NCBI GenBank assembly: GCA_944326515.1
Contig: CALVEI010000008.1
Location: forward strand, 1-51,153
Direction: 5' to 3'
Length of the DNA stretch: 51,153 nucleotides
Source of the DNA: Candidatus Gastranaerophilales bacterium
GTDB lineage: Bacteria; Cyanobacteriota; Vampirovibrionia; Gastranaerophilales; Gastranaerophilaceae
Of this stretch, positions 1 through 51,153 are shown one piece after another. How positions within the stretch are numbered: the stretch's first letter is position 1; each line of letters begins with the position of its first letter. The notes beneath the pieces were generated by a model, which was not told where the DNA came from, made no database searches, and saw only the letters and a program-made list of their open reading frames with translations. A program made the translations under genes and the position numbers.

Positions 1-99
1 GATAGGTCTTTGTCTAACTTCTGAATTTTCCTTTTCTTCTACCAAAAAATCATCTGCATCACGACCGATTAAAAATTTCATAAATGCGGGACTATACAT
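1..99 (-). CDS. Partial hypothetical protein (N-terminus only)
   Basis: An open frame runs off the left edge. It starts at ATG (base 99, minus strand) with an AAGGTG ribosome site about 8 nt upstream. The visible 33 residues begin MYSPAFMKFLIGRDADDFLV and continue with charged residues. No family is recognisable from so short a piece. The good ribosome site and an open frame to the edge support a real gene. It lies in the same direction as the small HTH gene that ends at 224. Confidence 0.5.
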   Translation of the reverse strand, partial: MYSPAFMKFLIGRDADDFLVEEKENSEVRQRPI

Positions 100-196
100 T
101 AAAGAACACCTTCACTTTCTACTTATATATATAAACACAAGCAGAGGTAGATTTTTTCATTTTCAGATAAAAAGTTTACAAAATTTTAACATAAAC

Positions 197-222
197 TTCA
201 CGATTAATAATGCAATTGTGAA
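197..222 (-). terminator. Hairpin after the small HTH gene
   Basis: TTCACGATT and AATTGTGAA form a 9-bp stem (one G-T pair) around an 8-nt loop. It sits immediately past the stop codon of the minus-strand HTH gene. The following T-richness is weak, so this is only a probable terminator. Confidence 0.4.
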
Positions 223-223
223 A

Positions 224-445
224 TTAATCACTATTTTGCTTCTTCTTTTGAAAAACTATTTCGTATCCCATTACATCAAGGATTTCTTCAACATCTTTGT
301 ATTTAATAGAATCTCTGATTAGTTTTTGTGAAATTGTGTCAGGATTTATATATTTTTGTTTTTTTTCTGATAATGCCTCAGCCAATTTTTTTATTGTTAA
401 ATCTTCATTAGTCAGAAGATTTTTAATTTTTTTTCTTATCGACAT
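224..445 (-). CDS. Small HTH (XRE-like) protein, paralog of the gene at 3801
   Basis: This 73-residue protein reads as a compact helix-turn-helix domain: a helix with IKNLL, then LTIKKLAEALSEKKQK as helix-turn, a recognition-type helix (TISQKL), and a closing ILDVMGYEIVF strand. It aligns over its length with the 68-residue protein at 3801-4007, sharing LAE, EKKQK, KL, ILD and GY-I-F. The two are therefore paralogs about 3.4 kb apart on either side of leuS. The start has AAAGGTG 7 nt upstream. A divergent small gene begins at 592, so the shared intergenic region is a natural place for autoregulation. DNA binding is inferred from the fold-like pattern; the target is unknown. Confidence 0.7.
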   Translation of the reverse strand: MSIRKKIKNLLTNEDLTIKKLAEALSEKKQKYINPDTISQKLIRDSIKYKDVEEILDVMGYEIVFQKKKQNSD

Positions 446-488
446 AAAACACCTTTTTTAATAATTATCTTATATTTTTAATAGGAAT

Positions 489-517
489 TTGACATTTTTA
501 AATTTTAAATGTAAGAT
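489..517 (+). promoter_or_regulatory. Candidate promoter of the small gene at 592
   Basis: A perfect -35 TTGACA (489-494) is followed after 17 bp by TAAGAT (512-517). The predicted start lies about 70 nt before the gene. A perfect TATAAT at 517-522 is too far (22 bp) from this -35 to pair with it. Confidence 0.45.
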
Positions 518-525
518 ATAATTTA

Positions 526-549
526 TTTTTATATGTAAACATTTAAAAA
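526..549. repeat. 24-bp imperfect inverted repeat (operator candidate)
   Basis: TTTTTA-T-ATGT-AA-ACAT-T-TAAAAA is an inverted repeat with one mismatched pair. It lies between the divergent HTH gene (224-445) and the small gene (592-810). It could be the HTH protein's operator. Such repeats also arise by chance in AT-rich DNA. Confidence 0.4.
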
Positions 550-591
550 TAACGTTTGCAATGAAACAAAAGTTAATAAAAAGGAGCGGTT

Positions 592-810
592 ATGACCGAA
601 AATCTTGAAAAAATAAAAAAAGAGCTGGAATCCGTTGTTCACGAAATTTGGACGATAGCAAGTCTGACACATATTCTTAGAGATTCGCTGGAATATAACT
701 GTGATATACGAAAAATTGATCGCATCTATCTTGCTAACACTCTTGTAAAATTTGCAGATGAGCAAAAATACAAGATTTCTGATATAAAAAAAGACCTTTT
801 TGGCATATAA
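592..810 (+). CDS. Small helical protein, unknown function
   Basis: A 72-residue acidic-to-neutral protein, predicted almost entirely helical (MTENLEKIKKELESVVHEIW...). It has no signal peptide or membrane segment. An excellent AAAGGAG site lies 7 nt before ATG and a strong terminator follows the stop directly, so it is a real monocistronic gene. It is divergent from the HTH gene at 224-445. The unrelated-looking small helical genes at 3477 and 26552 stand in the same relation to their own HTH neighbours. I do not recognise a family; a partner or antagonist of the HTH protein is possible but unproven. Confidence 0.65.
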   Translation: MTENLEKIKKELESVVHEIWTIASLTHILRDSLEYNCDIRKIDRIYLANTLVKFADEQKYKISDIKKDLFGI

Positions 811-840
811 AAAAGACAGTTACTTTAATAACTGTCTTTT
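811..840. terminator. Bidirectional terminator between the small gene and leuS
   Basis: AAAAGACAGTTA and TAACTGTCTTTT form a perfect 12-bp stem with a 6-nt loop and A/T tracts on both sides. It can serve the plus-strand gene ending at 810 and the minus-strand leuS ending at 868. Confidence 0.85.
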
Positions 841-867
841 TATTTTGTTGTTATTTATCAAATACCG

Positions 868-3357
868 TTATTTTACAACAATGTTAACAAGTCTGCCTGG
901 GACAACTATTGTTTTTACTATAGTTTTGCCTTCTATTGCTTGTTTAACTTTTTCGCTTTCTTTAGCAGCTTTTTCAAGGTCTTCTTTTGTTGATTCTGCA
1001 TCAACTTCTACCTTGTCTTTAACTTTGCCGTTTACTTGAACAACCAGTGTGATTGCAGAAGTTTTTGCTAATTTATCTTCGTATTTTGGCCATTCTGATT
1101 CGTGAATAGATCCTTGACCGCCAATTTGATGATAGATTTCTTCTGTCAAATGCACTGTAGTAGGTGCCATAAGTTTTAGCAATGTAACAAGTGCAAAGCT
1201 CAATACGTTTTTGTCTTCATCTGTGTATTGAGTTTTCTTTGCAGTGTAGTCATATATTGCGTTAACAAACTCACGATATTTTGAAATTACAGTGTTAAAC
1301 TGAAACTCGTTAGAAATATCTTGAGTAACACCTTTAATCGCAATATGTGTTGTTCTTACAAGGTCGTTGTTTTCTTTAGTTAAAGTTGCAACATCTTCAG
1401 GCAATTTGTAATCAAGGATTAAATTGTCTTGGTTAGATGCGAATAATCTCCAAACTCTGTTTAAGAATTTGTAACAGCCTTCAACACCTGCATCAGACCA
1501 GTCAAAATCTCTTGCCGGTGGTGAATCTGAAAGAATAAACAATCTTGCTGTGTCAGCTCCATAGTTTTCAAAGATTTCATCAGGGTCAACAGTGTTGCCT
1601 TTTGATTTTGACATTTTTGAACCGTCTTTTAATACCATACCTTGAGTTAAAAGGTTTTTAAACGGTTCATCAAAATCTACAAGACCCAAATCTTTTAACG
1701 CTTTAGTAAAGAATCTTGAATACAACAAGTGCAAAATAGCGTGTTCAATACCGCCAACGTATTGGTCAACAGGGAGCCATTTGTTAACAAGTTCTTTGCT
1801 AAACGGAGCATCTGCATTTTTTGCATCCGAGTATCTTAGATAATACCAGCTTGAGCAGATAAATGTATCCATTGTATCTGTTTCTCTTGTTGCTTTGCCA
1901 CCGCAGCAAGGGCAAGTTGTTTCTAAGAATGTTTTAGATGTCAAAATCGGTGATTTGCCTTTTACGCTAAAATCAACGTCTTCAGGAAGTCTTACAGGTA
2001 ACTGAGCTTCTGGAACAGGCTGCGGGCCGCATTTTTCGCAATAAACGATAGGAATAGGTGCGCCCCAGTATCTTTGTCTTGAGATTAACCAGTCACGTAA
2101 TCTGTATTGAGTTTTAAACTCACCAAAACCACCGTCAACAGCTTTTTGTGTGATAGCTTTTTTAGCTTCTTCGTTTTTCATTCCGTTAAATTCGTTAGAA
2201 TTTAAAAGAACACCCGGTTCTGTATAAGCTGCATCTTTGCAATCTGATGGATTTTCAGGGTTTTGGATAACAACCTTCATCGGCAGATTGTATTTTTTAG
2301 CAAAATCAAAATCTCTTTCATCGTGTGTAGGTACAGCCATAACAGCACCTGTTCCGTATTCTACAAGAGCATAATCTGCCGTCCATAATGGGAACTCTTC
2401 TCCTGTGAACGGATTGATACAGTGTGTACCAAGAGGAACACCCGTTTTTACACGTTCTGTAGAAAGTCTTTCGATTTCTGTCATTTTGCGAGCGTTAGCT
2501 CTGTATGCTTCAACAGCTTCTTTATTTTCCGGAGTTGTTAATTTTTCAATATCTTTGTATTCAGGTGCTACAACAAGGTAGGTAATACCGTGAACTGTGT
2601 CAGGTCTTGTTGTGTATACAGGAACTTCGAGTCCTTCGATTTCTTTAACTTTGAATCTGAAAATAGCACCTTCTGATTTACCAATCCAGTTTTTTTGCAT
2701 TATTTTTACGCTATCAGGCCAGCCTTCGAGCTTATCAATATCTTGCAAAAGTTGTTCTGCATAATCGGTGATTTTTAAGAACCATTGTGACAAATATTTT
2801 TTCTCAACAACGCTGTCGCATCTCCAGCATTTGCCGTCGATTACTTGTTCATTTGCAAGTACTGTTGCACACTGATCGCACCAGTTAACAGCTGCTTCTT
2901 TTTTATATGCAAGACCTTTTTTGTATAGTTGTAAAAACAGCCATTGAGTCCATTTGTAGTAGTCAGGTTTGCAAGTTGCAACTTCTCTGTCCCAGTCATA
3001 CATCAAACCGAGTTTTTTCAGTTGCATTTTCATATAAGAAATATTTTCATCAGTCCATTTTTCAGGGCTTTCTCCGTGTTGGATTGCTGCGTTTTCTGCA
3101 GGCAAGCCGAAGCTGTCCCATCCTATCGGGTGAAGCACATTAAAACCGTGCATTTTTTTGAAACGAGCAATTACATCAGTAATTGTGTAGTTTCTAACGT
3201 GTCCCATGTGTAATTTGCCTGACGGGTATGGGAACATTGATAACGCATAGTATTTTGGTTTGTCAGAATCATCGTAAGTTTTTCCAAAATTGTTATCTTC
3301 CCAAACTTTTTGCCAGTTTTTTTCAATTTCTTGAGGAAAATATTGTTCTTTTATCAC
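868..3357 (-). CDS. leuS: Leucyl-tRNA synthetase
   Basis: Class Ia aminoacyl-tRNA synthetase that charges tRNA-Leu with leucine in the cytoplasm. It has 829 residues, normal for the bacterial enzyme. The HIGH signature is HMGH at residues 50-53. The KMSKS loop is intact near residue 580. The CP1 editing domain carries TTRPDT near 249, and paired cysteines (CWRCD, CEKCG, CPCC) fit the zinc modules. Translation starts at GTG (3357) with AGGTGG 7 nt upstream. A good promoter lies at 3392-3419 and the terminator at 811-840 follows, so it looks monocistronic. Two unrelated small HTH modules flank it. Confidence 0.98.
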   Translation of the reverse strand: MIKEQYFPQEIEKNWQKVWEDNNFGKTYDDSDKPKYYALSMFPYPSGKLHMGHVRNYTITDVIARFKKMHGFNVLHPIGWDSFGLPAENAAIQHGESPEKWTDENISYMKMQLKKLGLMYDWDREVATCKPDYYKWTQWLFLQLYKKGLAYKKEAAVNWCDQCATVLANEQVIDGKCWRCDSVVEKKYLSQWFLKITDYAEQLLQDIDKLEGWPDSVKIMQKNWIGKSEGAIFRFKVKEIEGLEVPVYTTRPDTVHGITYLVVAPEYKDIEKLTTPENKEAVEAYRANARKMTEIERLSTERVKTGVPLGTHCINPFTGEEFPLWTADYALVEYGTGAVMAVPTHDERDFDFAKKYNLPMKVVIQNPENPSDCKDAAYTEPGVLLNSNEFNGMKNEEAKKAITQKAVDGGFGEFKTQYRLRDWLISRQRYWGAPIPIVYCEKCGPQPVPEAQLPVRLPEDVDFSVKGKSPILTSKTFLETTCPCCGGKATRETDTMDTFICSSWYYLRYSDAKNADAPFSKELVNKWLPVDQYVGGIEHAILHLLYSRFFTKALKDLGLVDFDEPFKNLLTQGMVLKDGSKMSKSKGNTVDPDEIFENYGADTARLFILSDSPPARDFDWSDAGVEGCYKFLNRVWRLFASNQDNLILDYKLPEDVATLTKENNDLVRTTHIAIKGVTQDISNEFQFNTVISKYREFVNAIYDYTAKKTQYTDEDKNVLSFALVTLLKLMAPTTVHLTEEIYHQIGGQGSIHESEWPKYEDKLAKTSAITLVVQVNGKVKDKVEVDAESTKEDLEKAAKESEKVKQAIEGKTIVKTIVVPGRLVNIVVK

Positions 3358-3391
3358 TGTTTATCCACCTATATAATTAACCTACTGTTTA

Positions 3392-3419
3392 ATTATAGTT
3401 AAAAAATAATTTATAACAA
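3392..3419 (-). promoter_or_regulatory. leuS promoter
   Basis: On the minus strand, TTGTTA (-35) and TATAAT (-10) are separated by 16 bp. The predicted transcript start is about 30 nt upstream of the leuS GTG. Confidence 0.6.
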
Positions 3420-3476
3420 AATAAAAACTTGTTAACCAAGGGCTATCTGACAACATTTTAAATTATAATAACTTTT

Positions 3477-3674
3477 TCAGTCATAATGTATAAAATCCCA
3501 AGCTTTATTATTTTTATCTTTAAACAAATCTGTAATAAATAATATCTTTGCTGCCGTTTTATCAGAAATACTTGCATTTTCACATATGTCTGTAATTATT
3601 TCCAAAAATTCGTCAACTTCTGTTAAGTAGGTTTCAAAATTAAATATCGTGTCTGTAATTTTTTGTTTATTCAT
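3477..3674 (-). CDS. Small helical protein, unknown function
   Basis: A 65-residue acidic helical protein (MNKQKITDTIFNFETYLTEV...) ending in WDFIHYD. There is no signal peptide, membrane segment or recognisable motif. The Shine-Dalgarno sequence is weak. It is divergent from the HTH gene at 3801, with a 44-bp palindrome between them. This repeats the arrangement of the HTH gene at 224 with the small gene at 592. The repeated context argues that it is a gene; coding status is otherwise uncertain. Confidence 0.5.
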   Translation of the reverse strand: MNKQKITDTIFNFETYLTEVDEFLEIITDICENASISDKTAAKILFITDLFKDKNNKAWDFIHYD

Positions 3675-3699
3675 ACGGTCTTATTTTTTAAAGCTTTAC

Positions 3700-3743
3700 G
3701 TTTTTAAATTATTGTTTTAATTTTAAAACAATAATTTAAAAAC
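3700..3743. repeat. 44-bp perfect palindrome between divergent small genes
   Basis: Two 21-bp arms (3700-3720 and 3723-3743) are exact inverted copies separated by TT. The arms run from G-TTTTTAAATTATTG to its complement. There is no GC-rich stem or one-sided T-run and it lies 5' of both neighbouring genes. An operator or cruciform-forming site is therefore more likely than a terminator. Confidence 0.75.
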
Positions 3744-3786
3744 ATCAACAAAGATATAAAATATTATTTTAAAATTCAAATATTAG

Positions 3787-3792
3787 TATAAT
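3787..3792 (+). promoter_or_regulatory. -10 element of a probable leaderless HTH transcript
   Basis: A perfect TATAAT lies 8 nt before the ATG at 3801, and the gene has no Shine-Dalgarno sequence. The predicted transcript start falls at or just before the ATG. No convincing -35 was found. Confidence 0.45.
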
Positions 3793-3800
3793 TTTTAATT

Positions 3801-4007
3801 ATGAGCTTAGGAAATGAAATAAAAAAACTTGCGATAGACAATGCTGTGACATTAACACAGTTAGCTGAATACATCGGTGAGAAAAAACAAAAACCGTACT
3901 CTGTGCAAAATCTTTCAACAAAATTAAAAAAAGGTACTGCTAATTTTAATGAATTGGAAATGATTCTTGATAAATTAGGATATTCTATCAAGTTTGAAAA
4001 GAAATAA
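3801..4007 (+). CDS. Small HTH (XRE-like) protein, paralog of the gene at 224
   Basis: A 68-residue HTH protein: IKKLAIDN, then VTLTQLAEYIGEKKQK, then NLSTKLKK, then ILDKLGYSIKFEKK. It shares the layout and many residues of the 73-residue protein at 224-445. There is no Shine-Dalgarno sequence; a TATAAT 8 nt upstream suggests a leaderless mRNA. A strong hairpin terminator follows directly. It is divergent from the small gene at 3477-3674 across a 44-bp palindrome, which is the obvious candidate operator. A DNA-binding role is inferred; no target is known. Confidence 0.7.
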   Translation: MSLGNEIKKLAIDNAVTLTQLAEYIGEKKQKPYSVQNLSTKLKKGTANFNELEMILDKLGYSIKFEKK

Positions 4008-4045
4008 AAAACAACCTCTTTATTTTGTTAAAGAGGCTGTTTTTT
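4008..4045. terminator. Bidirectional terminator between HTH gene and ctpA
   Basis: AAACAACCTCTTTA pairs with TAAAGAGGCTGTTT (one wobble) around a 6-nt loop, with A and T tracts on the two sides. It serves the plus HTH gene and the minus-strand protease gene. Confidence 0.85.
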
Positions 4046-4056
4046 CTGACTTATAA

Positions 4057-5286
4057 TTATTTTACGCAAACACTTTGATTTTTAATCATTTGAACTAACA
4101 ATTCATTTGCTTTTTGAAGTTGTACATCATTTTTGTTTTTTATGTCATCTTCTGTCAATTCAACTGTTACATCAGGAGCAATGCCCTTTTTATTTATATC
4201 TGTTCCGTTAGGTGTCAAATATTTTTGGATTGTGATGTTTGCACCGGAACCGCCCATAAGTTTATTAACTTCTTGAACCAAACCTTTACCAAAAGTGTTT
4301 TCTCCAACGAGTAAAGCACGTTTGTTGTCTTTCATTGCGCCTGAGAAAATTTCACTGGCAGAAGCACTGCCTTTGTTGATAAGAATTACGATTGGTTTGT
4401 CTGTTACATATTTTCTTGTAGCACGAGTGGTTTCTTTATAACCGTCTCTATCAACTGTGCTTACGATGATTCCACCGTCTAAGAACATATCTGAAATCAA
4501 AATAGCATTGCTTAAAAGTCCGCCAGGATTAGAACGAAGGTCAATGATATAACCTTTTTTATCTTTGTATTGGTTTAAAGCAGCCTCAAATTCTCCTGTT
4601 GCGTTTTTGCTGATAAAAGAACTGAGTCTTATATAACCCACGTTGTTGTCCAGCTTTGCTTTTTCAGGAATTTTTGTTGAAACAGATTTTATTTCAATTT
4701 CAGCACGTTTGATTTTATATTCTTTATTAGGTTGGTTTTTACGTTTAATCAATAGAGTTACGTATGTACCTTCTTCACCTCTTATGCTGTCTGCAGCCTT
4801 GTCTATAGTGATACCTTTTGTAGATTTGCCGTCAATTTCAAGGATTTCGTCTTCTGCTAACAAGCCTGCTTTTTCTCCGGGGGTGTCTTCTATAGGTGCG
4901 ATGATAAGAAGTTTGCCTTCTCTCAAACCTATTTGAACCCCAATACCTTTTAATGACCCTTTGATTGAGCTTGTTTCATCTTCAAACTCTTTTGGGTCTA
5001 AAAATTTTGTATATGGATCGTTTAAGCTTGCAAGCATTGTTTGAATAGCTACGTAAGCGTCTTCATCAGTTTTTATTACTTTATCGTATTTGCATTTCCA
5101 ACGTTTCCAATCTTGTTGGTTGTTGGTGTGATCAACATATTTTGAGTTTACAAGTTTCCAAACTTGGTCATAAAGTTGTTGAGGTGATGATGCAAAAACT
5201 CCTGCAGAGTTTGTGATTGCACCTGCAACTATAACCATAATAAGTGTTAATGCTGTTAACCAGTGTTTTTTTAATATAGTTTTCAA
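4057..5286 (-). CDS. ctpA: C-terminal processing peptidase (S41 family, PDZ domain)
   Basis: Periplasmic serine protease that trims or degrades proteins from their C-termini. The order is signal peptide, helical N-domain, PDZ domain (around GIGVQIG...GLLAEDEI) and S41 protease core. The catalytic Ser lies in GSASASEIF near residue 310 and the Lys in NTFGKG near 333. I prefer the TTG start at 5286, with GAGGT 7 nt upstream; it gives MKTILKKHW followed by a hydrophobic stretch, a textbook signal peptide. An ATG ten codons upstream (5316) has no ribosome site and overlaps a TATAAT. A nested palindrome lies upstream at 5356-5410. Confidence 0.93.
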   Translation of the reverse strand: MKTILKKHWLTALTLIMVIVAGAITNSAGVFASSPQQLYDQVWKLVNSKYVDHTNNQQDWKRWKCKYDKVIKTDEDAYVAIQTMLASLNDPYTKFLDPKEFEDETSSIKGSLKGIGVQIGLREGKLLIIAPIEDTPGEKAGLLAEDEILEIDGKSTKGITIDKAADSIRGEEGTYVTLLIKRKNQPNKEYKIKRAEIEIKSVSTKIPEKAKLDNNVGYIRLSSFISKNATGEFEAALNQYKDKKGYIIDLRSNPGGLLSNAILISDMFLDGGIIVSTVDRDGYKETTRATRKYVTDKPIVILINKGSASASEIFSGAMKDNKRALLVGENTFGKGLVQEVNKLMGGSGANITIQKYLTPNGTDINKKGIAPDVTVELTEDDIKNKNDVQLQKANELLVQMIKNQSVCVK

Positions 5287-5355
5287 GACATATACCTCAT
5301 TTTTCTTTTTAAACATTATAATATCATAAAGCTTGGCTTTTGTGGTATCGGATAC

Positions 5356-5410
5356 TCAGCCCAATTACAAAATAACACCTGATAGTCTAATATATTAGAC
5401 ATTAGGCTGA
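5356..5410. repeat. Nested palindromes between recJ and ctpA
   Basis: A perfect 16-bp palindrome (GTCTAATATATTAGAC, 5385-5400) lies between outer arms TCAGCCCAAT (5356-5365) and ATTAGGCTGA (5401-5410), which are complementary at 9 of 10 bases. It lies downstream of recJ and upstream of ctpA, and no T-run follows. An operator or mRNA-structure role is possible. Confidence 0.5.
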
Positions 5411-5444
5411 TAAAAAAGTTTCTTTACAGTTAAAATATTTTAAA

Positions 5445-7814
5445 TTATTTCAAAATCAGTTCTTCAAGCGACGCTGTTAATAGCTTTTGACGGTAGTCGT
5501 AAATTTTTTGAAGCTCGTTTTGAAGTTCTTCAAACATTTCGCTTTCTTTTACTTTTGAAAATTCAACGGGGTGCAGAAAAGTAATCTTATATGTATTAAC
5601 ATTTTTGCCGAGAATTTCAAACATGCCTAAAGACTCGAGCATATCAAAACAGAGTTCTGTTACTTCGTCAGATATCCCTAAAAAATCTGATATGTCTGAC
5701 AAGACAACTTCACCGTCTTTGGCGTTTGAAACATATTTAAGCATTCCTGAAATGTTTTTTATAAGTTCTTGTGGGTCAATATTTTGGTTGTTGTAGTTCA
5801 TAAAATGCAAAACTTTTGCACCTGTTTTTTTAATTACTTCTTGCATAATAGCTTCGCTTGCAGGGTAATCAAAAAACATAACCTGAGAACATTGTGAAAG
5901 AGTTTTTCGTCCTCTGATAATTTCTGCTATTTTGTTATAATGCTTTAAATTATCTGAGATAGTTTTATTTTGGCTAAATATCTCTGTTGAAACTTTTGTC
6001 GTTGTCAAATAGTCGCAAATCTGCTGAAAGATATTTGTCTTTTTTCTGTGGTCATAAAATTTGAAATCTGAAGTTGTTTCTTTAATTTCAAATTCTGACT
6101 TGATATCTTGCACATCAAGCTGAATAGTTGTTATTCCGTTAAACACATTAAGTTTGGGATAAAAAACAACATCAAAAGTTTTGCCTTGCGGTATATTGAG
6201 TTCACTGTGGTTCCAAAAAACACATTCAAAAGGTTTGTTTTGTTCGTTTTCACAGAAGATTTTGAGATGGTTGTTTTTTTGTCCCATTGTGCGGAAATTA
6301 TTTAAAATAAGATTTTTTGTAATGAATAACGGGTTTTTATTGCCTTCTCCAAACGGTTCCAATCTGGAGATTGTATCAATCAAATCTGCTGATATAAATG
6401 AAGAATCAATTTCTAAATCAGCTTCAATGCAAGGAACAAGCTTGCGTCCGTCCAATTGAATTTTGATAGTTTCGTTTAGAGCTTGTTTTACTGTTTCAAA
6501 AGAAGATTTTTTAGGGTCAAAAACCAACCCCGCTGCTTGTGAGTGCCCACCAAAGTATTCTAACAAGTTTTCGTTTTCTGCTATCGCATCTCTTAAGTGA
6601 ATTTCAGGGATGCTTCTTGAAGAACATCTTATAAATCCTGTGTTTTCATCTTTTGTCATCAAAAATACGGGTTTGTAAAATTTTTCCACAAGTTTTGATG
6701 CAACAATACCTATGATACCTATGTGCCAGCCTTCTTTGTATAAGATTATACTTTCTGAAGGTGGTTCGTTTTGAAGCATTTCAATAGCTTCGTTGTACAT
6801 ATTGTCACACAAATCTTGACGGATTCTGTTAAGGTTATCAAGCTCTTGGGCGCAAAGGTCGATTTCCGCTTTGTTATCTGAAATCAAAAGTTTAATTGCG
6901 TTATCTACTGTATCAAGACGGCCTGCAGCGTTGATTCTTGGCGCTACACCAAATGCTATATTTTCAGATGTTATTCCGTTTTTTATATCGTATCCGCCAA
7001 CACTCAAGAGCTTTGATAATCCGTAATGAGTGTCTTGTTCAATCAGTTTTATACCTGCTTCTACAAAACATCTGTTTTCATAAAGTATTGGAACAACATC
7101 AGCAACTGTACCTACTGCAACAAGCGGTAACAGTTCATTTGCAAAGTCATAGTCTTGTTTTTTCTCAAGTAATGCGCAAGCAAGTTTGAATGCGACCCCA
7201 ACACCGGCAAGCTGATTTAGTGACTCTATTTCATCTACGCTAAGGTCTTTTTTTAACGAGTTAAAGGCTTTAGGATTGATTATTGCAAAAGCTTCAGGTA
7301 ATACTTCGGGGGCTTCGTGGTGGTCTGTAATTATCACATCCACCTTAAAACCGTTTGCAAAGTTAACTTGTTCTACGTCGCTTATCCCACAGTCAACAGT
7401 GATGATAAGTTTTGCTTTATGCTTTGCAATCAGTTTTACAAGAGCTTTTGAATTTAGCCCGTGGTTTTCGTTCTCACGGTTAGGAATATAAAACTCAACG
7501 TTGGCGTTTAGGTGGCTGAGCGTTTTATATAGAAGAGAAGTTGATGTTACTCCGTCAGCATCAAAATCGCCATAGATAATTATTTTTTCTTGAGTTTCTA
7601 TAGCAGAAAATATACGTTCTGCAGCTTTTTCCATATCTGTAAAAACAAAAGGAGAGGTTATTTTCATAGAGGAGGGTGTTAAAAATTCTTTTATCTTTTT
7701 AACGTTGTTTATGCCTCTTTGCACAAGCAATCGGGCAAGAAGTTTGTTCCCTGCCGCATCGATTAATTCTTGTGATGGCTCAATAAGTTCCTTTGTCTTC
7801 CAGATTTTATCCAT
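5445..7814 (-). CDS. recJ: Single-stranded-DNA-specific exonuclease RecJ
   Basis: DHH-family 5'-3' single-strand exonuclease of recombination and repair. It has 789 residues, at the long end of the family. DHH-domain metal motifs are visible: GDFDADGVTS near residue 83, TVDCGISD near 140 and ITDHHEAP near 165. The DHHA1 motif GGHSQAAGL is near 425, followed by the OB-type domain. The C-terminal ~200 residues are an additional helical extension. The gene starts 15 nt after an unknown gene at the end of the fixC-fixX run, so it is probably cotranscribed. No strong ribosome site is visible, which fits translational coupling. Confidence 0.95.
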   Translation of the reverse strand: MDKIWKTKELIEPSQELIDAAGNKLLARLLVQRGINNVKKIKEFLTPSSMKITSPFVFTDMEKAAERIFSAIETQEKIIIYGDFDADGVTSTSLLYKTLSHLNANVEFYIPNRENENHGLNSKALVKLIAKHKAKLIITVDCGISDVEQVNFANGFKVDVIITDHHEAPEVLPEAFAIINPKAFNSLKKDLSVDEIESLNQLAGVGVAFKLACALLEKKQDYDFANELLPLVAVGTVADVVPILYENRCFVEAGIKLIEQDTHYGLSKLLSVGGYDIKNGITSENIAFGVAPRINAAGRLDTVDNAIKLLISDNKAEIDLCAQELDNLNRIRQDLCDNMYNEAIEMLQNEPPSESIILYKEGWHIGIIGIVASKLVEKFYKPVFLMTKDENTGFIRCSSRSIPEIHLRDAIAENENLLEYFGGHSQAAGLVFDPKKSSFETVKQALNETIKIQLDGRKLVPCIEADLEIDSSFISADLIDTISRLEPFGEGNKNPLFITKNLILNNFRTMGQKNNHLKIFCENEQNKPFECVFWNHSELNIPQGKTFDVVFYPKLNVFNGITTIQLDVQDIKSEFEIKETTSDFKFYDHRKKTNIFQQICDYLTTTKVSTEIFSQNKTISDNLKHYNKIAEIIRGRKTLSQCSQVMFFDYPASEAIMQEVIKKTGAKVLHFMNYNNQNIDPQELIKNISGMLKYVSNAKDGEVVLSDISDFLGISDEVTELCFDMLESLGMFEILGKNVNTYKITFLHPVEFSKVKESEMFEELQNELQKIYDYRQKLLTASLEELILK

Positions 7815-7829
7815 ATTGATTGTCAGATA

Positions 7830-8222
7830 TTATTCGTTATCTTCTGTTTCTTCGTCGTCTTGTTCGTCTTTATCTTCTTTGATTTTATCAACAACCATTT
7901 TTGCCATTTCTTTAGCTACTGCTTTTTGCACCGGTAATGGGCTGTTTTCAAGCATGTTGATGGCTGTTCTTACTGTTGTATCAAGATCATACCATCTGCT
8001 TTTGCCTTTTTCCACAAGACCGTCTTCAACAGCTGTCATCATATCTTCTACGCCTGTGAAGGTATGTTCTGCAATATTGTGTTCGATGATAATTTTGATG
8101 AGGTTTAGTGCAACTTTGATTTGCGTTTCATCATCTGATTTTTCTAAAGTTCTCATTGACTTAGACAAAATAGGGTCTTTGTCGTACCATCTGCGATAGT
8201 TGTGGCTGTACTCTTCTTTCAT
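7830..8222 (-). CDS. Conserved-looking hypothetical protein
   Basis: A 130-residue soluble protein. The N-terminus is rich in aromatic and charged residues (YRRWYDKDPILSKSMRTLE). It is helical through the middle and ends in a very acidic tail of Glu and Asp. A phrase recurs: RRWYDKD near residue 10 and RWYDLD near 76, so it may consist of two similar helical halves. The ribosome site GGAGAG is good. It sits between fixX (19 nt) and recJ (15 nt) in one run. I do not recognise a family. Confidence 0.8.
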   Translation of the reverse strand: MKEEYSHNYRRWYDKDPILSKSMRTLEKSDDETQIKVALNLIKIIIEHNIAEHTFTGVEDMMTAVEDGLVEKGKSRWYDLDTTVRTAINMLENSPLPVQKAVAKEMAKMVVDKIKEDKDEQDDEETEDNE

Positions 8223-8241
8223 ACTTCTCTCCTTTTTATAA

Positions 8242-8529
8242 TTATGATTTTTTAAATTGAACGCCTTTTCCGCTTTTGGGGTATTCCCAATTAATATGTT
8301 TACAAGCTATTCTGCACGCTCCGCATTCGAGGCATTTTTCGTAGCTTACGGTAAGTTTATTTTCTGTCTCGTTATAGCAGTAAACGTTTGCCGGACATAT
8401 AATTGTACAGGTTTTTTCAAGACATTGCAAGCATTTTGATTGATCAGGATTCAAATGGCATTGTGAATCTGTTTTGTATTTAAGCTTGAATAATTTGTCT
8501 TCTATTTTTTCAGGTAATTTTTCACTCAT
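8242..8529 (-). CDS. fixX: FixX-type ferredoxin
   Basis: A 95-residue iron-sulfur protein, the electron-accepting partner of FixC in the ETF:quinone oxidoreductase system. The second cysteine cluster CLECGACRIAC is the typical [4Fe-4S] motif. The first (CLQCLEKTCTIICP) matches the additional cysteines known in FixX. The C-terminal WEYPKSGKGVQF is also FixX-like. It follows fixC by 18 nt. FixA and FixB are not encoded in this window. Confidence 0.9.
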   Translation of the reverse strand: MSEKLPEKIEDKLFKLKYKTDSQCHLNPDQSKCLQCLEKTCTIICPANVYCYNETENKLTVSYEKCLECGACRIACKHINWEYPKSGKGVQFKKS

Positions 8530-8547
8530 AATTATTGCCCAATCAAT

Positions 8548-9852
8548 CTACTTTAATATGTCAAACATAACCTTTACTGCTGCAAAACCATCTTTAAAAA
8601 GCTCTGCAAGGCTGCGTTTTGTAAAAAAATGTTTTGCAAACTTTTGGAATTTGCCTTTCTTTTCTACCCCGTCTGCCGTTGTAAATATTTCCAAAAACTC
8701 GTTAAGCTTGTTAGAGTAGTACCCTATAGAGTTTGTTCTTTCTGTTAAAGTTTTAACAACGTTTTTGTATGTTCTTAAATCTTTTAGAATAAAGCTGTTA
8801 TCAAGTTTTTTCTTGTATAAGCATAGTATGTTTTGAGAAAAATCATTTTTAGCCAACGCTTCAAGGGCGGTTTCTCCGGCATACTTGCCGCTTATCATAG
8901 CAAAGTTTGTCCCTTCAAAATGAACGTTATTAACAAGCATTGCAGCATCGCCTGTAACCATTGCGCCGTCTGTATAAAGTTTTGGCAAGCAGTTGTATCC
9001 GCCTTCAGGAATCAAATGTGCGGAATATTCAAGAAGTTCTCCATCTTGTATAAGGTCTGCTACAAAAGGATGTTTTTTCATTTTTTCAAGGAGTTCGTAC
9101 GGCTTTGTTTTATTATTTTTTAAATCTTCTAAAGATACCCCAAGCCCTACTGCAACAGAATCTTTGTTTGTATAGATAATACCCATTGCAAACAGGTCTT
9201 TTAACGGGCCTCCAACGAGCTCCATTGCACAACCTGTTTGATTTATTAACCCAAAACGCTGGTCAATAACTTCTGATGGTAATTTTATGACTTCTTTTAC
9301 TCCCATAAATACGTTTTTGAGCTTAATATCTTTCCTCAAACCTATTTGTTTTGCTAATAAAGAGTTGACACCGTCGGCAATAATAACAACATCTGCATAG
9401 TATTCTTCAACATCTGTTCTTATTCCGATGACTTTGCCTTCTTTTACAATAAGTTCTTTTACAAGCGTGTTAGGTGCGTAATAAACGCCTTCATTAATTG
9501 CTTGTTCTACACACCATTTGTCCCAGTTTGCCCTTGTGATGATAAAAGCATTTTCCTTATGCGCTGGATTTTTATATGAAACAGTTGTTGAGTCATTTTC
9601 TGACATAATTACATAACTGTGGGTTGATACAAATCTTTCGATAGGGGATTCTTTATAGTTTGGAAATACTTCTTGTGCTGCGTGAGAGTAGATTACACCG
9701 CCGTACATATTTTTTGCTCCTGCAAAATTTCCACGCTCAACAAGCACAACATTTTTGCTTCCACGTGCTACCGTTACCGCTGCAGAAACTCCTGCCGGTC
9801 CCGCTCCAACAACTATAACGTCTGTTTTATTTTGTTGATTTTCTTGCAACAT
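8548..9852 (-). CDS. fixC: FixC-type FAD-dependent oxidoreductase (ETF-quinone oxidoreductase family)
   Basis: A 434-residue flavoprotein expected to pass electrons between an electron-transfer flavoprotein and quinone or ferredoxin. The Rossmann FAD motif VVGAGPAG occupies residues 14-21, followed by the second-strand Glu in LVERG. The distal FAD motif TDGAMVTGDAAMLVNNVHFEG fits the GD motif of the family. GGGGAG lies 11 nt before ATG. The promoter is at 9883-9912. It leads the run fixC-fixX-unknown-recJ. The absence of fixAB nearby means the electron donor must be encoded elsewhere. Confidence 0.92.
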   Translation of the reverse strand: MLQENQQNKTDVIVVGAGPAGVSAAVTVARGSKNVVLVERGNFAGAKNMYGGVIYSHAAQEVFPNYKESPIERFVSTHSYVIMSENDSTTVSYKNPAHKENAFIITRANWDKWCVEQAINEGVYYAPNTLVKELIVKEGKVIGIRTDVEEYYADVVIIADGVNSLLAKQIGLRKDIKLKNVFMGVKEVIKLPSEVIDQRFGLINQTGCAMELVGGPLKDLFAMGIIYTNKDSVAVGLGVSLEDLKNNKTKPYELLEKMKKHPFVADLIQDGELLEYSAHLIPEGGYNCLPKLYTDGAMVTGDAAMLVNNVHFEGTNFAMISGKYAGETALEALAKNDFSQNILCLYKKKLDNSFILKDLRTYKNVVKTLTERTNSIGYYSNKLNEFLEIFTTADGVEKKGKFQKFAKHFFTKRSLAELFKDGFAAVKVMFDILK

Positions 9853-9882
9853 ATTTTACAAAACTCCCCAGTATGCTACTCA

Positions 9883-9912
9883 ATTATACTATTAAACTGT
9901 GGTTTCCCGCAA
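9883..9912 (-). promoter_or_regulatory. Candidate fixC promoter
   Basis: On the minus strand, TTGCGG (-35) and a perfect TATAAT (-10) are 18 bp apart. The predicted transcript start is about 25 nt before the fixC start. Confidence 0.45.
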
Positions 9913-9940
9913 TAAACCTTTTGTCGTAAACTCGTTATCG

Positions 9941-9969
9941 TTGAAATTTTTTCTAAAAAATATTAGAAT
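9941..9969 (+). promoter_or_regulatory. Glutaredoxin promoter
   Basis: TTGAAA and TAGAAT are separated by exactly 17 bp. The predicted start is about 20 nt before the glutaredoxin ATG. Confidence 0.55.
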
Positions 9970-9996
9970 GAGTTTTCAAAGAAAAAGGAGTTTTAT

Positions 9997-10260
9997 ATGA
10001 ATAAAATAACAATATATACATCAGAAATGTGTCCATATTGCATTAAGGCAAAAAAGCTTTTAAAAATGTTGAATTTGGATTTTGAAGAAATTAACAGCGA
10101 TGGCAATTTTGATGAAATGTGTGAAAGCTTAAGCCAAAAATATAATCGTCCAGGAATTTCTACGGTTCCTCAAATTATAATAAATGATCACTACATTGGT
10201 GGATATGACGATTTAGAACATTTGTACAAAACTAAAAAATTGGATGAGTTTTTAAAATAA
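9997..10260 (+). CDS. grxC: Glutaredoxin 3
   Basis: An 87-residue thiol-disulfide oxidoreductase of the thioredoxin fold. The redox active site is CPYC at residues 12-15, the cis-proline motif is STVPQI, and the glutathione-contact GGYDDL follows. Length is normal for bacterial Grx3. AAGGAG precedes the ATG and a perfect terminator follows, so it is a single-gene unit. It is divergent from fixC; both are redox genes, though joint regulation is only a possibility. Confidence 0.95.
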   Translation: MNKITIYTSEMCPYCIKAKKLLKMLNLDFEEINSDGNFDEMCESLSQKYNRPGISTVPQIIINDHYIGGYDDLEHLYKTKKLDEFLK

Positions 10261-10272
10261 GCTAATAAAAAA

Positions 10273-10307
10273 AAGACCTGAGACTTTAATCTCAGGTCTT
10301 CTTTTTT
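10273..10307. terminator. Bidirectional terminator between grxC and ppdK
   Basis: AAGACCTGAGA and TCTCAGGTCTT form an 11-bp perfect stem with a 6-nt loop. A-rich sequence precedes it and T-rich sequence follows. Confidence 0.88.
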
Positions 10308-10341
10308 AGGTTGTAACGCCTTTAGTTTATATTTAGGCATA

Positions 10342-13020
10342 CTATTTACAACCGAGTGTACCTTCTTCTTCTTTGCTGTGTTTGAATTCGATTACAGCTT
10401 GAGCTGCAGCAAGTCTTGCTTGCGGAACTCTAAACGGTGAGCAAGATACGTAGTTCAAACCTATTCTGTGGCAGAACTTAACAGAAGCAGGGTCGCCGCC
10501 GTGTTCGCCGCAGATACCGCGTTTGAGGTGTGGTTTTACTGTTAATGCTTTGTCTAAAGCCAATTTCATTAGTTGACCTACACCCTCTTGGTCTAAAGTT
10601 TGGAATGGGTTAGAAGGTAAGATTTTGTTATCTACATATTTTTGTAAGAATTTACCTTCTGCGTCGTCTCTTGAATAACCGAATGTCATTTGAGTAAGGT
10701 CGTTAGTACCGAATGAGAAGAACTCTGCATATTCTGCAATTTGATCAGCTGTCAATGCAGCACGTGGAATTTCAATCATTGTACCAATCATATAGTCAAC
10801 GCCAACGCCTTTTTCTGCCATAACTTCTTGAGCAACACGTTCAGCAACAGCTTTTGCTTCTTTAAGTTCGTTTACGTGTCCGACAAGAGGAATCATAACT
10901 TCTGGTTTTACATTCAAACCTTCTTTTTTCAAATCACAAGCTGCATAGAAGATAGCTTTTACTTGCATTTCGTTAATTTCAGGGAATGTAAGACCAAGAC
11001 GGCAGCCTCTAAGACCCATCATAGGGTTAGATTCCGACATTTTTTCTACAAGGTGAAGCATTTCTTCATCTTGTGCATAGTCTTGATTCAACGCCTTTTT
11101 AGTTGCAACCGTTGCAATTAACTCTTCTTTAGAAGGTAAGAATTCATGAAGAGGTGGGTCTAAAAGACGGATTGTCATTGGTTTGTCGCCTAATGCTTTG
11201 AACATTTCGTAGAAATCTTGGTATTGCATTGGAAGCAAATGATCCAATGCTTCTTTTCTTTGTTCTGTAGTTTCTGCGATAATCATTTTTTGAACCCAAG
11301 GTAATCTTTCAGGGTCCATGAACATGTGTTCTGTTCTGCAAAGACCAACGCCTTCTGCGCCCATTTCTAACGCTTTAGCAACGTCAGCTGGTGTATCTGC
11401 GTTAGCACGAACGCTTAACAATTTAACGTCGTTTACCCATTCAAAGAGTTTTTTGAAGTTGTCATCCAATGTTGGAGGAACTAAATGTACTGAACCTTCA
11501 AATACCTCGCCTGTACCACCGTCAAGAGAGATTATATCGTTTTCGTGGTAAACTTTTCCGCTACCATCTGTTAAAGTACCGTTTTTGAGGTCGATTTTTA
11601 GGTCTTCACAACCTGCAACACAAGGTTTACCCATACCTTTAGCAACTACGGCTGCGTGAGAAGTCATACCGCCTCTGAGTGTTAATACACCTTGAGAAGC
11701 AATCATACCGTGGATATCATCAGGGCAAGTTTCTAAACGAACGAGGATAACTTTTTCGCCGTTTTTGCCCCTTTCAGCAGCTTCTTCAGTATCGAATACG
11801 ATTTTACCAACAGCAGCACCAGGTGAAGCTGCAAGACCTTGAGCAATTTTGTGAGCTTCTTTTTTAGCTGCAGGGTCAAAGTCAGGCAAAAGAACTTGGT
11901 ACAATTGGTTAGGGTCAACAAGTTCGATAGCTCTTTCTTTTGTAATGATACCTTCTTCAGCCATTTCAACAGCAATTCTTACAGAAGCTTTTGCAGTTCT
12001 TTTACCGTTTCTTGTTTGCAAGATATAGAGTTTACCTCTTTCAATTGTAAATTCCATATCTTGCACATCTCTATATCCTGCTTCAAGTTTTTTAGCAATA
12101 TCAACATATTGTTTGTACTGTTCAGGCATTTCTTTTTCTAAATCTGCGATAGGATGAGGTGTTCTGATACCGGCAACAACGTCTTCACCTTGAGCGTTTG
12201 TTAAATATTCACCGTAGAATTTGTTTTCACCTGTAGACGGGTTTCTTGTGAAGGATACACCAGTTGCACAGTCATCACCCATGTTACCAAATACCATTGT
12301 TTGAACGTTTACTGCTGTTCCGTAGTTATGGTCAATTTTGTAGTGGTTTCTGTAAGCAACAGCACGAGGAATATTCCAAGAACGGAATACAGCTTCAATA
12401 GCTTCTTCTAATTGAACATAAGGATCTTGAGGGAATTCTTTGCCTGTTTCTGCTTTAATTAAAGCTTTATAAGGTTCGATCAAAGATTTCCAATCTTCGG
12501 CAGTAAGATCAACGTCTTGTTTGTAACCTTTTTCTTCTTTAATTTTATCGATATATTCTTCAAACTTCATTCTTTCAATGTCCCACGCAACAGAGCCGAA
12601 CATTGTTAAGAAACGACGGTAAGAGTCATAACAAAAACGAGGATTGTTTGTAAGTTTTATCATACCTTCTACGGTTTGATCGTTCATACCAAGGTTTAAA
12701 ATAGTTTCCATCATACCTGGCATGGATAATCTTGCACCTGAACGAACAGAAACAAGAAGCGGGTTTTCCGGATCACCGAATTTTTTGCCTGCTTTTTCTT
12801 CAACTTTTTTCAAAGCTTCTTTTACTTCATCCATTACGCCAACAGGCATTCTGTTACCGTGGTTGATATAATCCATACAGGTTTCTGTTGTGATTGTTAA
12901 ACCTGGAGGAACAGGAAGCCCTAAATGGGTCATTTCTGCAAGGTTTGCACCTTTACCACCCAGAAGATTACGCATCTCTGCATTACCTTCTTCAAATAAC
13001 CATACTCGTTTTTGTGTCAT
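10342..13020 (-). CDS. ppdK: Pyruvate, phosphate dikinase
   Basis: Interconverts pyruvate, ATP and phosphate with PEP, AMP and pyrophosphate. In fermentative bacteria it can run in either glycolytic or gluconeogenic direction. It has 892 residues, the usual length. The order is N-terminal ATP-grasp domain (GGKGANLAEM near residue 22), central phosphohistidine domain with the catalytic His in GGMTSHAAVV near 453, and PEP-utilising barrel with the catalytic Cys in CGEHGGDP near 843. AAGGAG lies 7 nt before ATG. It appears to be transcribed alone; a weak promoter TTGTGT-N17-TAGTCT is visible about 90 nt upstream. Confidence 0.97.
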   Translation of the reverse strand: MTQKRVWLFEEGNAEMRNLLGGKGANLAEMTHLGLPVPPGLTITTETCMDYINHGNRMPVGVMDEVKEALKKVEEKAGKKFGDPENPLLVSVRSGARLSMPGMMETILNLGMNDQTVEGMIKLTNNPRFCYDSYRRFLTMFGSVAWDIERMKFEEYIDKIKEEKGYKQDVDLTAEDWKSLIEPYKALIKAETGKEFPQDPYVQLEEAIEAVFRSWNIPRAVAYRNHYKIDHNYGTAVNVQTMVFGNMGDDCATGVSFTRNPSTGENKFYGEYLTNAQGEDVVAGIRTPHPIADLEKEMPEQYKQYVDIAKKLEAGYRDVQDMEFTIERGKLYILQTRNGKRTAKASVRIAVEMAEEGIITKERAIELVDPNQLYQVLLPDFDPAAKKEAHKIAQGLAASPGAAVGKIVFDTEEAAERGKNGEKVILVRLETCPDDIHGMIASQGVLTLRGGMTSHAAVVAKGMGKPCVAGCEDLKIDLKNGTLTDGSGKVYHENDIISLDGGTGEVFEGSVHLVPPTLDDNFKKLFEWVNDVKLLSVRANADTPADVAKALEMGAEGVGLCRTEHMFMDPERLPWVQKMIIAETTEQRKEALDHLLPMQYQDFYEMFKALGDKPMTIRLLDPPLHEFLPSKEELIATVATKKALNQDYAQDEEMLHLVEKMSESNPMMGLRGCRLGLTFPEINEMQVKAIFYAACDLKKEGLNVKPEVMIPLVGHVNELKEAKAVAERVAQEVMAEKGVGVDYMIGTMIEIPRAALTADQIAEYAEFFSFGTNDLTQMTFGYSRDDAEGKFLQKYVDNKILPSNPFQTLDQEGVGQLMKLALDKALTVKPHLKRGICGEHGGDPASVKFCHRIGLNYVSCSPFRVPQARLAAAQAVIEFKHSKEEEGTLGCK

Positions 13021-13154
13021 AGTTTGTCTCCTTTTAATAAACTGAGTATATCGTGTTTTTTATTGAAACCATTAATTTTGCACAGTTCTAGACTAGCATA
13101 TTTTTTCAAAATACACAATCGATTTTTGCGCTAATAACGCTTCTAAAAGCGGAA

Positions 13155-14108
13155 TCAGTTGTATAAGTGACAAGCAACCTGAGAATTGTCTGGGCATCTT
13201 GATTTAGGGATATTGCTCAAACAAATATCCATACAGTCTTTGCATCTTGGGTGAAAAGGACAACCTGATATATCGTCTGTAATAGATGGTGGATGACCTT
13301 CGATTGTTTGAACGGTTTCTGTATTTATGTCTAAAATTACGTTTAATAAAGCTTTCGTATATGGGTGTTTCGGGTTGTTGAAAAGTTCTTTGTTTGAAGC
13401 GTATTCCACGATTCTGCCTGCGTACATTACTGCTATTTTGTCTGCATTTTGGGCAACTACTCCAAGGTCATGAGTAATAAGAATTAATGATATATTATAT
13501 TTTTCTTTTATTTCTTTTAATATGTCCATAATTTGGGCTTGGACCGTTACATCAAGTGCTGTTGTAGGCTCGTCTGCTATTATTATTTCTGCATTACAAG
13601 CCAGTGCCATAGCGATGATGACACGTTGTTTCATTCCTCCGGAAAATTCGTGAGGATAGGCTTTCATTTTTTCTGTTGCATCAGGGATTTTTACTCTTTC
13701 AAGTGCTTTTACCGCAATATCAAAAGCTTCTTTACCTTTTACTCCTTGGTGCAGTTCTATAATTTCAAGCAGTTGATTCCCGATTGTATATAGCGGATTC
13801 AAAGATGTCATCGGGTCTTGTGGAATTAGAGCAATCTTTTTGCCTCTAATTTTCTGCATTTGTTTCTGATTGAAACTTAAGAGATTTTGCCCGTTATAGA
13901 AGATTTCTCCGCTTTTTACCCTTGCAGTCTCGGGTAAGAGTTGCAAGATTGACATTGTTGAAATAGTCTTTCCGCATCCGGATTCTCCAACAATAGCAAG
14001 TGTTTCTCCTTTTTGAAGATTAAAACTGACATCATAAATAGCCTGTCTGAATCCGTCAGAGAGGTCAAATCCGATGTTTAAATTTTTAACTTTTAGTATA
14101 TTGGTCAT
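13155..14108 (-). CDS. OppD/DppD-type peptide ABC transporter ATPase (orphan)
   Basis: A 317-residue ABC ATPase. Walker A is GESGCGKT near residue 40, the signature is FSGGMKQRV, and Walker B is IIIADEPTTALD. The C-terminal oligopeptide-transporter extension carries the cysteines CPFHPRCKDC. These features point to oligopeptide, dipeptide or nickel importers. The start codon overlaps the dapF stop (TAATG), so translation is probably coupled. No permease, binding protein or second ATPase is encoded nearby, so its partners must lie elsewhere. Confidence 0.9.
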   Translation of the reverse strand: MTNILKVKNLNIGFDLSDGFRQAIYDVSFNLQKGETLAIVGESGCGKTISTMSILQLLPETARVKSGEIFYNGQNLLSFNQKQMQKIRGKKIALIPQDPMTSLNPLYTIGNQLLEIIELHQGVKGKEAFDIAVKALERVKIPDATEKMKAYPHEFSGGMKQRVIIAMALACNAEIIIADEPTTALDVTVQAQIMDILKEIKEKYNISLILITHDLGVVAQNADKIAVMYAGRIVEYASNKELFNNPKHPYTKALLNVILDINTETVQTIEGHPPSITDDISGCPFHPRCKDCMDICLSNIPKSRCPDNSQVACHLYN

Positions 14109-14962
14109 TAAATATCAATAACACCTGTATAAACGTATTGGGCTTCTCCTGTCATAAATACATCAAAATCTGTATTTTTAGAATTGCCTGCCCATTCAAT
14201 AGTCAAGACTCCACCTGGTAGATTTACGTTAACCTTTTTATCACACAGATCATTTAATATTGCAGCAACCACGCTTGCGCAAGCCCCAGTACCACAAGCT
14301 AGAGTTATTCCGCAGCCTCTTTCCCAGACAGCTACGTCTATTTCGCTTCTGCTTTTTACTTTAACAAATTCAACGTTTGTTTTTTCGGGGAATAGGTTGT
14401 CATGTTCAATAGCGTCGCCATATTTTTTGGCAAGCTCGTGGATATCTTCATCATCTTTTACAAAAATTACACAGTGAGGGTTGCCCATGCTTATTGCATT
14501 AACAACAAACTTTTTAATGCCGTCCCACAAAGGATAATTCAAATTTTTTGTACCTTTAAACGGTATTTTTTCAGGTTCCAATATTGGATTACCCATATTA
14601 ACTTTTACTCTTAAATCTTCAAGCACTTCAGGAACAATTTTGCCTGCACCGGTGTGAACAGTGAACTTTCTTTTGTTTACTATTTTTTTGTCGAAGCAAA
14701 ATCTTGCAAAACATCTCATACCGTTTCCGCACATTTGTGCAGTAGAACCGTCTGCTTGGTAGAAAAGCCATTCTAAATCAGAATAAGTTTTTGGATTTTC
14801 AACAGGCACAAAAATACCGTCGGCGCCTATTCCAAAATGTCTGTCACAAAGTTTAACAGCTATTTGGGGGAATTTTTCATCAATTTTTTTATATTCGTTG
14901 TATTCCATTAAAATGAAATCGTTGCCTGCACCTTGCATTTTTGTGAATTTTACTTGTGTCAT
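14108..14962 (-). CDS. dapF: Diaminopimelate epimerase
   Basis: Converts LL- to meso-diaminopimelate for lysine and peptidoglycan synthesis. It has 284 residues, a normal length. Both catalytic cysteines are present, in QMCGNGMRC near residue 76 and in ACGTGACAS near 226. The N-terminal QGAGNDFILM is diagnostic. AGGAT lies upstream of the ATG. A perfect TATAAT (minus strand, 14992-14997) is the likely -10. It forms a unit with the downstream OppD-like ATPase, overlapping by one base. Confidence 0.97.
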   Translation of the reverse strand: MTQVKFTKMQGAGNDFILMEYNEYKKIDEKFPQIAVKLCDRHFGIGADGIFVPVENPKTYSDLEWLFYQADGSTAQMCGNGMRCFARFCFDKKIVNKRKFTVHTGAGKIVPEVLEDLRVKVNMGNPILEPEKIPFKGTKNLNYPLWDGIKKFVVNAISMGNPHCVIFVKDDEDIHELAKKYGDAIEHDNLFPEKTNVEFVKVKSRSEIDVAVWERGCGITLACGTGACASVVAAILNDLCDKKVNVNLPGGVLTIEWAGNSKNTDFDVFMTGEAQYVYTGVIDI

Positions 14963-15047
14963 AAATCTTATCCTGTTTTGTGTACGAACAAATTATAACA
15001 TATTTTTCAGTTTGCTAATATGCCATAATACTATGTTTGGAATATTT

Positions 15048-15075
15048 TTTACCAATTTATAATTTGTGCTAAAAT
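15048..15075 (+). promoter_or_regulatory. Candidate gatB promoter
   Basis: TTTACC and TAAAAT are 16 bp apart, with the predicted start about 30 nt before the gatB ATG. Confidence 0.35.
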
Positions 15076-15114
15076 TAGTTTATTGATTAGTAATATATTA
15101 AGGAAATTGAAAAT

Positions 15115-16566
15115 ATGGTTTCACAAGCAATTAGAGACAAATATGAAGTTGTAATCGGGCTTGAAGTTCATGCTCAGTTAAAAACAAAATCAAAAATATT
15201 TGCACCTGATTCTACAGAATTCGGTGCAGAACCAAACAGTCATACAAGTACAATTACATTAGGTATGCCTGGTGTATTGCCTGTTTTAAATAAAGAATGT
15301 GTTAATATGGGCATACTTTTGGGTTTGGCTTTGAATTGTGAAATCCCAGAAAGATGTAAATTTGACAGAAAACAATACTTTTATCCTGATTTGCCGAAAG
15401 GATATCAAATATCTCAATATGACCAACCTATTTGTGTCAACGGCTACATAGATATTAAAGGTAAAAGAATCGGTATTACTCGTGCTCACCTTGAAGAAGA
15501 TGCCGGTAAACTTGTACACGCAGGTGCTGACGGCTTGGCTGGTTCTTTATATTCTCTTGTTGATTTGAACAGAGCCGGTACTCCGCTTTTAGAAATTGTT
15601 TCTGAACCAGATATGCGTTCTTCTGAAGAAGCAAGAGCATATATGGAAGAATTAAGAAACATTGTACGTTACATTGGCGTTTGTGACGGTAACCTTGAAG
15701 AAGGTTCAATGAGATGTGACGCCAACGTTTCTGTTATGCCAAAGGGTTCTGATAAATTCGGTACTCGTGCTGAGATTAAAAATATTAACAGCTTCTCTGC
15801 ATTGCAAAGAGCCATTGAATACGAAATCGACAGACAAATCGAAATTGTTGAAGACGGCGGCGAAGTAGATCAGGAAACAAGACTTTGGGACGATAACCAA
15901 AAAGTTACCAAAACAATGAGAAGCAAAGAAGATGCTAACGATTATCGTTACTTCCCTGAACCAGACTTAATGCCTGTTGAAATTTCAAGAGAATGGGTTG
16001 AACAGGTTAGAAAAACAATGCCTGAGCTTCCTGAAGCTAAACGCAAAAGATATGAAAGCCTCGGATTGAGTGCTTATGATGCAAATGTTATGGTAGAACA
16101 AATGGAAACAGCATTGTTCTACGATAAAGTACTTGAATTGGGTGCTGATTACAGAACAGCAAATAACTTGCTTGTAGGTGATATTACAGCTTATTTAAAA
16201 GAAAATAATATGAATATCAACCAAACAAAATTGACTCCTGAGCATCTTGCTGAGTTGGTAAATCTTATTACAAAGGGTACTATCTCTAACAACATTGCTA
16301 AAAAGATTCTTCCACAAATGCTTGAAAATGGTGCTAAACCTCAAGAAATTGTTGAAAAACAAGGTTTGAGCGTTATATCTGATGAAGGCGCTATCAAAGA
16401 ACTTGTTGAAAAAGTTGTTGCAGCAAATCCTTCACAAGTTGAGGCTTATAAAAACGGTAAAACTAATTTGATGGGATTCTTTGTTGGGCAAATTATGAAA
16501 GAAACTAAAGGCAGAGCTAATCCTCAGATTATTAACAAGCTTTTAAACGAAGCTTTAAATAAATAA
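15115..16566 (+). CDS. gatB: Aspartyl/glutamyl-tRNA amidotransferase subunit B
   Basis: The subunit of GatCAB that binds tRNA and activates misacylated Glu-tRNA-Gln or Asp-tRNA-Asn before amidation. It has 483 residues. The N-terminal VIGLEVHAQLKTKSKIF and the GTRAEIKNINSF motif are typical, and the C-terminal GatB/YqeY tail domain ends with MKETKGRANP. AAGGAA lies about 9 nt before ATG. A GC-rich terminator follows. gatA and gatC are not in the window. Confidence 0.97.
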   Translation: MVSQAIRDKYEVVIGLEVHAQLKTKSKIFAPDSTEFGAEPNSHTSTITLGMPGVLPVLNKECVNMGILLGLALNCEIPERCKFDRKQYFYPDLPKGYQISQYDQPICVNGYIDIKGKRIGITRAHLEEDAGKLVHAGADGLAGSLYSLVDLNRAGTPLLEIVSEPDMRSSEEARAYMEELRNIVRYIGVCDGNLEEGSMRCDANVSVMPKGSDKFGTRAEIKNINSFSALQRAIEYEIDRQIEIVEDGGEVDQETRLWDDNQKVTKTMRSKEDANDYRYFPEPDLMPVEISREWVEQVRKTMPELPEAKRKRYESLGLSAYDANVMVEQMETALFYDKVLELGADYRTANNLLVGDITAYLKENNMNINQTKLTPEHLAELVNLITKGTISNNIAKKILPQMLENGAKPQEIVEKQGLSVISDEGAIKELVEKVVAANPSQVEAYKNGKTNLMGFFVGQIMKETKGRANPQIINKLLNEALNK

Positions 16567-16596
16567 TTATAGATAATTACTATAAACAATTTTTGT

Positions 16597-16619
16597 AAGG
16601 GGGCGAAAGCCCCCTTTTT
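16597..16619 (+). terminator. gatB terminator
   Basis: AAGGGGGC-GAAA-GCCCCCTT is a GC-rich stem with a GAAA tetraloop followed by a T-run. Confidence 0.93.
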
Positions 16620-16728
16620 ATTGCCCCCAAGAGAATTGTAAACAATTGTAACAGATATAACAAATATTGAAATCGTATATAAAAATTTGTTTTTATATAT
16701 ATGTGTGTATTTAAAATAGGTGTAAGCA

Positions 16729-18057
16729 ATGACAGTATCTGGTATCAATGGTGTAAATAATACTCAAGGAACAGCTCCAACAAGATCAACATCCGCTCCA
16801 GAAGAAAATAATGAGTTATTTGAAACTGAAGAAATGACAGAAGCTGAACAAGCTGAAAGAGATAAACAAAGAGCTTTGTTAGAAGCTCAATTGGCTCAAT
16901 TGCAAGCTGAACTTGAAGAACTTATTCAAGAAAAAGCAGAAAAATTGTCTTACAATAAAGAATTAGAAGCTCAAATTAAAGCTTTACAAGCTCAAAAAGC
17001 TAGCCTTATAGCTCAAATTGAAGCAAATAATGAAGCTATAAAAGAAAATGAAGAAGAAATTAAAGAAAATCAAGCTAAAATTGAACTTGAAGAAGCAGAA
17101 ATTGAAAAATTAAAAGAACAATATGACAAAAAAACAAAAGAAGCTGATGCTTTAAACAAACAAATCAGCGAAATGATTGCTGAAATTATAAAAGATTCTG
17201 AAGAAGAAGTAGAAAACGCTAAAAAGAAAATTGAAGAAGCAACTGAAGAAGCTAACCAAAAAGTTCAATCAGGTGAATTGACAGAAGAAGAAATTGCTCA
17301 ATATGTTGCTGATAAAGTTGGAATGCCTTCAATTTCCGGTAACACAGCAAGCTTTAGTGCAATCAGCTCTATGATGTCACAAGTTAAATCATTGATGAAT
17401 GAAGCAAACGGCTATACTTCTCAAATGGCACAAAGATATGAAAATATTAATTTGTATCAAGCAAATATCAGCAAAGCTGTTGCAGAAAATAAAGTATTAG
17501 TAAAAAGCAACGAAAATTTGAAAAAACAAGTTAAAGATATCAATTCACAAATTGCAGTTGTAGGAGCAGAACAATCTTCTGTAAATGGCGAAATTGCTAA
17601 AATAAACCAACAAATTGCAAATAAACAATCTGAAATACAATCTGTTCAAGGTCAAATTGATGCGTTAGATGGTAAAGATTCTTCAGATACAACAGTTGAT
17701 TATGAACCTGAAGAACCTCAAGCTCCCGAACCAGATTACACAGATGATAACAATGATTATACAGAAACAGACGAAATAGAAACTGTTCAAGCAACTACTA
17801 CAAATCCATTTGTGGCTATCTCCTTCAACACTGCTAGCTATTCTAGCATGTTAGATGCATTAGGTGCAGCAGTATCAAACAACGAACAATCTTTCAGAAA
17901 TGCTCAAAGCACAATTACTGAAAACAAACAAAATATCAGAAATATGTTTGAAGAAATCTGGGCACAAGCATCTCAAAACAGAGAAAAAGATACAGATGAT
18001 GAAAACAACAATGAAGAAGACAAGAAGAAAAATATCTTTGAAGGTGTTCGCGGTTAA
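16729..18057 (+). CDS. Long coiled-coil protein, unknown function
   Basis: A 442-residue soluble protein. A low-complexity N-terminus (MTVSGINGVNNTQGT) lacks a classical signal peptide. A long acidic coiled coil covers about residues 35-180 (repeated LEAQLAQLQAELEEL-type heptads) and a second covers about 235-315. A Pro/Asp/Glu linker follows, then a short C-terminal helical domain. NTASFSAISSM (near 205) and NTASYSSMLDA (near 365) are similar internal motifs before each helical bundle. AGGTG lies 6 nt before ATG. It converges with another coiled-coil gene at a shared terminator. No family recognised; a filament, scaffold or exported structural protein is conceivable. Confidence 0.85.
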   Translation: MTVSGINGVNNTQGTAPTRSTSAPEENNELFETEEMTEAEQAERDKQRALLEAQLAQLQAELEELIQEKAEKLSYNKELEAQIKALQAQKASLIAQIEANNEAIKENEEEIKENQAKIELEEAEIEKLKEQYDKKTKEADALNKQISEMIAEIIKDSEEEVENAKKKIEEATEEANQKVQSGELTEEEIAQYVADKVGMPSISGNTASFSAISSMMSQVKSLMNEANGYTSQMAQRYENINLYQANISKAVAENKVLVKSNENLKKQVKDINSQIAVVGAEQSSVNGEIAKINQQIANKQSEIQSVQGQIDALDGKDSSDTTVDYEPEEPQAPEPDYTDDNNDYTETDEIETVQATTTNPFVAISFNTASYSSMLDALGAAVSNNEQSFRNAQSTITENKQNIRNMFEEIWAQASQNREKDTDDENNNEEDKKKNIFEGVRG

Positions 18058-18080
18058 TAATCAAGCAGACAGTATATAAA

Positions 18081-18111
18081 AAAAGCTCCGTTGTTTCTTA
18101 ACGGAGCTTTT
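18081..18111. terminator. Shared terminator of the convergent coiled-coil genes
   Basis: AAAAGCTCCGTT and AACGGAGCTTTT form a perfect 12-bp stem around a 7-nt loop. A-rich and T-rich flanks allow function in both directions. Confidence 0.9.
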
Positions 18112-18159
18112 ATTTTATTGTTATTAATGTATAAACATTTTTTTGAATTCAAAAACAGT

Positions 18160-19542
18160 TTATACGTTTTGTTCTTTGTTTTTCTTTAAGAAAGGATTTG
18201 AATCAAAAAGGTTTAAACCGCCATTTTGATAGTTTTGAATAAAGTTAGCAGTAGATGCAAGTGTTTGGTTTAATGCTGCGCTTTCTTCTGCAGTCATTTT
18301 ACGTTTACTTGATGTTTCTTCTGTTGCAGCATTATTTTTGAAAGCGTTGCCGATTGATTGCATTCCACCCATACCTTGATTAAAAAGATTCATTGCTGAT
18401 TGGAATTTGTTGTTTCCATTGGAAGCTTTTTCACTTGCTGCTGCACCGATAGCGCTGCCTTCTTCGCCTTCTTCAAGTCTTTTTAATGTATCATCTAATT
18501 GTTTGCTTAATTCTGAAGATTGCTTTTGTACGTCAGCTTTAACAGCTTCATATTCAGTCTTTTTAGCTTGCAATTCTGTTTGTGCTGTTTGTAATTCTTC
18601 TTTTGCTTTGCTAAGGTTTTGATTAGCAGTGTCTAATTTTTGTTGAGCTTGTGTAAGGTCTTTTTCTGCTTTTTGAAGAGCCTTTTCATCATTCTCTAGT
18701 TGTGCTTTTGCTTTATCTCTTTCAGCTGTAGCAAGTTCTTTTTCTGCAGTTGCTTTTTCTAATTCGGCTTTTGCTACTTGAAGTTTTGCCTCAGCTGCTT
18801 TTTCAGCTGCTTCTGCTGTCGCAAGTGCTGTTTGAGCTGCAGCTACTGCTGCAGCAGAGTATGGTGATGCACTTTGTGCTGCAGAAAGTGCTGATTTTGC
18901 TTGTGTTACTGATTCTTTTGCACTTGTTAATGTAGCTTCTGCAGATGACACATTTTCTTTAGCTGTTTTTTCAGCTGCTTCTGCTTGTTTTAAAGATGTT
19001 TCTTTTGCTTCTAAAGTAGCTTTTTGAGTATCTACTTTAGCTGATTTTTCATCTTTTGCTACTTCTGCACCGTCTTTTACGCCTTGTGCTTCAGTTTGGC
19101 CTTCTGTTGCTGTTACAACGCCTTGTTCTTTAGAGCCAACGACACCTTCTGCACCGTTAACTGCTTGGTTTGCTGTTGTAACACTGTTTGCGGCGTCAGG
19201 TGATGATGCTAAATTATCAACACCGTTTTTGGCCGCTTGAACAACACCTACGTCGTTGCTGTTAACTGCAGCGTTGCCTTCTTCAATTTCTGCGTCAGTG
19301 CCTGAACCTGTTGAAGATGTTGGTGCAGGTGTTCCTGAACCGTAAGCAACATCAGGGGTTACATAGTTTTGGTTATGAGATGAAAAAGAAACGTCATCTC
19401 CTATACCCCAGTTGCCATTGCCGTTTAATCCGACATCAACTTTTGGTACTTCAACAGCATAAGATGTGTTAAAATTTAAAAGTTTTTTAAAATCTATTTT
19501 TAATTTGTCTTGATTATTGCCAAAGCTTACACCGTCGCCCAT
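18160..19542 (-). CDS. Ala-rich coiled-coil protein, unknown function
   Basis: A 460-residue soluble protein with three parts. The N-terminal ~75 residues are Gly/Asn-rich with a repeated phrase (GDGVSFGNNQ at the start, GDDVSFSSHNQN near 48). About residues 75-165 are Ser/Gly/Ala linker. About 165-355 are an Ala/Lys/Glu helix of TolA or M-protein character (EKAAEAKLQVAKAELEKATA-type repeats). The C-terminal ~100 residues form a Gln/Asn/Gly helical domain ending NPFLKKNKEQNV. There is no signal peptide. The ribosome site is weak (GAGAG). It converges with the coiled-coil gene at 16729 and is divergent from the small membrane protein at 19743. No family recognised. Confidence 0.85.
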   Translation of the reverse strand: MGDGVSFGNNQDKLKIDFKKLLNFNTSYAVEVPKVDVGLNGNGNWGIGDDVSFSSHNQNYVTPDVAYGSGTPAPTSSTGSGTDAEIEEGNAAVNSNDVGVVQAAKNGVDNLASSPDAANSVTTANQAVNGAEGVVGSKEQGVVTATEGQTEAQGVKDGAEVAKDEKSAKVDTQKATLEAKETSLKQAEAAEKTAKENVSSAEATLTSAKESVTQAKSALSAAQSASPYSAAAVAAAQTALATAEAAEKAAEAKLQVAKAELEKATAEKELATAERDKAKAQLENDEKALQKAEKDLTQAQQKLDTANQNLSKAKEELQTAQTELQAKKTEYEAVKADVQKQSSELSKQLDDTLKRLEEGEEGSAIGAAASEKASNGNNKFQSAMNLFNQGMGGMQSIGNAFKNNAATEETSSKRKMTAEESAALNQTLASTANFIQNYQNGGLNLFDSNPFLKKNKEQNV

Positions 19543-19605
19543 TTATATGCTCTCTTTCTTACTTTTTTACTCTCTATATAAATAAAAACCTTTTGTAGCA
19601 AGTAA

Positions 19606-19634
19606 TTGACAGTAAAGTATATACTTTTTATATA
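19606..19634 (+). promoter_or_regulatory. Strong promoter with a palindrome in its spacer
   Basis: TTGACA (19606-19611), 17 bp, then TATATA (19629-19634). The spacer contains the perfect palindrome AAAGTATATACTTT (19614-19627), well placed to be an operator that blocks RNA polymerase. The predicted leader of the downstream gene is about 100 nt. Divergent -10-like sequences for the coiled-coil gene starting at 19542 lie in the same region. Confidence 0.65.
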
Positions 19635-19742
19635 TTATTTACATAAGTTTACAATTGTGTCTTTTTGTAAATATGATGCGCTTTTTTAGCAAAATTTTTT
19701 GTGTTTTTGACTTTAAGAAGATGTAACTTAGTGAGGTGTCGT

Positions 19743-20123
19743 ATGAAATTATCAGATATTAACAAAGCATTCAAATTAAACACTTATACAAAAACTGTTA
19801 AACCATTTTTTAAAGAACAGATAAAGAATGCAAAAACTTTGTCAAAAGACACTTTTGAGTTTGTTAAAAACAACCCTAAAAAGATTGGTAAATATGCTGC
19901 AGTCGGCTTGATGATTGCTTCTGCAGGTACAGCTCTTGTAAAGACAATCAAGGATTATTTGAATGTAAAAGCACAAAATAAAATTCTTGCTAATTTTGTG
20001 GTTATGCAGAAAAAGTCTAATGATGAATTAAAAGATTATATCGGTGTTCAAAAAGAAATTATTGCTGGCAAAGATGAAACAATCGATGCTCAGCAAAAAA
20101 TTATTGAAGACCTTAAAAAATAA
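19743..20123 (+). CDS. Small membrane-anchored coiled-coil protein
   Basis: A 126-residue protein: a basic N-terminal half, one hydrophobic segment at about residues 58-80 (IGKYAAVGLMIASAGTALVK), then a hydrophilic coiled-coil tail (DELKDYIGVQKEIIAGKDET). I start it at ATG 19743, which has GAGGTG immediately upstream; a longer frame to 19701 has no ribosome site. It lies next to the two large coiled-coil genes and is divergent from one of them. It could anchor them to the membrane, which is inference only. A hairpin terminator follows. Confidence 0.75.
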   Translation: MKLSDINKAFKLNTYTKTVKPFFKEQIKNAKTLSKDTFEFVKNNPKKIGKYAAVGLMIASAGTALVKTIKDYLNVKAQNKILANFVVMQKKSNDELKDYIGVQKEIIAGKDETIDAQQKIIEDLKK

Positions 20124-20152
20124 ATTTTAGCCGAAACCTATTATAAATTAAT

Positions 20153-20203
20153 AAAAAGCTTTCTAAGATAAAGTTAGCATATTTTATTTAGAAGGCTTTT
20201 TTT
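20153..20203 (+). terminator. Terminator before comEC
   Basis: AAAAAGCTTTCTAAG pairs with TTTAGAAGGCTTTTT (two wobble pairs) across a 19-nt loop, followed by T residues. It separates the small membrane protein gene from comEC. Confidence 0.7.
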
Positions 20204-20216
20204 ATATGATTAGACA

Positions 20217-22673
20217 ATGGAAAAAGATGAAAATTTGAAAAATGAGAGCCTGAATAAAGTTGTAATTTTTGCATCTTTTTATATTGCAGGAGTAATAAGC
20301 TTTTTTACTCATACAGAGATTTTTGTTGCATTGTTCCTTTTAGTTTTGACATTGTTTGGATTAATCAAAAATTTAATTTCAAACAAATCTGCAATTATTT
20401 TTTATTTGATATTTATTGTTGCTCTTATAAATTGTCATTACCAAATTAAAAATCACGATGATTTATCAAAATTTATTTCTTCAAAAGCTGTTATTACCGG
20501 TACTGTGCTAAGTATTCCGACAACTAATAATGCAGAAAAAACAAAATTCTATCTAAAAGCGGAGTCAGGTACTTTTGATGGAATTAAGGTAAATAATCTT
20601 AATGCCAAAACTATTGTTACTCTTGTGGATACACAAGAAAATATTTCTAAGATTAAAATTGCCGATAAGATTGAATTGAGAGGAAAATTAAGAAAGCCGA
20701 TGAAGGCTAAAAATCCTTCTCAATTTGATTATTCAAACTATTTGAAAAATCATGGGGTTTTTTCTACCTTTTATGTGAAAAAGAGCGGTTGGGAAATATT
20801 GCAGGCACCGGATAGCTTTTGTGGTAGGTTTCTTCAAAAACTTAATGATACAAGAACAAACATATTGAGTCATCAAAAGAAGTATGTAAAAACTCCTAAT
20901 ATTGAGGTTCTTGGAGGAATTGTTTTTGGTGATGATGCAATTAATCCTCCTGATTATATTAAAGATTCGTTTATCAACTCAGGTTTGTTGCATATATTAG
21001 CTGCATCAGGTATGAATGTTTCAATCATTTTCGGGTTGTGGTATTTTATCGGTCGTCGCTTGAGGTTAAATTATCATTTGGTAGTTTTGACTGGTGCGTT
21101 GCTTGTTGCTTTTTATACTTTGATGACTGGTATGGGGCCTTCTGTTTTGAGAGCTGCAATTATGATTGAGTTTATAATCTTGGGTAAATTAATTGACCGA
21201 AGTGCAAATAGCATATCTTTAATTTTTTTAGTCGCTTTTTTGATGTTGTTGTACGATCCTCGAATGATAAATGATGTGGGCTTTCAGTTATCTTTTGTAG
21301 TAACTTTCGCCCTTATATTTTATTGTCCGCCTGTGTTGAGTGAAATAAAAAACAAAATTGTTGAAGTAATATGTGGTGCAATTTTGATTCCTTTTGCCGC
21401 TCAGTTGTGGGCAGCACCTATACAGATGTTTTATTTTAATACTTTTGCAACTTACTCAGTGTTAGCAAATCTTGTAATATCTCCTTTTATCGGTGTGATA
21501 AGTTTTCTTGGATTTTTAAGTTCAATTCTTGCAATGATACCGGTAGAAATTTTTGCTGATAAAGTTTGTATGATATTTTCGTGGGTACTAAATCCCGTTG
21601 TAACTGTGGTTGTAAAAGTTTCTGATTATTTTGCTGTTTTACCGAATTCGTTGTTAACTACTGTACATCCCGATATATTTCAAATTATTTTGTACTATTC
21701 AATATTGTTAATTGTCGGATTTTTGATAAAAGAAAAATTTACTAACAAAAAACTTTTTGGCACTGTACTGATATTATTTATGCTTTTTGTTGTGTCTTTT
21801 GCTAAAATCGATAAAAAAGAACTTGAGATAATTGTTTTTGATGTTGGTAATGCTGACAGCTTTTTGATAAAAACGCCAAATAACAAATACATTATGATAG
21901 ACACAGCTCATGGAGTTTTGGAAGGTTCTTTGTCCTCTTTTTCTCAGGCAGATGCAATAATGAATAAATATATGAAAGACAGGGGAATAAAAAATCTTGA
22001 GCTTTTGTTGTTGACTCATTTTGATTCTGACCACTCAGGCGGTGCGGTTGATATTATGCAATCAACAAATGTAAAAAAGGTTGTTTTAAATAAAAATAAC
22101 GATAATTCTAAAACAACTAAAAAGATTTATGACTATTTAAATAAAAATAAAATTAATACTGTTTATGTAGAAAATAAAAAGGTTTTATATAACGAAGAAA
22201 ATCTCAATTTAACCACATATAATCCATATTTTAAAAATAACAAAAACGATAACGATAATTCTACAGTCTCTCTTTTATCGTACAAAAATTTTGATATGTT
22301 GTTTATGGCCGACGCCGGGGTTAAAAGTTTTAATAAAATCAAAAAAGATTTAAGAAAAAATGATATAGAAATTTTAAAATCAGGCCATCACGGTGCGAAC
22401 AATACCGTGTCAAAAGAAATGTTAAAAGAGATAAATGCGGATAACGTGATAATTTCCACGGGTTACAATTCTTACGGACATCCGACCAAACAAACTTTAA
22501 AGACTCTCTCAAAAAGCAATGTCAAAGTATATAGAACAGATATTGATAATGCGATAAAAATCACAAGTGACGGCATAAATTATAAAATATACAAGTATGA
22601 TACAGTAAAAAGAAAATTTGTTTTAGACACGGAAAAACCTTGTATTACTGCGATTAAGCCTGCTGGTAATTAA
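20217..22673 (+). CDS. comEC: ComEC/Rec2 DNA-uptake channel
   Basis: Inner-membrane channel thought to carry single-stranded DNA into the cytoplasm during natural transformation. It has 818 residues. N-terminal helices and a DUF4131-type soluble domain come first. The Competence domain follows, with the typical LHILAASGMNVSIIFG (near residue 260) and about ten membrane helices. The C-terminal metallo-beta-lactamase domain has DVGNADSFLI, HFDSDHSGG (near 600) and SGHHGANN. There is no Shine-Dalgarno sequence; TATGAT 6 nt before the ATG suggests a leaderless mRNA. The pil genes at 38-50 kb could supply the outer part of an uptake system. Confidence 0.94.
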   Translation: MEKDENLKNESLNKVVIFASFYIAGVISFFTHTEIFVALFLLVLTLFGLIKNLISNKSAIIFYLIFIVALINCHYQIKNHDDLSKFISSKAVITGTVLSIPTTNNAEKTKFYLKAESGTFDGIKVNNLNAKTIVTLVDTQENISKIKIADKIELRGKLRKPMKAKNPSQFDYSNYLKNHGVFSTFYVKKSGWEILQAPDSFCGRFLQKLNDTRTNILSHQKKYVKTPNIEVLGGIVFGDDAINPPDYIKDSFINSGLLHILAASGMNVSIIFGLWYFIGRRLRLNYHLVVLTGALLVAFYTLMTGMGPSVLRAAIMIEFIILGKLIDRSANSISLIFLVAFLMLLYDPRMINDVGFQLSFVVTFALIFYCPPVLSEIKNKIVEVICGAILIPFAAQLWAAPIQMFYFNTFATYSVLANLVISPFIGVISFLGFLSSILAMIPVEIFADKVCMIFSWVLNPVVTVVVKVSDYFAVLPNSLLTTVHPDIFQIILYYSILLIVGFLIKEKFTNKKLFGTVLILFMLFVVSFAKIDKKELEIIVFDVGNADSFLIKTPNNKYIMIDTAHGVLEGSLSSFSQADAIMNKYMKDRGIKNLELLLLTHFDSDHSGGAVDIMQSTNVKKVVLNKNNDNSKTTKKIYDYLNKNKINTVYVENKKVLYNEENLNLTTYNPYFKNNKNDNDNSTVSLLSYKNFDMLFMADAGVKSFNKIKKDLRKNDIEILKSGHHGANNTVSKEMLKEINADNVIISTGYNSYGHPTKQTLKTLSKSNVKVYRTDIDNAIKITSDGINYKIYKYDTVKRKFVLDTEKPCITAIKPAGN

Positions 22674-22734
22674 GATTGGTCTGTTATATAATCTTACTGA
22701 TCAGATTTGAATAAATTCAAGAAAAGGAATAAAA

Positions 22735-23763
22735 ATGAGCGCAAACAATATTGCAAAAAAGAAGGGCCGTATCGTTACAGGTATGAGACCAACAGGAAGA
22801 CTGCACCTCGGTCATTATCTTGGTGTGTTAAAAAACATGGTAAAACTTCAAGAAGAATATGAATGTTTCTTTTTTGTAGCTGATTGGCACGCTCTTACAA
22901 CAAAGTTTGATTGCACAGAAAATCTTGTTGATGACACAAGAAATGTTGTCTTAGACTGGTTGGCTGCAGGTATTGATCCTGAAAAAGCAGATATCTATAT
23001 TCAATCTCATTTGCCGCAAACTTCAGAACTCCATATCTATTTGAGTATGATTACGCCTCAAAACTGGGTAGAACGTGACCCGACCCTTAAAGATTTGGCC
23101 AAAATGCTCAGAAATGGCGAAGACGATGCTAAACCTAATATTTCATACGGATTTTTGGGCTATCCTGTTTTGATGTCTGCAGATATTCTTACATTTAATG
23201 TTGACTATGTACCTGTTGGTATAGATCAGGTTGCACACATCGAAATTACAAGAGATATAGCAAGAAGATTCAATAATATTTATAAAACAGAACTCTTTAA
23301 AGAAGCAAAACCGATGTTGACCAATATCCCTATGCTAAAAGGTGTTGACGGTCAAAAAATGGGTAAATCTTTCCATAACGATATAAAAATTTCTGATGAT
23401 GAAGAAACAACAACAAAGAAAATAATGAAAGCAATAACAGACAGAAGCCGTGCAAGAAAAGATGACCCTGGTCACCCAGACAAGTGCGAAGTTGCTTTTG
23501 AATATTGGAAAGCATTTGCTTCTGAAGAAAAAGTTAAACAAGTTCAAGAAGAATGTATTGCAGGCAAACGCGGTTGTGCAGATTGCAAACGTGAGCTTGC
23601 CGCAATAATAAATGAACAACTAAAACCTATAAGAGAAAAAAGAAAATATTACGAAGAACACCCTGAGATTGTTGATGAAATCATTAGAAAAGGTGATGAA
23701 AACGCTAGAAAAGCTGCAGAAGAAGTTCTTTCTAAAGTAAGAAAAACAGTCGGTATGTTCTAG
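22735..23763 (+). CDS. trpS: Tryptophanyl-tRNA synthetase
   Basis: Class Ic synthetase that charges tRNA-Trp. It has 342 residues, the usual length. The HIGH-type motif is HLGH near residue 27 in RPTGRLHLGHYLG. The KMSKS-type motif is KMGKS in GQKMGKSFHND near 205. AAGGAA lies before the ATG. coaBC begins 15 nt after its stop, so trpS probably leads the run trpS-coaBC-NIF3-secreted protein. Its leader contains a short hairpin but no T-box features. Confidence 0.97.
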   Translation: MSANNIAKKKGRIVTGMRPTGRLHLGHYLGVLKNMVKLQEEYECFFFVADWHALTTKFDCTENLVDDTRNVVLDWLAAGIDPEKADIYIQSHLPQTSELHIYLSMITPQNWVERDPTLKDLAKMLRNGEDDAKPNISYGFLGYPVLMSADILTFNVDYVPVGIDQVAHIEITRDIARRFNNIYKTELFKEAKPMLTNIPMLKGVDGQKMGKSFHNDIKISDDEETTTKKIMKAITDRSRARKDDPGHPDKCEVAFEYWKAFASEEKVKQVQEECIAGKRGCADCKRELAAIINEQLKPIREKRKYYEEHPEIVDEIIRKGDENARKAAEEVLSKVRKTVGMF

Positions 23764-23778
23764 TAATCGGAGCAAAAA

Positions 23779-24972
23779 GTGACAGTAGAAAACAAAAACA
23801 TTCTAATCGGTATAACAGGCGGTATTGCTGCATACAAAGTATGTGAGCTTATACGTTTGTTTAAAAAAAACGGGGCGAATGTTAAAACTGTTGTCACTAA
23901 AAGTGCGCTGGAATTTGTAACTCCTCTTACATTGCAGACTCTGTCGCAAGAACCTGTTTATGTTGAACAGTTTATGACAGAAGAACGCAAACCGGAGCAC
24001 ATCGCTCTTTGTGATTGGGCAGATGTTTTTATCATTGCCCCAGCAAGTGCTAATACAATAGGTAAAATAGCTAACGGAATCTGTGACAATCTTTTGACCT
24101 CTTTGGCTTGTGCATTCCAAAAACAGATGATTTATGCTCCTGCGATGAATACAGGCATGTGGAACAACAAAGCTGTTCAAAAAAATATTGAGGTTTTAAA
24201 ATCTTTTGGTGCGATGTTTGTTGAACCTGAAGAAGGCTTTTTGGCTTGCGGCACAGACGGTAAAGGCAGACTTGCAGATGTAAACAAAATATATGCAAAA
24301 GCAGTTGACTGTCTGACATCAAATAAGTTTTTAGAAGGCAAAAAAATTGTTATAACAGCAGGCGGAACAAAAGAAAACTTTGACCCTGTTAGATATATAG
24401 GTAATTACAGCTCAGGTAAAATGGGTACTGCTCTGGCTGACAGAGCTTTTGAAGCAGGTGCTGAGGTTTGTCTTATAAAAACTTTCTCTTTAAACCGCAG
24501 TTATAAAACAGTTGATGTAAAAAGTGCATCACAAATGATGGATGCTGTAAAAAAAGAGTTTGAAACTGCTGATGTTTTGATTATGACAGCAGCGGTTGCT
24601 GATTATAGACCGCAGGAAGAAGTTTTTTCTAAAATAAAAAAAGATTCGACTGATGAACTAATATTAAAACTTGTAAAAAATCCTGATATTTTGCAAGAAA
24701 TGTGTAAAATAAAGAAAGATAATCAAGTTGTGATTGGTTTTTGTGCAGAAAGTGACAATTTGATTGAATATGCAAAAGAAAAAATAAAAAAGAAAAATTG
24801 CGATTTTCTTGTAGCTAATGATATTTCTCGCAAAGACACAGGTTTTTCGAGTGATTATAACGAAGTTTTTATATTGGATAGAAATCTGAGTGTTCAAAAG
24901 ATAGAAAAAGACACAAAAGATAATATAGCAAAAAGAATATTGGAGAGTATATGGCTAAAACCAGTGAGATAA
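23779..24972 (+). CDS. coaBC: Phosphopantothenoylcysteine decarboxylase/synthetase
   Basis: Bifunctional coenzyme A enzyme: CoaB joins cysteine to phosphopantothenate and CoaC decarboxylates the product. It has 397 residues. The CoaC flavin domain has GITGGIAAYK at the N-terminus, PAMNTGMW near 121 and the catalytic Cys in ACGTDGKGRL near 156. The CoaB half has ITAGGTKENFDPVR, NYSSGKMG and AAVADYRP. It starts at GTG with GGAG 7 nt upstream. It overlaps the next gene by 22 nt. Confidence 0.97.
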   Translation: MTVENKNILIGITGGIAAYKVCELIRLFKKNGANVKTVVTKSALEFVTPLTLQTLSQEPVYVEQFMTEERKPEHIALCDWADVFIIAPASANTIGKIANGICDNLLTSLACAFQKQMIYAPAMNTGMWNNKAVQKNIEVLKSFGAMFVEPEEGFLACGTDGKGRLADVNKIYAKAVDCLTSNKFLEGKKIVITAGGTKENFDPVRYIGNYSSGKMGTALADRAFEAGAEVCLIKTFSLNRSYKTVDVKSASQMMDAVKKEFETADVLIMTAAVADYRPQEEVFSKIKKDSTDELILKLVKNPDILQEMCKIKKDNQVVIGFCAESDNLIEYAKEKIKKKNCDFLVANDISRKDTGFSSDYNEVFILDRNLSVQKIEKDTKDNIAKRILESIWLKPVR

Positions 24973-25697
24973 TAAAAATTTTAGAAGAATTTGCACCTCC
25001 AGAATTGGCAGAAAGTTGGGATAATTCTGGTTGGCAAGTTTTTTTAGGTAATGATAATACATCTAAAGTTCTTGTTTGTCTTACTGTAACAGATGACGTA
25101 ATTAATCAAGCCGTTGAGTTGGGCTGCAATTTGATTGTTTCTCACCATCCTGTTATTTTTAAGCCGATAAAAGTTTTAAAGGATGTTAAACTAATAAAAG
25201 CTGTACAAAGAGGTATTCAAATATATTCTTTGCACACAAACTGTGACAAAACAAACAATGGTACAAGTGATATTCTAGCTAAAAAACTTAATTTGAAAAA
25301 AGTTGCAGTGATGAATGATTTTGTCCGAGCTGGTTTTACTCCTTATGAAATGTCAATGGAAGAATTTATATCTTACGTAAAATTGGCTTGTAACGTTTCT
25401 CGTATAAAATTTGTTAATAACGGAAATAAATCAAGAGTCAGAACAGTTGCTGTTTGTGCAGGTGCAGGTGCTGATTTTATTGAAGATGTTGATAAGTACA
25501 ATCTTGATGCTTATGTTACTGCTGATATAAAATACCACGACGCAGTTGATTCGAGACGCAGTGCAATTTTAGATGTTGGTCATTTTGATTCTGAAAAACC
25601 TTTTGTGGAAGAAATAAAGAACTTGCTTGAAAATCATAAACACGGTGGCATTGATGTCGTATTTGCAAAAGAAAAACAAGCTTGGGAATATGTCTAA
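24951..25697 (+). CDS. NIF3-family (YbgI/DUF34) metal-binding protein
   Basis: A 248-residue protein of the NIF3-like family, often labelled GTP cyclohydrolase I type 2-like; the physiological reaction is unsettled. ESWDNSGWQVFLG is the family N-terminal motif. The metal-binding SHHPVIF appears near residue 64 and VGHFDSEKPFVEE near 210 supplies the second set. Its start lies 22 nt inside coaBC, indicating coupling. The ATG of the secreted protein gene overlaps its stop. Confidence 0.9.
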   Translation: MAKTSEIIKILEEFAPPELAESWDNSGWQVFLGNDNTSKVLVCLTVTDDVINQAVELGCNLIVSHHPVIFKPIKVLKDVKLIKAVQRGIQIYSLHTNCDKTNNGTSDILAKKLNLKKVAVMNDFVRAGFTPYEMSMEEFISYVKLACNVSRIKFVNNGNKSRVRTVAVCAGAGADFIEDVDKYNLDAYVTADIKYHDAVDSRRSAILDVGHFDSEKPFVEEIKNLLENHKHGGIDVVFAKEKQAWEYV

Positions 25698-26259
25698 GCT
25701 AAAAATTGTTGTATTTTTAATTCTGTTTATCAGCGTTTTTGCATCTAGCGCAAATGCTTATGAAACGGCGTTAATTACCTACCCTGATTACAATAAAAAT
25801 TGGAAGCAAGTTTATCATGCAAAACAGTATGATGAAGTTCTCTCTCAATGGATACCTTCTTACGAAGACAGCAAAAAATGGACAGAATCGGTAGTCTTTC
25901 ACTCATATAAATGGGCAAAAGGGAACTCAAGCTACAGATTTATGTCTAATCTTTTGACTAATGTTGCAAATAGAAATCCTTCTATGAGAAGACAAATTAT
26001 AAAAGACAGAGCAGAGGATTCTGTTGCTGTTTGGTGTGTTGATAAAAATAAAAATATGGAAGCCCAATGCGAGATTTTAAGAGTAACTTCCTCTTATGAG
26101 GGGCTTGTTTCTATACACTATATCAACAAAAATCCGCAGGCTTTTATGCAATACCAAAAAGATAACTGGCTGCCGATAATTAGAAACGTAAGAATCTATT
26201 ACAGTTATTTCCGCTGGGATAGAGTTAACGGAAAAGAAACATCTATACAGCTGCAATAG
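25690..26259 (+). CDS. Secreted/periplasmic protein, unknown function
   Basis: A 189-residue protein with a clear Sec signal peptide (MSKLKIVVFLILFISVFASSANA, cleaved before YETALI). The mature part is rich in Trp, Tyr and basic residues (KNWKQVYHAKQYDEVLSQW, YSYFRWDR). The ATG at 25690 overlaps the stop of the NIF3 gene; a longer frame upstream would run inside that gene and would bury the signal peptide, so I reject it. No family recognised. It is the last gene of the trpS-coaBC-NIF3 run and converges with the XRE gene at 26262. Confidence 0.8.
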   Translation: MSKLKIVVFLILFISVFASSANAYETALITYPDYNKNWKQVYHAKQYDEVLSQWIPSYEDSKKWTESVVFHSYKWAKGNSSYRFMSNLLTNVANRNPSMRRQIIKDRAEDSVAVWCVDKNKNMEAQCEILRVTSSYEGLVSIHYINKNPQAFMQYQKDNWLPIIRNVRIYYSYFRWDRVNGKETSIQLQ

Positions 26260-26261
26260 CT

Positions 26262-26480
26262 TTATTCATCGAATTTAGTTAATTCAGAAACGCTGATGTT
26301 TAAAGCAGCAGCAATGTCTATAAGAGTGTCTAATGAAGGACGAGAATAGTTTACTTCAATTTTTCCTATAAAATTGAGAGATTTGCCAACTTTGTCAGCC
26401 AAAGCCTGTTGGGTCATTTTTTCTGACTCTCTGTATTTTTTAATATTCTTACCAAGATTTTTATAGAAAGAATCTTTCAT
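26262..26480 (-). CDS. XRE-family transcriptional regulator (single HTH domain)
   Basis: A 72-residue Cro/CI-type HTH: LGKNIKKYRESEKMTQQALADKVGKSLNFIGKIE, then SRPSLDTLIDIAAALNISVSELTKF. It is essentially the DNA-binding domain alone, like phage-type repressors. There is no Shine-Dalgarno sequence; TATAGA ends 8 nt before the ATG, suggesting a leaderless mRNA. It is divergent from a 50-codon gene at 26552 across 71 bp with repeated TACGTAAA sequences, a likely autoregulatory site. Confidence 0.88.
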   Translation of the reverse strand: MKDSFYKNLGKNIKKYRESEKMTQQALADKVGKSLNFIGKIEVNYSRPSLDTLIDIAAALNISVSELTKFDE

Positions 26481-26488
26481 ATGTACAA

Positions 26489-26545
26489 TCTATACGTAAA
26501 CTTTTATTAAATATACGGCCTGACAGTACGTAAATGATGTATAAT
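26489..26545. promoter_or_regulatory. Divergent promoter/operator region of the XRE gene
   Basis: TACGTAAA occurs at 26493-26500 and 26527-26534. Minus-strand TATAGA (26489-26494) faces the XRE gene and plus-strand TATAAT (26540-26545) faces the small gene. Each is 6-8 nt from its start codon. The repeats adjoin both -10 elements, as expected for a repressor binding site. -35 elements are not convincing. Confidence 0.45.
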
Positions 26546-26551
26546 GTATTT

Positions 26552-26704
26552 ATGAAAAAAATGCTAATGAATACAGAAATAAAGCTTGCTATATATCAAT
26601 CATTTAAAGAAGATTTGATAAACCTTCTAGACAAGGTAGAAACTTTAATTTCAGAAGAATATCTCTATATAAAAGAAGATAACGATACAGAAAATAATAA
26701 TTGA
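26552..26704 (+). CDS. 50-residue helical protein divergent from XRE gene
   Basis: A short frame (MKKMLMNTEIKLAIYQSFKE...) ending in an acidic Asn-rich tail and TGA. There is no Shine-Dalgarno sequence, but a perfect TATAAT lies 6 nt before the ATG. It is predicted helical and acidic, without signal peptide. It is the third case in this window of a small helical gene divergent from a small HTH gene. It ends 3 nt before the convergent ruvB stop. Coding is likely but not proven. Confidence 0.5.
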   Translation: MKKMLMNTEIKLAIYQSFKEDLINLLDKVETLISEEYLYIKEDNDTENNN

Positions 26705-26707
26705 ATG

Positions 26708-27787
26708 TTAAAACAAACTTTGTTGTCCCGAATTTGTCGGGAGTTTATATCCTAAAAGTCTGTATCCTTCAGGAGATATTTTTCTTCCGCGTGGTGTTCT
26801 TTGTATAAAACCTTCTTGCAGCAAATACGGTTCATAAACATCTTCTATTGTTCTTGCGTCTTCTCCCAATGCCGCAGCAATGGTTTCCAGCCCTACAGGA
26901 CCACCGTCGTATTTTTCTATGATGAGTTTCATCATTTCTCTGTCGGTGGCATCCAGCCCGCTTTCATCGATATGCAAAGTATTTAGTGCATCAATTGCTA
27001 TGTCTTTTGTTATTTTTCCGTCGCCTTTTACTACGGCGTAATCAGCAACTCTTTTAACAAGACGGTTTGCTATTCTCGGTGTACCCCTTGAACGGCTTGC
27101 TATTATTTCTGCGCCTTCTTGGTTTATATCTATTTCAAGAATCTTTGCAGTACGAGAAACCACTTGAGAAAGTTCTTCTACCGTATAAAATTGCAGTCTG
27201 TGTATAATTCCAAACCTGTCACGCAAAGGCCCTGAAAGCGCACCTGCTTTTGTTGTTGCACCTATTAATGTAAATTTGGGCAATGGAACACGCAAGGTTT
27301 TAACTGTTTGAGCTTTGCCTGTTGTCATATCCAGAAAAAAATCCTCCATTGCAGGGTACAAAATTTCTTCCGTAACTTTGTTTAGTCGGTGAATTTCATC
27401 TATAAAAAGAATTTCTCCGTTTTTTAGTGACATCAATATGCCGATTATGTCTCTAGGACGTTCAAGCGCAGGAGCTGAAGTTATCTTTATTTTAGTTTCA
27501 AGCTCATTTGCAATAACCGAAGCCAAAGTTGTTTTTCCTAACCCCGGCGGACCGTAAAACAACATGTGGTCAATTTGTTTATTTCTTTTTTGAGCAGCTT
27601 CAATAGAAATTTTTAAAGTACTTTTTAATGCGGTTTGTCCAATGTATTCATCAAGTTTTTGCGGACGTATATTATTTTCAAAAGATTTGTCATAGACAAT
27701 TTCTTTAGAATCAAGATTTTCGCTCTTTTTTTCTTTGTCTATTTTAAAAGATTTTTGAATATTATCGTTGTCCGAAAAAATTGCCAC
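26708..27787 (-). CDS. ruvB: Holliday junction branch-migration helicase RuvB
   Basis: AAA+ ring motor that drives branch migration with RuvA. It has 359 residues, with an N-terminal extension of ~40 charged residues. Walker A is GPPGLGKTT near residue 83, Walker B is LFIDEIHRL, and the sensor and arginine-finger region is GPLRDRFGI. The C-terminal winged helix ends with [18 protein letters not shown]. It starts at GTG with AAGGA upstream. ruvA and ruvC are not adjacent. Confidence 0.97.
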
Positions 27788-27867
27788 TTGTTAATCCTTT
27801 AGCCTCTCTTGCGGTTTTGTAATATAATTATATCAGAATTAAGCAGAAAAAACGAAAGAGTGAAATT

Positions 27868-28599
27868 ATGGCAAAAACAGCAATCATAATACCTTCAAGA
27901 TATGCATCTTCAAGACTTCATGCAAAACCGCTTATAGAAGTCAATGGAAAACCGATTATACAATGGGTTTATGAAAAAGCTGCTGCCGTAAAACAAGCTG
28001 ATACTGTTATTGTTGCTACTGATCATGAAGAAATTTTTAATTGTGTAAAATCTTTTGGCGGTAATGTAGAAATGACAAGAGAAGACCACAAGTGCGGTTC
28101 AGACAGAATTGCAGAAGTTGCATCAAGACACGAAGATTTTGAATATATTATAAATTTGCAAGGTGATGAACCAATGATTACCCCTGATGCGATTGACGGT
28201 GTAATTACTGCTTTAAAGACAGGAGAGAATGCTGATATTGCTACTCTTTTAAGGGTTATAACAGATAAAGATGAGGTTGAAAATCCAAACCTTGTTAAAT
28301 GTGTAATCGATAATAATAATTTTGCTCTTTATTTCTCACGTTCTAAAATTCCTTACGAAAGAAACTTGAATGAAGCTACTTTCTACGGTCATATTGGTTT
28401 GTACGGATATAAGAGAGATGCTTTGTTTAAGATGACAAAACTTAATCAAACAATGCTTGAAAAAACTGAAAGTTTAGAACAATTGAGAGCTTTGCAATCA
28501 GGTATGAGAATAATTACCTCAATTGTAAACATAAAGCCTATCGGTATCGATACAAAAGAAGATGTTGAGGAATTTAAAAAAGCGGTTGCCGCTAATTAG
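27868..28599 (+). CDS. kdsB: 3-deoxy-manno-octulosonate cytidylyltransferase (CMP-KDO synthetase)
   Basis: Activates KDO with CTP for the lipopolysaccharide inner core, direct evidence for an LPS-bearing outer membrane. It has 243 residues. The nucleotide-binding start IIPSRYASSRLHAKPL and the metal/substrate motif INLQGDEPMI are present, and HIGLYGYKRDAL is typical. A TATAAT (27823-27828) is a likely -10. It overlaps the convergent response-regulator gene by 4 bases at the stop codons, with no terminator between. Confidence 0.96.
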   Translation: MAKTAIIIPSRYASSRLHAKPLIEVNGKPIIQWVYEKAAAVKQADTVIVATDHEEIFNCVKSFGGNVEMTREDHKCGSDRIAEVASRHEDFEYIINLQGDEPMITPDAIDGVITALKTGENADIATLLRVITDKDEVENPNLVKCVIDNNNFALYFSRSKIPYERNLNEATFYGHIGLYGYKRDALFKMTKLNQTMLEKTESLEQLRALQSGMRIITSIVNIKPIGIDTKEDVEEFKKAVAAN

Positions 28600-29918
28600 T
28601 AGTTGAATTCCTTTACCATTTGTTCAATCCAGTTGAATATACCCAAAAGCTCGTATGGTTTTGGTAAGTACAGGTCTGCGCCTGTGTTAAGAACCATTCT
28701 TTTGTCGTGAATAATTGTTGATAAGATAATTTTTTTGTCTTTAAAATGGTTGTCTTTTTTCAACTTTTTACAAAGTTCAAGGCCTTTCATCGTATCAGCA
28801 TCACCTGCATCAAGAACTATTAATGCAGGATCAAAGGTTTTTACAAGGTTCATTGCAGTGTCATAATCTTGAACAGCTGCTACTTCATAACCTTGCATTT
28901 CGCCTGTTGTTTTTAAAAGGTAGTTCAATGCTTCATCAGGTTCTATTATCAGAATTTTGTTGTTAAATTCCTTATTTAAGATTGCATCGTCTGCACTCAG
29001 CTTTGTTCTTTCTACAAGATATGATGAAGATGTATTCGATGTTGAATATTGAGCCAGTTTGCAAGTAGCAAACAAAGCGGTTAATGCTGCATTAACACTG
29101 ATGTAAGGTTGATATTCGCTTGAAATTACGCCTATACTTGAAGAAACAAGGTTGACCCTTTTACCTGCGTTGTCATCTCCATATAGTGTTATATATCCGC
29201 ATTTTGCGTCTTCTTCGCTATAGAATTTTTCAACAATAGCTTCAAATGCATAAACAAGAAAAGACGCTACGTGTTCTGCTTTTAAAGGATTTGTTAGTAT
29301 CAAAAATTCGCCTTGAGAAAGCTCTCCTAAAAAATCATTTTCATCAAGTGAAGAATTGATTATTGCTGTGTAGGTTTGAAGCATCTTATCAGAAGCTAAT
29401 TCTCCGTAGATTTCTTTGTAAGCTTCAAATTCATTTATTCTAACAAGCATTGCTGCCCATTTTTTGTTTTCTATAATGGTACGTTTCAGGGTTTTTAGTG
29501 TTGATTTAGTATCAGGCAATCTTGTTATTTCATCCACCATACTTTCAAAATGGCGACGCAGGTGAGCATTTATTCTTGCTTTAAATTCTTCGGATTCTAT
29601 AGGCTCACTTAAGAAATCGTCAGCTCCGGCATCAAGAACATCAAGTTTGTCTTTTAAGTCGTCAGATTTTGACATTGCTATTATGCAAGGACGAGACGGA
29701 TAACTCAACATTCTTAACTTTTTAATATTATTAGCAAGAGGAGTATCCATACTGTCTGATATCAGTATCAAGTCAGGCTCATAGCTTGTTAAAAGCTCCA
29801 TACCTTCTTCAAAATTTGGGGTGAGAATTACGCTTACGCCGTTATTTTCAACAAGTTTTTTATATTTTGCAGGTAATTCTTTTCTTTTATCTATAATTAC
29901 AACAAGTTTGGATAACAT
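28596..29918 (-). CDS. Multi-domain response regulator (REC, degenerate GGDEF, REC)
   Basis: A 440-residue soluble protein. A first receiver-like domain (about 1-120) has Ser at the phospho-acceptor position (PDLILIS) and Glu in place of the conserved Lys (FLSEPI), so it is probably not phosphorylated. The middle (about 125-300) resembles a GGDEF domain (EITRLPD start) but has GELSQGEF where GGDEF should be, so it is unlikely to make c-di-GMP. The last domain (about 318-440) is a normal receiver with Asp in LIVLDAGD and Lys in LPKPYELL. Its start overlaps the stop of the kinase gene, so the kinase is the likely phosphodonor. Confidence 0.85.
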   Translation of the reverse strand: MLSKLVVIIDKRKELPAKYKKLVENNGVSVILTPNFEEGMELLTSYEPDLILISDSMDTPLANNIKKLRMLSYPSRPCIIAMSKSDDLKDKLDVLDAGADDFLSEPIESEEFKARINAHLRRHFESMVDEITRLPDTKSTLKTLKRTIIENKKWAAMLVRINEFEAYKEIYGELASDKMLQTYTAIINSSLDENDFLGELSQGEFLILTNPLKAEHVASFLVYAFEAIVEKFYSEEDAKCGYITLYGDDNAGKRVNLVSSSIGVISSEYQPYISVNAALTALFATCKLAQYSTSNTSSSYLVERTKLSADDAILNKEFNNKILIIEPDEALNYLLKTTGEMQGYEVAAVQDYDTAMNLVKTFDPALIVLDAGDADTMKGLELCKKLKKDNHFKDKKIILSTIIHDKRMVLNTGADLYLPKPYELLGIFNWIEQMVKEFNY

Positions 29919-30925
29919 TATTTGTCCTCCAATTTTTTTTTGCTTTGGCTTGTATAAGAAGCAACAGGCATAAGTATTTCAAAAACAGAACCGCTGTTTG
30001 GTAGTTCTGTAGAACTTTTTACGCAAATTTGTCCGCCCATTTTTTCAATGAGGTTTTTAACTATGTATAGGCCTAAACCGCTGCCTTGAGTTTTTCTTGT
30101 AAGGTGGTTTTCTATTCTTGTGAATTTTTCAAATATTTTTGAAAGATTTTGCGGTTCTATACCGACCCCGTGGTCTTCTACTTTTATGCTTACAAAATTT
30201 TCTTTTATCGCATTGCTTATTGAAACTGTTATTGAGCCTTTTTCGTATGAGTATTTTGCAGCATTGTCCAATAAATTTATCATTATTTGTTGGAATTTGT
30301 TTTCATCAACCAAAATATTCGGGACATTCTGTTCGCATTTGATTTCAAACGGATGTGTAGGATATTGGTTTTTTAATATATCTGCAACCTGCTCAATTTG
30401 TGATTTTGCATTAACGGATTTAAATACCAGATTGCTGTGTTGAACTTGTATTTTTGAGATAGAAAGCAAGTTTTCTACAAGTTTTATAAGTCTGTTTGAT
30501 TGTTCTTTTATGATTGTTAAAAACTTTTGGATTTGAGCTTTGTCCAATTTGTCATAAGACATAAGCATTGTGTCTGCAAAACCTCTTATACTTGTGAGTG
30601 GTGTTCTAAGTTCATGACTTACTGTTGAAATAAAGTCAGAATATACCTTCTCAAGCTGATTATCAATTACTGTAAGGTAATAATATGAATAAAACTCATC
30701 ATCAAATTTTGTTATCTTGTATGTATAATCCTTAAGTGCAACTGTATCTGCGTTTTCTGGCAAAAAGTCATAAAGGTTTTTGCCCTTAATTAATTCGCAA
30801 TTTGTATTGAATAAAGTGCAGAAATATTTATTTGCAAATACTATTTTGTTGTCATAATCAACAGCAAGTACTATAGAATCAAGGTTTTCTATGATTTTTT
30901 TGAAATTTACATCAATTTTGTCCAT
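29918..30925 (-). CDS. Soluble PAS-domain sensor histidine kinase
   Basis: A 335-residue kinase without membrane segments. A PAS-like sensor (about 10-90) comes first. The HisKA domain has the phospho-accepting His in STVSHELRTPLTSIRGF near residue 105. The HATPase domain has NLLDNAAKYS, DHGVGIEP and GSGLGLYIVK. A cytoplasmic cue is therefore likely. No Shine-Dalgarno sequence is present; a near-consensus promoter ends 6 nt before the ATG, giving a leaderless mRNA. It is coupled to the downstream regulator through a TAATG overlap. Confidence 0.92.
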   Translation of the reverse strand: MDKIDVNFKKIIENLDSIVLAVDYDNKIVFANKYFCTLFNTNCELIKGKNLYDFLPENADTVALKDYTYKITKFDDEFYSYYYLTVIDNQLEKVYSDFISTVSHELRTPLTSIRGFADTMLMSYDKLDKAQIQKFLTIIKEQSNRLIKLVENLLSISKIQVQHSNLVFKSVNAKSQIEQVADILKNQYPTHPFEIKCEQNVPNILVDENKFQQIMINLLDNAAKYSYEKGSITVSISNAIKENFVSIKVEDHGVGIEPQNLSKIFEKFTRIENHLTRKTQGSGLGLYIVKNLIEKMGGQICVKSSTELPNSGSVFEILMPVASYTSQSKKKLEDK

Positions 30926-30931
30926 AACTTT

Positions 30932-30961
30932 ATTATACCAATTTGCTTGTTGTATTGTAAA
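30932..30961 (-). promoter_or_regulatory. Promoter of the histidine kinase gene (leaderless)
   Basis: On the minus strand, TTTACA and a perfect TATAAT are 18 bp apart. Only 6 nt separate the TATAAT from the ATG, so the transcript should begin at or next to the start codon. Confidence 0.6.
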
Positions 30962-30996
30962 AATTTAAGGTTTTCTTAATCATGTCAAAAATTCAA

Positions 30997-31026
30997 TTAA
31001 CAGGGTGATTTATTCGTTTCTATATT
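30997..31026 (+). promoter_or_regulatory. Promoter of the small gene/CHASE2 cyclase unit (leaderless)
   Basis: TTAACA and TATATT are 18 bp apart, with 8 nt from the -10 to the ATG at 31035. It is back to back with the kinase promoter. Confidence 0.5.
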
Positions 31027-31034
31027 TTGTCAAA

Positions 31035-31202
31035 ATGAGAATAACCCCAATAAAACCAAAATACCCGACTATAAATAGAGAGAGTTTAAGAATTATGAAT
31101 CTTAATGAAGAATGCCTTTTAAAGTACTTGCAAAATCCTGAAGAATTAATTGATTTAACTGCATTTTTACTGGAGTTTAATAAGGTTTATGAACAAAATT
31201 AA
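31035..31202 (+). CDS. Small protein upstream of the CHASE2 cyclase
   Basis: A 55-residue protein starting MRITPIKPKYPTINRES, then an amphipathic helix (LNEECLLKYLQNPEELIDL). The ATG at 31035 is chosen because a -10 lies 8 nt upstream. A GTG at 31005 would lie at or upstream of the predicted transcript start, and no ribosome site supports it. It overlaps the cyclase gene by 14 nt, so it may serve for translational coupling. No family recognised. Confidence 0.55.
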   Translation: MRITPIKPKYPTINRESLRIMNLNEECLLKYLQNPEELIDLTAFLLEFNKVYEQN

Positions 31203-33030
31203 AGAATATCTTAAAGACAAAACTTTTTTAAAATATCTTTTATACAGCATCTATATAGTAATTACAACGGGACTTTTATTTACTCTTTTAAGTCATCCGT
31301 CTATACGGAATTTCTTTGGGATAATAGAGAACAAAACTTTTGATATTCGTCAAAATATTCTTGCTCCTTATAAAAAAGTGAACAAGAATATTGTAATTCT
31401 TTCTGTTGATGAAGAAAGTTATGAATATTTGTTGGGTAAATATGGTGAATGGCCTATATCTAGAAACATTTATGCCGACATTATCACTTATCTTGAAAAA
31501 CAACACCCTTCTGTTGTTGCTTTTGATTTAATGTTTGTAAAATCTTTAAAAAGTAGTAATAACGCAGACAATAGACTTGCTCAAAATATTGCAAAATATG
31601 ATAATGTGCTAACATCTATAAATTTTGATAATCAATCTTACGCTCTTCGAAAACCGGTTGATTTGCCTAATGTTTTGAAAGCTGATATAAAAAACGAGTC
31701 GGATATAAGTTTACGAAATCCATATTTCACATTTAGCAACTGTAGAGCAATAATTGATCAAATATTATATACAACTCCTAATATCGGTCATATCAATTTT
31801 TTAAGAGATGAAGATGGTATTGCAAGAAATATCCCGCCTTTCGTAATTTATAAAAATGATTATTATCCTCATCTTGCGTTAAAAACGGCAATAAAATATC
31901 TTGAAAAAACTGAAGGTCTAAAAATTGATGAGTTTAAAATAAATAAAAAAGCGGAATTAGAACTTGGTAAAAGGGTTATTCCACTCACATATAACGGAAT
32001 GACTGTTTTGAATTGGTACGGTCCAAGCGGAATAAATTCACAAAACACTTTTGAATATATACCTTTGTGGAAAGTAGAAAAAAGTATCTATGAAAATGCA
32101 AAGCTTATTCCAGAGGATTATTTTAAAAATAAAATTGTTTATATCGGAACGAGCGCTACTTCTCTATTTGATTTAAAAAGTGTTCCGACAGACAGAATTT
32201 TTCCAGGTGTAGAAATACATACAACATTCGTAAACAACATACTTGATAACAATTTTATAAAAAGAGTTCATCCTGTATATGATATTGTAATTAGTCTTTT
32301 ATTAACTTTATTTGTTGGTCTTATTGTAATAAGAAGTGAATCAACGGTTATATCTTCATTGGTTGCTGTATTAACTGCAATTATTTATGCAATTTTTTCA
32401 ACTGCACTTATGTATTATTTCAATCTATGGTCAGGTATAGTTTTACAACTGACTGCAATACTACTAGTGTTTATAGCTTGTTATCTTGCAAAATATATTC
32501 TCAAATCACGAGATCTTGAATACACTTATGCTCTAGCAACTACAGACGGTTTGACAGAACTTTATAACCACAGATATTTCCAAGAACAAATGCTTCAAAA
32601 TATTGAAACAGGAAAAAGATACGAAAAACATTTTTCTTTGATAATGATAGATATTGATTTCTTCAAAAAGTTTAATGATACATACGGTCACCAATCAGGT
32701 GATGCTGTGTTAAGACAAGTTGCTCAAATACTTAAAAAGAATGTACGCAGTTCTGATATTGTTTGCAGATACGGCGGAGAAGAGATGGCTATTATTCTGA
32801 CTAATACAGATAATGAAAGTGCCATCGTTACCGCTGAAAAAATCTGTAAAGCAGTAAGTGAGCATCCATTGAAATTAGTTAACGGTAATGATGTTCAAGT
32901 CACAATCAGCCTGGGAGTTTCTACGTATCCTCAAAATGGTGAAACAACACAAGATATGATTAAATACGCAGATGATTGTTTGTATATAGCAAAAGAAAAC
33001 GGGCGAAACCAAGTAGGTAAGAAAAATTAA
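31189..33030 (+). CDS. CHASE2-domain diguanylate cyclase
   Basis: A 613-residue membrane receptor-cyclase. One N-terminal membrane helix (about 14-34) and an extracytoplasmic CHASE2 sensor domain (about 45-345, with DEESYEYLLGKYGEWPISR) come first. A cluster of membrane helices follows (about 362-435), then a GGDEF domain (about 450-613). The active-site loop is GGEEM (near 528), one residue off the usual GGEEF. RSSD upstream matches the product-inhibition I-site. It should make c-di-GMP from two GTP in response to an external signal. It is divergent from the kinase/regulator pair. Confidence 0.93.
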   Translation: MNKIKEYLKDKTFLKYLLYSIYIVITTGLLFTLLSHPSIRNFFGIIENKTFDIRQNILAPYKKVNKNIVILSVDEESYEYLLGKYGEWPISRNIYADIITYLEKQHPSVVAFDLMFVKSLKSSNNADNRLAQNIAKYDNVLTSINFDNQSYALRKPVDLPNVLKADIKNESDISLRNPYFTFSNCRAIIDQILYTTPNIGHINFLRDEDGIARNIPPFVIYKNDYYPHLALKTAIKYLEKTEGLKIDEFKINKKAELELGKRVIPLTYNGMTVLNWYGPSGINSQNTFEYIPLWKVEKSIYENAKLIPEDYFKNKIVYIGTSATSLFDLKSVPTDRIFPGVEIHTTFVNNILDNNFIKRVHPVYDIVISLLLTLFVGLIVIRSESTVISSLVAVLTAIIYAIFSTALMYYFNLWSGIVLQLTAILLVFIACYLAKYILKSRDLEYTYALATTDGLTELYNHRYFQEQMLQNIETGKRYEKHFSLIMIDIDFFKKFNDTYGHQSGDAVLRQVAQILKKNVRSSDIVCRYGGEEMAIILTNTDNESAIVTAEKICKAVSEHPLKLVNGNDVQVTISLGVSTYPQNGETTQDMIKYADDCLYIAKENGRNQVGKKN

Positions 33031-33404
33031 AAGTTAACGAATCTTAAAAGCCTTTTTATTGCGCCTCTTATTCCTTCTTTGTAAGAAATAGGATCTTCTC
33101 TGTAGTAGGGCTTGTATGCATCTATGATGTTTTGAGGAAGTGGACTTCCGTCTTTAAATGTGAATGCAATCATCTCCAATAATTCTATTTGTTGGTCGTT
33201 GTATTCAATATCTTTTGCTTTTATATCTTCGTCAGCTTCGTAATGGCATAATGCGTGCCAAGCTGCATGTATAGAAGGGTCTTCGATACCTTTTGGAAAA
33301 AGTAAAAGACCCTTTTTTACATTAATTCTTTCTGTTAAAACGGCAATAATGATATTGCCTACTAACTGTCTTTGTTTTGTTATATCAATACTGCTGTTTT
33401 GCAT
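33027..33404 (-). CDS. Hypothetical protein coupled to a BlaI-type repressor
   Basis: A 125-residue soluble protein with no signal peptide. An aromatic/His-rich central stretch (IHAAWHALCHYEADED) could bind metal, but this is a guess. The C-terminus is basic (GAIKRLLRFVNF). Its start lies 25 nt inside the preceding repressor gene, so translation is coupled. It ends in a 4-nt overlap with the convergent cyclase gene. No family recognised. Confidence 0.75.
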   Translation of the reverse strand: MQNSSIDITKQRQLVGNIIIAVLTERINVKKGLLLFPKGIEDPSIHAAWHALCHYEADEDIKAKDIEYNDQQIELLEMIAFTFKDGSPLPQNIIDAYKPYYREDPISYKEGIRGAIKRLLRFVNF

Positions 33405-33748
33405 TCTTTTTGAAGAGACTTCATATCATTAATTGCTCTTGCAAGAGACTCCATATCGTCATTAAAATATTGGCTTGCAAGTTTTTTAATAGCTTCTTGA
33501 GCCATTTCATCCCTTGATGAAACTGATTGATAAAAGAATTTCTTGCCTTGTTTGTATCTTACAAGCATATTTTTTTCTACTAATCTATCCATAACTGTTT
33601 TGACAGTTGTATATGCACGGGACACAGAAGAATTTCTGTTGATTATCTCCTGCACCTCAGTTACAGAAACATTAGAACCTTCTATTTCTTCAAGCATCCA
33701 TATAGTTTTTAAAATTTCATTTTCGAGGCTTCCGTGTGTATAATTCAT
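33380..33748 (-). CDS. BlaI/MecI/CopY-family transcriptional repressor
   Basis: A 122-residue winged-helix repressor: NEILKTIWMLEE, then SVTEVQEIIN, then AYTTVKTVMDRLVEKNMLVRYKQGKKFFYQ, which is the family signature. A C-terminal dimerisation helix follows. I start at ATG 33748, which has AAAGGA 6 nt upstream; an in-frame ATG at 33766 has none. The family usually partners a BlaR/MecR sensor protease, and none is adjacent. Its operon mate is the unknown gene at 33027. Target genes are unknown. Confidence 0.9.
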   Translation of the reverse strand: MNYTHGSLENEILKTIWMLEEIEGSNVSVTEVQEIINRNSSVSRAYTTVKTVMDRLVEKNMLVRYKQGKKFFYQSVSSRDEMAQEAIKKLASQYFNDDMESLARAINDMKSLQKECKTAVLI

Positions 33749-33813
33749 TGTTATTCCTTTTTTCATAATAATAGCGACTACTCCTATCGTAATATAAAAG
33801 TAAATAAATTAAA

Positions 33814-33838
33814 ACAGAAAAAATACTATTTTTTCTGT
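33814..33838 (-). terminator. Terminator of the small lipoprotein gene
   Basis: ACAGAAAAAATA and TATTTTTTCTGT are perfect 12-bp inverted arms around one base, just past the lipoprotein stop. T-rich sequence follows in the minus direction. Confidence 0.65.
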
Positions 33839-33854
33839 ATTTTTTATTAAAGTT

Positions 33855-34091
33855 TTAATTATATTTATCTATATCGGACTTAAGTTCAATCTTTTCGTAA
33901 CCCTCACCCATTCTGATGATTCCTGATGGATCTTGTCGGACCGAACCTGTTTTTTCACCAATAATTTCTGAGCTGTGGAAAATCAATCCGCTGCTTGTAT
34001 TTACAACCTTGTTAGGTATTGTTCGACACCCTGTTGATAAAATCAAGAGAGCACAGACTACACAAACTAAACCGTAATATGTCAGTTTCAT
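33855..34091 (-). CDS. Small predicted lipoprotein
   Basis: A 78-residue protein with a lipoprotein signal peptide (MKLTYYGLVCVVCALLILSTGC) and lipobox LSTGC, so Cys-22 is the likely lipidated residue. The mature part is polar (NTSSGLIFHSSEIIGEKTGS) without a known domain. AAGGTG lies 4-5 nt before the ATG. An extended -10 (TGCTATAAT) at 34152-34157 gives a ~50-nt leader beginning with TAG repeats. A terminator follows, so it is monocistronic. Confidence 0.8.
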   Translation of the reverse strand: MKLTYYGLVCVVCALLILSTGCRTIPNKVVNTSSGLIFHSSEIIGEKTGSVRQDPSGIIRMGEGYEKIELKSDIDKYN

Positions 34092-34137
34092 TTTGCACCT
34101 TACTTGTCGATAAACACAATATAGATATTAACCAGAT

Positions 34138-34160
34138 TTACTACTACTACTATTATAGCA
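34138..34160 (-). promoter_or_regulatory. Lipoprotein promoter with a trinucleotide repeat at the start site
   Basis: The minus-strand extended -10 is TG-C-TATAAT (34152-34157 plus TG at 34159-34160). It is followed immediately by about four TAG triplets spanning the predicted transcription start. No good -35 is present, which fits an extended -10 promoter. Confidence 0.5.
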
Positions 34161-34289
34161 TATTTTTTTTAAATGCGTTATTTTTTTATAAAAAAACATC
34201 GAATATTAGCTTTTTCTTTACAAAAGTCAAACACTTGTAGGTATTGTCAAATTAAAGTAGTATAGATAAAAAGATGACAGGAGTAAAAA

Positions 34290-36026
34290 TTGAATATATT
34301 TGATGATAAAACAAATACAAGTACTGAAAAAATAATTAAAGCGGCAAAGGGTCAAATCCCTGCGGATTTGGTAATCAAAAATGCTAAAGTTACTAATGTT
34401 TTATCAGAAGAAATTTATACTGCTGATATTGCTATAACTGATGGAATTATTGCGGGTGTTGGTGAAAATTACATTGGTAACCAAGAAATTGATGTCATGG
34501 GGGCTTATGTTTCTCCCTCTTTTATTGGCGGGCATGTTCATTTAGAGAGTTCTATGCTTATGGCATCTGAGGTTGCAAAGCTTGTTGTGCCCTCAGGTAC
34601 AACTACTGTAGTTGCAGATCCTCACGAAATTGCCAATGTAATGGGCTTGCAGGGAATAAGTTATATGAGAGAAGCAACAAAAAATCTTCCTCTTGATGTG
34701 TATATGACTTTGCCGTCGTGTGTTCCTGCAACAGAATTAGAAACTTCGGGTGTGGATTTAAACAGTTATGATTTAGCTCTTGTGATTGATGCACCTTGGG
34801 TTTTGGGTATAGCTGAAATGATGAATTTCCCAGGAGTTATCAATTGTGATTCAAGTGTGCTGAGTAAAATTCAACTTGGGAAAGATTGTAATAAATGTGT
34901 TGACGGACATGCCCCGCATTTAAGCGGTAAGGATTTGTGTGCTTATGTTGCAGCAGGTGTGTGTTCTGATCATGAGTGTACTACAAGTGATGAAGCTATT
35001 GAAAAATTGAGACTTGGAATGTATTTAATGGTTAGGGAAGCAACAGGTGCAAGAGATTTGGAAGCATTAATTCCTGTTTTAAAAGCACATAATACTAGAA
35101 AATGTATGTTTGTAACCGATGATAGGCATCCTAAACATCTGGCAAAACATATTTCAAGAATGGTTAAAAAGTCCGTAAAATTGGGATTGAATCCGATAAA
35201 AGCAATACAAATGGCTAGTCTTAATACTGCAGAATATTTTGGAATAAAAAATCTTGGAGCTATTGCTCCTGGGTACAAAGCAGATTTGTTGGTGCTAAAT
35301 GATTTAGAAACTTTTGAACCTAAAATGGTATTTAAAAACGGTAAATTAACAGCTCAAGACGGAAAAATGCTTGTTAATACCAATAGTAATTCTGTTCCTG
35401 CTTTAAGGGGGTCAGTGAACATTAAATATCTTTATCATGAAGATTTAAAAATTAAGGCAAAAACAGATATTGTTAAAACTATAAATGTTACACCAAAAAC
35501 CCTTATTACAAAGAGGACTGATGAAAAAATTCTTATAAAGGACGGTTTTGCGTTACCTGATATAGCTAATGATGTCCTTAAAATAGCTGTAATTGAAAGG
35601 CATAAAGCGACTGGTAATATAGGATTGGGCTTTGTAAAGGGTTTTGGTTTAAAATCAGGTGCTATTGCGTCTACAGTTGCTCATGACTCACACAATATGA
35701 TAGTTATTGGTACAAATGATGATGATATGTATTATGCAGCTGTTGAGCTTGTTAAATCTCAAGGTGGTAAGATAATTGTAGAAAATGGAAAAACACTTGC
35801 ACATTTAAAACTACCAATTGCCGGCCTTTTGTCAGACAAGTCTGCTGAAGATGTCCAATATAACATTTCCAAATTGGAAGAAGCTGCTCAAAAAATCGGT
35901 TGCAAAATAGATGATCCTTTTATGAGCATGGCATTTTTGTCTTTGTCTGTAATACCTGAACTAAAAATAACAGACAAAGGCTTAATTGATGTTAACAGTT
36001 TTGAAGTGACGGATTTGTTTGTGTAA
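34290..36026 (+). CDS. ade: Adenine deaminase
   Basis: Amidohydrolase that converts adenine to hypoxanthine and ammonia for purine salvage. It has 578 residues, normal for the bacterial Ade family. LVIKNAKVTNVLSEEIY begins the composite beta domain. The metal-binding GGHVHLESS is near residue 82, with SGTTTVVADPHE, TDDRHPKHL and the C-terminal AHDSHNMIVIGTND that marks this family. It starts at TTG with AGGAG 6 nt upstream. It appears to be transcribed alone and converges with the sigma factor gene. Confidence 0.95.
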   Translation: MNIFDDKTNTSTEKIIKAAKGQIPADLVIKNAKVTNVLSEEIYTADIAITDGIIAGVGENYIGNQEIDVMGAYVSPSFIGGHVHLESSMLMASEVAKLVVPSGTTTVVADPHEIANVMGLQGISYMREATKNLPLDVYMTLPSCVPATELETSGVDLNSYDLALVIDAPWVLGIAEMMNFPGVINCDSSVLSKIQLGKDCNKCVDGHAPHLSGKDLCAYVAAGVCSDHECTTSDEAIEKLRLGMYLMVREATGARDLEALIPVLKAHNTRKCMFVTDDRHPKHLAKHISRMVKKSVKLGLNPIKAIQMASLNTAEYFGIKNLGAIAPGYKADLLVLNDLETFEPKMVFKNGKLTAQDGKMLVNTNSNSVPALRGSVNIKYLYHEDLKIKAKTDIVKTINVTPKTLITKRTDEKILIKDGFALPDIANDVLKIAVIERHKATGNIGLGFVKGFGLKSGAIASTVAHDSHNMIVIGTNDDDMYYAAVELVKSQGGKIIVENGKTLAHLKLPIAGLLSDKSAEDVQYNISKLEEAAQKIGCKIDDPFMSMAFLSLSVIPELKITDKGLIDVNSFEVTDLFV

Positions 36027-36046
36027 AAAATACTAACAGATATTTT

Positions 36047-37054
36047 CTAGTTAAAATAATTTTTTAAACCGATAGTTAAATTATGGTTTTTACATAGTTT
36101 TTTGAGTTTGCTTATTGCTCTGTTTTCTATCTGTCTAATACGTTCTCTTGATACACCGTATCTTGAACCAATTTCTTCAAGCGTTTTTCTGTTTCCATCG
36201 TCATTTAATCCATAACGCATAATCAGAACATCTCGTTCTTTTGGACTAAGTTGGTTAAGCATTTTTTGGATATCTTCAAATAAATTTTCTTGAGAAACTC
36301 TTGTATCAGGCGAAACGGTTGATTCATCAACTATAAAATCACCCAATTTAGAAGATTCGTCTTTGGCAGTTGCGGGTGTTTCAATACTTATAGTTGATTG
36401 AGCTGCTTTAATTAAGCTCGTTAACTTGCTAACGGGAATTCCCACACGGTATGCAATTTCTTCTTTAGATGGAGCTTTCCCTGATTCTGTTGTTAAGTCT
36501 ATTGTAACTTTTTTGATTTTGCTCAATGTTTCTATCATGTGAACAGGCAAACGAATAATTCTTGATTTGTCTGCAATAGCTCTTGTAATTGACTGTTGAA
36601 TCCACCAAGTAGCATAGGTTGAAAATTTGTAGCCTTTTGCGTAATCAAATTTTTCAGCAGCTTTCATAAGCCCCATGTTGCCTTCTTGTATAAGGTCAAG
36701 AAACGAAAGACCTCTGCCAATATACTTTTTAGCAATGCTTACAACAAGACGCAAGTTTGCATTAACAAGAATTTCTTTGGATTTATCATCATTGGATTCT
36801 TTGATTTTTTTTGCCACTTCAAGTTCTTGTTCTGCGGTCAATAAAGGAATTTTTCCAATTTGTTGCAGATATATTTTTACTGAATCATCAGCATTTACGC
36901 TAGAGACGTTTTCAGCAGTTTTGGGTTCTTCCACTGACATAATTAGGTCTTCGTCATCAGCTGATTCTTCGTTTAATTTTTCTATTGAAATTTCCTCATT
37001 TTCTTCGGCTGAATCCATATCTTCCGGAGAGAATTTTTCAATTTTATTAGTCAT
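36047..37054 (-). CDS. rpoD: RNA polymerase sigma-70 factor (RpoD/SigA type)
   Basis: A 335-residue sigma factor. A short acidic N-terminus is followed by region 1.2 ([17 protein letters not shown]), region 2 ([33 protein letters not shown], then [14 protein letters not shown]), region 3 ([14 protein letters not shown]) and region 4 ([19 protein letters not shown]). The intact region 2.4 and 4.2 sequences fit a primary or group 2 sigma reading TTGACA/TATAAT, consistent with promoters here. Region 1.1 is short. It follows rlmB by 30 nt; an internal promoter (AAGACA-N17-TATAAT) lies at the end of rlmB. Primary versus group 2 cannot be settled from one window. Confidence 0.92.
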
Positions 37055-37084
37055 TTTTCACCTTTACTTGAAATTCATTAAATA

Positions 37085-37852
37085 TTATACACTATGTTTT
37101 AAATCTTGTCTTACAGACTCATATATGATTGCACAAGCTGCGTTCGAAACATTGAGTGAGTTAAAATTTCTTAACATTGGGATTTTAACAATAAAGTCTG
37201 ATTTTTTCATATTGTTTTTTGAAACCCCTGTTTCTTCTCCGCCCATAATGAGCGCAAAGTTCATGTTTGTGTAATCAACATCAAAATAATTATGCTTCCC
37301 ATGTGCGTCTGCTGCAATTATCCAATAGTTGTTATCTTTGAGTTTGTCAATTGCATTAGACAGGCTATTAACCTGAATTAATGGTATGTGGTTAATAGCT
37401 CCAGCTGATGTTTTTTCTACAGTTGCATTGACTTGAGCATTACGTCTGGATGGAATAATGACTGCATCAAAACCCGCACAGGCTGATGTTCTTATAATTG
37501 CTCCAAGATTGTGAGGGTCTTCTATTCCATCTAAGATAACTATTTTAGAAAATCCTGTTTTTTCTCTTTCTAAAAATTCGTAAAAATCTGTATATTCAAC
37601 AGGGGAAACAAACGCTATTACACCTTGATGGTTTGTTTCTGAATAAGCTGAAAATCTTTCTTTTGGAATAATTTGAAAAACAATTCCTTTGCTTTTTGCT
37701 AAATCAATAATTTCATTAATTTTTGAATCATTTGTTGTATTTTTTGAAATTATGATTTTATTGATTCTGTTGTAAGACTTTGAAATAGCCTCGTAAACTG
37801 CATTTCTCCCATATATAAAATTTTGATTAGTTATATTATTTTTCTTTTGCAT
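37085..37852 (-). CDS. rlmB: 23S rRNA 2'-O-ribose methyltransferase (RlmB/TrmH family)
   Basis: A 255-residue SPOUT methyltransferase predicted to methylate G2251 of 23S rRNA. It has an N-terminal L30e-like substrate-binding domain (FIYGRNAVYEAI, then ETNHQGVIAFV). The knotted SAM-binding domain has DGIEDPHNLGAIIRTS, IMGGEETGV and SLNVSNAACAIIYE. All three SpoU motifs are intact. GAAGGTG precedes the ATG. Likely cotranscribed with rpoD. A different TrmH-type target is possible. Confidence 0.93.
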   Translation of the reverse strand: MQKKNNITNQNFIYGRNAVYEAISKSYNRINKIIISKNTTNDSKINEIIDLAKSKGIVFQIIPKERFSAYSETNHQGVIAFVSPVEYTDFYEFLEREKTGFSKIVILDGIEDPHNLGAIIRTSACAGFDAVIIPSRRNAQVNATVEKTSAGAINHIPLIQVNSLSNAIDKLKDNNYWIIAADAHGKHNYFDVDYTNMNFALIMGGEETGVSKNNMKKSDFIVKIPMLRNFNSLNVSNAACAIIYESVRQDLKHSV

Positions 37853-37884
37853 ACTACACCTTCTGTAGGGTTTTTGATTTTTTG

Positions 37885-37913
37885 TTGCCTTAATAATTAT
37901 ACTATACTATAAT
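37885..37913 (+). promoter_or_regulatory. Promoter of the pil locus
   Basis: TTGCCT and a perfect TATAAT are 17 bp apart, with a predicted leader of about 50 nt before the pilM-N fusion gene. Confidence 0.6.
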
Positions 37914-37968
37914 TGTATAGGTTTATAAAAAATATAGTGTTAAGAATTTGGAATATTGGAATTAGTAG

Positions 37969-39624
37969 ATGAATAACTTTTTAGCAAAACTTAAACCCGA
38001 TACTAAAGTTACAGTAGGGATTTCCGTATCACCTAACGTAGGTTTGGAGTTGATTCAAATCGATCCTGCTACTCATAAAATTATGAAGTACGCAAGAAGA
38101 GATTTGCCGTACAATTTCCCAAAAAGAGAAGTTGAGGATTATGCTGAATTTAAGCAAAGTCTTCAAGATTTATTTAATGAACTGAAGATTTTGCCTCAAA
38201 ACGCGAAAGCTGTTCTTAACATGCCAAGCGTGTTGTTTGGTCATGATTTTTTACCTACTGTTTTAGATGATGAAGGTGTTACAACAGCTTTGACTTCTAA
38301 AGTTGAAGAAACTTACTTGTTTAAGAAAGAGGCCCCTGTTGTAAGTTGGGTAGATGTTAAAGAAAATAATTCAACAGAAAAACGATATGTTCTTTATGCA
38401 GCGATGCAAGAAGAGGTGCTTAATTTAATTCAGCAGATTTTTACTGATTTAGGCATTACTTTAATTGCTGTTGAAAATACCTATTCGTCTTTAATAAAAA
38501 CCCTTGAGTATACTGAGGTAACAAAAGATTTTGCTCTTTCTCACGGAAGTTGGAATATTTTGCTTGTTTCTCAGAACAGCTATGTTGTATTTTCAATGTT
38601 GGGATATAGTGTAATTGAATATTTTGAAGAACCTCTTGCTATTAAATCATTTAATAATGATGAGGTTTATGTTGCTATATCTCAGGCAGCTTCGGCTGTT
38701 CTTGACAAGTTTCCTACTGACAAGTTATTGATTGTATCTGAGTCAAATGATGTCAGTGCTGAAATATTGGCAATGCAACTTAAGCAACCAGGAGATGTTA
38801 TATTCCTAGAATGTAACCAATACTCAAAAGAACCGATAATGAATGTTGATCTTAATATCCTTCCACATTATGTGAAGGCTATTACTCCTGAAGCTATTGG
38901 TGCTGCAATATATAATTACAAAGATTTTGGAATCAAACTTAATTTCTTGAAGAAGACTGATTACAAAGCTCCTGATATGATTAGGATTGGTAATTTTGAT
39001 CTTACTCAGTCTCAGCTGATGACATATCTCGGTTTGATTTGTGCAGCGATCTTGCTTGTATGTTTTGGTACAAGTAAAGCTGTTGAGTCTTATTTAGGAA
39101 GTTTGCAGTCTAAAAATTCTGAATTGGATACTCAACAACAGACTTTAGATGCTGAGTTAGCAGAACTACAGAAGAAAAAGACTGGTATGGATATATATGC
39201 CGCAGCGAAGAGTATTGATACAGGTCTTCAAAACAGAGTGAAGTACTATCTTGCAGTTGGTTCAGATATTCCTTCAAAAGTATGGTTGACTTCTTTTTAT
39301 ACTGATTCACGCGGTGCATTGGGTATAAAAGGTGCAACTACTGCTGTTGATGATGTTTATTTATTCTTTAGAAATGTAAAATCTCAAGTCCCTGATTCTG
39401 ATATAATACTTTCTAGTCTCAGCGTAGACGATAAAGAAGGCATGTTGGATATTGAGGTTGCTAAGGACCTTGTTTATTCTTTTGAGTTGACGAATGGTAG
39501 TTACAATGGAGTAAAACAAGTGGATCCTAACGTAGCAGCTATAGAAGAAATGGTGGAAGCTAGTAAAGCTAAAGGTGAAAAGAATAATTTACCAAATTTA
39601 CCGACTAACTTGCCTACTCCGTAG
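37969..39624 (+). CDS. pilM: Fused PilM-PilN type pilus assembly protein
   Basis: A 551-residue protein joining two normally separate parts of the pilus alignment complex. Residues about 1-335 resemble the actin-like cytoplasmic PilM (TVGISVSPNVGLELIQ at the start, LNMPSVLFGHDF, then VAISQAASAVLDKF). A membrane helix follows at about 345-368, then a periplasmic coiled coil (SKNSELDTQQQTLDAELAEL) and a small PilN-type alpha/beta domain (VWLTSFYTDSRGALGIKG). It ends with a Pro/Asn tail. PilM and PilN are encoded separately in most species. The order PilMN, PilO, (PilP), PilQ supports the call. Confidence 0.85.
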   Translation: MNNFLAKLKPDTKVTVGISVSPNVGLELIQIDPATHKIMKYARRDLPYNFPKREVEDYAEFKQSLQDLFNELKILPQNAKAVLNMPSVLFGHDFLPTVLDDEGVTTALTSKVEETYLFKKEAPVVSWVDVKENNSTEKRYVLYAAMQEEVLNLIQQIFTDLGITLIAVENTYSSLIKTLEYTEVTKDFALSHGSWNILLVSQNSYVVFSMLGYSVIEYFEEPLAIKSFNNDEVYVAISQAASAVLDKFPTDKLLIVSESNDVSAEILAMQLKQPGDVIFLECNQYSKEPIMNVDLNILPHYVKAITPEAIGAAIYNYKDFGIKLNFLKKTDYKAPDMIRIGNFDLTQSQLMTYLGLICAAILLVCFGTSKAVESYLGSLQSKNSELDTQQQTLDAELAELQKKKTGMDIYAAAKSIDTGLQNRVKYYLAVGSDIPSKVWLTSFYTDSRGALGIKGATTAVDDVYLFFRNVKSQVPDSDIILSSLSVDDKEGMLDIEVAKDLVYSFELTNGSYNGVKQVDPNVAAIEEMVEASKAKGEKNNLPNLPTNLPTP

Positions 39625-39669
39625 CAAGAATGTTTTAATCTAATTGATTTATGAAAGGGCTTTTTAAAA

Positions 39670-40335
39670 GTGAATGAAAATCAAAAAGTAATGTACATAG
39701 CTATAATTTTGATTTGTGTTGCGTTTGGTTTATATCTTATTATTCCAAAAGCACAGGAATCATATAATACATATGTTTCAATTCAAGAAAAAACGGAAAA
39801 ACTTCAAAAAACTCAGAAAGAGGTTGACGACATAAGAGCTCAAAAGGCGGCTTATGAAAGAGAGAAGAAAATTTCTACAAAACCTGTTTATAAGTCAGAT
39901 GTTGCAACATTGGATGCAATGGCTTCTTTTGGCATTATGTTTGAAGATGTCATACAAGCTGCTAAGTACAATGGCTTGAAGCTTCGCTCAATAGAGTATG
40001 CACAAAATCCCCCTACTGATGTAGTAGTGCAGAATGTTCTCGATTCTTATAACGTTTGTGCTGTAAAAATGCAGTTAATTGGCTCATATGCTCAATTCCG
40101 CTCTTATTTTGAAGATATCGCAAACTATCCGTATTTAATAAATATCGATAAGATAAGTATTTTTCCTTATGCGGAAAACAAAAAGGTGTTGATTGCTGAT
40201 GTGTCTATAAACTTGTATGCTGAAAAGAATGAGGCTCAAAAACAAGCTTATATAAATGCTAAGAACGCAGAAAATCAAGGTGATGAAGCTGTTGAAGGTT
40301 CAGCTGCTGCTTCAGCTATTCAAGGTGCTCAGTAG
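39670..40335 (+). CDS. pilO: PilO-like pilus alignment protein
   Basis: A 221-residue bitopic inner-membrane protein. A short cytoplasmic start is followed by one membrane helix (about 7-26, MYIAIILICVAFGLYLII), a coiled coil (about 35-70) and an alpha/beta periplasmic domain (QLIGSYAQFRSYFEDIANYPYLINIDKISI), the PilO/GspM pattern. It ends with an Ala/Gln-rich tail. It starts at GTG, with AAAGGG rather far upstream. It follows the PilM-N fusion by 45 nt and would pair with the PilN part in the periplasm. Confidence 0.82.
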   Translation: MNENQKVMYIAIILICVAFGLYLIIPKAQESYNTYVSIQEKTEKLQKTQKEVDDIRAQKAAYEREKKISTKPVYKSDVATLDAMASFGIMFEDVIQAAKYNGLKLRSIEYAQNPPTDVVVQNVLDSYNVCAVKMQLIGSYAQFRSYFEDIANYPYLINIDKISIFPYAENKKVLIADVSINLYAEKNEAQKQAYINAKNAENQGDEAVEGSAAASAIQGAQ

Positions 40336-40347
40336 TCAGGTGTGCGT

Positions 40348-41193
40348 ATGTCTGTAAATCAATTAGGTCCATTTTTAGAACGTAATTGGATTGGAGCAAC
40401 GGATGATTACGAAAGTGCACAGATTGTCATGGTTGGGTTACCTTTTGATGGCACGTGTTCATACCGTCCTGGTAGCAGATTTGCTCCTGAACGGTTAAGG
40501 CTCGCTAGTTGGGGATTAGAAGATTATTCTCCTGTTTATGACAAGCACCTTGATGATGTTAAGTTTTATGATGCAGGTGAGCTTGAATTTCCTTTAGGTA
40601 ATACTGCAAAAACTTTAGATGTTATTGAAAATAATGCGCGCATTATTTTTCAAGATAATAAAAAGTTTTTGGGTATTGGTGGAGAACACTTGGTTACATT
40701 ACCAGTTGTTAAAGCCTGTAAAGAAAAGTTTGGTAATCTTGCTGTTATTCATTTCGATGCTCATACTGACTTAAGACAAGATTACTTAGGTGAGAAGTTG
40801 TCGCATGCATCTGTTATGAGAAGGATTGGCGAGATTGTTGGTTTTGAAAACATACGACAGATTGGCATTCGTTCTGGACTTAAAGAAGAATTTGATTTAA
40901 TGAAGAAGTACAATACGCTTGTAAAAAATTCTTCTGACTTAGATGCTTTACGTAATAAAAAGATATTTTTGACGATAGATGTTGATGTATTGGATCCCTC
41001 TGTTTTGCCTGGTACTGGTACACCAGAGCCAGATGGTTTAATGTATCGCGAACTTGCAGAATGGATTAAGTTCCTTATCAATTTTGATATAGTTGGTGCT
41101 GATATTGTTGAATTAGCTCCTGATTATGATAAAAGTGAAGTTTCTACAGCAATTGTTTCTAAAATTGTAAGAGATGTTCTTATGATTTTGTAA
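40348..41193 (+). CDS. speB: Agmatinase / ureohydrolase family enzyme
   Basis: Hydrolyses agmatine to putrescine and urea. All manganese ligands are visible: GGEH (near residue 111), DAHTD (near 136) and DVDVLDP (near 211). GTGTPEPDGL is typical of agmatinases rather than arginases. The ATG at 40348 has AGGTG 5 nt upstream; a GTG 6 nt earlier overlaps that ribosome site. It follows pilO by only 12 nt, so it appears embedded in the pilus operon. No arginine decarboxylase gene is in the window. Confidence 0.92.
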   Translation: MSVNQLGPFLERNWIGATDDYESAQIVMVGLPFDGTCSYRPGSRFAPERLRLASWGLEDYSPVYDKHLDDVKFYDAGELEFPLGNTAKTLDVIENNARIIFQDNKKFLGIGGEHLVTLPVVKACKEKFGNLAVIHFDAHTDLRQDYLGEKLSHASVMRRIGEIVGFENIRQIGIRSGLKEEFDLMKKYNTLVKNSSDLDALRNKKIFLTIDVDVLDPSVLPGTGTPEPDGLMYRELAEWIKFLINFDIVGADIVELAPDYDKSEVSTAIVSKIVRDVLMIL

Positions 41194-41208
41194 TGTGTAA
41201 GAATACTT

Positions 41209-42915
41209 TTAATTTAAATCTTTTATAGAATATTCTTCTGCAATTTCATTGCTAGGTTTTTCAAATCCTGCCAAGCTGTTCAAAAAGTGTGTTAGCAAAA
41301 TGCTTACATACTTTGGTGGTAAGTCCGAAAGGTCTAAAACAAATTCGTTTATGCCAATTTTTTCTAGTTTAGGCACGTATTCATATAAATGTAAAATGTA
41401 GTCTTTAAACATATGCATTCTGCAGAAACCGTCAACAACAAAAGGAAACACTTTTTTCAAAGAAGGGTCTTTTAATGCATAATTTCCATTATGGCATGGT
41501 GCTTTACAGGACAAACGTGACACTATAGCCGTGTCATTGTTTAGCGGGCATAGCCCTAATGATGGTACTCTTACGTTTCCTGCAATTGTCAATTTTTTAT
41601 TTGGGACAATATTTTTTATTTTTTTTATACAATTTTTTATATTGGTAATTTGCTCAAAGGAACTGAAATCGACAGTATCAATTGGATGAAGATTGTTAAG
41701 ACATTTTATTGACATGCTATTTAAAAGATTTATTCCTTGTCCGATTTCAACTGGTATTCTGTGGAGCTCATCATCATTAATAAAAGTCCACAGATAGCCG
41801 ATGTTATTTATAATTATTGATGATGGAATTGGCTCTGTAAGACAAAGATTTTTTACGTATTCATAAACTCTGTCAAAATCTCTTTCGATAAGAATCCTTG
41901 GTGTACTTAATTGTAATTTTATACCGTGATTAAAACAGAATTTTTTTACTTTAGTAATTATTTGATGGAAACTGCTTTTTGCAAGGTCACTAGTACTCAG
42001 AATTTCTCCATATTCAATTGAATCAACAGGATTGAAACCAATTTTTGCGATAAATTTTTTCAAATCATCAAGTTGTGTGTATGAACTAAGTCTTAAATTA
42101 ATGCGAGGCAGTTCCAGTGTTGAGTAGTCAAACCCTTTTTTTATACGTGGTCTTTTGTTTTCCCACTCAAATTTTTGGATGTTTCGTGAAAATTTAAAAT
42201 TAGATCCTTCTGCACAAATCATTTCCCCAGAAAAATGGTTTGTTTGATAAATGCTTTTTCTTACATGTTTAAAAGGTAAATTTTGATTTTTAAACATTTT
42301 GGGTTTTTCGATGATTTTTTCAACTAACTGAATCCCGTCTAAAATCTCTTGAGAATTTGCAAATTTCCCTTTAATAACAACAGAATCAATTGCATTAAGC
42401 TTTTTGATATCTTCCGCACACCAAGGCAAATTATCCGAATCTATTGCTAATGAAATATTTTTATATTGCTTAATTTTAGCAATGTTTTTCATGTAAATTT
42501 CTTCAGTTATAATTACTTGATCAGCTTTGTGAAACATATTCACAAAGTCAATTCCAGATAAATTGTGAATATCAAAGTAAGAATCAGCAATAACTTTATA
42601 TGGGAGATTTTGAGTTTTTATTGCTTCTAATATTGCATAACTATTTACAAAAATACCATCGATTTTTGTGTGCTTTAAAAATGTTATAAACTTTTTGATT
42701 TCAATTAAGTCTTCTTCTGTTATGTTATGTTTAAAATTTACATATATTTTACAGTTATTGGCATGTGCAATATTTATGAATTCATTTACGTATTCAAAGT
42801 TATCATTTAAAAATTTATGATGATAAACATAAAAACTTCTGCAATTTACATGCTCAATAAAAATTTTTATGTCTTCAGGTTTTTTTATTGGTGATATCAA
42901 TACAATTTCGCTCAT
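41209..42915 (-). CDS. Peptidase U32-family-like protein
   Basis: A 568-residue protein with the U32 layout. The N-terminal barrel half has LISPIKKPEDIKIFIEHV, NNCKIYVNFKHN and VIADSYFDIHNLSGI. The C-terminal half has cysteines spaced as in iron-sulfur U32 members (GLCPLNN, SCKAPCHNG, DGFCRMH). Members of the family modify tRNA or rRNA or hydroxylate ubiquinone rather than act as proteases; which applies here is unknown. The sequence is divergent. No Shine-Dalgarno sequence; TATAAT lies 6 nt before the ATG. It interrupts the pil locus on the opposite strand. Confidence 0.75.
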   Translation of the reverse strand: MSEIVLISPIKKPEDIKIFIEHVNCRSFYVYHHKFLNDNFEYVNEFINIAHANNCKIYVNFKHNITEEDLIEIKKFITFLKHTKIDGIFVNSYAILEAIKTQNLPYKVIADSYFDIHNLSGIDFVNMFHKADQVIITEEIYMKNIAKIKQYKNISLAIDSDNLPWCAEDIKKLNAIDSVVIKGKFANSQEILDGIQLVEKIIEKPKMFKNQNLPFKHVRKSIYQTNHFSGEMICAEGSNFKFSRNIQKFEWENKRPRIKKGFDYSTLELPRINLRLSSYTQLDDLKKFIAKIGFNPVDSIEYGEILSTSDLAKSSFHQIITKVKKFCFNHGIKLQLSTPRILIERDFDRVYEYVKNLCLTEPIPSSIIINNIGYLWTFINDDELHRIPVEIGQGINLLNSMSIKCLNNLHPIDTVDFSSFEQITNIKNCIKKIKNIVPNKKLTIAGNVRVPSLGLCPLNNDTAIVSRLSCKAPCHNGNYALKDPSLKKVFPFVVDGFCRMHMFKDYILHLYEYVPKLEKIGINEFVLDLSDLPPKYVSILLTHFLNSLAGFEKPSNEIAEEYSIKDLN

Positions 42916-42921
42916 AATCTA

Positions 42922-42927
42922 ATTATA
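42922..42927 (-). promoter_or_regulatory. -10 element of the U32-like gene (leaderless)
   Basis: A perfect minus-strand TATAAT ends 6 nt before the ATG, and no ribosome site is present. No clear -35 was found. Confidence 0.4.
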
Positions 42928-43114
42928 TGTGTTAATTTTAAATGTGGTTTTTTGTAAACGAATGTAAAGCAAAAAACTTTATCAATGAAAAATTTGCCTA
43001 ATTTTCAATACTGTAATAGAATTATATTAAAATAGGCTGTTTGTATGTTACTAATAACATGCAAAGGTATTAGAATTAAGGTTACGAAGAAGAAGTATAA
43101 AAAAGAGAGTGTAA

Positions 43115-44245
43115 ATGTTTGGAGAATTAGACGACTCAAATATATATGAAAGTTTTGACGCGTTTTCAGACAACAATGATGGAAACAATAGTAGTGCAGA
43201 ATTTTCATTTGGAGACAGCGGCGATACTCAAAATGAGCCGAGTAATGATGATTTTTTAGATATGAGTTCATATTCTGAACCATCTGAGATGCCACAACAA
43301 GATGTTTTGGCTGGTGGTTCTGATTCTTTTGTTCAGCCTTCAGTGTCTGATAATAAAGGTATGGATGATTTGAACTTTGAAGAACAGCAATCTCAACCTC
43401 AAGTTCAGCAGCCTGCTAAAAAGAGCGGTGGTGGCTTTTTTGTTTTATTGTTGTTGATTTTAGCTGTGGCAGCAGGTGGATTGTTTTATTATAAGAAATT
43501 TATGGCACCTGCCCCATCTCAAGATAGTGCTGCTGGTGATTATTTTTATGATCAGGCTGCTCAACAAGGTGCAGAACCTACGGTTCCGGAAGCAGCAAAT
43601 ACTGCAACGGTTGATGTTAATTTGGCAGATAATGGTGCAGCTGATGCAGCAAAAGTTGCTTTAGATGATAAGGATTTAGAGAAAAAAGAAGCTGAACAAC
43701 TTGCAGCAGATCAAGATAAGCTAGAAAATGATAAGTCTTTGTCGCCTAAAGAAAGAGCTGATTTAAAGAAAAAAATTGATTCAGAGAAGAATAAGTTAGA
43801 CTTTGCTTCTAAAAAAGTGATAGTACCTGTTGCTGCTGGTGGAAGAGTTGATCCTTTTCTCCCATACAATGAAAAGGTTGCTTTAGTTAATGCACCTAAG
43901 TTTGATTTAATTCCACCTCCGTCTGAAGTTCCTGTTGCAGATCCTGTTGTGGACCAGGTAACCCAGACAAAGATTTCGGGTATTATGTATGATAGTTCAC
44001 GTCCATCTGCAATAGTAAACATTGCCGGAAGTGATTATCTTGTACATAAAGGCGATAATGTAAATGGTTTCCAAATTTTAAATATTACAAAAAATTCGGT
44101 AACTATAAAGTATAATGCAAATATCTATCAAGCTACTGTTGGCGAAGAGATTGGTGGTAATGTTCAATTGAATCCTGTTTCTAACATAGCTAACCAGTTT
44201 GGTGGTGCTTATAAAAAACCTCCAAAGAACGCTATACAGTTCTAG
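43115..44245 (+). CDS. pilP: PilP/GspC-like pilus protein with long disordered cytoplasmic tail
   Basis: A 376-residue bitopic protein. Residues about 1-105 are Asp/Ser/Gln-rich and disordered, unusually long for PilP. A membrane helix follows (about 108-128, GGFFVLLLLILAVAAGG), then an Ala/Asp/Lys linker with helix. The C-terminal PilP/GspC HR-type beta domain begins at GGRVDPFLPYN and has ISGIMYDSSRPSAIVNIAG and VHKGDNVNGF. Such domains dock onto the secretin N0 domain, and pilQ follows 61 nt later. GAGAGTG precedes the ATG. PilP proper is a lipoprotein; this one is membrane-spanning, more like GspC. Confidence 0.78.
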   Translation: MFGELDDSNIYESFDAFSDNNDGNNSSAEFSFGDSGDTQNEPSNDDFLDMSSYSEPSEMPQQDVLAGGSDSFVQPSVSDNKGMDDLNFEEQQSQPQVQQPAKKSGGGFFVLLLLILAVAAGGLFYYKKFMAPAPSQDSAAGDYFYDQAAQQGAEPTVPEAANTATVDVNLADNGAADAAKVALDDKDLEKKEAEQLAADQDKLENDKSLSPKERADLKKKIDSEKNKLDFASKKVIVPVAAGGRVDPFLPYNEKVALVNAPKFDLIPPPSEVPVADPVVDQVTQTKISGIMYDSSRPSAIVNIAGSDYLVHKGDNVNGFQILNITKNSVTIKYNANIYQATVGEEIGGNVQLNPVSNIANQFGGAYKKPPKNAIQF

Positions 44246-44306
44246 TTGAAGGTTTAACGGTAATTATTTAACTAAAATACAAATAATTAATAGGAGTCAT
44301 CAATAA

Positions 44307-46250
44307 ATGTTTATTGACAAAAAACAAAAAAAGACAAAAAGTTATTATGGGGCAGCCAGTGCATTTGCATTAGTTTTGGCTGTGACTTTGGGCTATTGTG
44401 CTACAGCTGATGCACAATTACAGGCTTCTGTTTCAAGCCCTGCTTTGAGAACTGGTTATAAAATGTCTGGAAATATTCCACTCGATGGTTCAGTTTCTTT
44501 AACTAATGGAGAAAGAAAAATTAATGTTTCTCTTCGAGATTCTGATTTGAAGCAAACTTTAAGAATGATTGCGGATAAGGCAGGTTTGAATATTATTTTT
44601 CATAACTCTGTAGCAGGTACAGTTACATTGGATTTAGTCAATGTCTCTCTTAATGATGCGTTTAAGATGATATTGCAAGCCAATGATTTAACTTATTTCT
44701 TAGACAAAGGTACATTGGTTATAATGTCTAAGGCTGCGAGTGTTTCTTCTGATATAAGTAAACAAAACATGATGACAATACCAGTCAAGTATGTAGATGC
44801 AGCTACTGTTGCTAACTTTTTGAATAGTAATGTTTTCTTAAGAAATAGACCTGGTTTGTCAAACGGTCAGATTGTTGTAACAAATCCTCAAAAAAATGAG
44901 TTAATTATATTTGGTACATCTAATGACTATAATATGGCACAAAAAATTGTTGCTAAATTAGACACACCTCCGAAGACAGTTACTTTTAGAGTAAATCATA
45001 CTACACCAAAAGAAATGGCAACATTGATATGTAACTCTTTGTTCGCAGGTAAAGGTTCTGGTTCTTCATCAGGTGGGGGCGCTTCATCTTCTTCATCTTC
45101 AGGACGTTTTCTTGGCGGCGCTGCTGAATTAGGTGGCGGTGGTGGTGGAGGATCGTCTTCTGGTGGTTCTTCATCAGGCGGTTCTGCTCTAGGTGATTCT
45201 ATTTCTTTAGGCGAAGGTAATGTTGCCTGTACAGTTAGTTCTTCAGTTTCAGCCAGTGGTTTGGTTTCTATGGCTGGTAAGTCACTCACAGTTACTTATT
45301 TCCCTCAAAAGGGTACTGTAAGTGTAACAGGTGGTTCTGACGCTCAAGCTGCTATGATTAGTGATTTTATTAAAGACAATGACAAGAAACAGCCTCAGGC
45401 GTATGTTGAAATGCAAATCGTTGAGTTATCAGAAACTGGTTCTAAGGAATTTCAAAACACTTGGACTTTATTAACTCCTTTTATTTCAACAACATTTGAC
45501 GGAACAAAAGGTTTACGTCCATACAGTAATGGACAAAATTCTTCAGCTATTTATTTTGCTGGTGGTCCATTCCCAATTAAAACTTCTACTTCATCTGATA
45601 ATGGTGAAAGCCAAGATGTTCTTACTGATTATTTCAGATATCACGGTAAAAAGACTGTAGCTTGGACCTTGAATTATTTGATTGAAAATGGTAAAGCTAG
45701 AATGCTTGCAAATCCGAAGGTTATGGTAACCAACGGTAAAAAATCAACAATTGATTTGACTTCTGACTATATTAAAACTACAGAAGAAGAAATTATGACT
45801 GCAGGTACAGTCGGTACAGCTGGTGTATCTAGAACATACGAAATTGGTGAAGATAATGGTATAAGTGTTCAAATGGTTCCATTTATCAGCCCAGACGGCT
45901 ATGTTACTTTAAACCTCATACCAAACTATGCAACTATCAAAGAGCAAGTTATGGCACCAAGTTCGACTGGACAGGGTCAAATTATTGCAGCTACTCTACT
46001 TCAAAGACGTAGTTTGGAACTTTCAAATATCAGAATTAAAGATGGTGAAACTTTAGTTCTAGGTGGTTTGATCCAAGAAGAAGAACGTAAGACAGTTGCT
46101 AAGTTACCATTGTTAGGTGATATCCCTGTTATCGGTTCTTTCTTCAGAAGCACTACAACTTCTAATGATAAGAGCGAGTTAGTCATTATGATTACACCTC
46201 ATATTATTAAAGACACAGAAGATGTTGCTTCAAATAGTGAAAACTTGTAA
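44307..46250 (+). CDS. pilQ: Type IV pilus / type II secretion secretin
   Basis: A 647-residue outer-membrane secretin. A signal peptide (FALVLAVTLGYCATADA) comes first, then N0/STN domain (VSLRDSDLKQTLRMIADKAGLN), N1 domain (IPVKYVDAATVANFL) and an N-type domain interrupted by a Gly/Ser-rich insert (about 247-300). The secretin core ends with GETLVLGGLIQEEE, LPLLGDIPVIGSFF and ELVIMITPHII. AMIN domains of cyanobacterial or proteobacterial PilQ are absent, which makes it look more like GspD. GGAG lies 10 nt before the ATG. Confidence 0.93.
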   Translation: MFIDKKQKKTKSYYGAASAFALVLAVTLGYCATADAQLQASVSSPALRTGYKMSGNIPLDGSVSLTNGERKINVSLRDSDLKQTLRMIADKAGLNIIFHNSVAGTVTLDLVNVSLNDAFKMILQANDLTYFLDKGTLVIMSKAASVSSDISKQNMMTIPVKYVDAATVANFLNSNVFLRNRPGLSNGQIVVTNPQKNELIIFGTSNDYNMAQKIVAKLDTPPKTVTFRVNHTTPKEMATLICNSLFAGKGSGSSSGGGASSSSSSGRFLGGAAELGGGGGGGSSSGGSSSGGSALGDSISLGEGNVACTVSSSVSASGLVSMAGKSLTVTYFPQKGTVSVTGGSDAQAAMISDFIKDNDKKQPQAYVEMQIVELSETGSKEFQNTWTLLTPFISTTFDGTKGLRPYSNGQNSSAIYFAGGPFPIKTSTSSDNGESQDVLTDYFRYHGKKTVAWTLNYLIENGKARMLANPKVMVTNGKKSTIDLTSDYIKTTEEEIMTAGTVGTAGVSRTYEIGEDNGISVQMVPFISPDGYVTLNLIPNYATIKEQVMAPSSTGQGQIIAATLLQRRSLELSNIRIKDGETLVLGGLIQEEERKTVAKLPLLGDIPVIGSFFRSTTTSNDKSELVIMITPHIIKDTEDVASNSENL

Positions 46251-46266
46251 ATCTTGTATTATATTA

Positions 46267-46296
46267 GTTCCTGCAGATTAACTAGTCTGCAGGAAC
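46267..46296 (+). other. Stable hairpin between pilQ and pilB
   Basis: GTTCCTGCAGA and TCTGCAGGAAC form a perfect 11-bp stem around an 8-nt loop. It is followed by TATAAAATAAAAT rather than a T-run. It may be an mRNA-processing or stability element that sets pilB expression apart from pilQ, or a weak terminator with a new promoter after it. Confidence 0.6.
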
Positions 46297-46329
46297 TATA
46301 AAATAAAATGTTGTTACGCAGTTTGTTTT

Positions 46330-48525
46330 GTGGGTTTTTCAATTGAAATGAATATTGATACAATAAATAAAATAAAGTCTAATATAAATCCTAAATTTGC
46401 CGAGCTTTTTACTAAGGATGATTTGACAGAGTTTCAGTTTGTCCCTATTAACAAGCAGGCTGGTTTTTTCTTTGTGGTAGTAAGAGAAGGTGCAGATAAG
46501 GCAACAATTTCTCAAGCAATTTCCTCTAAGGATTCTGATACAGTCAAATTCATTTCATTTGATGCTGAGAGTTTTGAGACTTTTTTTAATGATTATTTGC
46601 AAAAATATTATTCTAGTTCAGAAATTGAGCAGTCAAATGAGACAGATTCTCCCGATGTAGATGATAGTTCTGTTTCTAACATATCAGTTGATGATAATTC
46701 TGCAATTGAAGAAAAGGAAGGGAATGATAATACAGACTCCTCTCCTGATAAAACTTCTGAGAATCATTCAAAAACATCTTCTACAAGTTATGAAGAGGGT
46801 CCGCATAAAAAACGAATTGGTGAAATTTTAATAGAACAAGGTCTATTAAAAAGCGAACAACTAGTAGAAGCGCTTACAGCGTCAAAAAAGACAGCTACTC
46901 CTATTGGTTCTACGCTTGTTTCTATGGGATTTATTACAGTTGATCAGTTGAAAGATGCGTTAGCTTATCAACAAGGTTTTAAACCTGTTACTGCTCAACA
47001 GTTAAATATTTTAGAGTCTACAATCAGACTTATCCCAGAAGATTTTATTAAGGATAACCTGCTTATGCCGTTGGCTTCTGACGGTAAATTTATTGATGTA
47101 GGTATGGTTAATCCTAATAATAAAAAGGCTTTAACTGAAATAGTTTATCTCACAGGTATGAGAGCTCGTCCTTACCTAATGAGTTACATGGAATACAAGT
47201 CATGTATTGCGAAGTATTTTGGTAGGGCTAGAAAAGAAACTAAAGAGATTATGAGAAAAATCGAGGAAGAAAACCTCGAGTTTGAAGTAGAAGAATCTCT
47301 TTGGGAACAAGTTGAAAGAGAATTAGAAGATACATCTGGTGCTGTTGCTAATTTTGCAACCAAGATTATTACTGACGGTATTGATATGAAGGCATCAGAT
47401 ATTCATATTGAGCCAAGACTTGATTGTTATACGGTGAGGTATCGTATCGATGGTATTTTAAGAAGAGTTTTGGATTTGCCAAGTAAAGTTGAGACTTCGT
47501 TAATTGCTCGTTTTAAGGTTTTGGCAAGAATGAATATTGCAGAACACAGAAGGATGCAAGACGGTACGTTTACTGTTAAGTATAAGGGGATTTCATACGA
47601 TTTTCGTATTAACACATTGCCTGTATCAGGTAAAGAAAAGATGGTTATCCGTATTTTGGCACCTGCTGCAAGTATTAAAACTGAAGATAGAGTCATAAAA
47701 TTGTCTGGTGGTACTGAAGATGACTTGGCTCGTATTAATAAAATGGTAGCAGCACCTAATGGTATTATCCTTGCGGTGGGGCCTACAGGTTCTGGTAAAA
47801 CAACTACATTGTATTCTATTTTAAAAAGTTTGAATAATGAGGGTGTTAACATTACGACACTCGAAGACCCTGTCGAAATTAAAATTGATGGTTTGAACCA
47901 ATCACAGGTAAACCCAAAGGCTGGTATTACATTTGCATCTTGTATGAGAGCTATCTTAAGACAAGACCCTGACATCATCCTTATCGGTGAGATCCGTGAC
48001 TTTGAAACGTTAGAAACAGCTATTGCTGCTGCGTTAACAGGTCACCTTGTGTTAAGTACACTTCACACAAACTCGGCGGCTGCAACTATTACTCGTTTAA
48101 TTCAGATGGGAGCTGCTGATTACTTAATATCTTCTACATTAACAGGTATTGTTGCACAACGTCTTGTTAGACGTTTGTGTCCAAAATGTAAAGAAGCTTA
48201 TCATGCATCTTTAGAAGAAGCTAAATTAGTAGTTGCTACTCCTGAAGAACAGCAGGAGTTTATGAAACGTACAATATACAGACCTAAAGGCTGTTTTGAT
48301 TGTAATAACGAAGGCTTTAAAGGCCGTATTGGTTGTTATGAAGTAATGTTGATTAACAAAGAAATTAAAAAGATGATTGCGCATTCTGCTCACGATGTTG
48401 AGATAGAAGAAGCCGCAGTTGGCATGGGCATGAAAACCTTGCAAACTTCTTGTTTGGGTCACATTTTGCGTGGCGAAACAACAATTTCCGAGTATCTGCG
48501 TGTACTAGGTCCGGTTAACGAATAA
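46330..48525 (+). CDS. pilB: Type IV pilus extension ATPase (PilB/GspE)
   Basis: A 731-residue hexameric motor. An N-terminal variable region with a Ser/Asp-rich stretch (about 95-155) is followed by the MshEN/GspE N-domain (RIGEILIEQGLL, then LVSMGFITVDQL). The ATPase core has ASDIHIEPR, Walker A GPTGSGKTTT near residue 484, the Asp box TTLEDPVE, Walker B ILIGEIRD and the His box LHTNSAA. A zinc tetracysteine lies near 616-660 (CPKC and CFDC). No clear ribosome site; GTG at 46330 or ATG at 46348 are both possible. It precedes pilC by 14 nt. Confidence 0.94.
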   Translation: MGFSIEMNIDTINKIKSNINPKFAELFTKDDLTEFQFVPINKQAGFFFVVVREGADKATISQAISSKDSDTVKFISFDAESFETFFNDYLQKYYSSSEIEQSNETDSPDVDDSSVSNISVDDNSAIEEKEGNDNTDSSPDKTSENHSKTSSTSYEEGPHKKRIGEILIEQGLLKSEQLVEALTASKKTATPIGSTLVSMGFITVDQLKDALAYQQGFKPVTAQQLNILESTIRLIPEDFIKDNLLMPLASDGKFIDVGMVNPNNKKALTEIVYLTGMRARPYLMSYMEYKSCIAKYFGRARKETKEIMRKIEEENLEFEVEESLWEQVERELEDTSGAVANFATKIITDGIDMKASDIHIEPRLDCYTVRYRIDGILRRVLDLPSKVETSLIARFKVLARMNIAEHRRMQDGTFTVKYKGISYDFRINTLPVSGKEKMVIRILAPAASIKTEDRVIKLSGGTEDDLARINKMVAAPNGIILAVGPTGSGKTTTLYSILKSLNNEGVNITTLEDPVEIKIDGLNQSQVNPKAGITFASCMRAILRQDPDIILIGEIRDFETLETAIAAALTGHLVLSTLHTNSAAATITRLIQMGAADYLISSTLTGIVAQRLVRRLCPKCKEAYHASLEEAKLVVATPEEQQEFMKRTIYRPKGCFDCNNEGFKGRIGCYEVMLINKEIKKMIAHSAHDVEIEEAAVGMGMKTLQTSCLGHILRGETTISEYLRVLGPVNE

Positions 48526-48539
48526 TAACAGGTATTAAT

Positions 48540-49742
48540 ATGACAATATTTAATTATATAGCTTTAAGAAATGGTTCAGAAATAGTCAACGGTAAAATAG
48601 AGGCCGAAGACGTAAAATCTGCGCGTGAGGCGATCAGACAACTAGGGCTTGTCCCAACAAAGGTTTTTGATGAAAAGAAAAAAAGTTCTGCGCCAAAGGT
48701 TAGATTGAGTCCGTTATCTTTACAAGAGCTAATTGATTTTACTGGTACTTTTAGAACATTGATTCAAACAGGTGTTCCTATTATCGAGGGGCTAGTATTC
48801 TTGGAAAAGGATGCAGTTTCTTCTCGTATAAGATTGTTGGCTAGAGAAATAAGAAAACAGGTAATTGCTGGTGCAACTTTTGCTGATACTGTAGCCAAAT
48901 ATTCTGAAATCTTTGGTAGTATTTATGTTGGTTTGACAAAAGCTGGTGAAGACTCTGGGGAAATGGAAAAAACTCTTGATCGTCTTGCTGATTTGCTTAA
49001 AAAACAAGCCAATATTAGAGGTCGTGTAATTGGAACATTGATTTATCCTTGTTTCGTTATTATATTGGCAGCGATTGTTGTTACAGTAATGTTAATGTTT
49101 GTATTCCCAGCATTTAAAGAAATGTTTGACCAGTCAGGTGCAAAATTACCGATCTTTACGCAAATCTGTATTGATTTAGGTGAGTTTTTGAAAGAGTTTT
49201 GGTATTTAACTTTATTAACTCCATTTGCGATAGGTGGTCTTATATATGTTGCATTTAAGAATCCTACATCAAGAAGAATTTTGGATGATTTCTTCTTAAA
49301 GGTTCCTCTAATTGGTGATATGTTGAAGTATGCCAACTTTTCTAACTTTATCACAGTTATGTTCGTTGCTTATGAAGCTGGTATTCCGATTGTGGATTGT
49401 TTGCACTTAGGTAACCTTACTATTGATAACAAAACAATCAAAAATAAGATTACTGAAGCAATTGGGAAAGTTCAACAGGGTGTTCACCTTTCTACAGCGT
49501 TAAGAGCTGCAAACATTATACCATCTATGGTTTTATTTATGATTGCAACAGGTGAGCAAACCGGTAAATTGGGTGAATTGCTTGACCAAAGTGTTAAGTT
49601 CTTAGATAAAAAATTGGATGATATTATTGATGCTTTAACCAAGATGATTGAACCGTTAATGCTTATTGTAATTGGTAGTATCGTAATGTTCTTGGCATTA
49701 GCTTTGTACTTACCATTGTTCCAATCATACCAATTGTCATAA
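48540..49742 (+). CDS. pilC: Type IV pilus inner-membrane platform protein (PilC/GspF)
   Basis: A 400-residue polytopic platform that couples the ATPase to pilin assembly. It has the two tandem GspF domains: FTGTFRTLIQTGVPIIEGL (from about 62) and FSNFITVMFVAYEAGIPIV (from about 265), each with the repeated GSIYVGLTKAGEDSG/PSMVLFMIATGEQTG motif. Membrane helices lie at about 168-195, 222-242 and 372-396. AGGT lies before the ATG. It directly follows pilB; the retraction ATPase PilT that often sits between them is absent. Confidence 0.95.
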   Translation: MTIFNYIALRNGSEIVNGKIEAEDVKSAREAIRQLGLVPTKVFDEKKKSSAPKVRLSPLSLQELIDFTGTFRTLIQTGVPIIEGLVFLEKDAVSSRIRLLAREIRKQVIAGATFADTVAKYSEIFGSIYVGLTKAGEDSGEMEKTLDRLADLLKKQANIRGRVIGTLIYPCFVIILAAIVVTVMLMFVFPAFKEMFDQSGAKLPIFTQICIDLGEFLKEFWYLTLLTPFAIGGLIYVAFKNPTSRRILDDFFLKVPLIGDMLKYANFSNFITVMFVAYEAGIPIVDCLHLGNLTIDNKTIKNKITEAIGKVQQGVHLSTALRAANIIPSMVLFMIATGEQTGKLGELLDQSVKFLDKKLDDIIDALTKMIEPLMLIVIGSIVMFLALALYLPLFQSYQLS

Positions 49743-49778
49743 AAAATAATCAAATTAGCATAATTACAAGGAGAAAAA

Positions 49779-50090
49779 ATGACAGAAGAATTTGAACCAT
49801 TTGAAATAGAAGAATTGGGAAACGACGATTTTACAAACGGCGTATGGTCCGAACGTGTCCTTGTAATTACACAGGATTATGAAATAAAGGGCTATGTGTT
49901 TATGCCTAAAATTGGTAAAAGAAGCCGTGTGCTTTCTGATATCTTGAACGGTAAAAAGCGTTTTGTTGCGATTAAAGATTGTGAAGTAGCTTACAGACAA
50001 CTTCCAAACCGCCGTACTGAGTTTCATGACTTTGTACAGTTGAACATAAATTCTATTATAATTTTGCGTCCAACAGGGGCTGAAGAATAA
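49779..50090 (+). CDS. Small acidic conserved-type protein after pilC
   Basis: A 103-residue soluble protein predicted beta-rich (ERVLVITQDYEIKGYVFMPKIGKRSRVLSDIL, then FVAIKDCEVAYRQ). It ends with a strand and acidic tail (SIIILRPTGAEE). An AAGGAG site sits before the ATG and a strong terminator follows. It is the last gene of the pil run. The fold pattern suggests a small beta-barrel binding or regulatory domain. I do not name a family. Confidence 0.78.
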   Translation: MTEEFEPFEIEELGNDDFTNGVWSERVLVITQDYEIKGYVFMPKIGKRSRVLSDILNGKKRFVAIKDCEVAYRQLPNRRTEFHDFVQLNINSIIILRPTGAEE

Positions 50091-50115
50091 TAGAGCTTAA
50101 TTAGTTTTTAATATT

Positions 50116-50154
50116 AAATAGCGATGTCAAAACAAATGACATCGCTATTTTATT
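50116..50154 (+). terminator. Terminator at the end of the pil run
   Basis: AAATAGCGATGTCA and TGACATCGCTATTT form a perfect 14-bp stem around a 7-nt loop, with T-rich sequence following. Confidence 0.9.
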
Positions 50155-50186
50155 GAAAAAAATTTTTTAAAAAATAAAGAAAATAC

Positions 50187-50215
50187 TTGATTTCAAATTT
50201 TGTCCATGGTCTAAT
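50187..50215 (+). promoter_or_regulatory. tRNA-Ile promoter
   Basis: TTGATT and TCTAAT are 17 bp apart. The predicted start is about 17 nt before the mature tRNA. Confidence 0.5.
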
Positions 50216-50238
50216 ATACTTACTGGCTGAAAAGCTAT

Positions 50239-50315
<77 letters not shown>

Positions 50316-50324
50316 TTTAAGATA

Positions 50325-50348
50325 AGAGACCGTAAGGTCTCTTTTTTT
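50325..50348 (+). terminator. tRNA-Ile terminator
   Basis: AGAGACC-GTAA-GGTCTCT is a 7-bp stem followed by a T-run. Confidence 0.9.
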
Positions 50349-50399
50349 ATGTTTCAATATAGTTGTTTGATATTGATACAGCAAAAATTTAATAAAATT

Positions 50400-50564
50400 T
50401 TATTTCAACAATAAATATACTTTTGTTTCAAAATAATTGGCGAGCATTTCAATTTTATCTAAAGTAATATTTATTTTACCTTTTTCAAGTTTCGAAATAT
50501 AAGAATTATCAACTCCCAAAACCAAAGATAATTCTTCTCTGCTGCTAATAGGTTTCTGGGACAT
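50400..50564 (-). pseudogene. Truncated XRE-type HTH protein (54 codons)
   Basis: The frame reads REELSLVLGVDNSYISKLEKGK followed by a helical stretch (ITLDKIEMLANYFE) and a hydrophobic end. That is the second half of a Cro/CI HTH domain, missing the usual first helix and its leader. There is no ribosome site before the ATG and an in-frame stop lies just upstream. I take it as a decayed or truncated regulator of phage or element type. A functional mini-protein cannot be excluded. Confidence 0.5.
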
Positions 50565-50648
50565 TGAGACGAAGAAAATTTAATAAAAAACCAAACAGAC
50601 AGCACGATTGAGGCTGTTTTTTAGTATTGAGATGTACCGGTCTTTTCT

Positions 50649-50774
50649 TGCGCTTAACTACTCATTTCTTGCACTCTTTTGCACTCCATTTGTAAATTTC
50701 TAAAACTACATTAGGCTAAAATCGCCTTGGTGTTTGAAGTTAAGTCCAGTGCAATAAAGTGCAAAAAAGTGCAA
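50649..50774. repeat. Two inverted arrays of an AGTGCAA decamer
   Basis: Right array: AGTGCAA at 50748, 50758 and 50768 on plus, exactly 10 bp apart. Left array: the complement TTGCACT at 50669 and 50679, with a variant TTGCGCT at 50649, also on 10- and 20-bp spacing. The arrays face outward around a 62-bp centre. One-turn phasing and symmetry indicate a protein-binding array. It lies ~330 bp after tRNA-Ile. From 50565 to 50829 no gene was seen apart from this array and a weak hairpin (ACAGC/GCTGT, 50599-50617). Confidence 0.75.
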
Positions 50775-50829
50775 TTTTATTTTGACTTGCAAATTGAGAT
50801 ACCCAAAATTATCAATGAGATTTGGATAT

Positions 50830-51135
50830 TTACGCAATTTCTAATTCATAACCTAATTCATGGAATATTTTTACAATGGTTGAAAATTTAGGTTCTTTTT
50901 CATTTTTAAATAAACTGTATAAATGAGTTCTGGACATCCCAATTTTCTTTGCAAAACCTGAAATTGAATTTCTTGATTTAATGGCAATTTCTAATGCACG
51001 ATAAAAAGAATTAAAATCACCATCTTCAATATAATCTTTTAAACTTGTATTTAGATATAATTTAATATCTTCATCTGTTTTTAAGTCGTTAACTATATAA
51101 TTTTCTAAATCTATTGTATGTTTTAATTCTTTCAT
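50830..51135 (-). CDS. HigA-type addiction-module antitoxin (XRE domain)
   Basis: A 101-residue protein. The N-terminal half (TDEDIKLYLNTSLKDYIEDGDFNSFYRALEIAIKS) and the HTH (ISGFAKKIGMSRTHLYSLFKNEKEPKFSTIVKIFHELGYELEI) match the short 'putative addiction module antidote' family, normally paired with a RelE/HigB-type RNase. In this family the toxin gene usually comes first. Here the antitoxin ATG overlaps a TAA (TAATG) of a frame coming from beyond the right edge, which would be the toxin's end. Confidence 0.88.
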   Translation of the reverse strand: MKELKHTIDLENYIVNDLKTDEDIKLYLNTSLKDYIEDGDFNSFYRALEIAIKSRNSISGFAKKIGMSRTHLYSLFKNEKEPKFSTIVKIFHELGYELEIA

Positions 51136-51152
51136 TATTTACCATTCTTAAC
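51135..51152 (-). CDS. Possible C-terminal end of the partner toxin gene
   Basis: One minus-strand frame entering from the right edge ends VKNG-K-stop, its TAA sharing one base with the antitoxin ATG. Only five codons are visible. The call rests on the usual toxin-antitoxin gene order. Confidence 0.3.
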   Translation of the reverse strand, partial: VKNGK

Positions 51153-51153
51153 T

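Follow-up and report, generated by a model that had tools for sequence, protein, structure and literature searches.

The window, i.e., the whole 51,153-nt stretch of DNA analyzed here, belongs to a Candidatus Gastranaerophilales bacterium, a non-photosynthetic gut bacterium related to cyanobacteria. It holds three genes of interest (genes 1, 2, and 3, together the trio; Table 1), of which genes 1 and 2 converge on a two-way terminator and gene 3 is divergent from gene 2. The dN/dS values against the nearest relative (0.38, 0.18, and 0.29 for genes 1, 2, and 3, respectively) indicate that all three are real genes, and the terminator-like hairpin after gatB makes separate transcription of gene 1 probable. 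An earlier note, made from the sequence, had described two coiled-coil proteins of 442 and 460 aa converging on one terminator, and both the ORFs and the intervening hairpin confirm that arrangement. The small membrane-anchored protein that it placed divergent from gene 2 also proved to be a real gene, with one weak transmembrane-like segment at about residues 48–66 (best 19-residue hydropathy 1.47, from residue 48). Its start, however, is most likely ATG 19743 (126 aa) and not GTG 19701, since GAGGTG lies just 5' of this ATG and relatives align from about there. The best-conserved stretch of gene 3, DTFEFVKNNPKK, immediately precedes the segment and a helical tail follows it; the product is predicted to be a small, membrane-anchored, helical protein.

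Table 1. Features of the trio and its surroundings (positions are those of the window).
Feature	Position	Strand	Remarks
Terminator-like hairpin 3' of gatB	16597..16616	+	
Conserved 76-nt element 5' of gene 1	16633..16708	+	Aligned in 14 loci of the genus, 3 of genus g19, and 1 of g32
HLR1-type box GTTACAAT-TG-TTTACAAT	16635..16652	-	76 nt 5' of gene 1 ATG; holds the 10-mer
Gene 1	16729..18057	+	442 aa, soluble helical protein; ORF, predicted structure, conservation
Two-way terminator-like hairpin	18081..18111	both	Common to convergent genes 1 and 2
Gene 2	18160..19542	-	460 aa, Ala/Glu/Lys-rich; ORF, predicted structure, conservation
HLR1-type box TTTACATA-AG-TTTACAAT	19638..19655	+	Between genes 2 and 3; holds the second 10-mer
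Gene 3	19743..20123	+	126 aa; alignment of relatives, hydropathy, conservation
Terminator-like hairpin with U-run	20153..20203	+	Between gene 3 and comEC; z -3.4
comEC	20217..22673	+	Directly 3' of gene 3 in three genera
Third HLR1-type box	42951..42968	-	Between two divergent genes

Heptad (3.5-residue) periodicity in the two large proteins far exceeded that of shuffled sequences (z up to 8.1 for gene 1 and 11.5 for gene 2), as expected from the coiled coils first reported for them, and neither has an N-terminal hydrophobic stretch by hydropathy, in keeping with the reported lack of signal peptides. The gene 1 model comprises a disordered N-terminal tail, a long hairpin (helices 38–180 and 206–313), a linker, and a C-terminal helix (369–437), with conservation peaking at the hairpin tip (residues 168–212). 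That of gene 2 likewise has a disordered N-terminal tail followed by a long hairpin (helices 119–224 and 230–362, pLDDT mostly 95–98), and its C-terminal part beyond the hairpin is of low confidence. Both proteins are thus modeled, and here predicted, to be long, antiparallel, two-helix hairpins that hold their two ends side by side and carry disordered tails. Homology between genes 1 and 2 (hhalign probability 90 over 111 columns, 13% identity) was rejected as coiled-coil similarity.

Searches of the trio against Pfam, NCBIfam, PHROGs, PADLOC, and sequences of solved structures gave only coiled-coil or chance matches, including weak ones to pore-forming or surface proteins, and none was accepted. 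The modeled hairpins of genes 1 and 2 resemble the arms of SMC-type proteins, and the SMC-type arm 5xg2 was the top structural match of gene 2 and the second of gene 1, although Foldseek returned no match at E ≤ 0.001 for either. Unlike SMC-type proteins, genes 1 and 2 lack ATPase heads; SMC/Rad50 membership was rejected because no Pfam ATPase domain exceeded its cut-off and NCBIfam SMC scores were 24.5 and 38.2 vs. a cut-off of 567. Anti-phage SMC-like systems (JetC, LmuB) gave weak coil matches only (E 1e-5 to 3e-4).

All three genes were present in 7/7 genomes sampled from the genus and in 2/3 genomes of one other genus, which, together with the absence of any match to a curated family, bears out the earlier description of a lineage-specific, co-occurring set. 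Genes 2 and 3 remain divergent neighbors in a second genus. Gene 1, which is carried by only three genera, lies on a separate contig from genes 2 and 3 in that second genus and elsewhere in two members of the genus itself; the trio therefore does not form a strict unit. These counts derive from 146 genomes (one gene 1 search) or 142 genomes (the other multi-genome searches and the box counts below), with mostly 11 candidates per genome scored in single-protein searches, such that distant copies may be missed. Two matches obtained with gene 2 were set aside as false or doubtful, namely a second hit in genome G137, recognized by eye as an HlyD-like membrane fusion protein, and a 608-aa protein of different architecture in G116.

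A 10-mer, AATTGTAAAC, had been noted upstream of gene 1 and, inverted, between genes 2 and 3. It occurs three times in the window vs. 0.56 expected, a number reached in 2/100 shuffles, and both reported copies turned out to be half-sites of an 18-bp box that is conserved across species. This box, KTTACAWW-N2-KTTACAWW, matches HLR1, the site used by the response regulator RpaB, for which two publications give the same consensus (PMC13421787, PMC11633204). Both trio boxes match it without mismatch in the bacterium's own genome. Among 15 loci, the box upstream of gene 1 was perfect in 13 and had one mismatch in 2, and the box between genes 2 and 3 was perfect in 11, with one mismatch in 1 and two mismatches in 3; when the window's gene 1 upstream region was shuffled, 0/200 sequences came within one mismatch. 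The 100 nt upstream of gene 1 averaged 87% identity over 7 loci, in which gatB reached only 58% and comEC 61%, and the conserved element accompanies gene 1 despite differing neighbors (loci L068, L071, L073, and L017). It is conserved in sequence only, as no RNA structure was found (0 pairs). Outside the genus the trio boxes are present only in degraded form: genus g19 has two mismatches in the gene 1 box, G032 (g32) retains the rest of the element with no box match within two mismatches, and the box before gene 3 is absent from 3/4 genomes of genus g33. A promoter scan did not list trio promoters (7 sites found vs. 12.2 in shuffles).

Genome-wide, 12 box sites were found in the bacterium's own genome vs. 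2 for the reversed motif, a control that keeps base composition but not dinucleotides. Sites outnumbered this control in 142/142 genomes of the family (2995 vs. 344) and in 69 of 81 sampled genomes from other classes of the phylum, the remaining 12 being ties (526 vs. 65; both pairs of totals are sums of per-genome counts copied by hand). Three genomes from another family of the same class showed no enrichment (1 vs. 3). Loci were obtained for 10/13 sites in G098, 10/18 in G118, and 10/10 in G137, and in the loci examined 38/42 sites lay outside ORFs of at least 70 aa; the four inside include the gene 1 box, which overlaps only a short (74-aa) ORF on the opposite strand. The genome encodes three OmpR-type regulators, one of which is RpaB (NCBIfam NF045944, 371 bits vs. 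a cut-off of 330); the other two likewise have the RpaB model as their best match but fall below its cut-off (213 and 208). Moreover, ftsH bears a box in the bacterium's own genome, G098, and G137 (FtsH identity by TIGR01241, 710 vs. 600), and ftsH2/3 appear among the RpaB targets listed for cyanobacteria. The boxes here precede genes for lineage-specific helical proteins and for proteins of no assigned family.

The three genes probably share one regulator and, judging from the match of their boxes to HLR1, it is likely that RpaB controls them. Phosphorylated RpaB would bind ~60 nt 5' of the gene 1 start, an activating position in cyanobacteria, and would also bind in the region separating genes 2 and 3. 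There the box sits 5' of gene 2 and overlaps with the probable gene 3 start, a repressing position (positions relative to transcription starts were judged by eye). In this respect, too, the system would resemble that of photosynthetic cyanobacteria, in which boxes occur 5' of likely start sites as well as across them; the 18-bp box itself, an RpaB that exceeds the curated cut-off, and ftsH as a target are further likenesses, and the lack of photosynthesis genes and the boxes at lineage-specific helical-protein genes are differences. What the trio does is much less certain. The rods may be cytoplasmic and serve as a scaffold linked to the membrane, in which gene 3 anchors gene 2, and such a scaffold might belong to an envelope-maintenance response that includes the FtsH protease, but we regard a scaffold role as rather doubtful and these steps as the weakest of the scheme. 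The weak transmembrane segment of gene 3 and the terminator between gene 3 and comEC speak against it. Taken as a whole, the explanation that the trio is an RpaB-controlled, lineage-specific helical set, perhaps forming a membrane-linked scaffold, is offered tentatively.

Several other explanations were weighed. Genes 1 and 2 might be signal-peptide-free substrates or accessories of the flagellar or of a second, flagellum-like export apparatus, with gene 3 as membrane partner. Consistent with this, two FlhA-type export gates are encoded in the genome at full length, genes recognized by eye as FlhB-like and sigma-28-like are located close to genes 2 and 3 in G072 and G137, and the higher-scoring, flagellar-type FlhA occurs in 11/11 genomes in which gene 1 was detected at E ≤ 1e-6. 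However, the restriction of gene 1 to three genera makes this association weak, neither a chaperone nor a secretion motif was found, and no flagellar or export gene was recognized near the trio within the window; the proteins are cysteine-free in their own species, yet gene 1 has several cysteines in the relative L016. We consider export unlikely. An accessory role in ComEC-based DNA uptake, for gene 3 itself and for gene 2 by way of gene 3, also seems improbable. Gene 3 is the immediate 5' neighbor of comEC, in the same orientation, in 7/7 genomes of the genus, 2/3 of g19, and 4/4 of g33 examined, and pilus-type genes at ~37.9–49.7 kb (recognized by eye) could supply the type IV pilus half of such a system, but gene 3 and comEC have a terminator-like hairpin between them in 6/6 loci folded (5/5 relatives, with differing sequences), gene 3 does not adjoin comEC within the stretch read in G019 (g19), and comEC itself has no perfect RpaB box upstream in the bacterium's own genome.

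The earlier note had proposed a filament-forming cytoskeletal, surface, or exported system. Cyanobacteria have coiled-coil-rich filament proteins, which share a coiled-coil composition with the trio, and long coiled coils, lineage specificity, and co-occurrence would all suit a filament. Nevertheless, no sequence match between these proteins and the trio was found, the models show antiparallel hairpins with adjacent ends and not extended rods or the parallel coils of intermediate filaments, genes 1 and 2 have neither surface anchor nor signal peptide, and most of the repeated motifs pointed out in the note lack conservation. Membership in the intermediate filament family was rejected (PF00038, E = 0.42, 10.6 bits vs. 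a cut-off of 40), and the proposal as such now appears quite unlikely. Finally, the boxes might be bound by one of the two sub-cut-off OmpR-type regulators, leaving the trio co-regulated but outside the RpaB regulon. This, too, has a low probability, given that one regulator alone exceeds the RpaB cut-off, the box shows no mismatch to the published consensus, and ftsH is a common target.

A 2013 paper described homologues of RpaB and NblS from these bacteria and remarked that their function there may be a different one (PMC3787301), and a 2014 report notes orthologues in each of the three orders recognized at the time (PMC4040986); both sources mention the cognate kinase NblS for Melainabacteria, and published accounts describe the lineage as having no photosynthesis genes to control. 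As far as the open-access literature goes, the RpaB homologues of this lineage are thus already known and the candidate targets are what is new. Boxes on the trio genes suggest that the switch has a second, non-photosynthetic job. With RpaB control of the trio as the preferred reading, RpaB–HLR1, a known controller of photosynthesis genes, may have a conserved regulon here that comprises FtsH, the genes of the putative coiled-coil scaffold, and a multi-copy small RNA not described before, its original job perhaps being envelope and protein-quality maintenance before takeover by light-driven metabolism. Pairing of small RNA with the trio start regions gave unremarkable duplex energies (gene 3 ranking 4th, gene 1 8th, and gene 2 12th of 31 gene starts). 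The boxes supply concrete candidate targets that make RpaB's role outside photosynthesis directly testable, and they provide a first functional handle on conserved, unnamed proteins in a gut lineage for which assembled genomes are almost the only source of information.

Regarding short motifs, an N-terminal [VI][STN]F... motif occurred genome-wide in 4/171 and 5/181 genes vs. shuffle means of 1.3 and 1.6, with shuffle maxima of 5 and 7, hence a lead only. The repeat NTASFS/NTASYS singled out earlier is not conserved, the nearest relative having NKNSYS at the second place. As for GDGVSF/GDDVSF, the GDGVSF copy at the start of gene 2 occurs only in part of the genus, but the second copy falls within a segment of better conservation, G-[VIT]-G-D-xxx-F-[ST].

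The 10-mer that the earlier note placed upstream of gene 1 and, inverted, between genes 2 and 3 was found to be one half of an 18-bp direct repeat that is conserved between species. The repeat matches the published HLR1-type site of the response regulator RpaB, 5'-KTTACAWW-N2-KTTACAWW-3' (PMC13421787; identical motif in PMC11633204). Of 15 loci, 13 have a perfect box upstream of gene 1 and two have one with a single mismatch, at a distance of 68-82 nt from the start codon; shuffling the gene 1 upstream region of the window gave 0/200 sequences within one mismatch. The box between genes 2 and 3 fully matches the consensus in 11 of 15 loci; one further locus departs from it at a single position and three at two positions (two of these three from genus g19). 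Mean pairwise identity of the upstream 100 nt in the same seven loci was 87% for gene 1, 58% for gatB, and 61% for comEC. The 76-nt element upstream of gene 1, box included, is still recognisable in genera g19 and g32, whose proteins share 23-27% identity with gene 1. In these genera the second half of the box is degraded (two mismatches in g19; no match within two in genome G032), the finding that speaks most strongly against extending a simple RpaB reading beyond the genus. Weak matches to the gene 1 upstream model occur elsewhere (L054, L147, and L159 among other loci; E 0.025 to 0.7).

The window's own genome (119 contigs, 2.2 Mb, completeness 97.84%) and other genomes from a collection in which the named relatives are Candidatus Gastranaerophilales MAGs were also searched for boxes, using as control the reversed pattern, which keeps base composition and does not keep dinucleotides. 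Perfect boxes numbered 12 vs. 2 for the control in the own genome and 2995 vs. 344 in 142 family genomes, each of which exceeded its control. Counts were 526 vs. 65 in 81 genomes from other classes of the phylum (69 above control, 12 ties), and three genomes of another family of the same class showed no enrichment (1 vs. 3). Of three OmpR-type regulators in the own genome, one passed the NCBI cut-off for RpaB (371 against 330) and two missed it (213 and 208). The next-best NCBIfam models for this RpaB were MtrA and YycF, which are cell-envelope regulators in other bacteria; this is compatible with an envelope role and proves nothing.

In a survey of box neighbors, comprising the own sites and 30 loci from G098, G118, and G137, several genes recurred: ftsH together with an unknown gene divergent from it (own, G098, G137), a 126-128-aa protein (own and all three relatives), a ZorA-like membrane protein and an EF-hand protein (both own, G118), and, in own and G098, a 97-104-aa protein, gene 1, and genes 2-3. 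Boxes also precede gene 1 and genes 2-3 of G118 (sites at C19). Target lists of cyanobacterial RpaB include ftsH2/3. The best evidence that the box is genuinely an RpaB site is this sharing of a target between photosynthetic and non-photosynthetic lineages. Homologues of RpaA, RpaB, and NblS were already known in this lineage (PMC3787301, PMC4040986; rpaA and rpaB likewise in PMC5877343). Searches of an open-access library brought up no description of HLR1 boxes or RpaB targets in the lineage, nor of the families of genes 1-3. The regulator and box were known; the candidate targets, in a non-photosynthetic lineage, are new.

Several further observations concern box-bearing loci. The own ZorA-like protein scored 78.6 bits against a cut-off of 100 and has an apparent OmpA/MotB-like partner; in G019, a similar-looking pair adjoins gene 1, with no box within two mismatches. 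In G064 (g33), the gene divergent from gene 3 resembles, by eye, one of the own genome's box-bearing genes, which encodes 282 aa, and the G064 intergenic region between the divergent pair contains a perfect box. A putative multi-copy small RNA of ~140 nt combines a box, a CU-rich conserved unpaired stretch, and a terminator with a U-run, with TATATATATG spaced from the box exactly as at gene 1. Six copies were seen in four genomes, every locus having been fetched on account of its box, and five loci scanned against Rfam gave no match. Cyanobacteria likewise have an RpaB-controlled small RNA, PsrR1.

Locations of the trio and of other features
Feature	Location	Strand	Remark
Box upstream of gene 1	16635-16652	-	
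Gene 1	16729-18057	+	downstream of gatB
Two-way terminator-like hairpin	18081-18111		between convergent genes 1 and 2
Gene 2	18160-19542	-	convergent with gene 1
Box between genes 2 and 3	19638-19655	+	
Gene 3	19743-20123	+	divergent from gene 2; comEC next downstream
Putative small RNA, own genome	L140:1338-1371, L143:1338-1371	-	
Putative small RNA, other genomes	L151, L172 (G118); L173 (G098); L156 (G137)		
ZorA-like protein, own genome	L142:1616-3018		
Similar-looking pair, G019	L021:9889-11514		
Gene divergent from gene 3, G064	L114:6396-7358		
282-aa gene, own genome	L143:1600-2448		
Second export cluster	L130:9906-16873		G000:C1, about 122-129 kb
N-terminal-motif proteins	L144:548-841, L141:1594-2073, L130:19565-19945, L014:1328-1645		and others

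Since dN/dS between the own genome and its nearest relative was 0.38, 0.18, and 0.29 for genes 1, 2, and 3, all three are protein-coding. Gene 1 was found in 11/146 family genomes (E<=1e-6; seven g1, the own genus, three g19, one g32) and gene 2 in 11/142 (E<=1e-6; seven g1, two g19, one g41, one doubtful g38). A single-sequence query detected gene 3 in 10/142 (E<=0.001; seven g1, three g19), and a profile query in 30/142 (E<=0.01), 14 of them at E<=1.3e-8 (g1, g19, g32, g33) and the others weak. All three occur together in nine genomes of two genera, so the co-occurrence is genuine, yet very few independent lineages stand behind it. Genes 1 and 2 are convergent neighbors in the own genome, 9/13 genus loci (L065-L068, L070-L072, L075, L077), and G005 (L017). 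Two genes separate them at L074 and, as far as its contig end, L076 is similar; gene 1 lies at another place in L069 (G072) and L073. In every locus where genes 2 and 3 were both observed, they are divergent neighbors; this holds for G055 and G082 (g19) too. comEC directly follows gene 3 in seven genus genomes, in G055 and G082, and in four g33 genomes, which lack gene 2 there. Since a terminator-like hairpin stands between gene 3 and comEC in 6/6 loci folded (sequences differing, z -3.4 to -4.6), the two are probably separate transcripts.

AlphaFold models of gene 1 (mean pLDDT 72.5, pTM 0.49) contain helices 38-180 and 206-313, which form a hairpin, followed by a helix at the C-terminus (369-437); those of gene 2 (72.9, 0.52; hairpin mostly 95-98) contain helices 119-224 and 230-362. 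The models, together with the matched hairpin structures, suggest that both helix pairs fold back on themselves. Foldseek returned for genes 1 and 2 generic coiled-coil hairpins only, e.g., SMC arms, none at E<=0.001. Conservation of gene 1 peaks at the hairpin tip (residues 168-212, 3.09 bits vs. 2.70 and 2.37 in the arms), as a binding site would be expected to do. The best-conserved stretch of gene 3, DTFEFVKNNPKK, is immediately ahead of its weak membrane segment.

The box, its conservation, the regulator gene, and the enrichment were established in this analysis, and box position suggests how the trio might be controlled. In cyanobacteria, a box at about -66 to -45 lets RpaB activate transcription, and one that overlaps the start leads to repression (PMC13421787). 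Since the box lies ~41 nt ahead of a conserved TATATATATG, gene 1 would be activated; since the other box closely follows, by eye, a TTGACA-17-TATATA arrangement directed to gene 3, this gene would be repressed while RpaB is bound. RpaB bound between genes 2 and 3 would also activate gene 2 at a distance. The least certain step is that the proteins could build a scaffold linked to the membrane, anchored there by gene 3.

Two other features of these genomes were observed. A flagellum-like second export cluster encodes an FlhA-type gate (FlhA model, 697.9 bits vs. cut-off 772.1; SctV model, 590.7 vs. 692.25), a FliI-type ATPase, and a FliF-type ring protein, all under equivalog cut-offs; FHIPEP matches occur in 141/142 family genomes, many with only the lower-scoring kind. 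In many small unknown proteins, the N-terminal region includes a motif of the type [VI][STN]F[KG][GA], in modest excess (4/171 and 5/181 vs. 1.3 and 1.6 in shuffles).

Follow-up and report, generated by a model that had tools for sequence, protein, structure and literature searches.

The locus examined here raises the question of what kind of element carries clustered AGTGCAA heptamers downstream of a tRNA-Ile gene in a Gastranaerophilales (Melainabacteria) genome, and what the heptamers do there. The window analyzed is the whole of contig C8 (51153 bases) of this 119-contig genome; the sequence stops at 51153, and since the window spans the complete contig there is nothing beyond that position. 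The three AGTGCAA copies and two exact TTGCACT complements listed in the initial annotation are all present, and the claimed 62-bp centre near 50717 agrees with a spacer of exactly 62 bp centred on 50716.5 (Table 1). A further near copy exists (TTGCGCT), starting at 50648 and not at 50649; the 10-bp register that had been assigned to all copies holds for the AGTGCAA triplet and the TTGCACT pair, while the outer near copy lies 21 bp from the next site. The a and b heptamer sets are exact inverted repeats of each other. Taken singly, the heptamer is neither rare nor enriched in the window (14 copies versus 11 expected). Among 400 dinucleotide shuffles of the window sequence, none contained an inverted pair of 10-bp-spaced heptamer doublets, the criterion being a heptamer with at least three G/C and doublets within 150 bp. 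The arrangement is real and far from chance.

Table 1. Features of the left transposon end and its surroundings in the window (contig C8).
Feature	Coordinates	Strand	Basis or remark
tRNA-Ile(GAT), inferred target; T-arm half GGTTCGAGTCCACTG is the candidate recognition sequence	50239..50315	+	ARAGORN, Rfam
Xre-type HTH gene without its 5' end (relic cargo from an older element), cut by the terminus	50400..50545	-	Intact homologue; homology break 50543/50546
Transposon left terminus TAATAGGTTTCTGGGACA	50546..50563	+	Homology boundary; equivalent termini in relatives with 5-bp duplications
Terminator-like hairpin ACAGC...GCTGT-T6 inside the left end	50599..50622	+	Sequence; kept in relatives
Heptamer a1, TTGCGCT (degenerate TTGCACT)	50648..50654	-	102 bp from terminus
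Heptamer a2, TTGCACT	50669..50675	-	Sequence, comparison with related arrays
Heptamer a3, TTGCACT	50679..50685	-	Sequence, comparison with related arrays
Spacer, 62 bp; length fixed (60-63 bp) among relatives, sequence interchangeable	50686..50747	.	Array comparison
Heptamer b1, AGTGCAA	50748..50754	+	Sequence, comparison with related arrays
Heptamer b2, AGTGCAA	50758..50764	+	Sequence, comparison with related arrays
Heptamer b3, AGTGCAA	50768..50774	+	Sequence, comparison with related arrays
Conserved inner flank of left end, AAATTGAGATACCC...AATTATCAATGAGATTTGG; cargo varies beyond	50775..50821	+	Homology comparison
Cargo antitoxin, HI1420-type addiction module family (HTH)	50830..51135	-	TIGR02684, E 1.4e-15

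The genome-wide search that had been suggested was run: AGTGCAA-N3-AGTGCAA has matches in 29 of 99 related genomes and the reversed control pattern has none in the 99. When GTDB genomes were scanned for the inverted pattern, at least 117 loci were recovered. Among the matches listed, records titled with a taxon belong to Gastranaerophilales/Melainabacteria, except for single Variovorax, Alistipes and Clostridia records, which were taken for chance or mis-binning. One geometry is common to 113 distinct arrays and reads, from the terminus of the element inwards, terminus, ~102 bp, a1-14-a2-3-a3, 60-63 bp, b1-3-b2-3-b3. Heptamer identity per position is 92-107 out of 113. The spacer is 60-63 bp long in every one of these arrays, in a search that let it vary from 50 to 70 bp, and several unrelated spacer sequences are in use. 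The information content is ~1.8-1.96 bits in heptamer columns and 1.0 in spacer columns; b3 stands at 1.3 bits, a value partly due to misread ends.

BLAST with the array region gave an abrupt homology boundary at window positions 50543-50546, at the start of TAATAGGTTTCTGGGACA, and similar termini in relatives read TATAGGTTTTCAGGACA and TATAGTTTAACAGGACA. The terminus lies 101-103 bp outside the array (measured to a1) in 78 of 96 cases with a readable terminus, so that the array is tied to insertion boundaries, a point that the initial annotation had singled out for checking. Most readable cases outside this range have the appearance of nested stubs or of repeat insertions; in front of a full left-end copy there are often short stubs of older termini. 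A terminal inverted repeat search with the left terminus as query did not recover the right end, which was obtained from the comparison of whole elements in relatives and reads ...CTTGTTCTGTATGTTAAATTACA. The two terminal sequences of relatives are related (left TATAGTTTAACA; right, inverted, TGTAATTTAACA), and the conserved inner flank of the left end resembles an AATTATC..TGAGATT segment in their right end. Exact 5-bp duplications were read for three insertions, none of them of the TAATAGG type to which the window element belongs: ACCAC/TATATG...TTACA/ACCAC at tRNA-Tyr, GCGAG/TATAGG...TTACA/GCGAG at tmRNA, and AAAAA for an element nested in an older left end at tRNA-Arg. No heptamer array was found in the four right ends examined. 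We consider it quite probable, from these comparisons, that the array is a subterminal control region in the left end of a Mu/Tn7-like DDE transposon.

In the relatives the operon consists of a transposase, a MuB/TniB ATPase, a protein with a winged helix and an integrase core-binding domain, and an HTH protein, followed by cargo. The Mu-type transposase (~600 aa) has an rve core and a Mu C-terminal domain (PF09299, 2.4e-14; phrog_310, 2.3e-82) and matches TnsB chains in the PDB at E 0.006; the AAA+ ATPase matches PF05621 (TniB, 1.2e-7) and phrog_296 (3.1e-40). The recognition-helix residues of the HTH protein (132 aa) do not vary within the array-bearing group, and homologues from groups that lack the array have other residues there; a structure search with this protein gave no useful match. 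TniQ (PF06527) had no match in 18 genomes, a search in which the control genomes had no match either, and neither TniQ nor TnsA was found among the operon genes examined (transposase, ATPase, core-binding-domain protein and HTH protein). The cargo of relatives includes type I and IV restriction systems, McrBC, and SocA-like and addiction antitoxins, and the cargo sampled (restriction, toxin-antitoxin and unknown genes in G023, G034 and G037) yielded no phage structural genes. Judged by the Mu/Tn7-type (MuA/TnsB) transposase, the ATPase and the 5-bp duplications, all of which occur in relatives, the elements form a Mu/Tn7-like transposon family, to all appearances a previously undescribed one, that resides in gut bacteria related to cyanobacteria and carries defence and toxin-antitoxin genes. 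A search of the open-access literature, with subscription papers and preprints outside its range, found no description of these elements.

The window copy fits the suggestion of the initial annotation that an uncharacterised mobile element lies beside tRNA-Ile, with a transposon terminus at 50546 and the family itself present in relatives. The contig holds only the left 608 bp of this element. The truncated HTH gene that had been noticed next to the array owes its truncation to the transposon insertion: an intact homologue (69 aa, PF01381) occurs at L095:10691-10900, beside another copy of the same left end, and the window ORF 50400-50564 takes its first codons from the transposon end. From the homology break, the window element appears to have inserted into an HTH gene that belonged to an older relic. 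The adjoining addiction antitoxin, also pointed out previously, is a cargo gene, and in L086 and L088, too, the left end has an HI1420-type antitoxin next to it; the toxin side of the module is lost at the contig end. In the window genome we detected one left end and no transposase, selector, HTH partner or right end, so the copy may be defective or the rest of it unassembled. In relatives, too, contigs frequently end at this point, which makes missing assembly likely, not proven, for the window copy.

A tRNA or tmRNA gene was found within 700 bp of 69 arrays, and in every one of these cases the gene is upstream and shares the strand of the array. Eleven kinds of target are represented: tRNA-Ile (41), tRNA-Met (5), tmRNA (4), tRNA-Leu (4), tRNA-Arg (4), tRNA-Ser (3), tRNA-Gly (3), tRNA-Lys (2), and tRNA-Tyr, tRNA-Val and tRNA-Thr (1 each). 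In most cases the insertion is 34-139 bp downstream of the tRNA or tmRNA gene, and the left, transposase-proximal end faces that gene. The candidate for target selection is the core-binding-domain protein of the operon (186-205 aa), which matched integrase N-terminal domains in the PDB at 6e-9. Its AlphaFold model (mean pLDDT 82) combines a winged helix with a core-binding domain like that of lambda integrase and stops short of any catalytic domain; Foldseek gave E-values of only 0.006-0.4 and TM-scores by target length of 0.64-0.80. The protein is predicted from the PDB match and this model to be a tyrosine-recombinase-derived DNA-binding protein without a catalytic site. Core-binding-domain identity is 0.78 between elements with the same target versus 0.39 between those with different targets, the corresponding transposase values being 0.87 versus 0.84, and 0 of 5000 label permutations reached this difference in identity after regression on transposase identity; because related sequences are not independent, this target-tracking statistic is support and not proof. 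The N-terminal part is conserved across targets and the core-binding part varies (means 0.67 versus 0.46). One exception is L173, where an Ile-type selector is found beside tRNA-Leu, and a single selector type is common to the elements at tRNA-Leu and at tRNA-Thr. Taken together, the data suggest that the core-binding-domain protein is the probable target selector and that the transposon apparently finds its target with a piece of an old phage integrase.

Nine tandem elements contain a non-tRNA mimic of the T-arm, GGTYCCAGTCCACTG, which departs from the tRNA-Ile T-arm GGTTCGAGTCCACTG at one or two positions. The distance from the mimic to the following terminus is 51-79 bp, and such a placement is consistent with the T-arm being what is read. 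The mimic sits between the cargo and the next terminus (L088:1960-1990, L086 (rc) ~1070, and L099, L124, L152, L158 and L185). The mimic of the nine tandem elements probably has one common origin, and the insertion distances differ.

The best explanation at present is that the core-binding-domain protein would read the tRNA T-arm and recruit the ATPase, and that the six heptamers would be duplex sites for a DNA-binding protein encoded by the transposon; the candidate binders are the 132-aa HTH protein and the conserved winged helix of the selector, and the data choose neither. The bound protein would fold the left end around the 62-bp spacer and mark this end for transpososome assembly, a role comparable to that of the Mu enhancer/operator, and it may also repress the transposase where the array is directly upstream of that gene. 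The array keeps its distance to the terminus and not to the transposase gene, which favours a role at the end, as a protein-bound end or enhancer site; the terminus-array distance could also be conserved by descent rather than need. A counterpoint comes from 15 elements in which the array ends 56-61 bp upstream of the transposase start (an extrapolated start), directly upstream as an operator would be. If the array were an operator only, a transposon-encoded repressor would bind the heptamers cooperatively and loop the DNA to regulate the transposase promoter, the array having no direct function at the end, and both the inverted sites around a fixed spacer, which suit looping repressors, and the HTH protein encoded in the operon speak for this. 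We regard it as unlikely, given that in 26 elements 89-4475 bp, often with cargo genes, separate array and transposase, and these elements nevertheless keep their heptamers and the 102-bp interval between array and terminus. A special case of the preferred explanation, one that names the binder, treats the heptamers as arm-type sites of the integrase-derived selector, the winged helix binding the left end and the core-binding domain the tRNA gene, much as lambda Int bridges arm and core sites. The domain pair of the selector agrees with it, and a conserved N-terminal part (0.67 versus 0.46) is expected if one half reads an invariant array; however, this N-terminal domain could contact the ATPase or the transposase instead, and its predicted fold is a winged helix and not the lambda arm-binding fold, which leaves the special case possible but doubtful. 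Equally tentative is the wider picture of a TniQ-less, tRNA-homing Mu-like family in which the winged helix reads the AGTGCAA array, an exchangeable core-binding domain reads the T-arm, and one small protein thus bridges donor end and target, with the T-arm mimic of some elements letting later elements stack in tandem.

The inverted-repeat relation of the two heptamer sets would also suit a hairpin, in RNA or in single-stranded attC-like DNA, that is read by its structure. Among changed heptamer pairs 0 of 66 are compensated, which argues for protein recognition of duplex DNA; 1 of 107 copies has complementary inner 3-bp spacers, and in the window region only the tRNA reaches the Rfam gathering score. 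A hairpin is thus very improbable. We give even less credence to an integrase attachment site or an iteron origin, both of which the initial annotation had raised. The array does adjoin tRNA-Ile and does contain direct repeats one helical turn apart, but what relatives show is a DDE transposase with 5-bp duplications, in place of the core duplication and active integrase of an attachment site, and the core genes of what is a DDE transposon end include no replication initiator. The resemblance of AGTCCAGTGC to the tRNA sequence AGTCCACTGC, which had been mentioned with reserve, is not kept in related arrays, many of which have ...AAGCCCAGTGCAA or ...TTTTAGCGAGTGCAA, and is therefore chance. An integron-like cassette array with attC sites (tandem units 0.9-1.2 kb apart) was considered separately and ruled out by the transposase, the duplications and the lack of compensation noted above.

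In phage Mu, the operator/enhancer (O1-IHF-O2) consists of clustered short repeats one helical turn apart around a spacer near the left end; it is located about 1 kb from the terminus, and Mu insertion is near-random. The new elements share with Mu (MuA, MuB) the Mu-type transposase C-terminal domain, a MuB-like ATPase, 5-bp duplications, and helically spaced short repeats flanking a spacer near the left end. They differ from it in inserting at tRNA/tmRNA genes, in having the array ~100 bp from the terminus and a dedicated integrase-derived gene in the operon, and in the cargo examined, where no phage structural genes were noticed. CRISPR-associated transposons (type V-K, I-D) likewise have TnsB/TnsC relatives and insert asymmetrically at a set distance from tRNA genes, whereas the genes examined in the core operon described here include no Cas effector or TniQ and its target reading appears to be protein-based. 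Lambda integrase arm-type sites are also short and one helical turn apart, and the candidate binder here has a core-binding domain as well, but it lacks a catalytic domain and recombination falls to a DDE transposase. The closest published idea is TnsF of Tn6022, an inactivated tyrosine recombinase described as target selector by Faure et al. (PMC10293859); TnsF has 498 aa, with zinc fingers, two core-binding domains and a partial catalytic domain, and its target is comM (PMC10293859). Like this TnsF-bearing Tn7-like element, the new elements combine a TnsB/TnsC-type core, homing to a conserved chromosomal site, defence-type cargo and an inactivated tyrosine-recombinase protein as (here candidate) selector. 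Unlike Tn6022, they show no TnsA or TniQ and target tRNA/tmRNA genes rather than comM, and their selector (186-205 aa) has a winged helix and one core-binding domain.

If this interpretation is true, Mu-type machinery has gained gene-specific homing from the half of tyrosine integrases that reads DNA, and has done so by a route separate from TniQ and CRISPR. It would explain the restriction and toxin-antitoxin islands and the tandem transposon ends that flank many Gastranaerophilales tRNA/tmRNA genes, and with core-binding domains that are exchangeable and track the targeted tRNA, the evolution of new transposon targets would become directly testable. The AGTGCAA array provides a simple sequence tag to locate such elements.

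The array is absent from a more distant family of transposons, which has other repeats and transposases (~690 aa) that are 50-57% identical; the machinery itself thus does not require it. In this family two Mu-type transposase genes lie 3-4 kb apart (G070:C1 389072 and 392493, with equivalents in G106, G110 and G101), some copies encode a selector whose C-terminal remnant is longer (L226, minus strand, 261 aa), and several are downstream of tRNA-Ser or tRNA-Met. Triple 10-bp-spaced AGTGCAA also occurs in phage contigs L064, L067, L069-L071, L073, L074 and L076 in a conserved intergenic context, where it is probably a different operator. A phage origin of the array was rejected, the viral-contig triplets being unrelated in context; the conserved left-end core had 0 matches to viral sequences and the array region no match to phage DNA.

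Several minor observations concern the left ends and the tRNA-Ile locus. Some left ends contain short repeats of ~60-95 bp between or next to the heptamers (L078:2172-2268, L091:1305-1400, L095 (rc) 3975-4037), which lengthen the array and leave it mostly intact. Just upstream of the real tRNA-Ile there are tandem ~90-140-bp repeats (L088:509-700, L091:753-920, L094 (rc) 844-960, L097) that start with the first 18-26 bases of tRNA-Ile and have a hairpin-like sequence in place of the rest. In L094 (rc) a second tRNA-Ile 3' half at 3330-3380, ~2.3 kb downstream of the gene, suggests an extra integrase-type element between the tRNA and the transposon. In another species (L080, G006) a different element, perhaps a large serine-recombinase one, seems to lie at this position downstream of tRNA-Ile, and the locus may therefore be a general insertion hotspot.
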